Source: Bacteroidota bacterium
GTDB lineage: Bacteria > Bacteroidota > Bacteroidia > Chitinophagales > Chitinophagaceae
Assembly (NCBI GenBank): GCA_013286315.1
Contig: JABDFX010000001.1
Location: 21,777 to 85,776, forward strand
Reading direction: 5' to 3'
DNA length: 64,000 bases
Shown: piece after piece, positions 1-64,000 of the stretch
Layout of the letters: each line of letters begins with the position of its first letter
Numbering within the stretch: position 1 is the stretch's first letter
The notes under the pieces: generated by a model
The model's input: the letters and a program-made list of their open reading frames with translations, nothing else
Databases searched by the model: none
Told to the model about the DNA's origin: nothing
Position numbers and translations under genes: made by a program

Positions 1-90
1 CCAACCGCCAACCGCCAACCGCCAACCGCCAACCGCCAACTGTCAACCGTCAACCGCCAACCGCCAACCGCCAACCGCCAACCGTCAACC
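1..90. repeat. Heptanucleotide tandem array (CCAACCG / TCAACCG units)
   Basis: Direct reading: ccaaccg ccaaccg ... with C/T variants, period 7; lies immediately 3' of the MoxR gene (minus strand). Confidence 0.95.
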
Positions 91-91
91 A

Positions 92-1090
92 TTACGGCAC
101 CTGTATCGCCCTCAACACTTCATCAATAATCTGATCCGCATTCACATTTTCCGCTTCCGCTTCATAGGTCAAACCAATACGATGACGCAATACATCTTTG
201 GAAATGGAACGGACGTCTTCAGGAATCACATAACCTCTCTTGTTCAGAAAAGCGTTCGCCTTGGCTGCCAGGGCCATATTGATGCTGGCGCGGGGTGAGC
301 CGCCATAGGAAATCATGGATTTCAATTTATCCAGCCTGTAATTTTCCGGGTTACGGGTGGCAAATACGATGTCGAGAATATAATTCTCGAGTTTTTCATC
401 CATATATATTTTACGCGTCAGATCGCGCGACTCCAAAACTTCCTGCATCGAAACCACCTGTTTCAGCTCGGGTTGTTTCATACCGTTCATATGATTTCGG
501 ATAATCAGCTGTTCTTCCTGTTTGGAAGGATATGTCACAATTACTTTCATCAGGAAACGATCCTGTTGTGCTTCGGGGAGCGGATACGTTCCTTCCTGCT
601 CCAGTGGATTCTGTGTGGCCAGAACCAGGAAAGGCTCTTCCAGAATATAACTGCTGTCACCAATGGTAACCTGTCTTTCCTGCATGGCTTCCAGCAGTGC
701 ACTCTGCACCTTGGCCGGCGCACGGTTGATTTCATCCGTCAACAGGAAATTGGCGAAAATCGGACCCTTCCTTACGACGAACTCATGCTTTTGCTGATTG
801 AAGATCATGGTTCCGATCACATCGGCGGGCAGGAGATCGGGCGTAAACTGGATACGGCTGAATTTACCACGAATAGTCTGCGCCAGGGATTTAATGGTAA
901 GTGTTTTTGCCAGCCCGGGAACCCCCTCCAGGAGGATATGCCCGCTGGTAAGCAGGCCGATGAGCAGGCGGTCCAGCATATATTGCTGTCCAACGATTAC
1001 GCGACTGATTTCCTTGCGCAGTCTGTCTACGAATTGCCCCTGGACCTGAATCGTTTCATTCAATATCCTGATGTCTTCCGCCGTATACAT
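92..1090 (-). CDS. MoxR-family AAA+ ATPase
   Basis: 332 aa; Walker A GVPGLAKT, FTPDLLPADVIG, LTDEINRAPAKVQSALLEAMQE, LATQNPLEQEGTYPLPEAQQDRF are MoxR hallmarks. Confidence 0.95.
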   Translation of the reverse strand: MYTAEDIRILNETIQVQGQFVDRLRKEISRVIVGQQYMLDRLLIGLLTSGHILLEGVPGLAKTLTIKSLAQTIRGKFSRIQFTPDLLPADVIGTMIFNQQKHEFVVRKGPIFANFLLTDEINRAPAKVQSALLEAMQERQVTIGDSSYILEEPFLVLATQNPLEQEGTYPLPEAQQDRFLMKVIVTYPSKQEEQLIIRNHMNGMKQPELKQVVSMQEVLESRDLTRKIYMDEKLENYILDIVFATRNPENYRLDKLKSMISYGGSPRASINMALAAKANAFLNKRGYVIPEDVRSISKDVLRHRIGLTYEAEAENVNADQIIDEVLRAIQVP

Positions 1091-1342
1091 GGTAGTAAAA
1101 AATTAGGTTGCAAAATACGAAGAGTGCGAGAGAGAAAGCTGGAAATTTGGATAATTGGAGTTTTGTGAAATGTTCTCGCAGCCGGGAACGTCCCGGGTAC
1201 TGCGTTTTACCTGAAAATCGGGATAGAATCGGAATTTTGCCTTTCACATTTAGTTCACAAATTTTCCTCTTTTCAAATTTAACTTTGACTATACAATAAA
1301 CGTCAGTGAAACGAGTTACCCTTATAAATAAAACCAAGAGAT

Positions 1343-1789
1343 ATGCGAAAAATAGCCATTTCCGCTGCAGCGATCAGTCTCATTCTGGTTATTAATGCCT
1401 GTAAAAAAAGTGACAGTAACAGTAACAATCCAAGCGCCAGAACCGTTAAAAATTTCTCTGGTTCTTACACTATTACCGCCATCAACGCAAGCGTCCTTGG
1501 CCTGAATGTGAATCTGTATGATTCCTTACCAGCTTGTGACAAGGATAATATCATTGAACTCGATTCTAATTTGACAGCCCATTTTATCGATGCCGGTATA
1601 GTATGCGTTCCCCCTTCAGATTCAACAGGCACATGGAGCCTTTCTTCCAATACAGATACTCTTTATATTGCCGGTACCGCCAATTTCATAAAGTCATGGG
1701 ACGGCAAGACCCTGATATTGACCAGTGTTGAAAATGTTACGGGAATACCAGTGCCGGTAACGGCGACTACCACGTTGGCGAAGAAATGA
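1343..1789 (+). CDS. Putative lipoprotein of unknown function (lipocalin-like size)
   Basis: 148 aa with signal peptide and lipobox-like LVINAC; no recognised domain. Confidence 0.7.
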   Translation: MRKIAISAAAISLILVINACKKSDSNSNNPSARTVKNFSGSYTITAINASVLGLNVNLYDSLPACDKDNIIELDSNLTAHFIDAGIVCVPPSDSTGTWSLSSNTDTLYIAGTANFIKSWDGKTLILTSVENVTGIPVPVTATTTLAKK

Positions 1790-1792
1790 TGC

Positions 1793-1862
1793 TAATTGTC
1801 AATGGTTAATTGTCAATTGTCAATGAAATCAATTAACAATTGACAATTGACAATTAACAATT
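1793..1862. terminator. Heptad inverted repeat (TTGTCAA/TTGACAA) between convergent genes; candidate bidirectional terminator
   Basis: aattgtcaatggttaattgtcaattgtcaat / attaacaattgacaattgacaattaacaatt is a long inverted repeat, located between the convergent ends of the lipoprotein gene and nadE. Confidence 0.6.
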
Positions 1863-3549
1863 AGGAAAGGTACTTTCCTACAATCGGCATTCTCCTGCCG
1901 ACACCAAATGCTTTACTGCTTACGCGGATAATCGGACAGAACTGATTTCTTTTGTACTCACTTGTATTAACCAGTTTCAGCACCCGTTCAACAAGGGCCT
2001 GATCAACACCCATCGCAATGATTTCCCTGGGGCCCTTTCTTCTTTCAATATAGAGATATAATATTTTGTCCAGCAGGTCGTACACCGGCAGGCTGTCACT
2101 GTCTTTCTGATCGGGACGAAGTTCAGCAGAGGGAGCTTTCGTCAAAATGGAATTGGGAATTATTTCCTCGTCCTGGTTTATAAAATGGGCCAATGCATAG
2201 ACCTGCATTTTATACAGATCTCCCAGCACGCTGAGTCCTCCGGCCATATCTCCATACAACGTTCCATATCCTGTAGAGAGTTCGCTTTTATTGGATGTAT
2301 TCAGAAGAATATATCCGAATTTATTCGCGATGGCCATGAGCAGGTTACCCCGGATGCGGCTCTGTATATTTTCTTCCGCCAAACTAAACGGCAGATCGTT
2401 GAAAATAGGTTGTAAGGTGGAAAGAAAACTTTCGAATATCGGCTGGATCGGAATAATATCAAATGGATTATTCAGTTTCCCGGACAATGCAGTAGCGTCA
2501 TCCACCGAATGACTGCTGGAAAATCCGGAGGGCATGGCGACGGCACGCACATGCTCGTTGCCCAGTGCCCGGCTGGCAAGGGCCAGTGTGACGGCGCTGT
2601 CGATGCCGCCGCTGCTTCCCAGAATGGCTTTCTGAAATCCCATCTTCCTGAAATAATCCCGAATACCGAGCAGCAACGCATCGTGAATTTCCCGGATATT
2701 GTTTCTTCGGGTCAGATATGGAATGATCTGGTCCGGTGTTAAAACAGATGCTGATGTAAAAACCGGCGTGTGTTTGTTGATAGGGCGGTACTTGATTTCG
2801 GTATCAATGATCTGGAAGTCTTCTTCAAAAATCTTCATATGATGGGTGCAGGTGCCGTAGGCATCGTACACCACGCTTCCACCATCAAAAATAATCTCCG
2901 TTTGCGCACCCACTGCATTGCAGTAATACATAGGAAGTTTGTATTTGAGCACGTTCTGACGAACAACGGCGCGGCGATCCTCTTCATGATCATAGTCAAA
3001 AGGAGAGGCGGAGATGTTGATCATCAGATCGGGATGCTGGAGCATCAGGTGATCCATGGGACAGGCGCGGTATAATGGATTCTCACCCAGGTTCCAGATA
3101 TCTTCACAGATCGTAACAGCCAGACGTTTCCCCTGGAATTCGATCACCCGCCAGTCCTGTCCCACTTCAAAATAACGGTCTTCGTCAAAAATATCGTAGG
3201 TGGGCAAACAGGTTTTATGTACGACGGCCTTTACTTCATGATCATGCAGAAACCAGGCGGCATTGTACAGATCCTTTCCATTCGGATCCGGGTTGGGTGC
3301 GGGGGAGCCTACAATCACCCCGATGCCTGCCGTAAATGCCTTGATTTTTTCCAGGGAATCATAACAACGTGAAATAAAATCTCCGAACTCCAGAAAATCG
3401 CGGGGCGGATATCCGCATACACATAATTCTGAAAAAACAACCAGATCCGCACCAGCTTCTTTCGCCATCTGAATTCCCTGAATGATCTTTTCAGTATTGT
3501 ATTCGAAATTTCCGATGTGATAATTCTGTTGAACCAGCGCGATCTTCAT
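1861..3549 (-). CDS. nadE: NAD+ synthase (glutamine-hydrolysing)
   Basis: 562 aa; N-terminal nitrilase-type amidase (VFSELCVCGYPP, ICEDIW) and C-terminal synthetase (LGSSGGIDSAVTLALA, NTSNKSELSTGYGTLYGDMAGG). Confidence 0.95.
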   Translation of the reverse strand: MKIALVQQNYHIGNFEYNTEKIIQGIQMAKEAGADLVVFSELCVCGYPPRDFLEFGDFISRCYDSLEKIKAFTAGIGVIVGSPAPNPDPNGKDLYNAAWFLHDHEVKAVVHKTCLPTYDIFDEDRYFEVGQDWRVIEFQGKRLAVTICEDIWNLGENPLYRACPMDHLMLQHPDLMINISASPFDYDHEEDRRAVVRQNVLKYKLPMYYCNAVGAQTEIIFDGGSVVYDAYGTCTHHMKIFEEDFQIIDTEIKYRPINKHTPVFTSASVLTPDQIIPYLTRRNNIREIHDALLLGIRDYFRKMGFQKAILGSSGGIDSAVTLALASRALGNEHVRAVAMPSGFSSSHSVDDATALSGKLNNPFDIIPIQPIFESFLSTLQPIFNDLPFSLAEENIQSRIRGNLLMAIANKFGYILLNTSNKSELSTGYGTLYGDMAGGLSVLGDLYKMQVYALAHFINQDEEIIPNSILTKAPSAELRPDQKDSDSLPVYDLLDKILYLYIERRKGPREIIAMGVDQALVERVLKLVNTSEYKRNQFCPIIRVSSKAFGVGRRMPIVGKYLS

Positions 3550-3553
3550 GTAA

Positions 3554-3561
3554 CAAATTTA
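3554..3561 (-). promoter_or_regulatory. Candidate Bacteroidota -7 element (TAAATTTG) for nadE
   Basis: Reverse complement of caaattta matches TAnnTTTG, very close to the nadE start codon; no clear -33 TTG confirmed. Confidence 0.3.
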
Positions 3562-3610
3562 CTGCTAAGGCCCGGAATACTAACTTGCAGCCCTGAACGT
3601 TTTTATCCGG

Positions 3611-4624
3611 ATGAAAAAATATCTCCCGCTACTTTTTTTACTATTTATAATCGCCTGCAAAACAGGTAAAAAATCGCCCGACACATCCAATATTACCGTT
3701 ACGGTTCATATCGAACGATTTGATCAGGCGTTTTTTGCAACCGATACAAACCATATACAGCAGGGATTACTGGATCTCGCAAGACAATATCCATGGTTTA
3801 TAAATGATTTTGCAGTAAACATCCTGGGCACCAGCCCGCTGTCAGATACCAGTATCAATGCCTTCTTTATTTGTCGTCGTTTTATCAGCGGATATGAGCC
3901 TGTAAGAGATTCGCTGGAATTGAAATTCGCAGATATGCGGCCCATGGAAGAAGAGTTGAAAAAAGGCTTTCAGCATGTACGTTATTATTTCCCCAAATAC
4001 AATCTGCCTCCAAAAGTAGTCTCCTATATCGGTCCTTTCGATGCGCCCGGTGTTGCCTTAACGCGATATACGTTGGCCATTGGTCTGCAACTCTATGCCG
4101 GGAAACAATTTCCTTTTTATCTGAGCAGACAGGGACAGGATCTTTTCCCTTTGTATATTTCCCGTCGCTTTGAACCGGAATACGTCGTGCCCAATTGTAT
4201 GAAGGCCCTTGCCGAAGATATATTTCCGGATCAGAGTCAGGGAAAACCGCTGATCGAACAAATGATTGAAAAAGGAAAAAACTGGTGGCTGATTGATCAG
4301 TTCTTACCGGAAACGGCCGACAGTTTAAAAACAGGATTTACCCGGAAGCAACTCGACTGGTGTGAATCGAACGAAGGACAGGTCTGGAATTTTTTTCTGG
4401 ATCAGAATCTCTACTCGCCTGATCCCGATCTGATCAAAAATTTTATCGGCGACGCACCTTATACGCAGGGAATGCCCGAAGCCTCCCCCGGAAACATCGG
4501 TCAGTGGGTGGGTTGGCGCATTGTACAAAAATATGCATCCCTTCACCCCGACATTACAGCACTTCAACTCATGCAAACCCCCGACCGCACAATCTTTGAT
4601 GAAGCGAAATATAAACCCCGTTAA
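3611..4624 (+). CDS. gldB: GldB-like gliding motility lipoprotein
   Basis: 337 aa; lipobox IIAC; HIERFDQAFF, ARQYPWFINDFAVNILG, YIGPFDAPGVALT resemble the GldB family. Confidence 0.75.
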   Translation: MKKYLPLLFLLFIIACKTGKKSPDTSNITVTVHIERFDQAFFATDTNHIQQGLLDLARQYPWFINDFAVNILGTSPLSDTSINAFFICRRFISGYEPVRDSLELKFADMRPMEEELKKGFQHVRYYFPKYNLPPKVVSYIGPFDAPGVALTRYTLAIGLQLYAGKQFPFYLSRQGQDLFPLYISRRFEPEYVVPNCMKALAEDIFPDQSQGKPLIEQMIEKGKNWWLIDQFLPETADSLKTGFTRKQLDWCESNEGQVWNFFLDQNLYSPDPDLIKNFIGDAPYTQGMPEASPGNIGQWVGWRIVQKYASLHPDITALQLMQTPDRTIFDEAKYKPR

Positions 4625-4771
4625 GCCTAAAGCCCAAAGCCTAAAGCCTAAAACTTTTTTCGTAGATCGTTCATCGTGTATCTTTTATCGATATACGATC
4701 CACGATATATGATACACGATCAAACGCCAAACGCCAAACGCCAACCGCCAACTGCCAACCGCCAACCAAAA
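4620..4771. repeat. Composite period-7 array: AAAGCCTA-type, then nnnCGAT, then CAAACGC, then CAACCGC units
   Basis: 4686-4764 reads tatcgat atacgat ccacgat atatgat acacgat caaacgc caaacgc caaacgc caaccgc..., keeping 7-bp register across different unit sequences. Confidence 0.9.
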
Positions 4772-4891
4772 GTTGCGCAAGTGTTAACGAAATCCGTTAA
4801 ATCCCATTCAGCAATCGCGTTCCGCCATTTACCACAATCCACGCATGCGTGCATTTTCTGAAGACTATTTTTATATCATAAAAAATCTATT

Positions 4892-5563
4892 ATGATATTT
4901 CAAAAGAAAATAAACAGCAGGATTTTTTTTGTTTTATTGTTGACCGCAACAACGTTTAGCTCTAAAGCACAAACCGACTCTGCGCCAAAGAAAGTGGCTA
5001 TCTTTTTATACAAGGGTGCAGAAATATTAGATCTCGCCGGACCGGCAGAAGTTTTTGCGGCTTCCGGATTTGATACCTATACCATGTCGGTCGATGGAAA
5101 AGAAATTCTTTCTCAGGGATTCATCACGATCAAACCGCAGTACTCGCTGGACAATGCTCCCGTCCCGGATATTGTCGTTTTTCCGGGTGGTGGAGCCACG
5201 GCTACGGCAAATGACCCCAGGGTAATGGAATGGGTAAAGAAACTTCATGACCGCGGTTCCATCCTGATGTCTGTTTGCACGGGGGCGCAGATACTCGCCC
5301 GGGCAGGTTATCTCGACAACAAGAACATAACCACCTGGCATGGCTACATAAATGATTTGCAGAAGCTGGTACCGACTGCTGTTGTGCTGGGAAATACCCG
5401 TTTTGTTGATAACGGAAATATCATCACAACGGCCGGTGTTTCAGCCGGAATCGACGGTGCACTGTACCTGGTATCCAGGCTGAACGGCATGGACGCCGCC
5501 AAACAAACTGCCTTTTATATGGAATACGATAAATGGGATCCCAAAGCGGGAAGAGTGGAATAA
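4892..5563 (+). CDS. Secreted DJ-1/PfpI family protein (GATase1-like, isonitrile hydratase-like)
   Basis: 223 aa; signal peptide (RIFFVLLLTATTFSSKAQ), VAIFLYKGAEILDLAGPAEVFAASG, nucleophile elbow SVCTGAQILARAG. Confidence 0.85.
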   Translation: MIFQKKINSRIFFVLLLTATTFSSKAQTDSAPKKVAIFLYKGAEILDLAGPAEVFAASGFDTYTMSVDGKEILSQGFITIKPQYSLDNAPVPDIVVFPGGGATATANDPRVMEWVKKLHDRGSILMSVCTGAQILARAGYLDNKNITTWHGYINDLQKLVPTAVVLGNTRFVDNGNIITTAGVSAGIDGALYLVSRLNGMDAAKQTAFYMEYDKWDPKAGRVE

Positions 5564-5805
5564 AGCCTAAAGCCCAAAGCCTAAGGCCTAAAACCAATAC
5601 AAGCTTAACGCCTAACGCTTAACGCGCAACGCCTTTCCGGTCAACGGTCAACCGCCAACCGCCAACCGTCAACCGCCAACCGCCAACCGTCAACCGCCAA
5701 CCGCCAACCGTCAACCGCCAACCGCCAACCGCCAACCGCCAACCGTCAACCACCAACCGCCAACCGTCAACCGCCAACCGCCAACCGCCAATCGCCAACC
5801 GATCC
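5560..5805. repeat. Composite period-7 array: AAAGCCTA-type, AACGCYT, then long CAACCGC/CAACCGT tract
   Basis: Direct reading; begins at the stop codon of the preceding gene (GTG GAA TAA AGC CTA AAG CCC). Confidence 0.95.
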
Positions 5806-5859
5806 CCACTCGGCCATTCAAGAAATATGGTTTAAATTTACGTTTTCAAACCAGCAAGT

Positions 5860-6864
5860 ATGCCCAAGCCGAACAGCTTCCGGTGGAGTATGGAAAGTGA
5901 GCCTCATAAGCCGAGAACCAAGGAAATCATTCATAAATACCCGGAGATCAGGACTCTGATCGGCCGGAATCCATGGACTTTTGGCGTTATCCTGCTCTGC
6001 GTCGGATTTCAGATTGTTCTGTCATATTTCCTCAGGGACGCATCCTGGTGGGTCATTTTCCTGGTAGCCTATCTGGGCGGCGCTTTTGCCAGCCACACGT
6101 TATATGTATGTATCCATGAAGCCGCACACAACCTCATTTTCAAGAAAAGTTTTTTCAATAAAATAGCGGCGATCACATCAAATCTTCCATTGGTTTTTCC
6201 GAGCGCCATTTCTTTTCAGAAATATCACCTGAAGCATCATTCCTACCAGGGCGTTGAAGAACTGGATGCAGATATGCCTTATCGCTGGGAAGCAAAACTG
6301 ATCAACAACTCCGGCTTCGGAAAAGCACTCTGGCTCTTATTCTATCCCATTTTCCAGATGATCCGACCGGGTCGTATAAAGGAAGTCCGGCTCATGGATA
6401 AGTGGACCGTTGTAAATATCATTGTACAGGTCAGCTTCATGACGGTATTTATATATTTTCTTGGATGGAAGGCCGCTGCTTATATGACGATGAGCTTTTT
6501 CTTTTCGGTCGGGCTCCATCCGCTGGGCGCCAGATGGGTTCAGGAACATTTCCTCACGCATGGCGACCAGGAAACAAAGAGTTATTATGGTTCTTTGAAT
6601 TCCGTTAACCTGAATGTAGGATATCATAATGAACACCACGATTTCCCTTCTGTTCCCTGGAACAAATTACCCAAGATCAAAAAATTCGCCGGCAACTATT
6701 ACAACACGCTGGGGCATCATACTTCATATACTATCCTGCTGTTTAAATTTCTTTTCGACCCTAAATTATCCGTGTATTCCCGTATGGCCAGAGATAACCG
6801 GGGAAGCAAATTGAAGACGTCTGCTGCGGTAGGAAAAACTGAAAAAGTTACGCCGGAGGCTTAA
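5860..6864 (+). CDS. Fatty acid desaturase of the sphingolipid delta-4 desaturase (DEGS/Lipid_DES) type
   Basis: 334 aa; N-terminal F.W....EPH..R..EI..KYPEI..L, His boxes HEAAHN, YHLKHH, and SYYGSLNSVNLNVGYHNEHHDFP, C-terminal YSRMAR; close to recalled human DEGS1 sequence. Confidence 0.88.
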   Translation: MPKPNSFRWSMESEPHKPRTKEIIHKYPEIRTLIGRNPWTFGVILLCVGFQIVLSYFLRDASWWVIFLVAYLGGAFASHTLYVCIHEAAHNLIFKKSFFNKIAAITSNLPLVFPSAISFQKYHLKHHSYQGVEELDADMPYRWEAKLINNSGFGKALWLLFYPIFQMIRPGRIKEVRLMDKWTVVNIIVQVSFMTVFIYFLGWKAAAYMTMSFFFSVGLHPLGARWVQEHFLTHGDQETKSYYGSLNSVNLNVGYHNEHHDFPSVPWNKLPKIKKFAGNYYNTLGHHTSYTILLFKFLFDPKLSVYSRMARDNRGSKLKTSAAVGKTEKVTPEA

Positions 6865-6985
6865 GGCGGGAGGCAGGAGGCAGGAGGCAGGACGCAGGAC
6901 GCAGGAGGCTTGAAGCAGGAGGCAGGAGGCAGGAGGCAGGACGCAGGACGCAGGAGGCTTGAGGCTCGGGGCGCGAGACTTGAAG
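6855..6985. repeat. Heptad array (GGCAGGA / CGCAGGA units)
   Basis: ggcgggaggcaggaggcaggaggcaggacgcaggacgcagg...; starts at the stop codon of the desaturase gene. Confidence 0.9.
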
Positions 6986-7029
6986 GCTAATAGTTTTGTG
7001 AACAATTGACGTTTAGCTGTTAAAATGAT

Positions 7030-7072
7030 TTCCACTTCCAGTCTTCCAGACTTTCAGTCTTCCATACTTGTA
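7030..7072. repeat. Octamer array (CTTCCAGT) at the 3' end of idi
   Basis: cttccagt cttccaga ctttcagt cttccata cttg; supplies the idi stop codon. Confidence 0.8.
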
Positions 7073-7584
7073 TTAAGCTTTGAGCTTAGAAGTGGAAATG
7101 CAATCTTAAACCAGGAACTGTATTTTTCTGGCCGGCGCTCGAGATCCTGGGCAATATCTTCCATCGAGCGAAAGCAATAGTCATTTACTTCCTGCTTATT
7201 CGGATATAGCTGCCCGTTATGCGTTCCGGTATATACATGATCGAATTCATATTCTGTGAGTCCGTTATCGAATTCAGTGCGATAAATAAAATCGAATATT
7301 TTGGTGAGTGTCGTATCAATGCCCATTTCTTCCTTCAGTCTCCTGGCCGCTGCTTCCTCCACTGGCTCTCCCGGACGCGGATGCGAGCAACAGGTATTGG
7401 TCCACAAACCCGGACTGTGATATTTCCCCAGGGCCCGCTGTTGCAGGAGCATTTCGCCTTTCGTGTTGAATATAAAAATGCTGAAAGCCCTGTGTAAAAG
7501 GGCTTTCCGGTGGGCTTCCATTTTTTCTATCGTTCCGGTCTCTACATCCTGATCATTCACCAGGATCACTTGTTCTATTTGCAT
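7054..7584 (-). CDS. idi: Isopentenyl-diphosphate delta-isomerase, type 1 (Nudix)
   Basis: 176 aa; LLQQRALGKYHSPGLWTNTCCSHPRPGE, EEMGID, EYEFDHVY. Confidence 0.94.
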   Translation of the reverse strand: MQIEQVILVNDQDVETGTIEKMEAHRKALLHRAFSIFIFNTKGEMLLQQRALGKYHSPGLWTNTCCSHPRPGEPVEEAAARRLKEEMGIDTTLTKIFDFIYRTEFDNGLTEYEFDHVYTGTHNGQLYPNKQEVNDYCFRSMEDIAQDLERRPEKYSSWFKIAFPLLSSKLNTSMED

Positions 7585-7629
7585 TTTTTAAAACTTAAAG
7601 CCCAAAACTTATGAAAAATTTGCGCCTGG

Positions 7630-7790
7630 CGCTTGTCCGGTCATCGGTCAACGGTCATCGGTCATCGGTCAACGGTCAACGATCAACGATCAACGATCAA
7701 CGATCAACGGTCAACGATCAACGGTCAACGGTCAACGGTCAACGAAAAAAACCGTCAACTGTCAACGAAAAAACTGTCAACTGCCAACCA
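7630..7790. repeat. Heptad array (GGTCAAC / GATCAAC units)
   Basis: ggtcaac ggtcatc ggtcatc ggtcaac ... gatcaac x n; between idi and the sigma factor gene. Confidence 0.93.
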
Positions 7791-7792
7791 AA

Positions 7793-8296
7793 TTAAAATT
7801 GCTGTATCTGCGATTTCAACAGTTTCCGCGCAAAATGTATCCGGCTTTTAATGGTACCCAGAGGTTCCTGCAGCATGTCTGCAATTTCATGGTATTTATA
7901 GCCATCAAAATAAAGCAGGAAGGGATTCCGGAATATTTCAGGCAAGCCGTGAATGGCTCCCTGTATGTCGCGGATCCGCAGGTTGCTTTCTGCATTTCCC
8001 GTAACTACGGTCGACTGGCTGTTGTTTAACAGATAGTCGTTTGGAGAAGAATCGAAAATTGTCTTCTGTTTTGCACGGCGCCGGTAGTTATTAATAAAAA
8101 TATTCCGCATGATCGTATATAACCACGCTTTGATATTTGTTCCGACGTTGTATTTATCCTTATTGGCTATCGCCCGGTATAATGTTTCCTGAAAAAGATC
8201 CTTCGCTTCTTCGCTATCCCTGGTTAAAGTGATCGCAAAGGGCTTCAAAAATTCAGCATTAGATACCAGAAGCTGGTTGAATTCAAGAGCACCCAT
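7793..8296 (-). CDS. ECF-type RNA polymerase sigma-70 factor
   Basis: 167 aa; AKDLFQETLYRAIANKDKYNVGTNIKAWLYTIMRNIFINNYRR and GTIKSRIHFARKLL typical of sigma regions 2 and 4. Confidence 0.92.
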   Translation of the reverse strand: MGALEFNQLLVSNAEFLKPFAITLTRDSEEAKDLFQETLYRAIANKDKYNVGTNIKAWLYTIMRNIFINNYRRRAKQKTIFDSSPNDYLLNNSQSTVVTGNAESNLRIRDIQGAIHGLPEIFRNPFLLYFDGYKYHEIADMLQEPLGTIKSRIHFARKLLKSQIQQF

Positions 8297-8414
8297 GTTA
8301 TCTGTGATTTACCCTATAAAGATAAAAATAATGCCAAGACGGAATGTCAGATAAAGGACAGGCGGAGGAAACTTAACAATGAGTTTACTTGACAGAGAGT
8401 CACGACTTATTGTC

Positions 8415-8606
8415 AAGCTTAAAGCCTAAAGCCTAAAGCCCAAAACCAATACAGGCCAAACGCCTTAAACTTTAGGTTTCTCTGTTCAAAGACGAATGCG
8501 GCATCAAAGCGCTTTCGATACAAAATAGTTTTAGGCTTTAGGCTTTGGGCTTTAAGCTTGTATTGGTTTTAGGCTTTGGGCTTTAGGCTTTAGGCTTGTA
8601 ACGATG
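8415..8606. repeat. Inverted pair of AAAGCCTA-type heptad arrays
   Basis: cttaaagcctaaagcctaaagcccaaaacc at ~8418 and ttttaggctttaggctttgggctttaagcttgtattggttttaggctttgggctttaggctttaggctt at ~8530. Confidence 0.9.
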
Positions 8607-9336
8607 GATTCAAAAGAAGCCCGGCGTCCAATAAACGGTTGACAGTGTTGGAGATGGAAGAGGAGGCACGAAGAATATTAATGTGCCTGAGGTTGTGACA
8701 GTCTGAACCTAAAAGACTTACATATTTCTTTTTGATCAGATATTGGGCGAGTTCTTCCTGCTTTTTCCCATAATAACCACAGAGGGAAAGCAGGTTCAGC
8801 TGGAAAATACATTCCATATCGTGTAATTCGTCGTAGGCAGATTTGTGTGCACCAAAATATAAATAGCGTTCCGGATGGGCAATGATCGGTTGATAACCCT
8901 TGATCTGAAGCTGGAAAAGTTTATCCTTCAGGTCCATCGGCTGACGGATAAACGAGAATTCCACCAGCACCATATTTTTATGGATGGTAAGCAGGGGAGC
9001 ATTTTCTGCCATTAGCATATCCATATGTTCATCCAGGTAATATTCAGCAGCGCCGCGAAAACCCACTTTCATTTCTGTTTCAGCCAACCGGGTCTGTACT
9101 CTGCGCGCCCCGTTTTCAATGATCTCATGGGTATTTTTAAACATATCCCATTGCACATGGGGCGTGGCAATGAATTTGCGGTAACCCAATTCGTGCATCG
9201 CCCGGATCATCACAATCGACGACTCCAGATCCGTGGCGCCATCATCAATTCCCGGAATCAGGTGATTATGCATATCAGCCACCAATCCCGACAGATCTGC
9301 GGGCCCGTGCTCTTTCTTTTTAAATAATCCGAACAT
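8590..9336 (-). CDS. CpsB/CapC/YwqE-family (PHP-type) tyrosine-protein phosphatase
   Basis: 248 aa; DMHNHLIPGIDDGATDLE, ATPHVQ, IIAHPERY, LGSDCHN motifs. Confidence 0.92.
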   Translation of the reverse strand: MFGLFKKKEHGPADLSGLVADMHNHLIPGIDDGATDLESSIVMIRAMHELGYRKFIATPHVQWDMFKNTHEIIENGARRVQTRLAETEMKVGFRGAAEYYLDEHMDMLMAENAPLLTIHKNMVLVEFSFIRQPMDLKDKLFQLQIKGYQPIIAHPERYLYFGAHKSAYDELHDMECIFQLNLLSLCGYYGKKQEELAQYLIKKKYVSLLGSDCHNLRHINILRASSSISNTVNRLLDAGLLLNPSLQA

Positions 9337-9338
9337 AT

Positions 9339-9372
9339 TGGTTGACGGTTGGCGGTTGACGGTTGACGGTTA
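9339..9372. repeat. Heptad array GGTTGACGGTTGGCGG (inverted relative to 9451-9517), abutting the start codon of the PHP phosphatase
   Basis: Direct reading; only 2-3 nt from the ATG at 9334-9336. Confidence 0.92.
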
Positions 9373-9450
9373 TTCGATGGCCGTCAATCGGTGAAGATAA
9401 ATGGTAAATCATATTTTGAGTAATGCTTTTCATTTTGAATTCAATCCTGA

Positions 9451-9517
9451 GAACCGTCAACCGCCAACCGTCAACCGTCAACCGCCAACCGTCAACCGTC
9501 AACCGCCAACCGTCAAC
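9451..9517. repeat. Heptad array (CCGTCAA/CCGCCAA) overlapping the 3' end of the GDP-fucose synthase gene
   Basis: Direct reading; encodes the last residues LTVGG and the stop codon of the 9499-10437 CDS. Confidence 0.93.
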
Positions 9518-10437
9518 TTTTTCTTATAATCCCCATACACCATCCTTATCCCTTCTTCCAATGTAATCCTCGCCTTCCAACCCATCGCGTTGATTTTGGA
9601 AACATCCATTAATTTCCTGGGCGTTCCGTCGGGTCTTGAAATATCATTCTGAATACTGCCTGTATAACCTGTAATCCGGGCGACCAGATGCGCTAATTCG
9701 AGAATACTCAGGTCTGTGCCGGTTCCCACATTCACCAAACCTGCTTCATCAAAATGATTCATAAGAAAAACACAGGCTTCTGCCAGATCATCCACATGAA
9801 GAAATTCTCTTTTCGGTTCACCCGAGCCCCAGATCGTAACAAATGGCTCACTGTTTATTTTGGCTTCATGAAATTTTCTGATCAGCGCAGGAAGCACATG
9901 CGAATTTTTAAGATCATAATTGTCGTTTGGCCCATACAAATTCGTGGGCATTACGGAAATATAATTGCAGCCGTACTGGGCACGAAATGCATCGCAGAGT
10001 TTGATGCCGGCAATTTTCGCAATCGCATAAGGCTCATTGGTATGCTCCAGCAGGCCCGTTAAAAGATATTCTTCTTTCAATGGCTGTGGAGCCATCCTGG
10101 GATATATACAGGATGAGCCGAGAAACATAAGTTTTTTGACATTTGTCTTCCACGCGGCATGAATGATATTACTTTCAATCATCAGGTTTTCATACAGAAA
10201 ATCCGCGCGAAATGTATCATTGGCCAAAATGCCGCCGACTTTGGCAGCTGCGAGAAATACAAAGGCTGGTTTTTCTTTCTCAAAAAAATCATGCACATCC
10301 TGCTGTTTACGCAGGTCCAGCTCGTCCGAGGACTTATAAACCAGGTTTTTGAATCCCTCCGACTCCAGCTTTCTTTTGATCGCCGAACCCACCATTCCGC
10401 GATGCCCGGCGATGTATATCTTATCTTGATAGTTCAT
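9499..10437 (-). CDS. fcl: GDP-L-fucose synthase
   Basis: 312 aa; IYIAGHRGMVGSAIKRKLE, LFLGSSCIYP, EPYAIAKIAGIKLCDAFRAQYG, MPTNLYGPNDNYD. Confidence 0.95.
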   Translation of the reverse strand: MNYQDKIYIAGHRGMVGSAIKRKLESEGFKNLVYKSSDELDLRKQQDVHDFFEKEKPAFVFLAAAKVGGILANDTFRADFLYENLMIESNIIHAAWKTNVKKLMFLGSSCIYPRMAPQPLKEEYLLTGLLEHTNEPYAIAKIAGIKLCDAFRAQYGCNYISVMPTNLYGPNDNYDLKNSHVLPALIRKFHEAKINSEPFVTIWGSGEPKREFLHVDDLAEACVFLMNHFDEAGLVNVGTGTDLSILELAHLVARITGYTGSIQNDISRPDGTPRKLMDVSKINAMGWKARITLEEGIRMVYGDYKKKLTVGG

Positions 10438-10447
10438 TATTCGTACT

Positions 10448-10515
10448 TGGATTAATTGTCAATTGTTAATTGTTAATTGTTAACGCTAATTGACAATTAA
10501 CAATTGACAATTAAC
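10448..10515. repeat. Heptad inverted repeat (TTGTTAA/TTAACAA family)
   Basis: taattgtcaattgttaattgttaattgttaacgctaattgacaattaacaattgacaatta. Confidence 0.9.
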
Positions 10516-10520
10516 CATTA

Positions 10521-11636
10521 CTATTCGTATTGATTCCTGATCTCAAACCCCGATTCCTTCAGGATTTTTTCCCTGCGGAAAAGTTCCACGTCGGCATGAA
10601 CCATTTCCCTTATAAGTGCTGGCAGATCATATTTCGGAACCCAGCCCAGTTTCTCCCTGGCTTTTGTCGGATCACCAATCAGCAGATCCACTTCGGTCGG
10701 ACGGAAATATTTCGGATCCACCACTACAACTCTCTTCCCTTTTTCAATTTGATAATCCGGGTTGCTGCAATGCACCACCTCTCCGTGCTCTGATGAGTCC
10801 TTTCCTTTGAAAGCCAGTTCAACCCCGATTTCAGCAAAGGCCATCAGCACGAAATCACGAACGGTTGTGGTGACGCCGGTGGCAATCACGAAGTCCTCCG
10901 CTATTTCCTGCTGCAGCATGAGCCACATCGCTTCCACATAATCTTTCGCATGGCCCCAGTCACGGCGCGCATTGAGATTCCCCAGGAAAAGCTTGTCCTG
11001 CAGGCCCAGACCGATCTTCGCAACTGCCCGGGTGATCTTACGGGTCACAAAGGTTTCACCGCGCATCGGAGACTCATGATTGAATAAAATTCCATTGGCG
11101 GCAAACATGTTGTATGCTTCGCGGTAATTCACCGTGATCCAATACGCATATAATTTAGCGACCGCATAGGGCGACCGTGGATAGAAAGGCGTCGTTTCTG
11201 ATTGCGGAACCGCCTGCACCAGTCCGTATAATTCCGAAGTGGAAGCCTGGTAAATCTTTGTTTTTTTCGTGAGGCCCAGCAACCTAACGGCCTCCAGTAA
11301 ACGCAGAACTCCGATGCCATCGGCATTGGCGGTATATTCCGGTGTTTCAAAACTCACATGCACATGGCTCATCGCGCCCAGGTTATAAATCTCATCGGGT
11401 TTCGTTTCCTGTACGATGCGGATCAGGTTGGTACTGTCCGTCAGGTCGCCGTAGTGCAACCGAAAATGAACATTTTTTTCATGCGGATCCTGGTAAAGAT
11501 GATCCACGCGATCGGTATTAAAAAGCGAACTTCTTCTCTTAATTCCATGAACCTGGTACCCCTTATCCAGCAGTAACTCACTGAGATAAGCGCCATCCTG
11601 GCCCGTTACGCCGGTAATCAATGCAACTTTCGACAT
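10521..11636 (-). CDS. gmd: GDP-mannose 4,6-dehydratase
   Basis: 371 aa; [59 protein letters not shown]. Confidence 0.96.
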
Positions 11637-11639
11637 ATG

Positions 11640-12392
11640 TTATTTCTTTATAAATTGAGTAATCTTCCGCAACGGTTTCAAATATAATGTAAAAAAATAG
11701 GGCTTCAGACCATTGATGCGCCAGGCTTCCCGATCCTCCCGGTTTGCGCGGAGCCGGTTCCTCACCGAGGCATTGCTCACGCCACCCGTTCTCATCTTCA
11801 CGATAGTCTTTGGAATATAGGAAGTCTTCAATTGATGATGTAACAAAAGCCTCAATATCATCTCGTAGTCGGCTGCCGACCGCATGTTGTGGTTGTAAAG
11901 GCCGAACTGCTCATAAACGGACTTCCTGACAAAAAAAGTGGGATGGGGCGGCATCCATCCCCAATAAAACGATTTGCTTTTATAATAGCCGGATTTCCAT
12001 ACCCGGGTAACACGCTTTGCATTTTTGTAATCTACATACTGAAGATCGGCGTAACAGCACTGGACGGTCGGATCCCGAAACACTTCTACAATCGCAGAAA
12101 TTACATAAGGATCCATATATACATCATCAGAATTCAGAATGCCGATAATATCACCCTTCGCCGCGCGAATGCCCTTATTCATCGCGTCGTAGATGCCTTC
12201 ATCTTTTTCGGAAATGACGGAGATATGATGCGCAAATTCTTTTATGATCTGAAGCGTATTGTCTTTTGATTCCCCGTCTACGATGATATGATCAATTAAC
12301 GGATAATCCTGCTCTCCGACGGACTGCATCGTATCAGCGATCGTGGATGCGCTGTTGAAGGTGGCTGTTATGATGGAGACGCGGATTGGCAT
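11640..12392 (-). CDS. Glycosyltransferase family 2
   Basis: 250 aa; VSIITATFNSASTIADTMQSV, IIVDGESKDNT, DEGIYDAMNKGI, GILNSDD. Confidence 0.92.
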   Translation of the reverse strand: MPIRVSIITATFNSASTIADTMQSVGEQDYPLIDHIIVDGESKDNTLQIIKEFAHHISVISEKDEGIYDAMNKGIRAAKGDIIGILNSDDVYMDPYVISAIVEVFRDPTVQCCYADLQYVDYKNAKRVTRVWKSGYYKSKSFYWGWMPPHPTFFVRKSVYEQFGLYNHNMRSAADYEMILRLLLHHQLKTSYIPKTIVKMRTGGVSNASVRNRLRANREDREAWRINGLKPYFFTLYLKPLRKITQFIKK

Positions 12393-12478
12393 AGTTGGCG
12401 GTTGGCGGTTGGCGGTTGACGGTTGACGGTTGATGGGAAACGCGTTTAGCGTTAAGCGTTAAGCGTTACGCGTAATGA
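12391..12478. repeat. Composite heptad array: GGCGGTT/GACGGTT then GCGTTAA
   Basis: catagttggcggttggcggttggcggttgacggttgacgg ... gcgtttagcgttaagcgttaagcgttacgcg; supplies the carbamoyltransferase stop codon and abuts the GT2 start codon. Confidence 0.92.
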
Positions 12479-14195
12479 CGCAATTCTCAAGCACCAACAT
12501 ATCCATGGAAGTTCTTAAAAAACATTCCAAAGCATGTTCGGGAGAATTAACGATTGGTTCGTTTTCATTAAATGACGTATTCAGCAAAATAGGTATCCCG
12601 GTTTTTTGTCTGAACGTTTCGATCAGCTGATAATACCGGGGCGCGGTATTACGATCCACGGACTGCAACCTGCCCGTACCATCCACATGCGTGACGGCGG
12701 GAATCAGGGCCTGCTTTTCCTTCCGGATCGGAAATACTTTCTCCATAAAAGGAACGTCGTCATTTATTTCAAAATATTCCGAAACATATTCTTTCAGAAT
12801 AGATGGAGCGAAGGGACGAAAACTTTCCCTTCTTTTTATTTTTGAATTAAGCAGATCCTTCGCATCCGCGCGCCGGGGATCTGCGACAATCGAACGCGCG
12901 CCCAGGGCCCTCGGACCAAATTCCGCACGACCATTGAACCAGCCTACCACTCCGGAGTTGATCAGGCGTTCCGCAATGATCTCATAGATCTCAGATTCCG
13001 GATAGCGTGTATAAACGATATCGCGCGACTTCAGATAAATTTCTATTTCCTCGTTGCTGAACCGGCTACCGGTAAAGGCAGAATACACCGGCAGCTGACG
13101 CGGTTGTTTTAGAACCTGGTTATAAACAAACAACGCGCATCCCATGGAAATACCGGCATCGTGACCGGCAGACGGAATGTAAATATTCTCGAAGCCCGTA
13201 TTGCGCGTGAGTTTGCCGTTGGCAACTGAATTCTGTGCCACGCCACCGGCAATACAAATATTTTTTAATCCGGTCTTCTTTTGCAGTGCATTCAGAATAT
13301 GAAAAATAAGCAACTCCGTAATGCGCTGAACGGATGCACCGAGATCCTTATGATATTGGTTGAGTGGCTCTTCCTTTGATCGGGTGTCCCCGAATTTTTC
13401 CGTCATATAGGAAGAATACAGTGGAGCCACAACGGGTATATGGTCTTCGCCATAAGAAATAATGCCACTTTTGGCTGAACGGAAATATTTCTGATTCAGA
13501 TGAAACAATCCATTCGCATCAAAAATCAAAACGTCTTTTAACTCGTCAACGTACTTAGGTTCTCCATAAGGAGCCAGTCCCATCACTTTATATTCATCTC
13601 CGTAATGAGGGAATCCCAGCAGCTGTGTAAAAGCAGTATAAAATAATCCCACACTATGCGGGAAGTCCACGGAATCCAGGACCTGCATTTGATTTCCTTT
13701 TCCGGTGGCCGTCATCGTGGTTGTAAAATCGCCCGAACCATCGATGGACAAAATCGCGGACTCATCAAAAGGAGAAGCAAAAAATGCAGATGCCAGATGG
13801 CTTCGGTGGTGTTCCACCTGGTGAATTCTGGATCTGAATGATTTTTCATCGATGGAAGGATCCAGTTTTTTGAATTCATCTTCGAGTGAGGCTACTTTTT
13901 TTGCATTCGACAGACGGTCCCGCACGGCGCGGACACCTCCGCGGGGATTTTTAAGAAGAAAAAAAATCTTCCTGGCCAGTTTGGCATAGGGATCACGACC
14001 GATCGCGATATGATCCACTTCATGCAAAGTGACGCCGGCTTCCTTCAGACAAAACTCTACTGCCAGGGAAGGAAAACCCGCCCAGTGTTTTACTCTGCGA
14101 AAGCGTTCTTCCTCCGTCGCGGCAATCAATACACCGTCTCTAAAAATCGCCGCAGACGAATCGGCGTGGTAAGCATTAATTCCAAGGATGATCAT
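12459..14195 (-). CDS. Carbamoyltransferase (NodU/CmcH family)
   Basis: 578 aa; ILGINAYHADSSAAIFRDGVLIAATEEERF, LSIDGSGD, ICIAGGVAQNSVANG, WFNGRAEFGPRALGARSIVADPR. Confidence 0.95.
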   Translation of the reverse strand: MIILGINAYHADSSAAIFRDGVLIAATEEERFRRVKHWAGFPSLAVEFCLKEAGVTLHEVDHIAIGRDPYAKLARKIFFLLKNPRGGVRAVRDRLSNAKKVASLEDEFKKLDPSIDEKSFRSRIHQVEHHRSHLASAFFASPFDESAILSIDGSGDFTTTMTATGKGNQMQVLDSVDFPHSVGLFYTAFTQLLGFPHYGDEYKVMGLAPYGEPKYVDELKDVLIFDANGLFHLNQKYFRSAKSGIISYGEDHIPVVAPLYSSYMTEKFGDTRSKEEPLNQYHKDLGASVQRITELLIFHILNALQKKTGLKNICIAGGVAQNSVANGKLTRNTGFENIYIPSAGHDAGISMGCALFVYNQVLKQPRQLPVYSAFTGSRFSNEEIEIYLKSRDIVYTRYPESEIYEIIAERLINSGVVGWFNGRAEFGPRALGARSIVADPRRADAKDLLNSKIKRRESFRPFAPSILKEYVSEYFEINDDVPFMEKVFPIRKEKQALIPAVTHVDGTGRLQSVDRNTAPRYYQLIETFRQKTGIPILLNTSFNENEPIVNSPEHALECFLRTSMDMLVLENCVITRNA

Positions 14196-14214
14196 TCGTA
14201 ATTTTTAAATTGAG

Positions 14215-14300
14215 CTGGAGGCAGGATGCGGGAAGCTGGAGGCTTTTTTGCTTCCTGCGTCCTGCGTCCTGCCTCCTGCCTCCAGCCTCCTGCCTCAGTT
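14215..14300. repeat. Heptad inverted repeat (GGCAGGA / TCCTGCC)
   Basis: gctggaggcaggatgcgggaagctggaggc tttttt gcttcctgcgtcctgcgtcctgcctcctgcctccagcctcctgcc. Confidence 0.9.
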
Positions 14301-15437
14301 AAAAAGTCTCAAATAGTCTTGTTTTAAGTTGAACTGCTCAACATGTCTCGCAGCAAACGCACGGCTGGCGCGGCTCCAGCTGTCGAAAGCGGGCTGATCC
14401 CATTCGGTTGCTTCGATGAGAGCATTTAGCCAGGCTTTGGGATTATCCAGCGGAAGATCCCAGCCGATCAGCTGATTCCTCAAATTCTGCCAGGGCGTTT
14501 TATTACTGATGAGCACCGGCCTTCCCGCCGAGAAGGATTCAAAAATAGCGTGCCCAAAATTTTCTCCCAGCGTAGGTAAAACAAAAATGTGATTTGCATC
14601 CAGGGCAGCAATCACTTCCGTATGGGGCAAAGGCCCGTAGTAGGTAACCCGGACATGTTTCGGAAGTGATTGGATTATCTGCCTTGCTTCCTGCCAGTAA
14701 TTTTCATCCTCCACTTCACCATAAATCGACAGGTCCAGCAGGATGCTATCGGGAACTTCCTTCAGCAGATCCAGGAAAAATGATATATTCTTGATGGCCA
14801 TGATGCGCGAAATAAATACACACCGAAGCTTGCCCGGATTTTTTTCTATCTCTGAAACAGCTGATGGAAGTTCCGCTGAAAAATTAGGAATCAGTTCAAT
14901 CCGCTTCGCACGTGGAAAATAATGCAGGATATCTTTTTTTTCCTGCTCGTCCGTGGCATGGAAAATAATCTTTGACGGAATCTGCAAACTGTTCAGCAGG
15001 GCGATGAATAATTTCTTCCGGGTTGACTTTGATCCGATGGCAGACTCCCTCAGCATACCGCGGGGTGACAGGATAACTTTCGCCCGTATTTTTTTTCTCC
15101 AGAAATGGTAAAGGGGCAGGAGCGTGAAGCGGACGGAGTACATACTGTTGAGATATATAAAATCCGGGTTTTCAGAATCGATGAGATCCTTTATCAGCGC
15201 CGCTGTCAGAGATTTCTGCGCGGCATAATAAACCTGAACACCGGGAGTGCGTGTAATCCATTGATTCGCCGGTATTCCCTCATAAGGTTTTGATTCACCC
15301 AGGTCCGTGTCAGATGTGATCACTGAAATCGAATATAGTTCATGCATCGCCACGACAAAGTTCCGTGTGGACTGTATGGGCCCGCCCGCTTTGTATCCCG
15401 GCTCATACCAATCGGTAAATAATAGGATTTTTTTCAG
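14295..15437 (-). CDS. Glycosyltransferase family 4; start revised upstream to a CTG codon
   Basis: The ORF track starts at 15353, but in-frame upstream sequence reads CTG AAA AAA ATC CTA TTA TTT ACC GAT TGG TAT GAG CCG GGA TAC AAA GCG GGC GGG CCC (M)KKILLFTDWYEPGYKAGGPIQSTRNFV, a typical GT4 N-terminus. Confidence 0.85.
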   Translation of the reverse strand: MKKILLFTDWYEPGYKAGGPIQSTRNFVVAMHELYSISVITSDTDLGESKPYEGIPANQWITRTPGVQVYYAAQKSLTAALIKDLIDSENPDFIYLNSMYSVRFTLLPLYHFWRKKIRAKVILSPRGMLRESAIGSKSTRKKLFIALLNSLQIPSKIIFHATDEQEKKDILHYFPRAKRIELIPNFSAELPSAVSEIEKNPGKLRCVFISRIMAIKNISFFLDLLKEVPDSILLDLSIYGEVEDENYWQEARQIIQSLPKHVRVTYYGPLPHTEVIAALDANHIFVLPTLGENFGHAIFESFSAGRPVLISNKTPWQNLRNQLIGWDLPLDNPKAWLNALIEATEWDQPAFDSWSRASRAFAARHVEQFNLKQDYLRLFN

Positions 15438-15449
15438 ATGAATTCCTTT

Positions 15450-15506
15450 AAAGCGAAGGCTAAGGCGTAAGGCTAATGCCTTGTCCTTAAGCCTTAGCCT
15501 TAGCTA
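15450..15506. repeat. Inverted repeat of GGCTAAG-type heptads
   Basis: aaggctaaggcgtaaggctaatgccttgtccttaagccttagccttagct; supplies the stop codon of the asparagine synthase-like gene. Confidence 0.8.
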
Positions 15507-17353
15507 ATATTATTCTTTTCCATCCAATACTCAAGCACAACAAAAAGCCAGACCTGTTGCCAGCGAATATCCGGATCGCACGCTAAAAACCGGGTCCATG
15601 TTTTTTTCAAATGATCACCCTGGATGAAATCCCTTTGCGCAATAAGATTGATATGCTTTTCACAAAAACCATGGAGCTCATTTTTCATCCATTCCTTCCA
15701 GGGAAATAAAAATCCCTTTTTCTGCCGGAGCACAATTTCATCGGGCAACATCGGTTTCAGGGATTCAACCAGCAGGCTCTTTGGATAAACAGGAACCTTA
15801 AACTGATCCGGAACAGACATCACAAATTCAACGAGGTCCTGATCAAAGAATGGTTCACGTATCTCCAGGGAATTGGCCATACTCATCTGGTCAGTATCTT
15901 TCAGTAACGTATTCTGCGTATAACCCAGGTATTCCGCCGCCGTAACCTGACTGTAATAAGGAAGTTTCATGAGGGCCCGGTGTTTTGCCAAAAGCTGATC
16001 CGACAATGTTTCCCGTTCCGATTCATTTAAATAAGTCAGGTTCGTCAATGCCACCGGCGACAGCAGTTGGCGGAGTATGGGATAGGAATAGGCGATTGCC
16101 GGGGAACTCGCGGCCAGCAACTGGCGCATCCTGTCTTTTATTTCACCCCTGCCCAGTAACCCTGACATACTATTGCGCAGGGAAGCCGGTAATTTCCAGA
16201 TCCAGTTTCTCTGCTGCAGTTTTATATAGTGATCGAAAATCGGGTACCCCGCAAATAATTCATCTCCTCCCACACCCGATAAAGCCACACGGATGCCCTC
16301 CTTATGAATGGCTTTGGAGACCACATAGGTATTGATGCCATCACCGCTCGGCGTATCCATGGCATCCAAAGCATTTGTTAATTCACCCAGCATCACTTCC
16401 GGTTTCATTCGGACCTGAACATGTCGTGTATTGAATTTCTTTGCGATGATCTCTGCATATTTCGATTCATCATAGGCTGATTCATCAAAGGAAATATTAA
16501 AGGTATAGGGCGAGGGATCACCTGCTTCCACCATCAGTCCGACCACTGAGCTGGAATCAATACCGCCTGATAAAAAAGCACCCACGGGTACATCACTCAC
16601 CAGTCGTCTTTTTACTGACTGCAACATCAGCTCCCTTACTTTTCGCTGCACATCTTTTGTACTGGTAAAATCAAAATCATAATTCGCAGCTGTCGGATCC
16701 CAATATTTCGTGGTTTGTATTTGTCCGTTTTTGATTCGCATCCAGCTGCCCGCTTCCATTTGCCGTATTCCTTCAACCGGAGAAAAAGGGAACCCGATTG
16801 ACTGGTAGCGAAAATATTCCGACATGGCCGCCTGATCTATTTTGCGCTTTACAAATCCGGTGGTTAAAATCGCACGTACCTCGGATGCAAATACAAACTG
16901 ATCCTTATCATGATAATAATATAATGGTTTTACACCCAGGCGGTCGCGGGCGATAAAGAGTTCTCTTTCCTCTTTATCCCAGATAACAAACGTGTACATA
17001 CCCCGAAGGCGGGATAAACTTTCAGCGCCCCATTTAATGTAACCGGCAAGAATCACTTCTGTGTCCCCATGTGTACGGAAGGGATAATCACTCAGGGATG
17101 GCTTGATCTCGGCATAATTATAAATCTCACCATTGAATATAATCGTATAACGGCCCGAAACGTCTTCAAAGGGCTGATTAGCGGCCTCGGACAAATCTAT
17201 GATGGAAAGCCGCCGGTGACCGAATCCCAGTTCCCCGTCCATAAAAAATCCCTCCGCGTCCGGACCACGATGACTCATTGAATCCGCCATCCGTTTAATC
17301 TGCCCCGGTTGTACGGGATTCTGTCTGTTCAATATGCCTGCAATGCCACACAT
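15500..17353 (-). CDS. asnB: Asparagine synthase (glutamine-hydrolysing)-like protein
   Basis: 617 aa; MCGIAGILN N-terminal Ntn Cys, SHRGPDAEG, AFLSGGIDSSSVVGLM, ALSGVGGDELFAGYP. Confidence 0.94.
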   Translation of the reverse strand: MCGIAGILNRQNPVQPGQIKRMADSMSHRGPDAEGFFMDGELGFGHRRLSIIDLSEAANQPFEDVSGRYTIIFNGEIYNYAEIKPSLSDYPFRTHGDTEVILAGYIKWGAESLSRLRGMYTFVIWDKEERELFIARDRLGVKPLYYYHDKDQFVFASEVRAILTTGFVKRKIDQAAMSEYFRYQSIGFPFSPVEGIRQMEAGSWMRIKNGQIQTTKYWDPTAANYDFDFTSTKDVQRKVRELMLQSVKRRLVSDVPVGAFLSGGIDSSSVVGLMVEAGDPSPYTFNISFDESAYDESKYAEIIAKKFNTRHVQVRMKPEVMLGELTNALDAMDTPSGDGINTYVVSKAIHKEGIRVALSGVGGDELFAGYPIFDHYIKLQQRNWIWKLPASLRNSMSGLLGRGEIKDRMRQLLAASSPAIAYSYPILRQLLSPVALTNLTYLNESERETLSDQLLAKHRALMKLPYYSQVTAAEYLGYTQNTLLKDTDQMSMANSLEIREPFFDQDLVEFVMSVPDQFKVPVYPKSLLVESLKPMLPDEIVLRQKKGFLFPWKEWMKNELHGFCEKHINLIAQRDFIQGDHLKKTWTRFLACDPDIRWQQVWLFVVLEYWMEKNNIS

Positions 17354-17356
17354 TCT

Positions 17357-18376
17357 CTAGTTCGCTTTATCTGCTATGAGTTTTGTATAAATATCTGAAT
17401 ATTGCCGGGCCACTTGCTCCAGTTGAAAGCGTTTTACATTTTCAAATCCCTTTGCTACCAGTTCTTTCCGGTAAGCATCGTTTTCGATTATCTTTTTCAG
17501 ACCCTGGCGAATAGATTCAGGTTTAAACGGGTCGACCAGGCAAGCAGCTTCTCCGGCCACAGAGATCATGGGTTCCAGCCGACTGGTTAATACGGGACGG
17601 CCCGTAGCCTGCGCTTCGATAATCGGAAGACCGAATCCTTCATAAGTAGAAGGAAAAAGCATGATGTCCGATTCTGCATATAGGTCGCGCATGGCCGCAT
17701 CGGATAATTTATTCAGGAGCCGGTAGTTAATTTTTTTGTATCCGAGCAATGTTTTTTGCGCCTCCTTCAGGAACCCGACAATGATCAGTTCCACGTCCAT
17801 ATCCCGGATGGCTTCGATCGTTCTCTCCAGATTTTTGTTTGCCGTGGTTCCGATGAACAACAATTTCGGACTGGCCGAGTGAAAAATGCCGGGTGCCGGT
17901 TTAAATAAGGGATCGATGAAATTGGGAATGACATGAATTTTTGCCTCCGGACAGCCCGTAAAAAAAATCAACTCCTTTTTTGTGTTTTCGGAAATGACTG
18001 TCACAGCATCTGCCTTCCTGACCGGCAGCCGGTACCATAACCATCGAATGACCCAATGTCGTGGATTCGTTTTTGGATAATGGTGTAGAAGCACACAATC
18101 ATGCACTGTCAGCACATTGATATTTTTATTGCTACAACCCAGGATAGCATATTGAACATCGCCCGTAATATGATTGATCTGCGACTGTGTACGACGTACA
18201 AATTGTATATTTTTCCGGATTGTTCCCAGTTTGCTTGTAAACGGAAGTCTTTGTTCCTTAACTGATAAAAAGCTTCCCGAAACCCTGGAAATCTCCCCCG
18301 CTATAGCATAGAATAATTTCTCAATACTGAAGTAAGCAGGTAACGGGTTTCGGAAAAAAAAAGTGAGTGATTTCAT
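17357..18376 (-). CDS. Glycosyltransferase family 4
   Basis: 339 aa; KLLFIGTTANKNLERTIEAI, DIMLFPSTYEGFGLPIIEAQATGRPVLTS. Confidence 0.92.
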   Translation of the reverse strand: MKSLTFFFRNPLPAYFSIEKLFYAIAGEISRVSGSFLSVKEQRLPFTSKLGTIRKNIQFVRRTQSQINHITGDVQYAILGCSNKNINVLTVHDCVLLHHYPKTNPRHWVIRWLWYRLPVRKADAVTVISENTKKELIFFTGCPEAKIHVIPNFIDPLFKPAPGIFHSASPKLLFIGTTANKNLERTIEAIRDMDVELIIVGFLKEAQKTLLGYKKINYRLLNKLSDAAMRDLYAESDIMLFPSTYEGFGLPIIEAQATGRPVLTSRLEPMISVAGEAACLVDPFKPESIRQGLKKIIENDAYRKELVAKGFENVKRFQLEQVARQYSDIYTKLIADKAN

Positions 18377-19734
18377 TAAAGATCTACACGAAATGCAATC
18401 CTGTATATTTTAAACACGACCCAGGTAAAAATCAACCCTTTTACCAAATAACTCATGGTTGTCAACAGGTCTGTTTCAACACTGATAGAATATATGAAAA
18501 GAAATGGAAGCCAAAGCACAATGGTTGGCCTTTTATCTGCAAACTTCAAAATAGCAGAAAGCATGAAATTAAAAAAAAGTCCATAGAAAAATAAATAAAT
18601 TACGCCCCCGATCTTATCAAAATTTGCATAAGCTTCGCCGAAGGGCCCGATATTCATACTAAAACCCACCAGGCTATAACCCCAGAATCTTTTCAAATTT
18701 TCCTTGCCTCCTGCATTCGGTTTGTCCTTCCATAAAAACCTGGGAACAATGGCAGCTGCTACTGATTTCCAGATAGTTTCACCGTAAGCAAAATCAAATT
18801 TTGTAGGAACCCTATTCATAGTCATTGCGACCAGCCAGCCCTGGTTCATACGAATAGCCGAAAAAAATAACTTATTCGGTTCCAACATACTGGCTGGATT
18901 TGTTATCCTATCTGTTACCAATTCTGCAAAATATGTTGGGTCAGTGCCGGTTCCCGACCACGCTCTTGTTCTATAGTCTACTTTTACTGATTGAATTACA
19001 ATAATCAGAGCCATACCCGCAACAGCTACCAAGACCTTCCTTTGAAATGGTATCTTTTTCCCCAGAAGGATAAGAATTAAAGAACATGCCATTAAAAAAA
19101 TAAGTTCTCCAAACATGCCCGTAATCAGGGACTGGGCGATCATCAGAACGATAACCGATGGAACAATTATCCTCTTATGTTTTGAAGGGGAATAAATAAC
19201 ATAAAAAACGCCTACATAGGTCAGGTGATCCATCAAATAAAAAACCTGTTTCAGACTTGAAGGTGAAAGAAAATCCAAAAATCCTGATACCAATCCTGTA
19301 GCAATCAGGGTCAATCCAACAGACGGTTTACTACTGAGAATCCGCTTTACATTATCGATATAAACTTTTGGACTAATGTTTACCTTGGCCTTAGATAACG
19401 GAAAACGCAATCCAATTGCCAAAGCAATGACAGCAGGTATCATGAAGGAAAAATAATCGTCGGAGGAAACCGGCATGTATTTTACCCATATACGGGCGAG
19501 GTAATTTTCCCGGGTATATTCATGATAAAATATGACCGGCATTAATAAGCAGGTAAGCGCAGCCATAATATTTGTTAATTCAAGAATCACGATTTTTTTG
19601 CCTAGCATTTCCAGAAAATCCAAAAGAAAATAAATGAAAAGACATACGGCGGCATTTTCTAAAATAGTATAGTTATCCAGTAGGCTTAAAAGCAATAATA
19701 AAATAGAGCAGAATATGGTTATCTTAAGCCTCAA
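18376..19734 (-). CDS. Polytopic membrane protein, O-antigen polymerase-like (candidate Wzy)
   Basis: Many TM segments and an ARIWVKYMP...YFSF pattern; likely TTG start at 19734 in a TTGA overlap with the upstream FkbM stop (ORF track start is 19767). Confidence 0.65.
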   Translation of the reverse strand: MRLKITIFCSILLLLLSLLDNYTILENAAVCLFIYFLLDFLEMLGKKIVILELTNIMAALTCLLMPVIFYHEYTRENYLARIWVKYMPVSSDDYFSFMIPAVIALAIGLRFPLSKAKVNISPKVYIDNVKRILSSKPSVGLTLIATGLVSGFLDFLSPSSLKQVFYLMDHLTYVGVFYVIYSPSKHKRIIVPSVIVLMIAQSLITGMFGELIFLMACSLILILLGKKIPFQRKVLVAVAGMALIIVIQSVKVDYRTRAWSGTGTDPTYFAELVTDRITNPASMLEPNKLFFSAIRMNQGWLVAMTMNRVPTKFDFAYGETIWKSVAAAIVPRFLWKDKPNAGGKENLKRFWGYSLVGFSMNIGPFGEAYANFDKIGGVIYLFFYGLFFNFMLSAILKFADKRPTIVLWLPFLFIYSISVETDLLTTMSYLVKGLIFTWVVFKIYRIAFRVDL

Positions 19735-20570
19735 TTCATTGTCTTTTTTGTAGCAAATAACATACAAAAACCAGTTTTTATAATTTCCTGCGCTTCCTTC
19801 ATTTTACCGGTTTCCTTAAAATAATATATCCGGTAACCCAAATTTTTTAATATTTGTTGAGCATCACCTGCCCTTACTCCATTTGCAGCCGCTTCCGCCC
19901 AATCTACAAACTCAAAAATAATATCCGGCGCATCCGATCTGGCCAATAACACAGATGCCCCTCTAAAAGCATGATATTCATACCCTTCAACATCTATCTT
20001 AATCATATCAACCCTGGTTAGTCCCTGTTCTTCCATTAACGTATCCACCCTCATAGTTATTACCGGTATGACCTTATTAGTAAACACTGGCGATAATGAT
20101 CCTTTTCCAAATTTTTCTTCCGGCGAATAAAAATTCAGGGTTTCCGAGTCGGTGTAGTATAATGCTTTGTTGAAGGTTTTCACGTTCGTAACTTCATTCC
20201 GTTCCAGATTTCGCTCCAAAAATTCAAATACCCAGGGTGCAGCTTCCACGCAATATATTCGTATATCATTTCTTCTGGACTGAACTGGAATAGTAATCGC
20301 TCCGATATTCGCTCCGAGATCCAGAAATACACCATTAGAAGGTAATCTTTTTATAATAAAATCAGAAGTACCTTGTTCATAAATTCCATTGACAAAAATC
20401 TCAAACCCTACATTTTCAATAATATTTGGAACCAGATATTCACATCCCCCCTTCCCTTTAATCCAGAAACTGTTTTTACGTTTTATTTTTTTATTAAAAA
20501 TTATCCTGGCTAACCGATCCTTCCCTTTGAAAACAGGAAGACTTCTATATATCACATCCATTAAACCCAT
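19731..20570 (-). CDS. FkbM family methyltransferase
   Basis: 279 aa; NGVFLDLGANIGAITIPVQ, VDMIKIDVEGYEYHAFRGA, DIIFEFVD. Confidence 0.9.
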   Translation of the reverse strand: MGLMDVIYRSLPVFKGKDRLARIIFNKKIKRKNSFWIKGKGGCEYLVPNIIENVGFEIFVNGIYEQGTSDFIIKRLPSNGVFLDLGANIGAITIPVQSRRNDIRIYCVEAAPWVFEFLERNLERNEVTNVKTFNKALYYTDSETLNFYSPEEKFGKGSLSPVFTNKVIPVITMRVDTLMEEQGLTRVDMIKIDVEGYEYHAFRGASVLLARSDAPDIIFEFVDWAEAAANGVRAGDAQQILKNLGYRIYYFKETGKMKEAQEIIKTGFCMLFATKKTMN

Positions 20571-20622
20571 TGACCTCTTAAATTAAAATATACGATTATC
20601 CGGCATTCGGATAAGTCATTCT

Positions 20623-21744
20623 CTATAAACAAGCGATATATTGGTTCAACAATTTTTCAAACTCCGGCTCACAATAATAACTGGATGGCTTGTATTGGAG
20701 TTCGGATCGATCCGTCAACACATCTAAATCGTAAGACGTCATTCTCTCAAAATTAACAGGAATGACTTTGGGATAAGAATCCCTTGTAGCATAAAACATA
20801 GTGCTTTTCATAATTTCCGGAAACCAAACATCTAATCCGCAGGCCCAGTATTCAAATAATTTATTAGGAGCATTGAATATATAATTGGGTATATGCCCAT
20901 TATATAAAATCACGCCCGTATGATAATTCCGCAGTATCCCCGGCAACCGGAAATAATTAACCCTGTCTTGAAATCTAACCAATTCCGGATTCAATGATTT
21001 CAAAAATACTTTTGCGTCTTCAGTGATATTGTCAGAATAGATATCCCAGGTAGCGCGACCATCCTGCTGAATTATCCAGTTGGCAAATTCCTTCAGGTAC
21101 ATAGTTTCCAGGCTTAGTGCCCCGACGTAAACAAATTTTACAGGCATACTAAGTGTCTTTTCCGATTTATCCACCTTCCAGCTTTGCGGTGGATAATTTG
21201 GAAGAATATATGTGTTGGAAATCCGGGTTGATTTATTATCCGCCAGAAATAAACGCATCCTGTCTTCATTTGAATGAGATATCCAGTTTGCCAGCGGATA
21301 TAATTTCTTTTCCAGTAAATGACCCAACCGGTTTATAAACATCCCCTTCTGATATTCTCTGATGGACGTATATTCATGATAATGTATTCCCAGCCTGCAT
21401 TGATTGGCTAGCAGTTTTCTGTGTATATAGGCAGGATAGGCCGAAAGCGTTTCATAATACATCACCGTATCCGGCTTCCAGGAATTCAGGTTTCGAGACA
21501 CGGAGGCATAAAATCCAAAATACTTCCAATATCTCAAAATCGGATTTTTCCCTTTTGAATTGCCCGAACGGATAATATTTATCGTTGATGAAGGCGGCTT
21601 GTATTTTTCAAATTCGCCAGACGCTTCCATCGTATAGACTCTTACTTCACTTTCCTTACGTGCCTGGGAAGCCAAATAATTTAACCAGTTCATCACCGGA
21701 GGATACAATTCAATGGGGCTGAAATGAATAATTGCAAGTTTCAG
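20623..21744 (-). CDS. Glycosyltransferase (GT4-like); start revised to CTG at 21744
   Basis: In-frame upstream codons CTG AAA CTT GCA ATT ATT CAT TTC AGC CCC ATT GAA TTG encode (M)KLAIIHFSPIEL ahead of the ORF-track start; CTGA overlaps the upstream stop codon. Confidence 0.75.
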   Translation of the reverse strand: MKLAIIHFSPIELYPPVMNWLNYLASQARKESEVRVYTMEASGEFEKYKPPSSTINIIRSGNSKGKNPILRYWKYFGFYASVSRNLNSWKPDTVMYYETLSAYPAYIHRKLLANQCRLGIHYHEYTSIREYQKGMFINRLGHLLEKKLYPLANWISHSNEDRMRLFLADNKSTRISNTYILPNYPPQSWKVDKSEKTLSMPVKFVYVGALSLETMYLKEFANWIIQQDGRATWDIYSDNITEDAKVFLKSLNPELVRFQDRVNYFRLPGILRNYHTGVILYNGHIPNYIFNAPNKLFEYWACGLDVWFPEIMKSTMFYATRDSYPKVIPVNFERMTSYDLDVLTDRSELQYKPSSYYCEPEFEKLLNQYIACL

Positions 21745-22766
21745 GAAAGCAGATTTTTAAAAGACTGAAAAACTGTGTCAGTCCTGTTTTTATAACTATA
21801 TCCAGATGCCAATGAGCGCAACCGGGCACTGAGTCTTATTTTTTCAATATCATTTTTTGACATTCCCATTACAATTTTCGTCTTGTTAATGGCATCCTGT
21901 GGATCAGAAAAAAAATAAACCTCCTGTTTGTCATTAAAAAATAACCGGTGTTCTTTAGTATCTGGCGCCAGCATGATACCACCCACAGCAGGCACTTCAA
22001 AAGTTCTCATATTATGCGAATCCTCATTATGCGGACGCATCAGGTTTAATTGAAGCCTGTAACGACGCAAGATCTTCCAAAAATCATCACCATATACCGG
22101 TGGATGAACCGTAATCGCCTCATTATTTACAAATTTCTTCCAGTCATTGCCAAAAACATCAATTTGAATTCCGGCTAAAGCCATGGCTTCAATAAACGCG
22201 GCTCTTTCCTTGTCCGGATTGCCCGCAAAGCAAAGTTTCAGAATTTCATCCTGGTTTACACAAATCTCAAAAAGACGATCGTCCAGATCAAATCCAAATG
22301 GAAGAAAGACAACTTTCGACAGGTATTCCCTTTCCAGTTTTTCTTTAACCGACAGATTGTAGGTAAACTGCAGGTCATATAATGAAATAGATCTGGTTAC
22401 GTTGCTGTTACCGCTACCACGTCCCGAGAAAATAAATGGATTGTCCGGATTATAATTGGCCAATTTTACGTTCCTGTTTTTTGCCCATGCCAGAGCAGCC
22501 GGTCTTATTTCCATCCCTTTAAATATCCAAATAACATCCGGCTTGAACTGGTTAACATTTTGCATGAATAGTCTTTCTATTTTCCGCATGATACCAGAAA
22601 GTGAAGCGCGATACAATATTTTATTGAAAATGGACCTGTTATAATATTCGTAAAAATAATTCTGGGCAGTGAAAAGAAATACCTCTGCACCTAATTCCTC
22701 CAGGTATTTTTTATAATAATTCTCTATCGCATAAATTTTATCAGAGCCGACAATAAAAATCCTCAT
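21741..22766 (-). CDS. Glycosyltransferase, CgeB-like
   Basis: 341 aa; MRIFIVGSDKIYAIENYYKKYLEELG, KPDVIWIFKGMEI, LNLMRPHNEDSHNMRTFEVPAVGGIMLAPDTKEH. Confidence 0.8.
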   Translation of the reverse strand: MRIFIVGSDKIYAIENYYKKYLEELGAEVFLFTAQNYFYEYYNRSIFNKILYRASLSGIMRKIERLFMQNVNQFKPDVIWIFKGMEIRPAALAWAKNRNVKLANYNPDNPFIFSGRGSGNSNVTRSISLYDLQFTYNLSVKEKLEREYLSKVVFLPFGFDLDDRLFEICVNQDEILKLCFAGNPDKERAAFIEAMALAGIQIDVFGNDWKKFVNNEAITVHPPVYGDDFWKILRRYRLQLNLMRPHNEDSHNMRTFEVPAVGGIMLAPDTKEHRLFFNDKQEVYFFSDPQDAINKTKIVMGMSKNDIEKIRLSARLRSLASGYSYKNRTDTVFQSFKNLLS

Positions 22767-23956
22767 TCCTGGTATTTGAACTTTTTACCGAAATTTACAA
22801 ATGGCGTTTCAAGTCTTTTGTACACCAGCCAGGAAAATCCAATAGAAAGAATAAGTGCAACAATTGTAACAAGTCCGCCACGGCCCGTCTCCAGGGCATT
22901 CTCACCCAAATTGCCCAAAAAATGCCGGCATAATCCAATAATCATATCGTGAAAAAGATAGAGAGAATATGAAATGGTTCCTATCCAGACAAGTTTTTTC
23001 AGCCGGAGAATTGATCCGTAAATTGAATTCTTGTATACCAGCGCAAAAACAACCATAGCTGAAAAAACGATGGCAAAAAGTGTATTGCGAAATATGCCGA
23101 GATCGCCATATCTCGCAGAAAGGAATATGCAAATGGCCACATCCAAAACGAGCATAAAGACAATGGCTGTGCGGTAGCGTCTTACAAATGCCGACAACGA
23201 GTGGAAATGATTAGTATAGGCGATTAAGGCCCCGAAAGCAATAGAATCCATCCGGCAGGGTAATAAAACATAAGCAGGAACCCAATTGTTGTATTGCATT
23301 CTCACAATCGGCGCAATAATGATGGCCAAAACCAATAGCCAGGGAAGCCACTTCTCTTTTAGGAGATAAACCAGAAACGGAAAAACGATATAAAATTGCT
23401 CTTCCACGCCAATCGACCAGGTTACACTAACTGAGGTATTCCCAAAATTTTGCCGATGAGCTATAAAGATATTATGCAGCATGACCAGGTAAGCCCATAT
23501 CGGAATGACATTATTTCCTGTCAGAAAATAATCTGAGGAAAAAAAAGGAATTGAACAGATGATACCAAATAATGCAATCAATAAATAATAATTGGGAATG
23601 ATCCGTACAATTCTTCGAATATAAAACGTAGAAAAATAATTTTTGGAGTCCCGGTTATTCATCAATATAGTCCCGATCAAAAAACCTGATAACACAAAGA
23701 ACAAATCGACACCAACCCAGCCAACAGATGTTAATTTGTAAAAGATTCTTCCCAGATACGTATTTGAATTGATCAGCTGGTTGTTGACATAGTGAAAGGC
23801 AACAACCATTAGTACTGCTATTCCTCGCAGCCCGTCTAATTCAGGAATCCTTTTCTGCTTATCCTGAATTAACCGGTTGTCAATGCCAATAATTTCGTTA
23901 CTATTCTCAACTCTTTCAAAAACTGGCTGGGGTTCTGGTAATAAGGGTGAATTCAT
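22763..23956 (-). CDS. Acyltransferase 3 family (OafA-like) membrane O-acyltransferase
   Basis: 397 aa; RIPELDGLRGIAVLMVVAFHY, GVDLFFVLSGFLIG, WSIGVEEQFYIVFPFLVY. Confidence 0.93.
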   Translation of the reverse strand: MNSPLLPEPQPVFERVENSNEIIGIDNRLIQDKQKRIPELDGLRGIAVLMVVAFHYVNNQLINSNTYLGRIFYKLTSVGWVGVDLFFVLSGFLIGTILMNNRDSKNYFSTFYIRRIVRIIPNYYLLIALFGIICSIPFFSSDYFLTGNNVIPIWAYLVMLHNIFIAHRQNFGNTSVSVTWSIGVEEQFYIVFPFLVYLLKEKWLPWLLVLAIIIAPIVRMQYNNWVPAYVLLPCRMDSIAFGALIAYTNHFHSLSAFVRRYRTAIVFMLVLDVAICIFLSARYGDLGIFRNTLFAIVFSAMVVFALVYKNSIYGSILRLKKLVWIGTISYSLYLFHDMIIGLCRHFLGNLGENALETGRGGLVTIVALILSIGFSWLVYKRLETPFVNFGKKFKYQE

Positions 23957-25146
23957 GCCGCTTTATAGGTAATTTCCGATAACAGTTTCTCTACAGCCAG
24001 ACAAAATTTATCATACGAATACTCCAAAATCTTAGCACCGGAATTCCTGCCCATTTCGATTAACTCATCCTTATTTTTCTTCGCCATGATCTGCAGTTTT
24101 ACTTTTAAATCCTCCAGATCACCTGCTTTGAATATATATCCATTTGTACCTGCGCTTACAAGGTCAATGGCAGAACCACATTTGTCACTTACAATAACAG
24201 GTCTGCCGGAAGCCATCGCCTCATTTACAGAAAGTCCCCAGGTTTCACTGGGTCCGCTGGATGGCAGAACAAATACATCTGACATCCGGTAGATCACCGG
24301 CATCTCAGACTGATTTATGAAATCAATAAAATGAATCGATTGATGATGATCAAATGAAGATTTCAGTTCATGTTCCAGTTTACCATTCCCGACGATCACC
24401 AGATCCGCCCGGTCACTTAATCCCGATTTTTCAAAAGCCTTCAATAAAATCCCGGGATCCTTTTTCTCTTCCAGTTTTCCGGCAAAAAGGAAAATCATTC
24501 TCTCCCCGGTAATTCCCAGGGACTTTCGAAACGCAACCGCTTTTTCCTGATATAGTTCTGCGTTCTCCGAAAACCTCCTGTTGTCTATTGCATGCGGCGC
24601 CCATAGCAATTGGTTGTTTTTTAGCCCCAGCTTTTCAAAGTAATCAAAATTATTACTGCCTACATACAAAGCATAGTCTACAAAACGATAGACCCATTTC
24701 AGAAAAAACAAACGAATCCTGTTCTTTATAAAACTTGATTTGTCCAGCAGGGTAGAATCCCCGCGAAAAATCACGGGTTTATTTTTATGATAGTGCCTGA
24801 GTGCTTTCAAATGACTGTTAAAAGACCATCCATACACCAGGACCGCATCGGGACCGAAGTTATCAATACGTTTTATGATGTCCGGATTTCTTATACCTCT
24901 AAAATGATGGGATCCTTTATCTTCTGCTGTATTCTCCAGGAATTCATAATCATATCCCTCTAATAACGGAATATCCCAGTCTATCATTTTTGCAAAACCC
25001 GGATCATATTTATTTTCCAGGGCCGTTTTTCCCCAGGTATAAAAAACCTTAATAGTAATCTGATTGCGTTCGGTTAAAAGCTTGAACAATGGCGCATTAT
25101 ACTGGATTGGATGGGTGGTAATGATAGCCAGTCTTTTTTTCTTCAT
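23953..25146 (-). CDS. Glycosyltransferase family 4
   Basis: 397 aa; IFLFAGKLEEKKDPGILLKAFE, DVFVLPSSGPSETWGLSVNEAMASGRPVIVSDKCG. Confidence 0.94.
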   Translation of the reverse strand: MKKKRLAIITTHPIQYNAPLFKLLTERNQITIKVFYTWGKTALENKYDPGFAKMIDWDIPLLEGYDYEFLENTAEDKGSHHFRGIRNPDIIKRIDNFGPDAVLVYGWSFNSHLKALRHYHKNKPVIFRGDSTLLDKSSFIKNRIRLFFLKWVYRFVDYALYVGSNNFDYFEKLGLKNNQLLWAPHAIDNRRFSENAELYQEKAVAFRKSLGITGERMIFLFAGKLEEKKDPGILLKAFEKSGLSDRADLVIVGNGKLEHELKSSFDHHQSIHFIDFINQSEMPVIYRMSDVFVLPSSGPSETWGLSVNEAMASGRPVIVSDKCGSAIDLVSAGTNGYIFKAGDLEDLKVKLQIMAKKNKDELIEMGRNSGAKILEYSYDKFCLAVEKLLSEITYKAA

Positions 25147-25164
25147 CCGGTTTATTGAACTCTT

Positions 25165-26112
25165 CTATTCATGATGAACAAAATTTTCAGCGCAGAATTG
25201 AAGCAGTCTCTCCAACTCGATGTTTACATCATTTGCGATATGGTATCCGTCGGTCAGTAAACGACCGATTGAATAGTTCAAAGAAGGTTCATCCGTAGGG
25301 AGACTTTCTGCCGGTAAATCCAGTGAAATATTTTTTTTAAGTACCGTTACGGCTGACTGGATAATCGAATCCGCCATATCAATTACCCGCATGCTGATCC
25401 CGGATCCCAGGTTATAAATAATATGTTCAGGAAATTGAGGGTCCGTTAACATTTTTGACATGACTTCTTCAACATCCGCCAGACAAATAAAATCCCTGTA
25501 CTGACAACCATTCGAACGAAGAGTGATGGCTCCTTTTTCAACTGCCTGTTTACAAAGATCGTTTGCCAACAGGGTCCAACGGTTTACATGGGCCGAAACC
25601 GGTGCGCCAAAAGAATTGGATAGTCGCAGGACCGTCCCTTGAATTCTTTTATGTTTTGCAGCGGCTACAATGTAATCCTCGGCTGCCCGATGTGTGATCG
25701 CATAAGGATGAACAGGCCTGGGCAGCGAATCTTCTGTAATCGTTCCTTCGAGCGGTGCGCCATAAATATGTGCCGTGGAAAAATAAATAAACTGATCAAC
25801 TTTTTTTGAGATACTATTCTCCAGTATCATTCTGGTTTCATCAATATTGACGCGAATGGCTTCGGAAGGAAATTTTACGGAATCAATCTCGTTCAGAGCA
25901 GCCAGGTGAATCACCACATCAACGGATGCGGGAAAAGTTGCCGGATCAAACAGTAATACATGATCGATTCTTTTGACCTGGCCATGTAAACGCAGGATAT
26001 CTTCGGGAACAGGTCTTCTGGATGAAACCCATACTTCATGTTCTTCCGAAAGCCTGCGGGAGAGCCTTCCGCCAACATACCCGAGACCACCTGTGATCAG
26101 AATCCTGCTCAT
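25165..26112 (-). CDS. NAD-dependent epimerase/dehydratase (extended SDR)
   Basis: 315 aa; ILITGGLGYVGGRLSRRLSEEH, YFSTAHIYG, YAITHRAAEDYI. Confidence 0.9.
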   Translation of the reverse strand: MSRILITGGLGYVGGRLSRRLSEEHEVWVSSRRPVPEDILRLHGQVKRIDHVLLFDPATFPASVDVVIHLAALNEIDSVKFPSEAIRVNIDETRMILENSISKKVDQFIYFSTAHIYGAPLEGTITEDSLPRPVHPYAITHRAAEDYIVAAAKHKRIQGTVLRLSNSFGAPVSAHVNRWTLLANDLCKQAVEKGAITLRSNGCQYRDFICLADVEEVMSKMLTDPQFPEHIIYNLGSGISMRVIDMADSIIQSAVTVLKKNISLDLPAESLPTDEPSLNYSIGRLLTDGYHIANDVNIELERLLQFCAENFVHHE

Positions 26113-26555
26113 GCAAAACCATTATAAGGAATCTGGTCATTGTGTACGGGCAGATTGTCCGTCTCGGCGGGATCATGCGGGATGCTCGCAATATTCAGCA
26201 ACATATTTTCTCCCGCACCAATACCCTGAAATGCCATCCAGATACCCGCCGGCACAGTTAACCGTTGATAATTTTCCCTCGACAATGTTAATTCCTGGAA
26301 AGTCTGAAATGATTTACTGCCGGATCGTCCGTCGTAGAGTACAAACCGGATAGTACCGAGCGGAACAATCAGGTTCAATATCATTCTTTGATGTTTTTTC
26401 CATCCTTTCACGGCTCCATTGTTTACCGTGGAAAAATAAGCCTCACCGAATCCCTGAAAAGATTCTTCAGGTTGCTTTAATGCATGCATTACTTCACCGG
26501 ATTCTCCTGGAATGACTCTAAGCGGTGTGACCAGTACATCTACTATATGACCCAT
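26109..26555 (-). CDS. dTDP-4-dehydrorhamnose 3,5-epimerase-like (RmlC-type cupin)
   Basis: 148 aa; STVNNGAVKGWKKHQRMILNLIVPLGTIRFVLYDGR, LTVPAGIWMAFQGIG. Confidence 0.8.
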   Translation of the reverse strand: MGHIVDVLVTPLRVIPGESGEVMHALKQPEESFQGFGEAYFSTVNNGAVKGWKKHQRMILNLIVPLGTIRFVLYDGRSGSKSFQTFQELTLSRENYQRLTVPAGIWMAFQGIGAGENMLLNIASIPHDPAETDNLPVHNDQIPYNGFA

Positions 26556-27649
26556 GCAATGGACTTTTTTCGTGCTTCTTCCGTGTATTCCAGAATCTGA
26601 CTCAATGTATAAACGCTGATATCTTCCTTCTTGTGATTGTAATAATAGTCATACCATTCCCCGGTGAGTCTTGAAGTCGCTTCAAAGTCCAGCACGGGTT
26701 TCCAATGCAGAAAATATAGTGCTTTATCGCAATTCAGTTTCAACAGACCAGCTTCGTGAAAATTTTTACTTTCTTCTATTTCGAAGGGTTTCTTCATAGT
26801 TGCCCCCTTCCAGAACTTATTGACCGACTGAAGCAATTCCAGCACCGTATGATTCTGATCTGCATTCGGTCCGATATTAAACGGTTCGCCATTGATCTGT
26901 TCATCTGATTCCGCCAAAACCTGACCCGCTCTCAGATAACCACTCAATGGTTCCAGCACATGTTGCCAGGGCCGCGTGGAATTTGGGTTTCTTATTTTAA
27001 CCGCCTGTTCTTCGTTCCAGGAACGAAAGCAATCCGGTACAATCCGGTTCAGTGCCCAGTCGCCGCCTCCAATTACATTGCCGGCACGCACTGACACGAG
27101 TTTTACTTTTGAACCGGGTTTTTTAAAATAAGAATGATAATAAGTTTTGATCACGATTTCAGCGGCTCCCTTCGATGCGCTATACGGATCTTTCCCTCCC
27201 AGGGCATCCTGTTCACGATATCCCCAGATCCATTCCACATTATCATAACTTTTATCGCTGGTGATGATAACTGCCTTGCATGGATTGGAAAGCATTCTCA
27301 ATGCTTCGAGAATATTGGCCGTTCCCATCGTATTCGTTTGAAATGTTTCTATCGGATCCTCGTAGGAAACAGAAACGATGGGCTGGGCCGCCAGGTGAAA
27401 CACAAAGTCAGGTTGTGTATCCACGAATATTTTTTTCATTCGGGGACCGTCACAAATGTTGGCAAAATGATGCTCCGTTTTTTTAGCAAGCCTCAACTCC
27501 TCAAATAATGAAGGTTGTGTTGGGATGTCTTTTGATATGCCGGTAACATGAGCCCCCAATGAATGCAACCAGAGACTTAACCAGGATCCCTTGAAACCGG
27601 TATTGCCGGTTACAATTATCTTTTTGTCCTTATAAATTTTGTTGAACAA
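26543..27649 (-). CDS. rfbG: CDP-glucose 4,6-dehydratase
   Basis: 368 aa; KIIVTGNTGFKGSWLSLWLHSLGAHVTGIS, TSDKSYDNVEWIWGYREQDALGGKDPYSASKGAAE. Confidence 0.94.
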   Translation of the reverse strand: MFNKIYKDKKIIVTGNTGFKGSWLSLWLHSLGAHVTGISKDIPTQPSLFEELRLAKKTEHHFANICDGPRMKKIFVDTQPDFVFHLAAQPIVSVSYEDPIETFQTNTMGTANILEALRMLSNPCKAVIITSDKSYDNVEWIWGYREQDALGGKDPYSASKGAAEIVIKTYYHSYFKKPGSKVKLVSVRAGNVIGGGDWALNRIVPDCFRSWNEEQAVKIRNPNSTRPWQHVLEPLSGYLRAGQVLAESDEQINGEPFNIGPNADQNHTVLELLQSVNKFWKGATMKKPFEIEESKNFHEAGLLKLNCDKALYFLHWKPVLDFEATSRLTGEWYDYYYNHKKEDISVYTLSQILEYTEEARKKSIAWVI

Positions 27650-27653
27650 AATG

Positions 27654-28481
27654 CTAATTTTTGAATTTGTCTTTTTTTTCCGACGGGATCAATAACATGG
27701 TTCCCCATACACCATTGGCATCGGAATAATTCCTGTCCTTATGTAAAATCCATTTCTGATCGTTGACGCGAAATGCATCATAATTATAGTTCCTCAGAAG
27801 ACTTCCTATCGCTCCATCTTCTTCAGGAGTATGTGATTCCATGAGAAAGACAGGTCTCTTTATTTGTAAACACTGATCACAGCCCTTTAACGCAAATACA
27901 CCAGCGCCTTCAATATCCATTTTTATTAAATCCGGATATACAGCAATTCCTTCTTTTCCAAAATACTCGTCAATACTTGTTGCCTTGACTTTTGTTAATG
28001 TTCCTTTTTCTGCATTTTCTGCCCAGCTGTCCAGCATGGAAGATTCGTGATGGTTTTGCCCGATATAAAATTCGACTTCTCCGGATTTATCCGAACAGGC
28101 CGCCTCCACGATTTCAACATTTTTAATATCATTTTGAGCAATATTCCTCTTAAACACATCCAGAATGGAAACCGATGGCTCAAATGCGTATATCTTAGAT
28201 CCTGCCGACAATTTTTTATAAAAATAAAGCGAATAATAACCCATATTGGCCCCCACATCTGCTACAATAATATCGCGCTGATCAAATCCAAATTGCTTTA
28301 TTATTTTATCGAGCGCATCCAAGGAATCGGTTTCCCAAAATCCCATGAGGGTATGGAAATTGATATCCCTCCTATAATATGATTTGAGCCCCTTTAATTT
28401 GCCAAACCAGATCGTATAAAATTTTCCTTCTCTGAAAATTGATTTGAGAACTCTTCTGTAAATAGGGGAACTAAAATTCAA
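27654..28481 (-). CDS. FkbM family methyltransferase
   Basis: 275 aa; IIVADVGANMGYYSLYF, YPDLIKMDIEGAGVFALKG; TTG start. Confidence 0.9.
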   Translation of the reverse strand: MNFSSPIYRRVLKSIFREGKFYTIWFGKLKGLKSYYRRDINFHTLMGFWETDSLDALDKIIKQFGFDQRDIIVADVGANMGYYSLYFYKKLSAGSKIYAFEPSVSILDVFKRNIAQNDIKNVEIVEAACSDKSGEVEFYIGQNHHESSMLDSWAENAEKGTLTKVKATSIDEYFGKEGIAVYPDLIKMDIEGAGVFALKGCDQCLQIKRPVFLMESHTPEEDGAIGSLLRNYNYDAFRVNDQKWILHKDRNYSDANGVWGTMLLIPSEKKDKFKN

Positions 28482-28504
28482 TTGATTTTTTTTATTTTTT
28501 CATA

Positions 28505-28562
28505 ATGCCCTGGACCTCCCGCCTCCCGCCTCCTGCCTCCAGCTTCCGGCTTCCTGCCTTAT
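28505..28562. repeat. Heptad array (CGCCTCC/TGCCTCC-type)
   Basis: cctcccgcctcctgcctccagcttccggcttcctgcc; just 3' of rfbF. Only array of this type seen after ~15.5 kb. Confidence 0.85.
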
Positions 28563-29330
28563 TCACCAGGTTTTCCATTTCGCATGCCCCGAAGCCCACA
28601 TTTCATTAAGCGCGATTTTATCCCGCAGGGTGTCCATACATTTCCAAAATCCATGATGCCGGAAATTAAATAGTTCTCCCTCTTTAGCGAGTTTTTGTAA
28701 AGGCTCCTGTTCAAATACCGTTTCGTCTCCTTTAATATATTCCAGCACTTCCGGCTCACAAACAAAAAAACCGCCATTGATCCAGTTGCCGTCGCCCCTG
28801 GGTTTTTCCAGAAAGGATTCAACGCGGTTACCCTCCGTTTCCAATGCACCAAAACGACCTTCAGGTTGTACAGCCGTCATCGTAATACTTTTCCCATGAT
28901 CCATATGAAAGTCTACCAGTTTTTTTATATCCACATCCGATACACCGTCCCCATAGGTAAGTAGGAATGGCTCGTCGCCAATAAATTCCCTGGCCCGTTT
29001 AATCCGACCGCCCGTCATGGTGTCCTGACCTGTTTCCAGCAGCGTGACTTTCCAGGGCTCCGAAGTATTATTATGAACCTTGATCGCATTGGTACTTAGA
29101 TCAATGGTCACATCACTCTGGTGCAAAAAATAATTCGCAAAATATTCCTTGATATAATAACCCTTATAACCCAGGAGGATTACGAATTCGGTGAATCCAT
29201 AGTGGGAATATCCTTTCATAATATGCCAGAGAATGGGTTTTCCCCCGATCTCAGCCATGGGCTTTGGCCGTATATCCGTTTCTTCACTGAGCCTTGTTCC
29301 CAAACCGCCAGCGAGAATTAATACTTTCAT
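28563..29330 (-). CDS. rfbF: Glucose-1-phosphate cytidylyltransferase
   Basis: 255 aa; MKVLILAGGLGTRLSEETDIRPKPMAEIGGKPILWHIMK, FLLTYGDGVSDVDI. Confidence 0.96.
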   Translation of the reverse strand: MKVLILAGGLGTRLSEETDIRPKPMAEIGGKPILWHIMKGYSHYGFTEFVILLGYKGYYIKEYFANYFLHQSDVTIDLSTNAIKVHNNTSEPWKVTLLETGQDTMTGGRIKRAREFIGDEPFLLTYGDGVSDVDIKKLVDFHMDHGKSITMTAVQPEGRFGALETEGNRVESFLEKPRGDGNWINGGFFVCEPEVLEYIKGDETVFEQEPLQKLAKEGELFNFRHHGFWKCMDTLRDKIALNEMWASGHAKWKTW

Positions 29331-30505
29331 TGATGCCTGGTTGATAATGAACCCTGGATAAAATTACCTATTCTTTCCAACTGATGGCTGTATGTATTTT
29401 TATTTGCGAACGATTTTCTTTGATTCATAAGCAAATCCGAATTCCAGTGAAACAGGTTTGTAATGGTATCACGGAATAATGCAGGCAGCAATTTATTATC
29501 CTCCCGGCTCTCATTCATCCGGATCAGTTCCGGATATTCCTGGTAAGTTGTTATATTATTTGATATAATCACTTTGCCCGTGCTCAGATACTCCATCACT
29601 TTATGATAATTGGTTCCCTTACTCTGGTCCAGTTGCATGTCGTAACAAATCAACAACGCATCCATTCGGTTCAGCGCCATCGCCAGCTCTTTTGTTTTTA
29701 GTACACCATGGAATTCTGCATTCGTAAAGTCCTGCAGCCGGTCAATGAAAGCCTTCACTTCCGCGTCTTCAGAAGAACCGATATTTGAATCAGCGGTCAT
29801 ATAGATACCAAAGAAATGAAACCTACATTCCGGATTGCCACGAACAATTTGTATTAATATCTGCCGGTCAAGGTCCGGGCGCAAAAAATTACCGGACAAC
29901 CCGACATTAATCGGCTGACCTTTCGCCGGCCTGATAAAAAGATTGCCGAGAAACTCTTCCGATATTCCATGATTTATAAACTCAGAAGGAATTTTAAAGT
30001 CCTTATACTTTTCGATGATTTCCCTCGTAACGGAAAACAGAACATTTGCTCCAGATGCGGCGATGATCGCATTATTATCAGAAGGCTCGTCCACAGGGTG
30101 AAATATTTTAAATATGTTCTTGTCAAAATATGACAGCGGAAACAAATTTCCGATATCAAATGACCAGATAATATCGATGGGTTTGTGAATAGCCCGAAGA
30201 ATATCCCTGATTTGTTTTTTTACGAGCCTGTTGTATATTTTTCTTGCATGAAATTTTATCCGGTAAGGAAAATATAGCTGCTGGTCGATGATAAATAGTC
30301 CCCGTTGATGTTCATCGGATTTTACCTGGATCCTTTTCCTGCTCCAACTCCATCGATGATTGTCCGGCGGATTCAAAAAGTAAACCTCATTTCCCGCTTT
30401 TGCGAGTTCGATCGCATAATGATGTTTGGCCAGTTTCATTTTGCCCCAGGCCTGCGGTGTGAGTATCAAAATGACTTTATTGGTGAGCCCGGATGGAATC
30501 TGCAA
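29327..30505 (-). CDS. Glycosyltransferase
   Basis: 392 aa; VGLSGNFLRPDLDRQIL, DALLICYDMQLDQSKGTNYHKVMEYLSTGKVIISNN. Confidence 0.82.
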   Translation of the reverse strand: MQIPSGLTNKVILILTPQAWGKMKLAKHHYAIELAKAGNEVYFLNPPDNHRWSWSRKRIQVKSDEHQRGLFIIDQQLYFPYRIKFHARKIYNRLVKKQIRDILRAIHKPIDIIWSFDIGNLFPLSYFDKNIFKIFHPVDEPSDNNAIIAASGANVLFSVTREIIEKYKDFKIPSEFINHGISEEFLGNLFIRPAKGQPINVGLSGNFLRPDLDRQILIQIVRGNPECRFHFFGIYMTADSNIGSSEDAEVKAFIDRLQDFTNAEFHGVLKTKELAMALNRMDALLICYDMQLDQSKGTNYHKVMEYLSTGKVIISNNITTYQEYPELIRMNESREDNKLLPALFRDTITNLFHWNSDLLMNQRKSFANKNTYSHQLERIGNFIQGSLSTRHQ

Positions 30506-31577
30506 TATATTTTATCATTTCTTCTGTCAGCTCAGGATACATGGGCAGCGAAAGGATTTGATCCTGAAGTTCTGTTGCCACCGGAAAATCTGTTGGTCCG
30601 TAACCCAGGTATTGATAGGCCGGCAGATTCGGCAGAGCTGTCGGATAATGAACGGACGTTTCAATTCCCTTTCCGGCTAAATAATCTGCCAGTTTCTGCC
30701 GGTTCATAGAACGGATAACATACAGATGCCAGGTATGTTTTGTATTGGGCCTTTGTTTGGGAAGAATGATCCCGGGAATTCCCTGCAACCATTTATCATA
30801 AAATGCGGCGTTCTGTATTCTTTTTTCTGTCCAGGATGCCAGGTGCGGAAGTTTGGCACTCAGAATGGCTGCCTGTAATCCGTCGAGACGGCTATTGATT
30901 CCCTCAATCTGATGCTGGTGTTTCTTCAATGCACCATGATGAGCATACATCCGGCATTTCTCCGCCAGATCATCATCGTTGGTAATGATACAACCCGCAT
31001 CACCATAAGCGCCGAGATTTTTTCCCGGATAAAAACTGATGGAGCCTGCTACACCAAAGAAACCAGCGCGCTTGCCGTTGAACTCGGAAAAATGTGACTG
31101 GGCGCAATCTTCAATTAAAAATAATTTATGCTGATCGCAAATCTTTTTGATGGCTTCTATATTACACATCTGGCCCTGCAGATGTACGGCGATCACAGCT
31201 TTTGTTCTCGCAGTGATCTTTTCTTCCAGCAGATTTTCGTTCATACTGAAATAATCTATTTCCGCATCAACAAAAACCGGTCGGGCGCCAGTCTGGCTGA
31301 TTGTCTCTGAACTGGAGATCCAGCTATTGGCCACGGTGATCACTTCATCCCCCGGTCCAATGCCCATCATTTTCATCAGTATAAATAAAGAATCCGTGCC
31401 GTTACCGCAACCGATCACATGTTTGATTCCATAGGCAGCAGCAAATTCACTTTCGAAATCACTGACAAAGGACCCGCCGATAAAGGCTGTCCTTTCAATG
31501 ACCTTCGCCATCGCGTCATCTATTTCAGTTTTGATTGACTGATACTGAGCCTTCAGGTCTGCAAAGGGGATTTTCAT
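30477..31577 (-). CDS. DegT/DnrJ/EryC1/StrS aminotransferase (WbpE-like)
   Basis: 366 aa; IPFADLKAQYQSIKTEI, VIGCGNGTDSLFI, LIEDCAQSHF, SFYPGKNLGAYGDAG. Confidence 0.94.
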   Translation of the reverse strand: MKIPFADLKAQYQSIKTEIDDAMAKVIERTAFIGGSFVSDFESEFAAAYGIKHVIGCGNGTDSLFILMKMMGIGPGDEVITVANSWISSSETISQTGARPVFVDAEIDYFSMNENLLEEKITARTKAVIAVHLQGQMCNIEAIKKICDQHKLFLIEDCAQSHFSEFNGKRAGFFGVAGSISFYPGKNLGAYGDAGCIITNDDDLAEKCRMYAHHGALKKHQHQIEGINSRLDGLQAAILSAKLPHLASWTEKRIQNAAFYDKWLQGIPGIILPKQRPNTKHTWHLYVIRSMNRQKLADYLAGKGIETSVHYPTALPNLPAYQYLGYGPTDFPVATELQDQILSLPMYPELTEEMIKYIADSIRAHQ

Positions 31578-32038
31578 GATTTATTTATTCGCCTTGCCGG
31601 ATTACCGGCATACTTACCGGGCTGCAGAATATCTTTTGTAACGACAGACCCGGCTCCGATTACAACATGATCGCAGATGGTAACGGGCAGGAGGGTTGCA
31701 TTGGATCCAATAGATACATGGTTTCCGATCTTTGTTGCCCGCCATTTACTTTTGTCACCGCCTGCCGGGCCGCCATCCTGGAACAGGTCATTAATAAACA
31801 TAACCCCATGTCCGATAAAACAATGATTTCCTATGGAAACCAGCTCACATATAAGACTATGCGATTGAATTTTTGTATACTCTCCAATGACTACCCCCTT
31901 TTGAATTTCAGTAAACGGACCGACGAAACAGTTGTCGCCGATACTGCACCCATATAAATTCACGGGTTCCACCACTTTAACGTTCTGTCCGAACTGGACA
32001 TCCACGATGGCCGTTTTAAAAAGAATGGGTTTATTCAA
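31574..32038 (-). CDS. Left-handed beta-helix (hexapeptide) N-acetyltransferase (WbpD-like)
   Basis: 154 aa hexapeptide repeats (CSIGDNCFVGPFTEIQKGVVIGEYTKIQSH, IGNHVSIGSNATLLPVTICDHVVIGAGSVVTKD); TTG start in a TTGA overlap. Confidence 0.9.
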   Translation of the reverse strand: MNKPILFKTAIVDVQFGQNVKVVEPVNLYGCSIGDNCFVGPFTEIQKGVVIGEYTKIQSHSLICELVSIGNHCFIGHGVMFINDLFQDGGPAGGDKSKWRATKIGNHVSIGSNATLLPVTICDHVVIGAGSVVTKDILQPGKYAGNPARRINKS

Positions 32039-33057
32039 GACTCGTTGTTTTTCCTGGCCTGCCGGTAAATTTTCTCAATAATCTCAACCGTTTTTAATCC
32101 TTCCATGCCACTGGTTGCAATGGCTCCCTTACCGACCAACACGTCTGCAAGATTTTGATATACTTTATCGTGGTTTGACATTGAACCAAGATATTGCCCG
32201 TAATTATTGGGCGGGTTGCCGGGGGGCAGATTGCTGATAGGGTCAGATTCCAGGCTTTGATATTCGAGTTCATTTAAATATTGGCCACCGATCTTAACAG
32301 TTCCCTTCTCTGCAAACAAAGTAAGCGATCCCTCCATATTTTTTTTATACGCATTAACCGTATAGTTGATCGTCCCAATGGCGCCACTCAGAAATTCCAT
32401 GGTCACCACACCAGTATCCTCAAATTCGATCAGACCCTGATGATCAAAATTGCCTGTAAATGCATTTAACGATTTCAAATCTCCCAGAAACCAATAAAGC
32501 AAATCAATAAAATGGCTAAACTGTGTATATAAAGTACCGCCGTCCAAATCTTTGGTTCCTTTCCAGGAGTTTTTGTAGTAATCCGCATTCCGGTTCCAGA
32601 AGCAATTCAATTGTACACTGTAGATTTTTCCCAGCTTTCCCTGGTCTATCAGGTCCTTTACTGCCATTACCGGAGGGTTGAACCTGTTTTGCTTTACGAT
32701 GAATAATCTTTTATTGGCCCTTTCAGCCGCATTGATCATGGCCGTACAATCAGATACAGAAAGAGCCATGGGCTTTTCACAAAGTACATGTTTACCGGAT
32801 TTCAAGGCTTCGATACTGTGTTCCGCATGAAGACCATTGGGAGTACAAACGGAGACGACATCAAGTGAGGGTGCCCCGGCCAACATTTCCTTTAAACTTC
32901 CAAACCATGGAACACCATATTTGTCTGCCAGTGTTTTTGCTTTTTCAATATCCGTATCACTTACGGCCGATAATTTGCCAGTCTTTAAAATATGCTCTGC
33001 ATGTCGCTGGGCGATTCTTCCGCATCCGACAATTCCAAATTCCAGGACAGTACTCAT
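32035..33057 (-). CDS. Gfo/Idh/MocA family oxidoreductase (WbpB-like)
   Basis: 340 aa; FGIVGCGRIAQRHAEHI, VSVCTPNGLHAEHSIEALKSGKHVLCEKPMALS. Confidence 0.94.
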   Translation of the reverse strand: MSTVLEFGIVGCGRIAQRHAEHILKTGKLSAVSDTDIEKAKTLADKYGVPWFGSLKEMLAGAPSLDVVSVCTPNGLHAEHSIEALKSGKHVLCEKPMALSVSDCTAMINAAERANKRLFIVKQNRFNPPVMAVKDLIDQGKLGKIYSVQLNCFWNRNADYYKNSWKGTKDLDGGTLYTQFSHFIDLLYWFLGDLKSLNAFTGNFDHQGLIEFEDTGVVTMEFLSGAIGTINYTVNAYKKNMEGSLTLFAEKGTVKIGGQYLNELEYQSLESDPISNLPPGNPPNNYGQYLGSMSNHDKVYQNLADVLVGKGAIATSGMEGLKTVEIIEKIYRQARKNNES

Positions 33058-34214
33058 CGGCCAATTAATTTTTTGAATGATCTGCGCAGCGGAGCGGTTT
33101 TGATCAGCATATTCATATATCTTTCTTTCAGCTTCCTGTCAGATTTGAATGCAGCATGCTTTTTAATGGGCAAATGCATAATCTTTTCAAATTCCTGAGG
33201 AGTCAGACCGAATTTTTTCATGACGTATTCCTTATCGGATTGTAATTGGGCGGGGTCATACAATGGCTTTTCCAATTCCAGCAGGGCCGCAGACCTCGTC
33301 ATTTGTCCGGAGCAAATCAATGTAGACAGATGCGCTTTTCTCTTGTCGATATGAAATTTTTCCGGCAAAATATAAGCCTGGTAGAATTTCGTGAACTGCG
33401 ATTCATAGTGCTTGCCACCATAATCCCGCCAGTCAAGCTCTTTCCTGATAATTTCTTTTACTTCATTTTTGTTATAGGGCACATAGTTCAGAATGGAAAT
33501 AGGATTCAATCTGAGTACTGAGCTGTAGTAAACATGTTTTCTAAAATCAAAATAGGGATAGGTATTCAATCTTTTCTTGCCGAACCTCGAGTGAATATCC
33601 TTCAAATTTGCATAGTCCATTTTATCATAAAGCCAGGATGGCGGCATGATATATTCCGTCACGATATTCGTCCCGCTGATGATATATCCCGTATTGTGCT
33701 CCCTGGCCAGTTTGTACATGGACGCGAAAATAGCATGATCAGAAACCACTTCGATATCCACCACGGATGCATACAGATACGCCAGTTGGATATCCCGGAA
33801 TTCTTCCCAGTCAATGACCAGGCTGAATAAATCGAAGCCACAACGCGTAATTATATTTTCAACATTCCTGACAGCCAGTTCAGAATCCCATCCATTATCG
33901 AGATGCACGGCAAGCGGCCTCAGACCATGTTGTTTTACGAGCCAGGCAACATACGTACTGTCCACGCCACCACTTAATCCTATCAGGCAATCATATCGAT
34001 TTCCCTTACCATCAGCTTTAATCCGGTGGACCAGGTCTTCCAGTTTTTTTTCCCCGGCCTCACCGGTAACCAATCCTTTAATGGCGGCTTGCTGGTATTC
34101 GTAATAGTAATTGCAAATACCTTTTTCATCAAAGCGGATATCCGGATCGGCTATATTGTCCATCACCGTTACCGTACACTGTTGGTATTTTGGATCTTTA
34201 TTATCTACAATCAT
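33054..34214 (-). CDS. N-acetyl sugar amidotransferase (WbpG/PseA-like)
   Basis: 386 aa; CNYYYEYQ, YDCLIGLSGGVDSTYVAWLVKQHGLRPLAVHLDNGWDSELAVRNVEN. Confidence 0.9.
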   Translation of the reverse strand: MIVDNKDPKYQQCTVTVMDNIADPDIRFDEKGICNYYYEYQQAAIKGLVTGEAGEKKLEDLVHRIKADGKGNRYDCLIGLSGGVDSTYVAWLVKQHGLRPLAVHLDNGWDSELAVRNVENIITRCGFDLFSLVIDWEEFRDIQLAYLYASVVDIEVVSDHAIFASMYKLAREHNTGYIISGTNIVTEYIMPPSWLYDKMDYANLKDIHSRFGKKRLNTYPYFDFRKHVYYSSVLRLNPISILNYVPYNKNEVKEIIRKELDWRDYGGKHYESQFTKFYQAYILPEKFHIDKRKAHLSTLICSGQMTRSAALLELEKPLYDPAQLQSDKEYVMKKFGLTPQEFEKIMHLPIKKHAAFKSDRKLKERYMNMLIKTAPLRRSFKKLIGR

Positions 34215-34228
34215 ATACTATCAGCATT

Positions 34229-34996
34229 TCAAATCCAGGCATAAACATGTTTTTCCAAATCCTGCTGCGAAGGATAACTGATCAATACAGCGCGATGCGG
34301 CCGTTGAAAAACAAAAAAGCTTCCCGCACTCACGGCTGATGCACCGTACTGAACAGCCCTTTTAAAATCTGAAAGGGAGGCGGCCCCGCCTGCAGCTATC
34401 ATCGGTATATTGATGGCATGCGCAATTTTTTCTATCATTTCAAGATCGTATCCGGAAAAACTGCCGTCGCGTTCAATCGAATTCAGGAGTATTTCCCCGG
34501 CACCCGCTTCTTCCATCTGTTTCGCAAATGCCACGGGGTTCAGGCCGGTGGCCGTTTTCCCGTTTTCAATATACACGCCGGGCTTTCCGAACAAATTCTT
34601 TTTGTAGTCAATCGAAACCACTACACTCTGGCTCCCAAACTGCCTCGCGATCCCTGTGACCAGTGACGGATTTTTAACGGCTGAGCGGTTCAGGATCACT
34701 TTTTCCACGCCAACTGACAGAATTTTTTTAACCTCATCAACACTGGTTATACCACCGCCGTAGGCAATAGGTATAAACGCCTCACTGACAATCTCCCTGA
34801 TTCTGGAAATATCAGGTGGTCTGCTTTCCCTGCTGGCATCGATATCAATGATGGCCAGTTCATCCACTTCCTTTTCATTGAAAATGCGTACTGCGTTAAT
34901 AGGATCCCCAACATATTTATAATCTTTAAATTTTACCGATTTCACCAGGCCATTCCTGTGAATCAATAAAGCAGGTATAACCCTTATGCGCTTCAA
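34229..34996 (-). CDS. HisF-like cyclase subunit for sugar amidination (HisF2-type)
   Basis: 255 aa; RVIPALLIHRNGLVKSVKFKDYKYVGDPINAVRIFNEKEVDEL, IPMIAAGGAASLSDFKRAVQYGASAVSAGSFFV. Confidence 0.9.
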   Translation of the reverse strand: MKRIRVIPALLIHRNGLVKSVKFKDYKYVGDPINAVRIFNEKEVDELAIIDIDASRESRPPDISRIREIVSEAFIPIAYGGGITSVDEVKKILSVGVEKVILNRSAVKNPSLVTGIARQFGSQSVVVSIDYKKNLFGKPGVYIENGKTATGLNPVAFAKQMEEAGAGEILLNSIERDGSFSGYDLEMIEKIAHAINIPMIAAGGAASLSDFKRAVQYGASAVSAGSFFVFQRPHRAVLISYPSQQDLEKHVYAWI

Positions 34997-35604
34997 AGCA
35001 GGGCAAAGTTTTCAAGAATTTTCATCCCATATTTGTGGCTCTTTTCAGGATGAAACTGAACACCGAATATATTGTCATGGCTCACTGCCGCGGTAAAATT
35101 ATATCCATAAATAGCCTCCAGTAACACATCTTCAGGATTATCCGGTAGCACATGAAAAGAGTGCACGAAATAAAAACGTGGCTGTTCTCCCAAATCATTC
35201 GTCAGGGCGGAAGTCTTTGATCGTTTGACATCCGTCCAGCCCATATGTGGAATTTTCAAAGCACCCAGGTTGTCTTTTTTGAATTTTATTGTTTTACCGG
35301 TTATCCATCCCAGGCCCGGCTCGGTTCCTTCTTCGCTATTTTCCATCAGCATCTGAAGACCTACACAAATGCCCAATAAAGGAACCTTATCCTGTTTCAC
35401 TTTTTCTTTTACCAATGGTCTCAACCCGGATGCATTAAACTTTTGCATACAATGATCAAACGCCCCGATACCGGGAAGAATGATCTTCTCTGCCTTTTCC
35501 ACGGCAGAAATATCCGATGCAAGGACGGATTCAAAACTGGCTTTTTTTAGCATATTTTGAACAGAACCGAGGTTACCCACACCATAATCAATAATTGTGA
35601 TCAT
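34993..35604 (-). CDS. HisH-like glutamine amidotransferase subunit (HisH2-type)
   Basis: 203 aa; IIDYGVGNLGSVQNML, ILPGIGAFD, LLGICVGLQML, GVQFHPEKSHKYG. Confidence 0.92.
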   Translation of the reverse strand: MITIIDYGVGNLGSVQNMLKKASFESVLASDISAVEKAEKIILPGIGAFDHCMQKFNASGLRPLVKEKVKQDKVPLLGICVGLQMLMENSEEGTEPGLGWITGKTIKFKKDNLGALKIPHMGWTDVKRSKTSALTNDLGEQPRFYFVHSFHVLPDNPEDVLLEAIYGYNFTAAVSHDNIFGVQFHPEKSHKYGMKILENFALL

Positions 35605-36251
35605 CAGATGTTCAAATATTTCTTCCGGTAGTCCTGAAACCTGTCGGACCGGATGTATCCATTATAATCTGTATTCAGTTTATAGTGAACACATTTATCT
35701 TTTTCAAGTTGTCTGATAATTTTTGCCGGTACTCCTCCAACTAAGCAAAACCCTTCGGGAAACGATTTTGTAACAACTGCTCCTGCGGCAACAATTGTCC
35801 AGTCACCCAGGATTACACCGGGCATTATCTTTGCGCCCACTCCAATCCAGCAATATTTTCCTATGAATACGGGAGAAGGAATATGTTTTCGGGTATCATA
35901 ATAATCATGATTCGCGCTGATGATGGCCACATTTGGTGCGATCTGGGTATAGTCGCCAATGGTGATGCCACCCTTACCCTGTATATAACATCCTTTCATA
36001 ATACCCGGGTACGCATCGATCCCGACTAATATATTCTCCACATCGTACACCTTACTTGCAGAACTGACGGGCCAATAGGCTTCTCTGTTGCCGCCCAAAT
36101 TCAAGACTTTCTGTTTGAACCAGAATTCAAAATTTACCCTGCCCTGGTAATCGCCGGTTTTTCTTATAAAACCAAAATAGGGAAGTTTGCAAATCAAAAC
36201 GATGGGTATCTGCAGTGGTCTTTTCAAAAAATATTTTAGACGATTACTCAT
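35604..36251 (-). CDS. Hexapeptide-repeat acyltransferase
   Basis: 215 aa; GGITIGDYTQIAPNVAIISANHD, IGKYCWIGVGAKIMPGVILGDWTIVAAGAVVTKSF. Confidence 0.9.
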   Translation of the reverse strand: MSNRLKYFLKRPLQIPIVLICKLPYFGFIRKTGDYQGRVNFEFWFKQKVLNLGGNREAYWPVSSASKVYDVENILVGIDAYPGIMKGCYIQGKGGITIGDYTQIAPNVAIISANHDYYDTRKHIPSPVFIGKYCWIGVGAKIMPGVILGDWTIVAAGAVVTKSFPEGFCLVGGVPAKIIRQLEKDKCVHYKLNTDYNGYIRSDRFQDYRKKYLNI

Positions 36252-37077
36252 AAGACCTTAGTTTCTTCCATCCGAGTTTTGCCTTATCCGGCTGTAACTT
36301 TGCCATCGATTTAAGTATACCAATAATGTTTTTCCCTTTATTCCTTCGTAAGATCTTTGAAGCAATATCACGACTCAATGGACAATCGGGACTCTTTAAA
36401 TACCGGATCATGATCCTTTCGTAATCCAAATCAAATTTACTCAGGCTGTTCTGCTCCTGTTCGTTGTGTTCGCGACTCCATACAATGCCCTCATTCATCA
36501 AAACCACATCGTGTTTAAGGGCAAGTCTATGCCACATTTCACAGTCGCTTACCATTCTGGCGGAGCCGAAACCACCCACTTCGTCAAATACCTTTTTGCG
36601 GATAATAGATGAAAGGGGCGCTTTGTGAAAAAGGCCGGGTCCAAGGTAGTGATATTCGTAGGCCTCTTTTGGAGTCAGAACAAAGGGAAACGGTCCCTTT
36701 TTATTTTGTGGTAAAGAACATAAACCCCAACCTGAATCCGGGAATTTGTTCATTGAATCGACTAAGATCCCCAGTCCCCAGGGATATAAATAATCATCCG
36801 AATCCACATATTTCAGGAATTCCCCCTTCGCATGAGAGGCCGCTTTATTTCTGTTTGGATAATCGCCGAGGTTTTTTTCGTTGATGTGAACTTTTACCCT
36901 TTCGTCCTTTACCGCATATCCCCTCGCTATATTTACTGTTTCATCAGCAGAATGATCATCCACGATAATCAACTCAAAATTTGAATATTCAGAAGCAAGA
37001 ACGCTTTCAATTGCAGCACCAATATACTTGTCCCTATTATAACAAGTCATCAAAATACTTACCAGTGGCAATTCCAT
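36244..37077 (-). CDS. Glycosyltransferase family 2
   Basis: 277 aa; VSILMTCYNRDKYIGAAIESVLASEYSNFELIIVDDHSADET, KYVDSDDYL. Confidence 0.93.
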   Translation of the reverse strand: MELPLVSILMTCYNRDKYIGAAIESVLASEYSNFELIIVDDHSADETVNIARGYAVKDERVKVHINEKNLGDYPNRNKAASHAKGEFLKYVDSDDYLYPWGLGILVDSMNKFPDSGWGLCSLPQNKKGPFPFVLTPKEAYEYHYLGPGLFHKAPLSSIIRKKVFDEVGGFGSARMVSDCEMWHRLALKHDVVLMNEGIVWSREHNEQEQNSLSKFDLDYERIMIRYLKSPDCPLSRDIASKILRRNKGKNIIGILKSMAKLQPDKAKLGWKKLRSYE

Positions 37078-37129
37078 TTATTTTTATATGGTAGTATGAT
37101 AATTTATCAGAGTCGCGTCCGATAATAGA

Positions 37130-38224
37130 TCACACAAAATATTTTTTTAAATTATTTATTGGTCTCTCAATGAATGTCCAGGAAAGGCTCGCAATCACAA
37201 ACAATAAAATGCTTTGAACGACAAATGAAGCTATGGGACTTTGAATCCATCCGGGATTAATAATATGAATAGACAACGGATATGCAGTCTCCTCCCCCTT
37301 TATGCATCTTAATAACCAGGGTATAAAATTGTGATAGACATACAGACCATAGCTAATCTTTCCAAGATACCTGATGACCTGATTATTTAGTATTGCCGCT
37401 GGTATCCCCTTATAACCCCTGACAGCACCCAGAATGAGATAAAACGAAGCAACCGATACCGCTAATCCAAACAAATAGGATAGATTAAAAATAAATATTA
37501 CACAAGCCAGGATTACTGAGCTTAAAAATCCAAGCCCAACCGGAATACGCGTAAAAAAATGAGAAAATTTATTTTCTTCCAATAAATATAATGCTAACAA
37601 AGCTCCCATTCCAAAAGCATCAAAACAACTTATTGGCAAAACATCATAAAAACTAAAAAACAAGCCGGATGATTTAAAGAAAATGAATTTAAAAATAATA
37701 CTCAAACCGATTATTGCCGGGAAAAGATATTTTAGAAAATCCAGCGGGATAATAAATATCATGAAAGGCCAAAGTAAGTAAAATTGTTCTTCCACTCCGA
37801 GTGACCAAAAGTGTGAAAGCATCCCTGGCCACTCATGAATTTTAAAAAATAAAAAATTGGGGGTATACGTTACATACCATAGAAAATGCCCGTCAAAAGC
37901 CAAAGGAACAAATGCAAAAACCAGAAAAATAACCAGAAAATACAATGGGAAAATCCTTAATGTCCTTCTGATATAAAAGGTTTTAATAGCCTTACCAAAT
38001 GATGTCAACCCTTTATCTAATTCCCTCTTCTGATAAAGTAAATTCGACGAAATTAAAAATCCACTTAAAACAAAGAAAAAAGTAACTCCTAAATAGCCAT
38101 TGGGTATTAAGTTGATCCTATTGTTGGGTAACCAATGGTAAATGATGACTAAAAAAACTGCAAAAAAACGAAAACTGTCAAGCTGCGGTAAATACTTTAA
38201 CCGGGTATATGAAGCCGAATTAAT
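37130..38224 (-). CDS. Acyltransferase 3 family; conserved N-terminus extends upstream of the ORF-track start to an apparent ATT start
   Basis: In-frame sequence upstream of 38008 encodes INSASYTRLKYLPQLDSFRFFAVFLVIIYHWLP...GYLGVTFFFVLSGFLISSNLLYQKRE; in-frame TAA at 38228-38230; no ATG/GTG/TTG in between. Confidence 0.82.
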   Translation of the reverse strand: MNSASYTRLKYLPQLDSFRFFAVFLVIIYHWLPNNRINLIPNGYLGVTFFFVLSGFLISSNLLYQKRELDKGLTSFGKAIKTFYIRRTLRIFPLYFLVIFLVFAFVPLAFDGHFLWYVTYTPNFLFFKIHEWPGMLSHFWSLGVEEQFYLLWPFMIFIIPLDFLKYLFPAIIGLSIIFKFIFFKSSGLFFSFYDVLPISCFDAFGMGALLALYLLEENKFSHFFTRIPVGLGFLSSVILACVIFIFNLSYLFGLAVSVASFYLILGAVRGYKGIPAAILNNQVIRYLGKISYGLYVYHNFIPWLLRCIKGEETAYPLSIHIINPGWIQSPIASFVVQSILLFVIASLSWTFIERPINNLKKYFV

Positions 38225-38230
38225 AAATTA

Positions 38231-39463
38231 CTAGTTATGCAAGGATTCTAAATAATCAGCCATTTTGTCTCCTACGATATCCCAGTCATATTCACTTTTT
38301 ACAAAGAGAAATGCCTCATTGGCAATATTATTTGCTAACTGAGGGTCTTGCAATAATTCTACAACCTTATTTGCAAACAACCCGGGATTATCCGCTATCA
38401 ATATGTTATTCTGATCAGTATAGTTTATCCCTTCGGCGCCGATGGTTGTTGAAACAACCGGAACCTTATACGCCATGGCCTCCATAAGCTTTAAGCGGGT
38501 TCCGCTTCCGGACAATAAAGGCACAATGGCAATGGACGCTTTTCTATAATATGTATCAATCCTTTCGACACCCCCATGGTTAATAATTGAATTATTTTGA
38601 AGTAAACCCGACAATTCCTTACCAGGAATTCCCCTCCCAACCACTGACAATTTCGCATCCGGTATCTGCGTCAAAACCAAAGGGAAAACTTCCTTACAAA
38701 ACCAGGTAAGACCTTCCGTGTTTGGCAAATAATCAATGGATCCGCAAAAAAGTATTTCAAGAGGTTCTTTCTTAATTTCCATTCCCGGATTACGTTGTAT
38801 TTCGGATATGCCTACTCCGTTAGGAACTACCGTACCCGAAAGTTTTCCCTGATTCATCTCTATTAATTGTTCGAGATCAGTCTGACTGCAGGCAAATATC
38901 TTCATACCGTATTTAAACAAAGAAGTTTCAACCCTTTCAACATGTTTATATGCCGAATTACTTATAACCCCCTTTTCCCTGGCAACAAGGGCAAGTTTGG
39001 AATTTATATTATAGGCATCGTAAACGACAGGTATACCGGGACGAATCCGCCTTACAAGTTTGCTCAGGTTCAGAATCGCCATATCTTCCAAAATGACATA
39101 GTCAAATGAGGAATTTTTCAAAATTCCCTTCATCTGTGGATACAATAATATGTATTGATGGTCTGCAGACTCGCTCAGGGAACGGTTCCACAACCTGAAT
39201 CTAATGGCATTGGCAAATTTATCCGGGAGAAATGAAAACAAGTCAAAAATTCTTTTATTTTCTTTTGTACTATAAATATTGCATTTTTTTATGGCGGGGA
39301 ATTCGGATTGTGATTTAAAAAATGATTCCCTGTCCTGGCTCATCAGGGCAGTAACATGATAATGTTTGCACAATTGATTTAACAGGTTAAAGCATCTTTG
39401 CATGCCCCCGCTTGCCGGCGGATATATATTATTGAAGGGAATAACCATCAAAACGTTTTTCAT
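38231..39463 (-). CDS. Glycosyltransferase family 4
   Basis: 410 aa; PPASGGMQRCFNLLNQLCKHY, ILFCGSIDYLPNTEGLTWF, LLSGSGTRLKLMEAMAYKVPVVSTTIGAEGI. Confidence 0.93.
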   Translation of the reverse strand: MKNVLMVIPFNNIYPPASGGMQRCFNLLNQLCKHYHVTALMSQDRESFFKSQSEFPAIKKCNIYSTKENKRIFDLFSFLPDKFANAIRFRLWNRSLSESADHQYILLYPQMKGILKNSSFDYVILEDMAILNLSKLVRRIRPGIPVVYDAYNINSKLALVAREKGVISNSAYKHVERVETSLFKYGMKIFACSQTDLEQLIEMNQGKLSGTVVPNGVGISEIQRNPGMEIKKEPLEILFCGSIDYLPNTEGLTWFCKEVFPLVLTQIPDAKLSVVGRGIPGKELSGLLQNNSIINHGGVERIDTYYRKASIAIVPLLSGSGTRLKLMEAMAYKVPVVSTTIGAEGINYTDQNNILIADNPGLFANKVVELLQDPQLANNIANEAFLFVKSEYDWDIVGDKMADYLESLHN

Positions 39464-39467
39464 AGGC

Positions 39468-40421
39468 TCAAGATGCTAACTCTTCTTCCAGTAATTTGTC
39501 TAACAAATCTTCGCTATCCATTGAATACTTCCAATCTAATTCGCTCTTTGCTTTACCCGGGTCGCCGAATATATCTTCAATATCGACAGGTCTGTATAGC
39601 TCGTTACTCACTTCGTAAAATGCAGAATTGATACTTAATTTTTTAAATATATATTCAATAATATTTCTAAGACTGATCGATTGTCCCGAACAAAGAATAT
39701 AATCATCTGGTTTTTTCGATTGCATCATTAAATACATTCCTTCGACATATAATGGCGCGTATCCGAAATCCCTTCGGATATCAATGTTTCCAACCAAAAG
39801 TTTTGAATTTCCGCCGCGACTGATTTTTACACTTTCAGTCAAAACCTTTTTCATAAAGAAGTTACCACTTCTTAAAAAGGATTCATGGTTAAACAAGATA
39901 CCACAGCAAATAAACATGTTGTAACTCTCACGATAATGAATGCAGCTCCAATGAGCTGCTGCTTTGGATATCGCATAAGGACTAACTGGATGCAACACAC
40001 TGTTTTCCGTAATGGGTAAACTACTTACCTTTCCGTACATCTCACTGCTACTTGCCTGGTAAAATTTAATACTTCTGTCAACCAGTTTTATCGCTTCCAA
40101 TAAATTGAAAACTGACATGGTATTGAAATGAAAAGTGCCGATCGGCTGTCTGAATGACAATGATACTGAGCTTTGAGCCGCGAGATTATATATTTCAGCG
40201 GGTTTATATTGCGTGAGAATTTTAATAATCTGAGAAATATCGAGCAGATCACATTCTTCGATCAGGACTTTATTTCTGATTTTCAAATATTCTAACCCCC
40301 TTAAATCAGATGTTCCACTACTTCTGACGAGCCCAATCACGTTATGGCTTTTTCCAAGTAACAGGGCTGCCAGATAGGCTCCATCCTGTCCAGAGATGCC
40401 GGTTATGATTGTGGTCTTCAA
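39468..40421 (-). CDS. GDP-mannose 4,6-dehydratase-like SDR (second Gmd paralogue)
   Basis: 317 aa; TIITGISGQDGAYLAALLLGK, YQASSSEMYGKV, HPVSPYAISKAAAHWSC, FNHESFLRSGNFFMKKVL, DIRRDFGYAPLYVEGMYLMMQ. Confidence 0.85.
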   Translation of the reverse strand: MKTTIITGISGQDGAYLAALLLGKSHNVIGLVRSSGTSDLRGLEYLKIRNKVLIEECDLLDISQIIKILTQYKPAEIYNLAAQSSVSLSFRQPIGTFHFNTMSVFNLLEAIKLVDRSIKFYQASSSEMYGKVSSLPITENSVLHPVSPYAISKAAAHWSCIHYRESYNMFICCGILFNHESFLRSGNFFMKKVLTESVKISRGGNSKLLVGNIDIRRDFGYAPLYVEGMYLMMQSKKPDDYILCSGQSISLRNIIEYIFKKLSINSAFYEVSNELYRPVDIEDIFGDPGKAKSELDWKYSMDSEDLLDKLLEEELAS

Positions 40422-40447
40422 ATACTATTTCTTTGCAGTCTGTAAAT

Positions 40448-41209
40448 TCAGTTCAACCTCGCGGCTGTAATTAATCCATACCCTCCGGAAATTCTTTCAT
40501 CGGAAATGATTTTCATCCCAAATTCATTCAATCTGTTCATCACATCTTCAGGGGTTTTGCTTTTATTGGCCCACAAATGGTATTCCATGGTAACTGATTT
40601 CACTCCTCTCCATAATGAAGTATCTTCGAGCAATTCCCATTCGGCTCCCTCACAATCTATTTTTACAATATCGATATTTCCTCCGGCACGCTGAACCAGT
40701 TTGGAGAATGCGGTTCCCGTGATATTACCTTTTTCTGAATATTCAGTTTGCGTATGTAATTCAGATTTGCCGAAATTCAGCCTCAATTTGCAATCCGTCA
40801 AACTGACTGCTTCATAGTACACTTTCGCATTAAGTAAATGCGCATTGTGACTAAGCACTGATTCTAAAATCTTATTAGGTTCATAACAGGTGATTGATGC
40901 ATGGGCAAAATGCTGACGGGCTGCGATAGCAAAAAGTCCCTGATTTGCGCCTATGTCTACGATAACCCTAACTTCTGAAAGTAATTTTTTCAAATCGGTC
41001 AAATGATAACAATCATTGATGCAGATTTCATTGAACTCAAAAGCCATTTCCGCACTTGAAAAATCCATGAATTTAAATCTTTTCGATTTTCCATTGATGC
41101 GCAGGCACTCCGGGACAAACAACTCTTTATCCCTGAAATAAAAAATTCCATACTTTGCTGACTTCAATCGCTTTTTTAAACCACTTATTTTTCTTTTTAG
41201 ATAATTCAC
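40448..41209 (-). CDS. FkbM family methyltransferase
   Basis: 253 aa; RVIVDIGANQGLFAIAARQHF, IDIVKIDCEGAEWELLED, SVTMEYHLW. Confidence 0.88.
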   Translation of the reverse strand: MNYLKRKISGLKKRLKSAKYGIFYFRDKELFVPECLRINGKSKRFKFMDFSSAEMAFEFNEICINDCYHLTDLKKLLSEVRVIVDIGANQGLFAIAARQHFAHASITCYEPNKILESVLSHNAHLLNAKVYYEAVSLTDCKLRLNFGKSELHTQTEYSEKGNITGTAFSKLVQRAGGNIDIVKIDCEGAEWELLEDTSLWRGVKSVTMEYHLWANKSKTPEDVMNRLNEFGMKIISDERISGGYGLITAARLN

Positions 41210-42256
41210 CTAATTTTTGATGCCGCCTATTACCATTTTCTTTGTTATGTCAAGAAGTGCATTCGGTTCGCCGAAGTAAAACCTGCCATAGTGTTCGATA
41301 AAATTATTGAACACATATTCCGGCGTGTGTTTGAGATTATAAGTATGCATTAAATTCTTCAATTTGTTTTCCAGATCCATGTCACCATCATAGACCTGAA
41401 AGCAGGCCGGCAACAATCCGGGTCCCATAGATACCGGATTTTCATCCAGGCGCCACGCCATGGGCCAGGAACTATTTGGGGTAAAAACATATGTCCCGCA
41501 GGCGAGACACTCTGAGATAGGCAAACCAAAGGTTTCAGGAAAGGCAAGAAAAAAAACGGCAGCCTTGGAATATAACCTCCGGATTTCATCAATCGGGTAC
41601 TTCCCTTCCAATGCGATATACTTAACTCCCAGTTTTTTGAGCACAGACAGTTGCTGTTTTCTCTGGGTCTCATATCCCGGCTGTGCAAAATCAATCAAAG
41701 CAAAAAATTCATCTTTTTCTGTTGGTTTCAATAACTCTTTATTATCCAGGTTAACGCCTATAACCGCCTGATTTTGTTTCAGATCAGTTTTTACTTCCAT
41801 CAGACCTGTTACGAATAGATTATAATCATATAAAAGCTCATCATAATCATCGTCATTCATTTGTTTCTTTTTATTCAGCGGAGCTGAATCCAGCGGGCTT
41901 TCGGTATAACTGATGATGCAGCCTTTATAACGATTTCTTAGTTCCTTTATCGCAAAAAAATTTTTCCAAAAGGCATTGGGATAACACTCGGATAAAATAA
42001 TCGCATCATAATTGCTGATTTCCTGAATTAATTTACGATCAGCAAAATAATGGGTCAGTTTATTTCTGATCCTGAATTGAAGATTATTATGCCATCTCTT
42101 TGGTTTGTCATTCAGTGGTAATAACCGCATAAGCATCGGGATGCTGTCATAAAATATCCTATTTTCTATACCCAGATCTTTTAACATAGCTTGTAAGCCA
42201 AGCGAAATGATATTGGGGAAACAGGCACCTGGCCTGGAAAAAATAGCTATTCTCAC
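41210..42256 (-). CDS. Glycosyltransferase
   Basis: 348 aa; MRIAIFSRPGACFPNIISLGLQAMLKDLGI, AAVFFLAFPETFGLPISECLACGTYVFTPNSS. Confidence 0.8.
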   Translation of the reverse strand: MRIAIFSRPGACFPNIISLGLQAMLKDLGIENRIFYDSIPMLMRLLPLNDKPKRWHNNLQFRIRNKLTHYFADRKLIQEISNYDAIILSECYPNAFWKNFFAIKELRNRYKGCIISYTESPLDSAPLNKKKQMNDDDYDELLYDYNLFVTGLMEVKTDLKQNQAVIGVNLDNKELLKPTEKDEFFALIDFAQPGYETQRKQQLSVLKKLGVKYIALEGKYPIDEIRRLYSKAAVFFLAFPETFGLPISECLACGTYVFTPNSSWPMAWRLDENPVSMGPGLLPACFQVYDGDMDLENKLKNLMHTYNLKHTPEYVFNNFIEHYGRFYFGEPNALLDITKKMVIGGIKN

Positions 42257-43365
42257 GATTGATGAAAGTTTTTACTTTTTTCATAATCGTGAATGGCTCC
42301 TTTAAATGCCTGCAGAAATTGGTGCCCATACAAACTGTCAGGCTCCAGAAAGTTGCCCTCGGCCCATTCATTCCACGATTTTAATATTACAATTTTCTCC
42401 TGGTCAGGTTTGTTTTCTGTCTGCTCAAATGCCTTTACGCACAATTTACGAAATAGTGCTGGAGAAGATTTCTCAAAAAGCCATCCATCCTTCCCGCTTC
42501 TTGGCGTATTATCCCATCCAGGATATATTAACGGGTATTCTTTAGGAGTCATTGAATGATCAGGATACCGGTTTACATAATTTTTATACTGAATGATAAC
42601 CGGAAGTTTAAACTTCTCACCTCTTATTTCATTAAAGTCAATATTCAACATTTTGTGTAATGCCTTATCTACCAGAGTTGGATCTCTGAGTTTATGCAAC
42701 TGGGGACCTAATTCCGAAATAGCGCTGTAACCATACAGGTTATTATCCCATTCAGGAGGCATGTGCATTCCCACAAAATGAATTCCATTCAGTCCTTCTT
42801 TAATGGCAAGATTTTGCCAAACACTTGTAAATAACTCAGGAGATGGCATTTCCATTGGGCGGAATACAAATACCAGTTTCCTGCCGTTTACCTCGATATA
42901 TCGATTGTCGTGAAAAGCTTCTAATAAGCTATAAAAATGTTTCTCAAAATCTTCGATACCTGGATAGGTTTGTTCGATTAATGTCTTTTTATTAGACAAA
43001 CCATGCCAGGTTCCTGACCATGTTTGATTAGCCCAGGATATGCAAAACGGAAAATCCGGTTTTTTTGATTCTACCATCTCTAAAAATGGTCGTTCGATAA
43101 TCCGCCGCCCGGCAAACCAGTAATGCCAATAACAAAACCCGTAAATACCATATGACTTTGCCAGATCTGATTGGGCCTCCCTGACTTCAGGAACCCGTAA
43201 ATCATAAAATCCAAGGTCGCCGGGAAGCCGGGGTTGTAAATGACTTTTGTATATGGGCTTCGCCTTGGTAACATTTGTCCATTCGGTAAATCCCTTTCCC
43301 CACCATTCGTCATTTTCGGGAATTGGATGGAACTGGGGCAGATATAAAGCGATTGATCTGATCAT
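42253..43365 (-). CDS. wbsX: WbsX-like (glycoside hydrolase family 99-like domain) polysaccharide biosynthesis protein
   Basis: 370 aa; ALYLPQFHPIPENDEWWGKGFTEWTNVTKAKPIYKSHLQPRLPGDLGFYDLR, SWNEWAEGNFLEPD. Confidence 0.93.
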   Translation of the reverse strand: MIRSIALYLPQFHPIPENDEWWGKGFTEWTNVTKAKPIYKSHLQPRLPGDLGFYDLRVPEVREAQSDLAKSYGIYGFCYWHYWFAGRRIIERPFLEMVESKKPDFPFCISWANQTWSGTWHGLSNKKTLIEQTYPGIEDFEKHFYSLLEAFHDNRYIEVNGRKLVFVFRPMEMPSPELFTSVWQNLAIKEGLNGIHFVGMHMPPEWDNNLYGYSAISELGPQLHKLRDPTLVDKALHKMLNIDFNEIRGEKFKLPVIIQYKNYVNRYPDHSMTPKEYPLIYPGWDNTPRSGKDGWLFEKSSPALFRKLCVKAFEQTENKPDQEKIVILKSWNEWAEGNFLEPDSLYGHQFLQAFKGAIHDYEKSKNFHQS

Positions 43366-44255
43366 TAACGCCTGGCGTAATTATATCTATTCAGGCGTAA
43401 AAAATTATTCAAATAATTTTTCAACACCGTTGCCTTTTTCCCCGTATGCCAAACGGAAAAAAAAAGAAAATAAAAAGATTTAAAGTATTTTCCTTCGCCC
43501 AGGAATTTATTTGAAATATTAAAAAAGACCCAGGAATATTGTCTATAGAGCTTATTAAAGTAACCCGTCTTGTGGTATTTTTTCAGATTCAATACAATAT
43601 CCTCACTGGTAAATTTATCATTGTTACTTTTAGTACTGACACCGCCCGCAAAAAAACGTGAAACTATTTCATCCTGATATTGAACCTTCGCAAATGCGAA
43701 ACACCTGTGATTTAAATCCCAGTCTGCAGAGGTTTTGTAATCAATATTGTAATTTCCCAGCTTGCTGAAGACAGTCTTTCTATAAAATATCCCCTGCTGA
43801 CATATATTTTTTTCGAATAATCTTTCGAGAGAAAATTCACCATCATATATATCTCCGTCCTTTGCCCAGGCTGTGGTTCCGATTATTTTGACATTACCAT
43901 ATACAAAATCCGAGAGTGATGGCTTTAGCACAGCAGCCATTCGGGACAATATATTATTGTCATATAACTGATCATCAGAACCTAAGAATAGCAACCACTC
44001 GCCGGTTGCTCTTTCAATACCCTTATTCATGGCATCATAAACACCTGCATCCTTTTCAGATATAAAAGATATTTTTTCATTTCCCATTGCAATAGATTTT
44101 ACAACACCCAATGTATTGTCCGTAGACAACCCGTCTATAATCATTATTTCAAAATCCTCAAATGACTGATTCATGATACTTTCCAGGCAATGGAGGATAT
44201 GCGTTTCTGCGTTGAAGGAAGGAATAATAATTGTAATAAAAACCTCAGGGCGCAT
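43365..44255 (-). CDS. Glycosyltransferase family 2
   Basis: 296 aa; FITIIIPSFNAETHILHCLESIMNQSFEDFEIMIIDGLSTDNTL, GVYDAMNKGIERATGEWLLFLGSDD. Confidence 0.93.
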   Translation of the reverse strand: MRPEVFITIIIPSFNAETHILHCLESIMNQSFEDFEIMIIDGLSTDNTLGVVKSIAMGNEKISFISEKDAGVYDAMNKGIERATGEWLLFLGSDDQLYDNNILSRMAAVLKPSLSDFVYGNVKIIGTTAWAKDGDIYDGEFSLERLFEKNICQQGIFYRKTVFSKLGNYNIDYKTSADWDLNHRCFAFAKVQYQDEIVSRFFAGGVSTKSNNDKFTSEDIVLNLKKYHKTGYFNKLYRQYSWVFFNISNKFLGEGKYFKSFYFLFFSVWHTGKKATVLKNYLNNFLRLNRYNYARR

Positions 44256-44267
44256 AATGAGAATAAT

Positions 44268-45134
44268 CTATCTGGATTTCACAAACTTACCTTTTTCATT
44301 ATCATAGGCAACCATCTTCTGTTTTTCATTTGTATAGTTTAGAAACCCAAATCGTCGGACAAGAGCTGAGATCCAGGTATACTTCCTTTCCAGGTTCAAT
44401 TTTTTTAATATTACTTTATCTTCATTAGGTAATTCCTTTATGTGCAAGTCTATTACCTGATCACATTCCTGAAGATAAGAAGGATAATACTTCTCCGATT
44501 GTTGACCTTTGCGTAGTCTGAATGCGCCGATGAGTGCCGGCGTAATAAATTGCTCAGCATACTTATAAAATCTCATCCATAGTTCAAAATCTCCCGCATA
44601 TTTATAATCACTCGAAATACTGGCTCCCGATTTTTCCCATAAAGACCTACGCCAATAAGTTGATTCCTGTTGAATAAATATCCCATCATGATACTCCTTT
44701 CGATAAAATGAAAATCTGGAAGATCTTTGCGGACGTTGAAATACAATCCTGCCAGATTCATCCGCCATACAGGGATATCCCTGCAGCCACTCAACATCAG
44801 CATTGTTTTGAAATATATCAGCCAGAGTGAATAAAGACTTGTTCAGTAACAGGTCATCAGAATTCAGCCAGCCCATGATTTCTCCTGTCGCCTTTTTAAA
44901 TCCGCGGTTCAGCGCATCGTACATTCCATCATCCTTTTGAGAAGTAAAGTATGTTATATGTTGTTCATATTTTTTTATGACCTCCATGCTGTTATCGGTG
45001 CTTCCGCCATCCATTATGATATATTCAAGATTCGGATATTTTTGGCCAATGACCGACAAGATGGATTCCTCAATAAAGTTTCCCTGATTAAAAGTTGGAG
45101 TAACGATAGAAATCTTTGGAAACTGATCAGACAT
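44268..45134 (-). CDS. Glycosyltransferase family 2
   Basis: Start revised to MSDQFPKISIVTPTFNQGNFIEESI; DGGSTDNSMEVIKKYE, GMYDALNRGFKKATGEIMGWLNSDD. Confidence 0.92.
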   Translation of the reverse strand: MSDQFPKISIVTPTFNQGNFIEESILSVIGQKYPNLEYIIMDGGSTDNSMEVIKKYEQHITYFTSQKDDGMYDALNRGFKKATGEIMGWLNSDDLLLNKSLFTLADIFQNNADVEWLQGYPCMADESGRIVFQRPQRSSRFSFYRKEYHDGIFIQQESTYWRRSLWEKSGASISSDYKYAGDFELWMRFYKYAEQFITPALIGAFRLRKGQQSEKYYPSYLQECDQVIDLHIKELPNEDKVILKKLNLERKYTWISALVRRFGFLNYTNEKQKMVAYDNEKGKFVKSR

Positions 45135-45855
45135 ATGAATTATTGGCAAAAACGGGATGGTCCTTTCTGATATAAAAAGCATCGCATTGCCAGAAAGCCT
45201 GATCGCCAGGTCTGCGCATGATGTCAACCATATCTATCAACCTAAAACCCCGGTTTTCCAATTCTGCTGATAATTCATGAAACAATAAGCAGGTTGGGGA
45301 TATACGGAATCCATATACTTCAATGACTAATAGTGAGGTTCTCCCCAATGTTTCTTCAGCTCCTTTTAGGATCGGTAGTTCATACCCATGAGTGTCAAGT
45401 TTTAAAAGAATTGACCTTCCGGCTTCTTTCACGATATCATCTACCCTGACTATTGGAACCCGCCTGGAATTTAGAGTAGGTCCTCCATAAACTCCACTTC
45501 CATCCAAATCCGGTGAAACTTCCAACCATGTTTCACCTGAGGATTCACCGGCAACAGCAAGGTGAAAATTGATATTTTTTGTTGCTATCTTCAACTCCTT
45601 TAAATAACCTTCATTTTCAATGAGTGGCTCAATTAATTCAAACCTGGAGTTTGGCCAAAATTTTAATCCTTTATTGGTCCAGCTGCCCTGAGCAGCACCA
45701 ATATCCACAATTAGATCTGGTAAAATGCCTAGTTCTTTCATCCGGAGAAGTCCTTCTTCCATTCCTGTAACATGCACTTGGCTACTATCTATTTTAAAAA
45801 TATTATACCCGGACTTGTTTATAATATATTTAATTAATTTTTTTATCATTCCCAT
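45127..45855 (-). CDS. FkbM family methyltransferase
   Basis: 242 aa; LPDLIVDIGAAQGSWTNKGLKFWPNSRFELIEP, ILLKLDTHGYELPILKGAEE. Confidence 0.9.
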   Translation of the reverse strand: MGMIKKLIKYIINKSGYNIFKIDSSQVHVTGMEEGLLRMKELGILPDLIVDIGAAQGSWTNKGLKFWPNSRFELIEPLIENEGYLKELKIATKNINFHLAVAGESSGETWLEVSPDLDGSGVYGGPTLNSRRVPIVRVDDIVKEAGRSILLKLDTHGYELPILKGAEETLGRTSLLVIEVYGFRISPTCLLFHELSAELENRGFRLIDMVDIMRRPGDQAFWQCDAFYIRKDHPVFANNSYV

Positions 45856-45893
45856 CCAGTCTATTTTATCCGATGAAGAGATTTATTTTCGGA

Positions 45894-47183
45894 TTAATTT
45901 TTCCAACATAGTCTTATTTTCTCGAACTCATCAAATGATTCCAATAGTCCCTTAAAACCGTGCTCGACAGAATTATTTCCAGAAACTTCGAGCCCCTTTT
46001 TTATCATGTTGTTCCTTAAATCTTCGTCGGTTGCAACCATTTTAATTTTCTCTTTAATATCCAGATATTCTTTCGGGTCAATATATAATGCAGCTCCCTG
46101 TGTTTGCTCGTGATGACCAGCAAAATCACTGCAGATTACCGGACATCCGCATGAAATAGCTTCAGATATTGGCATATTAGTGGGTCCCAGGAGAGACGGG
46201 AATACCATTGCAAATGCGTGGGTATATAAAACCTTCATCTCCGCATCTGATACAAAACCTAAATAGCGAATTTCCTGACCTAGATTTTCGTTCTTTAAAA
46301 AATCCATGACATACTCAAGGTTTCCCTGATCCGACCCGGTGAATATCAACTCAAAAATAATTCCTTCTCTTTTAAGTGCAGCCATTGCCTTTATAAGATT
46401 TATATGATTCTTATGGGGCCAGAATTGAGCCGGGTAAAAAAGATATTTTTTATTCATTAGCTTAAATTTTTCCAGAATATCAATAACTTCTGTGTTAGTT
46501 AATTCCAAATGAACAAGACCAGAAGGAAACTGTGGAACAATTACTATCTTATCGGGATTGGTATTGTAATATTGGCAAATATCAGATTTGCCACTTTCTG
46601 ATTCGGCTATAATTCTGTAAGCCCTGTGTGCTATCGCATTTAAAAGGTTCTGCCTTGCATCATACTGTCCGTTATATGAAACCTCAGGAAAGACGCTTAT
46701 AGTCAGATGCCCTATATCCCAAATAGTAGAATAAAATGGTATGTCAAAATCCTCACATGTAAATGCCGCAGGATAATAAACACATTTAATTTGATGATCG
46801 TGAATCAATTTTCTGAAATTAGCGGGATCTTTCTGCGGTATTCTTTTACTTTCTATTATTGCTTTCAATTTATCTCTAACCAATGTCACAGAAGTCAGTT
46901 TCAATTTCTCGATGAAAAAATTGCTTGTCTTCAGAAGCCTCTCTAATGATTTTAGATATTTTTCCTGTTCGTTTTTTATACCAGCATCTCCGATTGGGTT
47001 ATAAAGTACATAATTTGAGACCATATTGTATTCTTCGGGAAGAATTTTTGTCTTCGATTTTACTATAAATATGAATTCATGATTACTGGAAACCCTGGAA
47101 AAATAGTCTACTACCGTCTTGGTATAAGAATGACCCCCGCCCGCCGGACTACCCCAATTATCCAAATAAATTCCTATCCTCAT
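45894..47183 (-). CDS. Glycosyltransferase family 4
   Basis: 429 aa; GSPAGGGHSYTKTVVDYF, KYLFYPAQFWPHKNHINLIKAMA, AFAMVFPSLLGPTNMPISEAISCGCPVICSDFAGHHEQ. Confidence 0.92.
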   Translation of the reverse strand: MRIGIYLDNWGSPAGGGHSYTKTVVDYFSRVSSNHEFIFIVKSKTKILPEEYNMVSNYVLYNPIGDAGIKNEQEKYLKSLERLLKTSNFFIEKLKLTSVTLVRDKLKAIIESKRIPQKDPANFRKLIHDHQIKCVYYPAAFTCEDFDIPFYSTIWDIGHLTISVFPEVSYNGQYDARQNLLNAIAHRAYRIIAESESGKSDICQYYNTNPDKIVIVPQFPSGLVHLELTNTEVIDILEKFKLMNKKYLFYPAQFWPHKNHINLIKAMAALKREGIIFELIFTGSDQGNLEYVMDFLKNENLGQEIRYLGFVSDAEMKVLYTHAFAMVFPSLLGPTNMPISEAISCGCPVICSDFAGHHEQTQGAALYIDPKEYLDIKEKIKMVATDEDLRNNMIKKGLEVSGNNSVEHGFKGLLESFDEFEKIRLCWKN

Positions 47184-47194
47184 TTATTCTTCCG

Positions 47195-47968
47195 TTATCT
47201 CTTTACTTTTTGCGCAAGTGTTATTATATGCCAGGTATCTTCATTTATTGCCTTTTCTTTATTATATCCGGCAAAATTATTAACAATGTTAAAATGACAA
47301 TCTTCAAGCATGCCACTCATCTCCTGCAAAAGAAAAAATCTATTTTTTTGCGTTTCCTCTAAAATAAAATAAGTTCCATCATTATTTGTTTGATATATTG
47401 AATAGCGAACATCGCAGGTCTGAGATCTGATATCAATTGAAGTTTCGGAAATTCTCAAAATTTCTGAGTTTTCAAACTTCCACCTTTTAATTCGTATCGG
47501 ATCATATCCTTTTAACATAGCTGCCGCATGCCAGAATTCGACAATAAAAATTCCTCCTTCATTTAATTTATCGTATACATTTTTAAAAACGGCTCTAATA
47601 TTATCATTTGAAATTAAATACCCAATTGAATCAAATAAACAAAGTATCACATCGAACTTACGGGGAATATCCCCAATATCCCGCATATCAATCATTCTAA
47701 ATTGAACATTAGACGAGCGCTCACTGGCTTTTATTTTTGCCTGATCGATCATTCCATCAGAATTGTCGGTAGCAAGTATACTATAACCTTTCTTCTCAAG
47801 AAAAAAAGCATGATTTCCTGTACCACAAGCTAATTCCAGTAGCTCATTATATTCGTTTCCATTGGTTTCAAGTATCAACTGGTGGATAAAATCAGATTCA
47901 GCTTTATAATCCTTGTCTGAGTAAAATAAATCATACAGACTTGCATGTTTTCCAATATATGATGGCAT
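47195..47968 (-). CDS. Class I SAM-dependent methyltransferase
   Basis: 257 aa; YNELLELACGTGNHAFFLEKKGYSILATDNSDGMIDQAK, FDVILCLFDSIGYL. Confidence 0.9.
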   Translation of the reverse strand: MPSYIGKHASLYDLFYSDKDYKAESDFIHQLILETNGNEYNELLELACGTGNHAFFLEKKGYSILATDNSDGMIDQAKIKASERSSNVQFRMIDMRDIGDIPRKFDVILCLFDSIGYLISNDNIRAVFKNVYDKLNEGGIFIVEFWHAAAMLKGYDPIRIKRWKFENSEILRISETSIDIRSQTCDVRYSIYQTNNDGTYFILEETQKNRFFLLQEMSGMLEDCHFNIVNNFAGYNKEKAINEDTWHIITLAQKVKR

Positions 47969-47984
47969 TTTTTGTGGAGATTAC

Positions 47985-48821
47985 CTATTTAGGCGTAAGA
48001 AGAACACCGATATTTTGGAGATGAACCTCCTTATTAGGAAAAGTCATAGAATAACTATCAGATTCTTCGAATCCAAATCGTATTTTATATTTAGACTCTT
48101 CAATTACTTTATAAAATTCTTTCTTTGTCAATATTGTCGAAGCCACATTTACAATCTCATCCGAAATATCAATACTTCCAGGCCCGTTATCTCTTAATTG
48201 ACTCGGTTGAATTGTAATTACAGCTGTATCCAAATTCAGATTTACCGGCAGTCTGCTTATATAAATAAAACTGTAGTTAGAATTTAATAATTTTGACAGA
48301 AATGCTAAGGGATCCGGAACATATTGAATTGCACCCTGAGCAATACAAACAGGAGAGTTAGAATTCTGAAAAACGATGTCAATATTTTCGGAGAAGTTTA
48401 GAATATTATCAGAATAAGCATTTTTTTTTGCAGCCTCCACCATTTCTTTAGTCTCAACAATTTCCCATTGCTTTATTTGATCAGGAAAGAATTTGGATAC
48501 AAAAAAATAAAAAGCTCCACAGGCGCCGCCAATTTCAACAATTGTCAATTTCTGATCCTTAAAATGATTCAATACATCGTTTATTACTAACAAATTCTGG
48601 ATATCCTGCTTTTCTTTCAAAACAACTGGAATATTATGAATATATTTTCTTGTTTTCAAAGAAACAACTTCTGCAATTCTTTTATTATTGTAAGACCCTG
48701 CTTTCTCCGCTTCTTCAAAAGTTGCAAATTGAGGCATAACCAATTTCTCGAATAAGGGTTGTCGTTTTCTCGCAAGTTTCCGATAAATAATTGGTGGTAT
48801 AATATCGCGAAAATTAACCAT
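47985..48821 (-). CDS. Putative methyltransferase, TIGR04325-like
   Basis: 278 aa; FATFEEAEKAGSYNNKRIAEVV, LTIVEIGGACGAFYFFVSKFF, SRLPVNLNLDTAVITIQ. Confidence 0.72.
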   Translation of the reverse strand: MVNFRDIIPPIIYRKLARKRQPLFEKLVMPQFATFEEAEKAGSYNNKRIAEVVSLKTRKYIHNIPVVLKEKQDIQNLLVINDVLNHFKDQKLTIVEIGGACGAFYFFVSKFFPDQIKQWEIVETKEMVEAAKKNAYSDNILNFSENIDIVFQNSNSPVCIAQGAIQYVPDPLAFLSKLLNSNYSFIYISRLPVNLNLDTAVITIQPSQLRDNGPGSIDISDEIVNVASTILTKKEFYKVIEESKYKIRFGFEESDSYSMTFPNKEVHLQNIGVLLTPK

Positions 48822-48823
48822 GT

Positions 48824-49921
48824 CTAATAAGTAATAGCATCACAAACGAATGCTATTTGATCTTCGGTGAGGTTTGTTGAAGAAGGCAGATATAATCCAT
48901 TTTCCCAAATATTTTCAGCAATGGGGCAATCTATTTGGCGGAATCCCTTAACACGTTGAACGCAAGGCTGTAAGTTCATCGGGCAAAAAAAAGTCCTTGT
49001 TTCTATCCCCTGATCGCTTAATTTCCTGACAAGTTCATTTCTTGTTATTCCTAATTCCGGATCAACCACAATACCATACATCCAGTAAACATTTCTGGCC
49101 CAGACAGCTTCAAAAGGAGTTTTAATTCCAGGTTTATTTGCTAAATACTTATTATATAAATGCGCGACTCTCCTCTTGTCAGAAATAATGTTTTCTATCT
49201 TTCTAACCTGGGCCAACCCCATCGCCGCCTGATAGCCTGTCATTCTGAAATTGAATCCCGCTTCCTCATGAAAAAAACGCGGCTTAGTAAAAGCCAGGTT
49301 TCTCAGTAATCTTAATTTATCCGCTGTTAATTCATCATTAGTAGTTACCATCCCACCCTCACCAGTCGTGATAATCTTATTGGCATAAAAACTGAAGCAA
49401 TTAAGGTGTCCAAAATTACCAGTCATCTTTCCATTAACAGATGCGCCATGAGATTCGGCACAATCTTCAATAACGATTAATTTATATTTCTCGGCGATTA
49501 CCATTAGTTTTTCCATTTGAACCGGATGTCCAAATAAATGAACCGGTATGATCGCCCTTGTTTTAGATGTTATCAGAGATTCAATAAGATCCAGATTCAG
49601 ATTCCAGGTTTCAGGTTCTGAGTCAACGGGTATTGGTACGGCATTGTTGTGAATAATTGCTAATGCAGAAGCAATGTTGGTGCTTGCGCTTACTAATATT
49701 TCCTCGCCCTGCTTTATATCGCAGGCCGCTACGGCCAGATGCAGAGCCGTTGTACCATTACTGACTGCAACAGCATATTTGCATCCTATATATTTTGCGA
49801 ATTCGTTTTCAAAATTTGGAATATAGCTGCCAAAGGATCCGGAAATCTCTCCCTTCTGCAGGGCATCCATAACGGCGTCCATTTCCTCCTTACCAATAAT
49901 CGGCTCAAATACTGGGATCAT
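48824..49921 (-). CDS. DegT/DnrJ/EryC1/StrS aminotransferase
   Basis: 365 aa; IPVFEPIIGKEEMDAVMDALQKGEISGSFGSYIPNFENEFAKYIG, VIEDCAESHGASVNGKMTGNFGHLNCFSFYANKIITTGEGGMV. Confidence 0.95.
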   Translation of the reverse strand: MIPVFEPIIGKEEMDAVMDALQKGEISGSFGSYIPNFENEFAKYIGCKYAVAVSNGTTALHLAVAACDIKQGEEILVSASTNIASALAIIHNNAVPIPVDSEPETWNLNLDLIESLITSKTRAIIPVHLFGHPVQMEKLMVIAEKYKLIVIEDCAESHGASVNGKMTGNFGHLNCFSFYANKIITTGEGGMVTTNDELTADKLRLLRNLAFTKPRFFHEEAGFNFRMTGYQAAMGLAQVRKIENIISDKRRVAHLYNKYLANKPGIKTPFEAVWARNVYWMYGIVVDPELGITRNELVRKLSDQGIETRTFFCPMNLQPCVQRVKGFRQIDCPIAENIWENGLYLPSSTNLTEDQIAFVCDAITY

Positions 49922-50340
49922 TTTTTAAAATCTATAAATACTTTATCATTTTCAAGTCCCATGAATGGTCCCTGTTTGACGCTTATACATTGCATATCTT
50001 CAATCACTTTTATTGCATGTATTCCATGAATAAGAACTATGGCATCTCCTGCTTTTAATATAACTTCCCTTAGCATTTCCCCGTCATCACTATAAAGTTC
50101 GACAGCTACCACACCTCTTTGAACGACAAACATCTGTTGTAAGTCATCTATTAACCGGGTGACAGACTTATGATAATGAGGTGCCTCTTTAAATCCGGCA
50201 TCATGTGCCAAAAGACCAAATTGAAAAGAAGACTCCGGCGGAGAAAAAAATGTAGTTGTTTTAACGGTAACGTCAGCCCAAATAATTTCCGCATATTTAA
50301 TTCCATGGTATTCGACCTTCTCCAATTGGTTCATCATCAA
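49918..50340 (-). CDS. Small cupin-like protein
   Basis: 140 aa; HYHKSVTRLIDDLQQMFVVQRGVVAVELYSDDGEMLREVILKAGDAIVLIHGIHAIKV. Confidence 0.72.
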   Translation of the reverse strand: MMMNQLEKVEYHGIKYAEIIWADVTVKTTTFFSPPESSFQFGLLAHDAGFKEAPHYHKSVTRLIDDLQQMFVVQRGVVAVELYSDDGEMLREVILKAGDAIVLIHGIHAIKVIEDMQCISVKQGPFMGLENDKVFIDFKK

Positions 50341-50390
50341 ATTTTTAGCTGAATATTAAATTTAAATCAATTATAAAATCATATTCCAGA

Positions 50391-51932
50391 TTATCTCTCA
50401 TGCTCTGGAATATCCTTAATTACTCTGGCGGGATTTCCAGCAACAACTGTCCAGGCGGGAATATCCTTTGTTACAACACTTGCAGCACCAACAACTGCTC
50501 CTTCACCTACTGTAACTCCTTTGAGAATATAAACTCCCGCTCCGATCCACGCACCCCTGGATATTTTTACTGGTTTAGAAGGTACAATTTTCCAATTATG
50601 GTGTTTATTATTTAACCAATCCGCGGTGTCATTCTTGCGAAGACTATAGCGGGAATTATGATTATCGCTATCCTGAATTATACATTGATAAGATATCAAC
50701 ACGTCATCTTCAACTATTATGCTCTCTACGCAATCCAAAAGTGTTCCGCCGCCGATAAACACATTTCGTCCAATAGTTATTTTACCGTTTTCCGTTTCTG
50801 TTACAATTTTACCAGCAATATAACAAGCATCTCCTATTATGATTTCACCACCAGATTTTCTTATATCAATTTGGCCTTCAATAACGGTCCCTGTGCCAAC
50901 TACACTTCCTATTAACTGAGCAGAAGAAATTATTGGACGATGAAATACTCTACGTTGTATTATTCTGGCCACACTTATAATTATCGGTGGCGTAATCTGT
51001 TTGACTATAGATTTTATTCTTGACATATTCAAATGCTTACTATCGTTATTTTCCCGGCCCTTTTCGAATAAATATTTTTCAATTTTTGCCGAATATGAAA
51101 TGTGTTCATCGATTCCTTCCGGAAATCTCGTAATACTGTAATTGTTATCAAACTGAGACGATATTGCATAAGGGTTTTTTCTTATGGCATGCGTTCCAGA
51201 TTTGTCAAATCCTATATTGCTAACCAGACTTTTATCCGGGAACAGGGTTAATCCTTTATTTTTGAATATTGACCACCACCAACGAATTGCCCATGAATCA
51301 AGTTCCTTTGTTTCCATTTGTTTATACAACATTGATGAATACGGGTAGGTCCCGTTAAGATCAAATTTTCTCGCCAAAACTTTATCAGTTTTTAAAATTT
51401 CATACCCTGTCGCGAATTTGTCAAACAAATTCCAAGCTCTTTTCCAGGTAGCCCATCCCCATGATGATGCCATCGAAGTAAAGAAGGCGGAGTTATTTTG
51501 AGGAATATTTCTAATTGGAAAATTGTAACCGGAAATCTGCATCACTTTATCATCCAGAATATATTTTGATAAAGCATCATTCATGTATTTTATGAACCCA
51601 TTTGACAACAAAAGATCATCTTCCAACACAATCACGATACCGAATTTATTAACTATTTCAGTAACGCCACGTATTACTGAATTAGCTAACCCCCGATTTG
51701 TTTCGCTTTCAATTAAATGTACCTCCTTGCACCATAGCCGGCTTTTTATCAAAGTCCGAACTTCATTAACCTTATGGAGATCTTCGTTGTTATCAATATT
51801 CTTGGGGCCATCAGAAAATACATAAAGTATTGATTGATCAGCCAAATCATTACTCGCTAAAGACTCCAGCGTTTGTCTTGTATGCCATGGGCGATTATAC
51901 ACAAAAAGAGCTATAGGTGAAAGATTGCTCAA
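50391..51932 (-). CDS. Fusion: N-terminal glycosyltransferase (sugar-transferase, GNT-I-like) + C-terminal hexapeptide acyltransferase
   Basis: 513 aa; [63 protein letters not shown]; then [14 protein letters not shown]...[50 protein letters not shown]. Confidence 0.88.
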
Positions 51933-52618
51933 TTTTTCAACTTAAAAAGAATATCATAATAGCCGATTTGGGCGATAGGAGAATATAAATCCCGCAGGTA
52001 ATTTTCTATTTCTTGTTTAAATCTTGCTTCAACTAAAATAAATCTTGGCTTGAACTTTCTAAAATCGATTCCCTTTAACACCGAAAGTTCATATCCTTCC
52101 ACATCCAGTGACAACAGATCTATTTTCGATATCTTATGCTTTTCTAAAAGTGCAGTAAGTGTTGCAACAGGCACTCTAATTTCATAAGTTATTACATCTT
52201 GAATTTCGCAACCCTTTTGAACATGCTCAATTTCTTCCCTTTCAGATCCCATTGCGCCCTTGACAAGTGACATAAGATTTGAATATCTCATCTCAATTTC
52301 TTTTTCAGGGTAATCAAAAGGTACCAACGCATAATTTTCCACAATGCAACCAGGTCGATTAATTTTGCAACTTACGGCAAGTTCCGGTATGGGTTCTATT
52401 AGCAAGCCTTTCCATTTCAGTTTTTTTTCAAATAAAAGAGTATTACTCTGACTAATTCCATCATTCGCACCGGCCTCAATAAAAAATCCTCTCTTAAAAT
52501 TTAAATAAGAAAGTAATTTAATATCCAGTTTATCCAGCGCAAAACTTTCATATTGTTCAGGCTTGAAATATTTGTATATCTTTCGATAAATCTTTGTAAA
52601 TATTTTCATTATTTTCAA
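51929..52618 (-). CDS. FkbM family methyltransferase
   Basis: 229 aa; [54 protein letters not shown]. Confidence 0.92.
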
Positions 52619-53310
52619 TATCCTCCTCCAATGGGTATAGTAGGCTGATTGCCAAGAGGCTTAAAATTAAAATCTCTTTTAAAAAAAAGGGATGTAGTCC
52701 AAGTATAATCATTAATTGGTCCAAAGCCGTGCATGTCGACTTCAATAAAATTATTCCCTCTTAAAAATTCAGAAATCTGAGGATCTCTATCAGAATTATC
52801 CAATATTAACAGTCCCCCATCCATTATAAATTCTAGCGAAATCACTGCACATTTTTCCCGCAATATACCGTCAATTATTATTACGTCAAATTTCCGATTG
52901 AAATCCTTTATTGCCTCTACATATTTACTTTCATCTCTATATTGTAAATCTTGATTTGCTATCTTAAATGATGAAATTTTATTATACCACTCTAGATTAT
53001 GCTCAATTGAACAAATTATTTTAGCTCGCGCGGAAAAAAAAAGTGAAGAGTTACCGGCGCCCCATTCCAATACGGTTTTATCATTAAGATTTAATTGTTG
53101 TAAATATTCAATCGCAGGATAGGTAAACCATGGAATGGGTTTGTTTTCTTTGTTAATACATTGATTAAGTTCTTTAGATTTGGCATGACCATATTCATTT
53201 TCCAAAATTGTATTAAGCACCGTATTTCGAGGGACATCCAAATGTTTATTACTTTTTAAAAAAAACGCAAGCCTTCTTAAAGCACTATTTTTTATTCTAT
53301 CGAAATCCAT
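52615..53310 (-). CDS. SAM-dependent methyltransferase-like protein
   Basis: 231 aa; KTVLEWGAGNSSLFFSARAKIICSIEHNLEWYNKI, FDVIIIDGILREKCAVISLEFIMDGGLLILDNSDR. Confidence 0.78.
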   Translation of the reverse strand: MDFDRIKNSALRRLAFFLKSNKHLDVPRNTVLNTILENEYGHAKSKELNQCINKENKPIPWFTYPAIEYLQQLNLNDKTVLEWGAGNSSLFFSARAKIICSIEHNLEWYNKISSFKIANQDLQYRDESKYVEAIKDFNRKFDVIIIDGILREKCAVISLEFIMDGGLLILDNSDRDPQISEFLRGNNFIEVDMHGFGPINDYTWTTSLFFKRDFNFKPLGNQPTIPIGGGY

Positions 53311-54592
53311 TGTAAAAATTAAAATTATAATTCAATAAAAAAGTGCCTTGACCTTGTGGGATTAATTTTCCGGTTTTATAATAATCTCCTGGTTCAACAA
53401 AAAATGAAATTGCATTTTGAATCCAATCGGAAATCTCTCCATTCACCTCACTAAATACTGTCATCTCATATTTTCCCGGAGTTAAAGGGAGGTTACTAAT
53501 ATTGATTTCGATAGTATTTTTTTCCTCCGAAATCTTATTAATTATTTGATTCGTTAAGCTGTTGTTTATATGAGTAACTCTATTACCATATACATCATCA
53601 ATCCCAATGGCTACCATAACATTTCTTAACTCAATTTTTTTTTCATTTTTACAGAATAATATAATCTTTATATTTTCACCGCAAGTGAAAGAATCCGTCT
53701 TTTCACCATTTTCTTTTCTAAATTCAAAAGAACTGAATTTAAGATATCCATTACCAGATCTATCTAGTCTATCAACAAGTGGTATTGTCTTCAAGGTAGA
53801 AGAGTCAATATTGTAGTGTTGTATTACTTCGGTAATCGTATTTTTAAATGCAACTTTCCCATTTTTAATTAATATCCCATTACTACAAAGATTTTGTATC
53901 GCTGCCATATTATGACTAACAAATAAAATCGTCCTGCCTTCCTGTTGACTTACATCTTTCATTTTACCAAGACATTTTTTTTGAAATTCGGCATCTCCTA
54001 CTGCCAAAACCTCATCAACAATTAATATATCAGGCTCCAAATGAGCAGCAACTGCGAATGCCAATCGCACATACATTCCGGAGGAATAACGTTTCACAGG
54101 AGTATCGATATATCTGGCAACACCTGAAAAATCAACAATTTCTTCAAACTTTCGTTTAATTTCAGGTTTCGTCATTCCTAAAATAGCACCGTTCAAAAAA
54201 ATATTATCCCGGCCACTTAATTCGGGATGAAAACCCGTTCCAACTTCGAGTAAACTGGCGACTTTCCCCCTTATTTTTATCCGTCCTTTTGTAGGCGACG
54301 TCGTACGACTTAGTATTTTAAGAAGTGTACTTTTCCCTGCACCATTTCTTCCTATTATGCCCAATACCTCTCCTTTTTTTACTTCAAACTCAACATCCTT
54401 TAATGCCCAAACATATTCATTTGAAGCTTTAGCTGTTCGATCATTTTCGGCACCGATTTTTAAATAGGGATCTTCCTTACCTCGTAGGATATGCCACCAA
54501 CGATTAAGATCGTGAGATATAGAACCTGTTCCTATATCTCCAAGTTTGTATTGCTTAGATAAATTTTCGACCTTAATTACAATGTCAGACAT
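53297..54592 (-). CDS. wzt: Polysaccharide ABC transporter ATP-binding protein with C-terminal carbohydrate-binding-type extension (Wzt-like)
   Basis: Start revised to MSDIVIKVENLSKQYKLGD; GIIGRNGAGKSTLLKILS, YSSGMYVRLAFAVAAHLEPDILIVDEVLAVGD; ~170-aa C-terminal beta-rich extension. Confidence 0.92.
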   Translation of the reverse strand: MSDIVIKVENLSKQYKLGDIGTGSISHDLNRWWHILRGKEDPYLKIGAENDRTAKASNEYVWALKDVEFEVKKGEVLGIIGRNGAGKSTLLKILSRTTSPTKGRIKIRGKVASLLEVGTGFHPELSGRDNIFLNGAILGMTKPEIKRKFEEIVDFSGVARYIDTPVKRYSSGMYVRLAFAVAAHLEPDILIVDEVLAVGDAEFQKKCLGKMKDVSQQEGRTILFVSHNMAAIQNLCSNGILIKNGKVAFKNTITEVIQHYNIDSSTLKTIPLVDRLDRSGNGYLKFSSFEFRKENGEKTDSFTCGENIKIILFCKNEKKIELRNVMVAIGIDDVYGNRVTHINNSLTNQIINKISEEKNTIEINISNLPLTPGKYEMTVFSEVNGEISDWIQNAISFFVEPGDYYKTGKLIPQGQGTFLLNYNFNFYNGFR

Positions 54593-54623
54593 CAGACGTA
54601 GATTTGTTCTGAATTGCGAGTAT

Positions 54624-55505
54624 TTATACAGTATCCATAAAACTTTTCTCCACTCTATTGAAGATGACAATTCCAAACAAAAGTATAATTAACATAAAAC
54701 TGAAACTATAAGCAAGTGTTCCAGCGGAGAATGTCCCTTTTCCAAATAAACAATAGCGGAAACATTCGACAACAGGCGACAGCGGATTGGCGGAGACAAG
54801 TTTAGCATATCCTTTAGTTTGCAAAAATGATAGCGGATATGCAATCGGAGTAGCATACATGCCCAATTGAACCGCAAACCCTAGCAAAATAACTAAATCA
54901 CGATATTTAGTGGTCAAGGATGAAATAACTATACCGAGACCAAGCCCCATCCCAGCCATTAATAAAACCAGAAATGGAATGTAAATCCAATAAATAGTAA
55001 AGTGCGTCATGTATCCGTGAAAACGACACCAAATTATCATAATAAACAATAGTCCGAATTGAATTCCAAATCGAACTATATTAGATAAAATAATTGACAA
55101 AGGAAGTACCATTCTCGGAAAATATACTTTCCCAAAAATGTTTGCATTTGTAATAAATGTAGTTGATGTACTTGTAAGGCAGGATGAAAAATAATTCCAA
55201 ATAGTAATTCCGCTCATATAAAACAGTATAGGCTTAATACTGTCAGTCGGAATATTAGCAATTCGCCCGAATAAAAAAAGAAATATAATAGTTGTGAATA
55301 AGGGCTGGATTAAATGCCAGAGAGGTCCAAGAACGGTTTGTTTATACTGAGCAACAAAATCTCTCTTGACGAAAAGCCAAAGAAGATCGCGGTATTTCCA
55401 AATTTCTCCAAGCCGGATATCTAATATCCCGGTTCTAGGAGTAATAACTTCCGTCCAGAATTCAGGTTTATTTTCCTTATTTGTCTCTAGTGCAACGATA
55501 TTCAT
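54624..55505 (-). CDS. wzm: Polysaccharide ABC transporter permease (Wzm-like)
   Basis: 293 aa; LWLFVKRDFVAQYKQTVLGPLWHLIQPLFTTIIFLFLFGRI, MYATPIAYPLSF, NPLSPVVECFR. Confidence 0.94.
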   Translation of the reverse strand: MNIVALETNKENKPEFWTEVITPRTGILDIRLGEIWKYRDLLWLFVKRDFVAQYKQTVLGPLWHLIQPLFTTIIFLFLFGRIANIPTDSIKPILFYMSGITIWNYFSSCLTSTSTTFITNANIFGKVYFPRMVLPLSIILSNIVRFGIQFGLLFIMIIWCRFHGYMTHFTIYWIYIPFLVLLMAGMGLGLGIVISSLTTKYRDLVILLGFAVQLGMYATPIAYPLSFLQTKGYAKLVSANPLSPVVECFRYCLFGKGTFSAGTLAYSFSFMLIILLFGIVIFNRVEKSFMDTV

Positions 55506-55532
55506 TCTAAATCCAAGATTCGTTTAATTTAG

Positions 55533-57950
55533 TTACCCAAACCATTTGCCCCACCAACGAATCACTTGTTTATGTGGAAGAGCTCTCTTTTTCTTCGCCG
55601 GCTTTTCAAAATATCCTGATTCAATACCATATCCATAGCCACCATAATATCCATAGCCACCATAATATCCACTATAATATCCACCCTCAAGTTTCACGTC
55701 ATTTAAAATAAGTGATAAGCCGGGCAGCTTTTTCTCCTGATAAAGGTCTTCTACCAGTCGCAAAATCTTTCTATATGTATGATTCATTCTAACTACGAAT
55801 AGTGTACAATCGGCATACTTTCCTAAGGAGATAGAATCACTAACCAGACCGACCGGCGCTGTATCCATGACGATCACATCAAAATTTTCCCGGGCTTCCC
55901 TCATCAGATCATCAAGCTTAGGGTCAAGTAAAAGTTCCGCAGGGTTGGGCGGAATGGGACCACAGGGAATGACGTATAAAGAATCGAAGCCCGGCACCTG
56001 CATAACGATATCCTTAAATTGTGCGCGTCCGATTATATAGTTCGTTATACCCATTTTTCTCTTCATATTCAGACTTTCCATTATTTTGGGTTTGCGGATA
56101 TCAAATTCAATAATTACTGTTTTCTTGCCGCTTAATGCGAGAACCGAAGCCATATTAATGCTGATAAAAGATTTTCCTTCCCCACTAAACGAGGAAGTTA
56201 CAAGGATCGAAGGATTATCCTTCTTCACGGTCATATACTTTAGATTACTTCTCAGGATACGAAATTGTTCAGCCACAAAACGTCTGCTGTTTCTTAAAAC
56301 GACCAACGATGAATCATCATCCGAATGCCCGATTTCTCCTAAAATAGGCGTTTTCGTCCGCCTTTCTACCTCAATCCGGTTATTCACTTTGTCCCTAAGC
56401 AATTCCCTAAACGCAATCAAACCAACAGGAATTAATAGTCCAAACATTAAGTAAGAACTATAAATCTTATTCTTGTTCGGGCTGATTGCGTTTGAAGATT
56501 CCAGTGCGGGCTCAACGACCGTTGAATTTGAAATGGTAGATGCGGAAGAAATCGAAATTTCCAACTTTTTCTGGAGCAGGAAAGAATATAGTTCCTCCAA
56601 AATCTTTTGCCTTCGGGCAACATTCCCTAACTGGAGGGTTTTGCCAGGCATTGCGCGTAACTTACCTTCCATATCCCCCTTTTGCTGCAACATTTTATTT
56701 CGGGCAATTGCATATCCGTTCTTTACATTATTCAGTGCCTCCGACATGTCCCTTCGGATTTTTTCAAGGGTTGCATCGTAGGCCTGAATCATCGGATTAT
56801 TCTGTGTAGTTGTTTTTAAATTATTGTCCCTCTCTAATTGCAACCTATTATATTCGCTGATCCGGTTTGCTAAGGCAGGTTCTTCAATTCCCATATTAAT
56901 TGGAACGAGTTCGTGCGATTTTTTTGGATCATTAATATATTCCTGGAGAAGATTTGCTACGGTTATTTTTACATCCATTAAATCAATATTGGTTTGACCC
57001 TGTTCTGCATTTCCCAGATAAATTTTTGACTGGCCCTCTACATCAAACATTTCATGTGAAACCTTAAAGTTCTGAACCCTCCCTTCCAGAATATTGAGTT
57101 GAGATTCCAGCGTATCCAAATTTGTATTTATAAATTTTAAACTATTTATAGATATCCTGTTCTTATCTTCAATATTCAAAGAATCGTATACCCCCATCAA
57201 TGCGTTTAAGAAATTTTTTCCCAATTCCGGGTTCTCAGTTTGAAAAGAAAGCAATAGAATAGTGGATTGATCATTACCCTGTGTGATATTCACTGAACCC
57301 AGGTACTCGTTGGCAACGGTAGCAGCGGATGCGTGCGATACATAAAAAACCGGACTTGCAAAGATTTTCAGATCTATTCTCGGATCACGAACCAATGTTA
57401 CTCTATTGTCCGCCACAACGATTATTTCACCGAAAACATGAATTGTCGTTTCTTTATTAATCCTGTATTGCTGGTCATTTAATATCGTAATATTTAACCC
57501 AAAATTCTGAGAACTCTTACTTGGGCTGATAATTTCCAAGCTGAAAGGAGATTCAGGATATAACAGACTTGTTCTCACCTTCCCAATATTATAGTAGCGT
57601 GTGGTGAGTTGAATATTATTGATTACCCTTTGAAGCACAGGACGGGATATTAATATTTGAATCTCATTACTTAGATTTTCGGACCCTGGAGACATTAACA
57701 ATGCATCAAAACGATCGCCCTTACTGCCTGCACTACCCTGATTATTAATCATCATGGAAGATTGCACCTTATAGATGGGCGTGGAATAACGGATCTTTAG
57801 CCACGCGAGTACTAATGCTATTGCGCAGCTAATAATTAACCATGGTATATACTTCAGGTTTTTTAATATGAAATCCCTCGGTCCCAGTTTCCAGGAAAAT
57901 TCATTCGAGATTTGTTCCGGATGATTTAGACCATTTGAAGCCTCAGACAT
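55533..57950 (-). CDS. wzc: Polysaccharide co-polymerase / tyrosine autokinase (Wzc-like) with Gly-Tyr-rich tail
   Basis: 805 aa; Wzz-type N-terminus, ILVTSSFSGEGKSFISINMASVLALSGKKTVIIEFDIRKPK, DVIVMDTAPVGLVSDS, tail GGYYSGYYGGYGYYGGYGYG. Confidence 0.93.
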   Translation of the reverse strand: MSEASNGLNHPEQISNEFSWKLGPRDFILKNLKYIPWLIISCAIALVLAWLKIRYSTPIYKVQSSMMINNQGSAGSKGDRFDALLMSPGSENLSNEIQILISRPVLQRVINNIQLTTRYYNIGKVRTSLLYPESPFSLEIISPSKSSQNFGLNITILNDQQYRINKETTIHVFGEIIVVADNRVTLVRDPRIDLKIFASPVFYVSHASAATVANEYLGSVNITQGNDQSTILLLSFQTENPELGKNFLNALMGVYDSLNIEDKNRISINSLKFINTNLDTLESQLNILEGRVQNFKVSHEMFDVEGQSKIYLGNAEQGQTNIDLMDVKITVANLLQEYINDPKKSHELVPINMGIEEPALANRISEYNRLQLERDNNLKTTTQNNPMIQAYDATLEKIRRDMSEALNNVKNGYAIARNKMLQQKGDMEGKLRAMPGKTLQLGNVARRQKILEELYSFLLQKKLEISISSASTISNSTVVEPALESSNAISPNKNKIYSSYLMFGLLIPVGLIAFRELLRDKVNNRIEVERRTKTPILGEIGHSDDDSSLVVLRNSRRFVAEQFRILRSNLKYMTVKKDNPSILVTSSFSGEGKSFISINMASVLALSGKKTVIIEFDIRKPKIMESLNMKRKMGITNYIIGRAQFKDIVMQVPGFDSLYVIPCGPIPPNPAELLLDPKLDDLMREARENFDVIVMDTAPVGLVSDSISLGKYADCTLFVVRMNHTYRKILRLVEDLYQEKKLPGLSLILNDVKLEGGYYSGYYGGYGYYGGYGYGIESGYFEKPAKKKRALPHKQVIRWWGKWFG
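55626..55687. repeat. Short in-frame tandem repeat encoding the Gly-Tyr-rich tail of the Wzc-like kinase
   Basis: Direct reading: ccatatccatagccaccataatatccatagccaccataatatccactataatatccacc, approx 18-bp period. Confidence 0.8.
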
Positions 57951-57969
57951 AAATTTTCGGATTCATTAA

Positions 57970-58797
57970 TTATGGATTATGAAATATGCTATAAATAACT
58001 GCAAACGTGGAAACAAATGCCAGCGCAAGGGATATATTTCGAGCTGTTACCACATCATTTGCTACAGATTTTTTCTTATTTGGTTCTACAATGATGATAT
58101 CGTTTTGTTGAATATAAAAATATGGCGAGGCCATAATTTCTGGTTTCGTTAGATTCATCCAGGCGAATTCCCGTTTATTATTGTTTTCCCTTATTATAAA
58201 TACGCTATCCCTGTTCGCATAATTTGTGAGCTCTCCCGACAACGCAATAGCCTCCAGTATATTAATTCTTTCACCCGGAATAGAAACGATGCCGGGATGA
58301 GCTACTTCACCCATCATGGTAAACTTGAAATTCAAAAATCTGATGTTATAATAAGGATGTTGAAGGTATGGACCCAGCCTTGCATCCAAAGTATCCTTTA
58401 AAGCGGCCTTGGTAAGCCCATTTACATAAATTTTCCCCAATCCCTGAAAAACAATATTTCCATCTCCGTCCACCTGATAACCCGGCGCTGAGGGTGCCGT
58501 TCCGCCAATCCCCTGAGTTACTCCGCTTGAAGCTATAACTGAACTGTTTGCAGTTGTTATCAAAGACTGATTATATATTTTGGTCGCGTCCGGATTATCG
58601 CTATAAACGATAATACTTAATATATCCCCCTTACGAATGATGGGTTCTACCGGGTTAATAACACTCAGTTTCGCCGTATCAAAAGGTCCGCGTACCAGGA
58701 TCAATCCTTTTGTGCTTCCACAGGAGCTCATATTATGCATAATTAAATATCCAATAACTGCGAACAGAACATTTCTCAACAAGGAAAATCGGTGCAT
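57970..58797 (-). CDS. wza: Polysaccharide export lipoprotein (Wza-like, SLBB-containing)
   Basis: 275 aa; lipobox-like MSSCGS; IRKGDILSIIVYS, YQVDGDGNIVFQGLGKIYVNGLTKAALKDTL, VSIPGERINILEAIALSGELTNYANRDSVFIIRE. Confidence 0.93.
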   Translation of the reverse strand: MHRFSLLRNVLFAVIGYLIMHNMSSCGSTKGLILVRGPFDTAKLSVINPVEPIIRKGDILSIIVYSDNPDATKIYNQSLITTANSSVIASSGVTQGIGGTAPSAPGYQVDGDGNIVFQGLGKIYVNGLTKAALKDTLDARLGPYLQHPYYNIRFLNFKFTMMGEVAHPGIVSIPGERINILEAIALSGELTNYANRDSVFIIRENNNKREFAWMNLTKPEIMASPYFYIQQNDIIIVEPNKKKSVANDVVTARNISLALAFVSTFAVIYSIFHNP

Positions 58798-58799
58798 GT

Positions 58800-59306
58800 T
58801 TAGTTAGTAAGGGTTGACAAATTCTTTTTATCGATCGACGCAATCAGGCTATAGCCGATACTCTCAATTATTACTTTTACCCGGTTGCCTTCGATCTTGA
58901 TTATTTTGGCTTCGTGATCCATAAATAGTCCCTGGCGGATGGTTACCCTTTCATCTTCTTTTAATTCGATCGATTCAGCCGTCACATCGTCGTATTCATT
59001 CAAAAACTTCCGGATAATCTCAATCTCCCTCGCCGGTATGACGGCCGGTTTACCCTGCCAGTACACAAAATTCATCACGCCGGGGGTTAAGCGCACTTTA
59101 GTCTGTTCTTCCTCACTTACCCGGGCAAATACATAACTCTTGAATAGGGGCTCTTCCACCGTTTTCATCCGGTCGCTCCATTTCTTCCTTACTTTGTTCA
59201 GAGGGCAGTAGGATTCTATTTTCTTTTCAGTGAGTAAGGCATGCACTTTTTTCTCCCAGCGGGGCTTTGTGTAAATCGCATACCAATGGGATGTTAACGC
59301 TGACAA
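58800..59306 (-). CDS. UpxY/RfaH-like NusG-family transcription antiterminator
   Basis: 168 aa; HWYAIYTKPRWEKKVHALLTEKKIESYCPL, PLFKSYVFARVSEEEQTKVRLTPGVMNFVYW, C-terminal KOW-like domain. Confidence 0.93.
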   Translation of the reverse strand: MSALTSHWYAIYTKPRWEKKVHALLTEKKIESYCPLNKVRKKWSDRMKTVEEPLFKSYVFARVSEEEQTKVRLTPGVMNFVYWQGKPAVIPAREIEIIRKFLNEYDDVTAESIELKEDERVTIRQGLFMDHEAKIIKIEGNRVKVIIESIGYSLIASIDKKNLSTLTN

Positions 59307-59458
59307 GGTAAATTCATTTTAAATAATACACTAAAATCGTCGATTCCATGAAATGCTTCGCCACCTCAGTCCCATACTCTCATGCAACCGGTTAATTACC
59401 AATACAATAACGAAAACCGCCCAACTACTACAAATCCCGTTCCTACCCCATATCAGCA

Positions 59459-59499
59459 AAGGGTGCAGGCAGTCATTTTAGATGACCCCCTACACCCTT
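59459..59499 (-). promoter_or_regulatory. Strong hairpin in the 5' leader of the antiterminator gene
   Basis: Minus strand: AAGGGTGTAGGGGGTCAT-CTAAA-ATGACTGCCTGCACCCTT, 18-bp stem with one mismatch and two G-U pairs; no U-tract follows. Confidence 0.65.
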
Positions 59500-59604
59500 C
59501 CAAAAATTTATACCCAGACTAAAAATTAAATTCGCCAGAATTTGAATCACAGGATTGTTTGATTAACTGCGGCGAAACCCTCTCCATAGCGATGCTTTTT
59601 GCGC

Positions 59605-59611
59605 CGCTACC
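59605..59611 (-). promoter_or_regulatory. ops-like core motif (GGTAGCG) in the leader of the antiterminator gene
   Basis: Minus strand AATTAGGGTAGCGGCGC resembles the ops/JUMPstart core GGTAGCG; only a 7-nt match. Confidence 0.3.
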
Positions 59612-59643
59612 CTAATTCTTTTTCAACGGATTATGCTGCTTTG

Positions 59644-59651
59644 CAAATATA
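59644..59651 (-). promoter_or_regulatory. Candidate Bacteroidota -7 promoter element (TATATTTG) for the EPS operon
   Basis: Reverse complement of caaatata matches TAnnTTTG, ~340 nt upstream of the antiterminator start; no clear -33 TTG. Confidence 0.45.
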
Positions 59652-59772
59652 GCTGTTTTTCGTACTGGGAAATGAGGAAATAGAGTTCAGTTTTATCATA
59701 TATTTCAGGTTATTTTCCTTTGAGAAACGCCTCCGAAATCTCTGAAAGACAGTTCTAATACCCATTAAAATC

Positions 59773-61179
59773 ATGCGGTTTACCAGTTTCATTTTTGTCC
59801 TCTTGCTCCTGCTCACTTTCACACTCTATTATTTGCCTTTTTTGAGGAAATGGCAGATCCAGATCCTGATAATTTCCAGCCTGTTGTTTTACGCCTATCA
59901 CCAGCCCGAACTGGTTTTTTTGCTACTTTTCTCTATTTCAGTAAATGTTGTTTCCAGTTATCTGATTGTTTATGGAAATCCCCGGTTTAAAAAGAGGTAC
60001 GCGATAGCCGGCGTCGTAATCAATCTGTTCATTCTGATTTTTTTCAAATACGGACCGCTGGTCTCGCGGAGTTTCTTCTCTTCGGCCAACCCGGTTGGAG
60101 AATTTTTGCTGACCATGCCACTTCCGATCGGCATTTCCTTTTTCACTTTTCAGGGCATCAGCCTGGTCATAGATGTATTCAACGAAAAATATGTGAGCAA
60201 TAAACTGCTTGTCCCCCTGTCTTTTTGGAAACATACAAAGCAAATTTTGTTCTTTAAGGGGTTTTTCCCCCAGTTGATATCCGGACCCATCATTAAAGCA
60301 CACGATTTCATCCCCCAGATCGGGTTCAAAAAATTACAGAACATTCAATGGGAAACAGTTTTTAAAAAGTTGACGGTGGGTTATTTTCTCAAAATGGTCG
60401 TGGCGGATAACCTAAAGGACTTTACTTTTTATATTTCCTTTCCTTACTTCCAGGGTTATTCTACGTTGAACCTGATCGTGATGCTTTTTGGCTACTCCTT
60501 TCAGATTTTCGCTGATTTCGCCGGCTACTCGCTGATTGCCATCGGCCTCGCCAAACTTTTCGGCTATGATTTTATGGAAAATTTTAATTTTCCTTATATA
60601 TCCACTTCTTTTAAGCAATTCTGGAAACGCTGGCATATCTCTCTCTCCACATTTCTGATGGAATATTTATACTTTCCGCTGGGTGGTAACCGGAAAGGAA
60701 AGCTGCGCACCTACCTCAATCTGATGATTGTAATGTTTCTCGGCGGCCTATGGCACGGCGCCGCCTGGAGCTATGCTGTCTGGGGAAGTTTTCACGGACT
60801 GGCACTTGCGTTGGAAAGATTTTTCAGCCCTGCAAAAGAGCGACATCATGATCTAATTACGAAGTTTGTTAAGGGTATATTCGTCTTTGCATTCGTTACT
60901 TTGGCCTGGCTGCTGTTTAAACTGCCCGACTTTAACCAGGTAATAGAATATTTCAAAAGCATACGACACAATGGATCGATTCCAATCGATTTTCAGCTAA
61001 TTACTTATATTCTTATGTATTCTTTACCAGTATTGATTTATCATTTGATCTATCTAATTCAGGCGAAACCGATGTTTACGCGTTTTCAAAAATTCAGTTA
61101 CCTGGCATATGCATTGATGTTGTTTCTGATGCTGACGAACAGCGGTTCGCCAGGAGCCTTTATCTATTTTCAATTTTAA
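59773..61179 (+). CDS. MBOAT-family O-acyltransferase (AlgI-like)
   Basis: 468 aa polytopic; QFWKRWHISLSTFLMEYLYFPLGGNRKGKLRTYLNLMIVMFLGGLWHGAAWSYAVWGSFHG. Confidence 0.94.
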   Translation: MRFTSFIFVLLLLLTFTLYYLPFLRKWQIQILIISSLLFYAYHQPELVFLLLFSISVNVVSSYLIVYGNPRFKKRYAIAGVVINLFILIFFKYGPLVSRSFFSSANPVGEFLLTMPLPIGISFFTFQGISLVIDVFNEKYVSNKLLVPLSFWKHTKQILFFKGFFPQLISGPIIKAHDFIPQIGFKKLQNIQWETVFKKLTVGYFLKMVVADNLKDFTFYISFPYFQGYSTLNLIVMLFGYSFQIFADFAGYSLIAIGLAKLFGYDFMENFNFPYISTSFKQFWKRWHISLSTFLMEYLYFPLGGNRKGKLRTYLNLMIVMFLGGLWHGAAWSYAVWGSFHGLALALERFFSPAKERHHDLITKFVKGIFVFAFVTLAWLLFKLPDFNQVIEYFKSIRHNGSIPIDFQLITYILMYSLPVLIYHLIYLIQAKPMFTRFQKFSYLAYALMLFLMLTNSGSPGAFIYFQF

Positions 61180-61182
61180 AGT

Positions 61183-62034
61183 ATGATCAAAAAATCGATC
61201 CTTTGCGCCATTCTTTTTTTCCTTCTGTATTCTCTTGCAGTTACAAAAAATCCATTAAAATGGTGGAGTGTTTCCCAGCATCAATGGCAGGAAAATATGA
61301 TTAAGGCACAGAACTTTATTTATGATCAGGATTCTTTTAAAAACGTACTAATTGGTTCTTCCCTGTCCCACCGTATCGTCACTGATAGCCTGCCCGACAC
61401 ATACAGCCTGGCTTTCAGCGGACAAAGCATCTATGACGGACTGAACATTCTTTTGAACAGAAAGCGTAACCCGAAGAATGTCTTTATTGAGATGAATGTA
61501 GTGTTTCGCCCTGAAAACAAGGACTACGCGGCTTCTTTGTTTTCACCGATTTTATTTTATTCCGCCTATACGTTTCGTTCTCTCCGTGCCGATAAACAAC
61601 CGATTGCGATTCTGGGTGCTATCATGAACAGGAAATTGATTGGTCCCATGTTACGAGGGAATGCGGTATCAACATTACCTAATCATGAACTTTTCAATAA
61701 AATGCTGAAGCTGCAGATGGCCGATTATTCGAAGATTCCTCCCGACAAAATCATTCAGGATCGATTTAATCTGCTTGAGACATATGTAACAACGTTAACC
61801 AAACGCGGTATACATATTGTTTTTTTTGAAATGCCCGTCGATTCAAGCCTAGAAAATTTAGCCCAAGCAAAATTGATCAGAAAGCTTTATTACCGGAAGT
61901 TCCCTGAAAAAGAATTTCAATATTTGCCGCTTCCGCCGGGAACATATCAGACATCCGACGGTATTCATCTCGCCGATGATGATGCGCTTCGATACACCCG
62001 GTATTTCAGATCTGAATTGAAAAGTATTTTTTAA
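61183..62034 (+). CDS. SGNH-hydrolase-like partner of the MBOAT protein (AlgJ/DltD-like role)
   Basis: 283 aa; N-terminal TM anchor, VLIGSSLSHRI (GSS nucleophile-like) and SDGIHLADDDA (D..H-like) motifs; directly 3' of the MBOAT gene. Confidence 0.65.
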   Translation: MIKKSILCAILFFLLYSLAVTKNPLKWWSVSQHQWQENMIKAQNFIYDQDSFKNVLIGSSLSHRIVTDSLPDTYSLAFSGQSIYDGLNILLNRKRNPKNVFIEMNVVFRPENKDYAASLFSPILFYSAYTFRSLRADKQPIAILGAIMNRKLIGPMLRGNAVSTLPNHELFNKMLKLQMADYSKIPPDKIIQDRFNLLETYVTTLTKRGIHIVFFEMPVDSSLENLAQAKLIRKLYYRKFPEKEFQYLPLPPGTYQTSDGIHLADDDALRYTRYFRSELKSIF

Positions 62035-62036
62035 AA

Positions 62037-62230
62037 TAAACTCCCCTGTGCTCCTGGCCTTCTGAACTGACTGCAGTCCAGCTCCCATCTCTCCGCATTC
62101 AGGCCATAGATTTTTCCGTACTTTTTATATTGCTGATTCACCATTTCGGCGATATTTCCCTCGCCGCGCATCCGTACGCCCCATCGCGTGTCATTTACCT
62201 TTTTATAATCCCCCTTATATCGCTTTGCAC
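62037..62230 (-). pseudogene. Remnant of a radical-SAM (PA0069-like) gene 3' end, copy 1
   Basis: Minus strand reads KKVNDTRWGVRMRGEGNIAEMVNQQYKKYGKIYGLNAERWELDCSQFRRPGAQGSLF*, like the C-terminus of this family; no upstream domain. Confidence 0.5.
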
Positions 62231-62750
62231 AACTATGGAAACTGGTATGGGAAATAAGCGATAGAAGTTGAAGAAAAAACAAATTTGCTTGGTTAATATG
62301 CCTTGATTGTCAAAGCATTATGCCGTATTAAAATCAAATCCATTTCAAATCGTTGCAGGGGTAAAATCCTCTACAACTCAATACAGACAAGACTTTCAAA
62401 GAACTTAACTCCACAACAACGCAAAAGCATTGAAAATGACTAATACTTTATAAACTAGCCCAATCCTAAGCCCAAGCCCCAGCGAAGAAATGGGCAATAA
62501 GGAAAGTAATTAGGTTAATTGATTTTGATTACATTGTCATTTATTCCAAATCCATGCAACCCAAGTTAAAAAGAACGAGTGCATCAAAGCAAGCAAAGAA
62601 TATTGAACTGAATCAGAAAAGGAGAGAGAAATTCGCATTACCTGTTGATCATAATTAACTAATTGAATTTTGAAAATGCGGTCGTGACAGATAAGAATAC
62701 TTTGAAAAGTTACTATTTTATAAAATTTTACTAATTTTTTTTTACTTTAT

Positions 62751-63746
62751 ATGCAGAACTACAATGTTAATTCGGTTGAAAATTATTGGTCGAACGTGGA
62801 CTGTTCTTTATCAGATAAAAATTTTTACGCTTTTCCTCCGATAAGATCAAGATCATGTTTTAAAATATTTGGCGAGACCGACGCCTCCGATCCAGCTTGG
62901 TGTGAAAAATGGACAGTCGAAAAGTTTCTGAAGGACCGGATTCCATTCGATAAATGTTTAAGTATTTGCTGCGGATTTGGCCCTGTAGAAAGAACCCTAT
63001 ATAAATTGGGTGTAGCAAAAGAGATTGTCGGAACGGACATTGCTTCTGGCGCGATTAAAAGTGCTATAGAGAAGGCGTCAAAAGAGGGGTTTAAAAACCT
63101 GTCTTATTTCGTTTCTGATCTTAATACCGTTGAACTCCTAGAAAATGAATATGACCTAATCTGGGCTAATGGGGCTCTGCATCATATAAAGGATCTTCAA
63201 ATTGTGATTCCAAAACTTTTTAGATCTTTAAAACCTGGTGGCGTATTGATCAGTAACGAATATGTGGGACCAACCTATCAGCAAATCAATCTCCGACATC
63301 AGGAAATAATAAATGCTATCAAACATCTCTTGCCGGAAGAACTCACCAATAAAACAATATATGCGAATAATAGCTCCTTAGCGTCGCGGGTTGTTTCCCG
63401 GATTGATAAAGAATGGAATAAACGATTGAACAAGGCAGATGGTAATTATTTCGGTAAACTATGGGAAATGCCACCAGTAGACTTCTTTTTAAAAACCGAT
63501 CCGTCCGAATCTGTAAATCCTTCCAATATTATTCCAACTCTTTCTGAGCACTTTAATAATATGGAAGTAAAATATTTTGACGGTTCAATTTTATTTTATG
63601 CATTAGATCAACATTTTTACAATAAGTTTGATTTAAATAATTTAATGCATAGGAGCTTATTGGAATTATTATTCAAAATAGAGGATTATTATATAGCGTC
63701 TGGTGAAATCGGAAGACATAATGCACATATAATATGTAAAAAATAA
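62751..63746 (+). CDS. Class I SAM-dependent methyltransferase
   Basis: 331 aa; FDKCLSICCGFGPVERTLYKLGVAKEIVGTDIASGAIKSA, YDLIWANGALHHIKDLQIVIPKLFRSLKPGGVLISNEYVG. Confidence 0.9.
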   Translation: MQNYNVNSVENYWSNVDCSLSDKNFYAFPPIRSRSCFKIFGETDASDPAWCEKWTVEKFLKDRIPFDKCLSICCGFGPVERTLYKLGVAKEIVGTDIASGAIKSAIEKASKEGFKNLSYFVSDLNTVELLENEYDLIWANGALHHIKDLQIVIPKLFRSLKPGGVLISNEYVGPTYQQINLRHQEIINAIKHLLPEELTNKTIYANNSSLASRVVSRIDKEWNKRLNKADGNYFGKLWEMPPVDFFLKTDPSESVNPSNIIPTLSEHFNNMEVKYFDGSILFYALDQHFYNKFDLNNLMHRSLLELLFKIEDYYIASGEIGRHNAHIICKK

Positions 63747-63823
63747 GCCATCTTCCGAACGTTATTCCCACATGTTCCAATTGGCAAAATCGTTAACTAT
63801 AAATAAGTTAAACAGGGTTTTCA

Positions 63824-64000
63824 GAATAAAGATCCCTGTGCTCCCGACTATCGGAAATGACAGCTGTCCTGCTCCCATCTTTCAGAATTCAGACCATAGA
63901 TTTTCCCAAATTTTTTTGTACTGCTGGTTCACCATTTCGGCGTTATTACCCTCGCCGTCACGCGGACACCCCCATCGTGAGTCATTCACCTTTCCTTAAG
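63824..64000 (-). pseudogene. Diverged, frameshifted second copy of the 62037-62230 remnant (copy 2)
   Basis: gatccctgtgctcc...cagctgtcctgctcccatctttcagaattcagaccatagattttcc...ctgctggttcaccatttcggcgttattaccctcgccg aligns with copy 1; frameshift and in-frame TAG; runs to window edge. Confidence 0.6.

Follow-up and report, generated by a model that had tools for sequence, protein, structure and literature searches.

In E. coli, a non-template DNA hairpin at a consensus pause recruits the NusG paralog RfaH, which reads this ops hairpin with the pair C3:G8 (PMC5995543). For NusG paralogs that are encoded within their own operons, such as UpxY, recruitment was called unknown in 2020 (PMC7593976), and a passage of PMC12691694 cites a contact of UpxY with the upstream duplex. 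We analyzed a 64,000-nucleotide stretch of DNA from a member of the Chitinophagaceae (hereafter the window) in which upxY heads a surface-polysaccharide operon, with Wza-, Wzc- and ABC-export-type genes downstream. In the leader of this operon we find a conserved element that is likely to be a Bacteroidota analog of ops, that is, a site of UpxY recruitment and pausing that would resemble ops in its working and be of a different design. In Bacteroides, Saba et al. (2024; Nat Commun 15:10862) reportedly found that UpxY recognizes the paused polymerase via the non-template strand and the upstream duplex DNA, with nascent RNA hairpins aiding. The sequence of our element was not found in the relevant literature that we searched; the report of Saba et al. 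lies outside that search and priority is uncertain.

The gene at the head of the operon (58800-59306, minus strand; 168 aa, TTG start) encodes a NusG-paralog antiterminator, which the original prediction had called UpxY/RfaH-like. Its product is a UpxY, scoring 143.7 bits on NF033644 (curated cut-off 100), and it falls below the cut-offs of both the RfaH family TIGR01955 (79 versus 144.5 bits) and the LoaP family NF033641 (65.4 versus 125 bits). The predicted structure combines an NGN domain with a KOW domain made of beta-strands (mean pLDDT 82, from a small alignment of 12 sequences). In a profile alignment, K10 of RfaH is retained as a lysine and H20, R23, Q24 and R73 align with other residues, as expected if the DNA shape that is read differs. 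Relatives of this UpxY are present in 39 of 60 related genomes. There is no upxZ adjacent to the window upxY, and the neighboring gene encodes a Wza-type export protein. In Bacteroides, a upxZ beside upxY is usual, not universal.

Downstream of upxY on the minus strand, family matches identify the Wza-type polysaccharide export protein (Poly_export, SLBB; 57970-58797) and a Wzc-type chain-length determinant/tyrosine autokinase (55533-57950), and a chain of 49 other ORFs that we presume to belong to the same operon occupies 7054-55505. Among those examined for family membership, the first genes of this chain, are ABC export (Wzm/Wzt-type), methyltransferase, acetyltransferase and similar functions. 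In total, the minus strand carries 52 ORFs of 100 aa or more between 7054 and 59306, in agreement with the predicted run of about 50 same-strand genes. The motif TAnnTTTG was not found in gaps of more than 60 bp across this chain, and the two observations together fit one very long operon.

The predicted Bacteroidota-type -7 promoter box, TAnnTTTG, is present at 59644-59651 (minus strand) as TATATTTG and recurs across the genus leaders; its position places the start site at about 59638. A leader of about 330 nt was likewise borne out, with real anatomy. Between the promoter and the first of two hairpins lies a further box, TCCTGTGA (59547-59554, minus strand), that is kept as TCCTGTGAAGAA in the genus leaders. 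An Rfam search of 58700-59900 gave no match at E values up to 1. A divergent gene for an MBOAT/DltB-like acyltransferase (59773-61179, plus strand) adjoins the promoter.

The original prediction also pointed to an ops-like motif about 30 nt into the transcript. This sequence, GGGTAGCGGCG, does exist at 59602-59612 (minus strand; about +26 to +36 from the inferred start). When leaders upstream of related UpxY genes were aligned, the check that had been proposed, GGGTAGCGGCG proved unconserved and another element conserved. It is not conserved in the closest relatives (L004, L005, L006 and L032) or elsewhere in the aligned leaders; on these grounds we rejected it as an ops element, and it probably has no function of that kind. 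What the 30 nearest UpxY relatives do share, with few exceptions, is an upstream ATGTGACTGAGGWGGCGAAGCTATG, which for the most part follows a TAnnTTTG-type promoter box (TATATTTGC) at a distance of 250-310 nt. In the window, this conserved element is TGGGACTGAGGTGGCGAAGCATTT (59351-59374, minus strand), for which we propose a role as pause and UpxY recruitment site with the RNA 3' end at 59352 and +1 at 59351. The copy itself reads TGGGACTGAGGTGGCGAAGC (59355-59374, minus strand) and corresponds to TGKGACTGAGGNGGCGAAGCYRTR. It begins about 286 nt from the transcript start, and the upxY start codon follows 48 nt later. Comparative genomics gives good support to the predicted UpxY-headed antitermination unit with a recruitment element visible in the sequence; its element would be TGKGACTGAGGNGGCGAAGCYRTR and not GGGTAGCGGCG.

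Within the genus, the element is specific to its setting. A search of 33 genus genomes gave 27 copies of the pattern GACTGAGNNGGCGAAGC and none of its reversed control; 25 of the 27 copies lie within about 300 nt upstream of a window-type UpxY on the same strand, and the other two (G020 C50 and G027 C58) are orphans with a partly common 3' flank. The window's own genome has one perfect copy and, when searched for further strict copies, yielded none; a single two-mismatch match is of a kind that the control also gives. The same genome carries tandem UpxY paralogs (L002 and L003; contig C2, 49.5-52.5 kb), the former with a variant element, TGTGACCGAATTGGGCGGAGCC, and the latter with no recognizable element.

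To gauge breadth, we scanned 84,980 species for exact 20-nt stretches of the pattern TGKGACTGAGGNGGCGAAGC and obtained at least 117 stretches against a chance expectation of about 4 by simple base counting. Among the matches listed, nearly every record title belongs to the Bacteroidota (Chitinophaga, Flavihumibacter, Mucilaginibacter, Algoriphagus, Cyclobacterium, Carboxylicivirga, Prolixibacteraceae and others), and the two with Acidobacteria/Terriglobia titles appear to reflect chance or mis-binning. We examined 80 loci among the matches listed and found upxY directly after the element in 29, just upstream in 8 and elsewhere in the locus in 4. At the other loci the downstream genes are mostly for polysaccharide functions (UDP-glucose dehydrogenases, Wza, Wzz, ABC export, epimerases, sulfate activation), and some orphan copies precede integrases or toxin-antitoxin genes. 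The Bacteroidota consensus TGKGACTGAGGNGGCGAAGCYRTR is found just before or after upxY, or heading other, mostly polysaccharide, operons. Several loci have features of their own. Orphan copies at L063, L093 and L332 adjoin tyrosine-recombinase genes, a context that is possibly mobile or recombinase-linked, and those at L332 and L340 have a common 3' flank. At L048, L064, L090 and L101 the element is followed by an ORF of about 180 aa (MIESLITSKTRIKLLLKFFLN...) with no Pfam match. At L190-L192 and L195 the element lies between upxY and a UDP-glucose dehydrogenase-like gene and has a TATATTTGC box ahead of it, so that at these loci upxY may be transcribed separately from its target. A link to phages was dropped, as viral contigs gave 20 matches to a 16-base pattern, near a rough chance estimate.

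A one-mismatch search of 297 phylum genomes gave 38 matches versus about 20 in the control, indicating that the strict sequence is too narrow at phylum depth, and we therefore used a UpxY-anchored sample that is independent of the motif. Of its 111 loci, 44 have GCGNAGCYnT on the sense strand and 5 on the antisense strand. The element precedes upxY in one group of families and follows it in another. On the UpxY tree it is present in both halves, its variants track clades, and the before/after position needs only 4 changes among element-bearing loci. Two UpxY clades (18 sampled rows each) have no element, and a k-mer search in the element-free groups found no convincing alternative motif.

The conserved positions of the element agree with a pause consensus. 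Counting from the first G of GCGAAGC, index 9 is T in 100% of genus copies (n = 28) and 96% of phylum copies (n = 78), and the next base is G or A; because these T-1 and +1 columns lie outside the searched pattern, they are informative. The element family matches the consensus pause GG-N8-TG (G-11 G-10 ... T-1 G+1), in the same frame as E. coli ops (GGCGGTAGCGTG for ops, GGCGAAGCYRTG for the element). The window copy, GGCGAAGCATTT, retains GG and T-1 and departs from the consensus with T at +1 and A at -3.

At the center of the element is GCGAAGC (59355-59361, minus strand), which we read from its sequence and from published melting data as a DNA mini-hairpin core (GC-GAA-GC). As an oligonucleotide, GCGAAGC forms an extraordinarily stable DNA mini-hairpin (Tm 78 C) with a GNA loop and at least two G-C pairs (PMC4686876). 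In the UpxY-anchored set (n = 39), the middle of the loop is A in 28 copies and G in 11, never C or T. The -11/-3 pair, the third of the proposed hairpin, is G:C in 12, A:T in 11 and G:T in 11 of the 39, A is never found with C, and the covariation has a permutation p of about 0.002, uncorrected for relatedness. One paralog group carries a fully paired GGGC-GGA-GCCC. Pairing at -12/-2 shows no covariation (25/78, p 0.96). Nearest-neighbor DNA folding of the core gave no stable structure, and the published melting data were used instead. The G.T often seen at -11/-3 is as compatible with RNA as with DNA.

Two RNA hairpins can be drawn in the leader, of which only the second is widespread. Hairpin 2 is short (CGGUU.CAUG gaga UAUG.GACUG; 59367-59390, minus strand; -8.8 kcal/mol) and abuts the element, and its phylum-wide counterpart covaries. 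Over 20 nt, the sequence flanking the element on its 5' side pairs better with the conserved arm than dinucleotide-shuffled flanks do (KS p 1e-15 for the phylum, n = 72, and 5e-17 for the genus, n = 28, without correction for relatedness). The changed arms TGACTCAG, TTACTGAG and GGGACTCAG are matched by the changed 5' arms CTGAGTCA, CTCAGTAA and CTGAGCCC, and own arms outscore swapped arms (p 1.4e-7, again uncorrected for relatedness). Hairpin 1 is the 18-bp hairpin of the original prediction (59459-59499, minus strand), and we recover it as a stem of about 17-18 bp at -30 kcal/mol; the window copy scores 54.1 bits on a covariance model whose training set includes it. Of the 28 genus leaders searched, 27 carry it, with folding energies of -19 to -32 kcal/mol and 44-148 nt ahead of the element; 5 of its 11 outer pairs show compensatory changes, and such conservation extends to near relatives. 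The absence of a U-tract, as predicted, is right for the window, where CCCUUUGC follows the stem, but most relatives have CCCUUUUC. As a phylum-wide signal hairpin 1 was rejected, since a search of 77 further loci gave three convincing cases (L074, L077 and L107). At L074 and L077 a leader with hairpin 1 and the element precedes a Wza gene with no upxY nearby, which suggests action in trans. Hairpin 1 is possibly a leaky terminator or an accessory signal.

For the proposed ops analog we envisage the following course of events. RNA polymerase would start near 59638, make a leader of about 286 nt and pause at the GG-N8-T consensus of the element with its RNA 3' end at 59352. The exposed non-template strand would offer GGCGAAGC, able to fold as a GNA-loop DNA mini-hairpin, and the nascent RNA just behind the polymerase would fold into the short hairpin 2, which has the conserved GACTGAG as its 3' arm. 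The UpxY encoded by this operon could then recognize the paused complex via the mini-hairpin and the adjacent upstream duplex, stay on the polymerase and suppress termination over some 52 genes. What the sequences themselves show is the element, its conservation and position, the pause consensus, and the covariation of both hairpins across relatives. Pausing, UpxY binding, a DNA hairpin in the bubble and antitermination are what we infer.

Other readings of the leader were weighed against the ops analog. The element might act as RNA, with UpxY or the ribosome reading hairpin 2 and the GGC-GAA-GCY RNA loop after the polymerase has passed, much as the NusG paralog LoaP binds the RNA hairpin of dfn (PMC12691694). 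RNA could form both hairpins, the covariation fits either nucleic acid, and G.T/G.U is common at -11/-3; however, conservation of T-1 and of G or A at +1 in the exact pause register is unexpected for an RNA-only signal, the GNA rule matches a known DNA mini-hairpin, and during the pause these bases would be within the RNA-DNA hybrid. We regard this reading as unlikely. A leader controlled mainly by hairpin 1 as a leaky intrinsic terminator (attenuator), with the element secondary, is improbable: the strong stem, its compensatory changes and the CCCUUUUC that follows in most relatives speak for it, but hairpin 1 is lineage-specific and upstream of the proposed recruitment site, and its U run is short and partly paired, with only three U's in the window copy.

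The element could also be a ribosome-binding and start region (GGAGG...ATG) with no role in transcription, since about half of the genus leaders have AGGWGG 7 nt before the ATG that starts upxY. Yet the start codon is tens to hundreds of bases away in the window, in L007, L008 and L031 and at most phylum loci, other loci have the element in an intergenic position after upxY, and GACTGAG and GCGAAGC are conserved regardless of the distance to the start codon, which makes this reading very improbable. Least credible is the reading in which GGGTAGCGGCG, aided by the 18-bp hairpin, is the recruitment element: it resembles the ops core and is situated in the leader, but the closest relatives do without it whereas a different element is conserved.

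Beyond the window, a single old recruitment code may operate across much of the Bacteroidota, although we would give this slightly less than an even chance. It would consist of a natural d(GCGNAGC) GNA-loop mini-hairpin in the non-template strand at a paused polymerase and a flanking, covarying RNA hairpin; paralogous UpxYs would be told apart by code variants (for example, TTGGGCGGAGCCC versus GGTGGCGAAGCT in one genus) and orphan copies would bring additional operons under the control of UpxY in trans. With its 24 nt, predicted pause position, mini-hairpin core and paralog-specific variants, the element makes UpxY recruitment a question for point mutations, and surface-polysaccharide operons and UpxY targets can be searched for with its pattern across the Bacteroidota. 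If our reading is true, this would be a second natural case, of a sequence unlike ops, of a transcription factor that reads folded non-template DNA.

Each of the known systems has some likeness to the locus described here. In the UpxY/UpxZ regulation of Bacteroides capsules (Chatzidaki-Livanis 2009), the difference lies in gene order, as the window upxY has wza and not upxZ beside it. LoaP/dfn likewise combines a NusG paralog with a leader element comprising a hairpin and a pause (PMC12691694), but LoaP binds the RNA hairpin and the window protein is below the LoaP cut-off. The d(GCGNAGC) mini-hairpin has the same core and the same tolerance in the middle of its loop as our element; it was described in synthetic oligonucleotides and aptamers (PMC4686876), whereas the element is proposed as a natural signal in the transcription bubble. 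RfaH, like UpxY, is a NusG paralog activating long surface-polysaccharide operons (PMC5995543), though the KOW domain of UpxY is modeled as a beta barrel in contrast to the alpha-hairpin of autoinhibited RfaH. The ops sequence (GGCGGTAGCGTG) has the same pause frame as the element, GGCG...TG over 12 bases, and a small non-template DNA hairpin that starts at C-9 with its loop at G-8, as proposed for the element. The ops core GGCGGTAG is not matched, the core of the element being GGCGAAGC, and the inner bases are GTAGCG in ops and GAAGCYR in the element. Finally, ops pairs -9 with -4 around a four-base loop, whereas the element is proposed to pair -9 with -5 around a GNA triloop (-8 to -6), and it adds to the ops design a conserved GACTGAG arm and an RNA hairpin.
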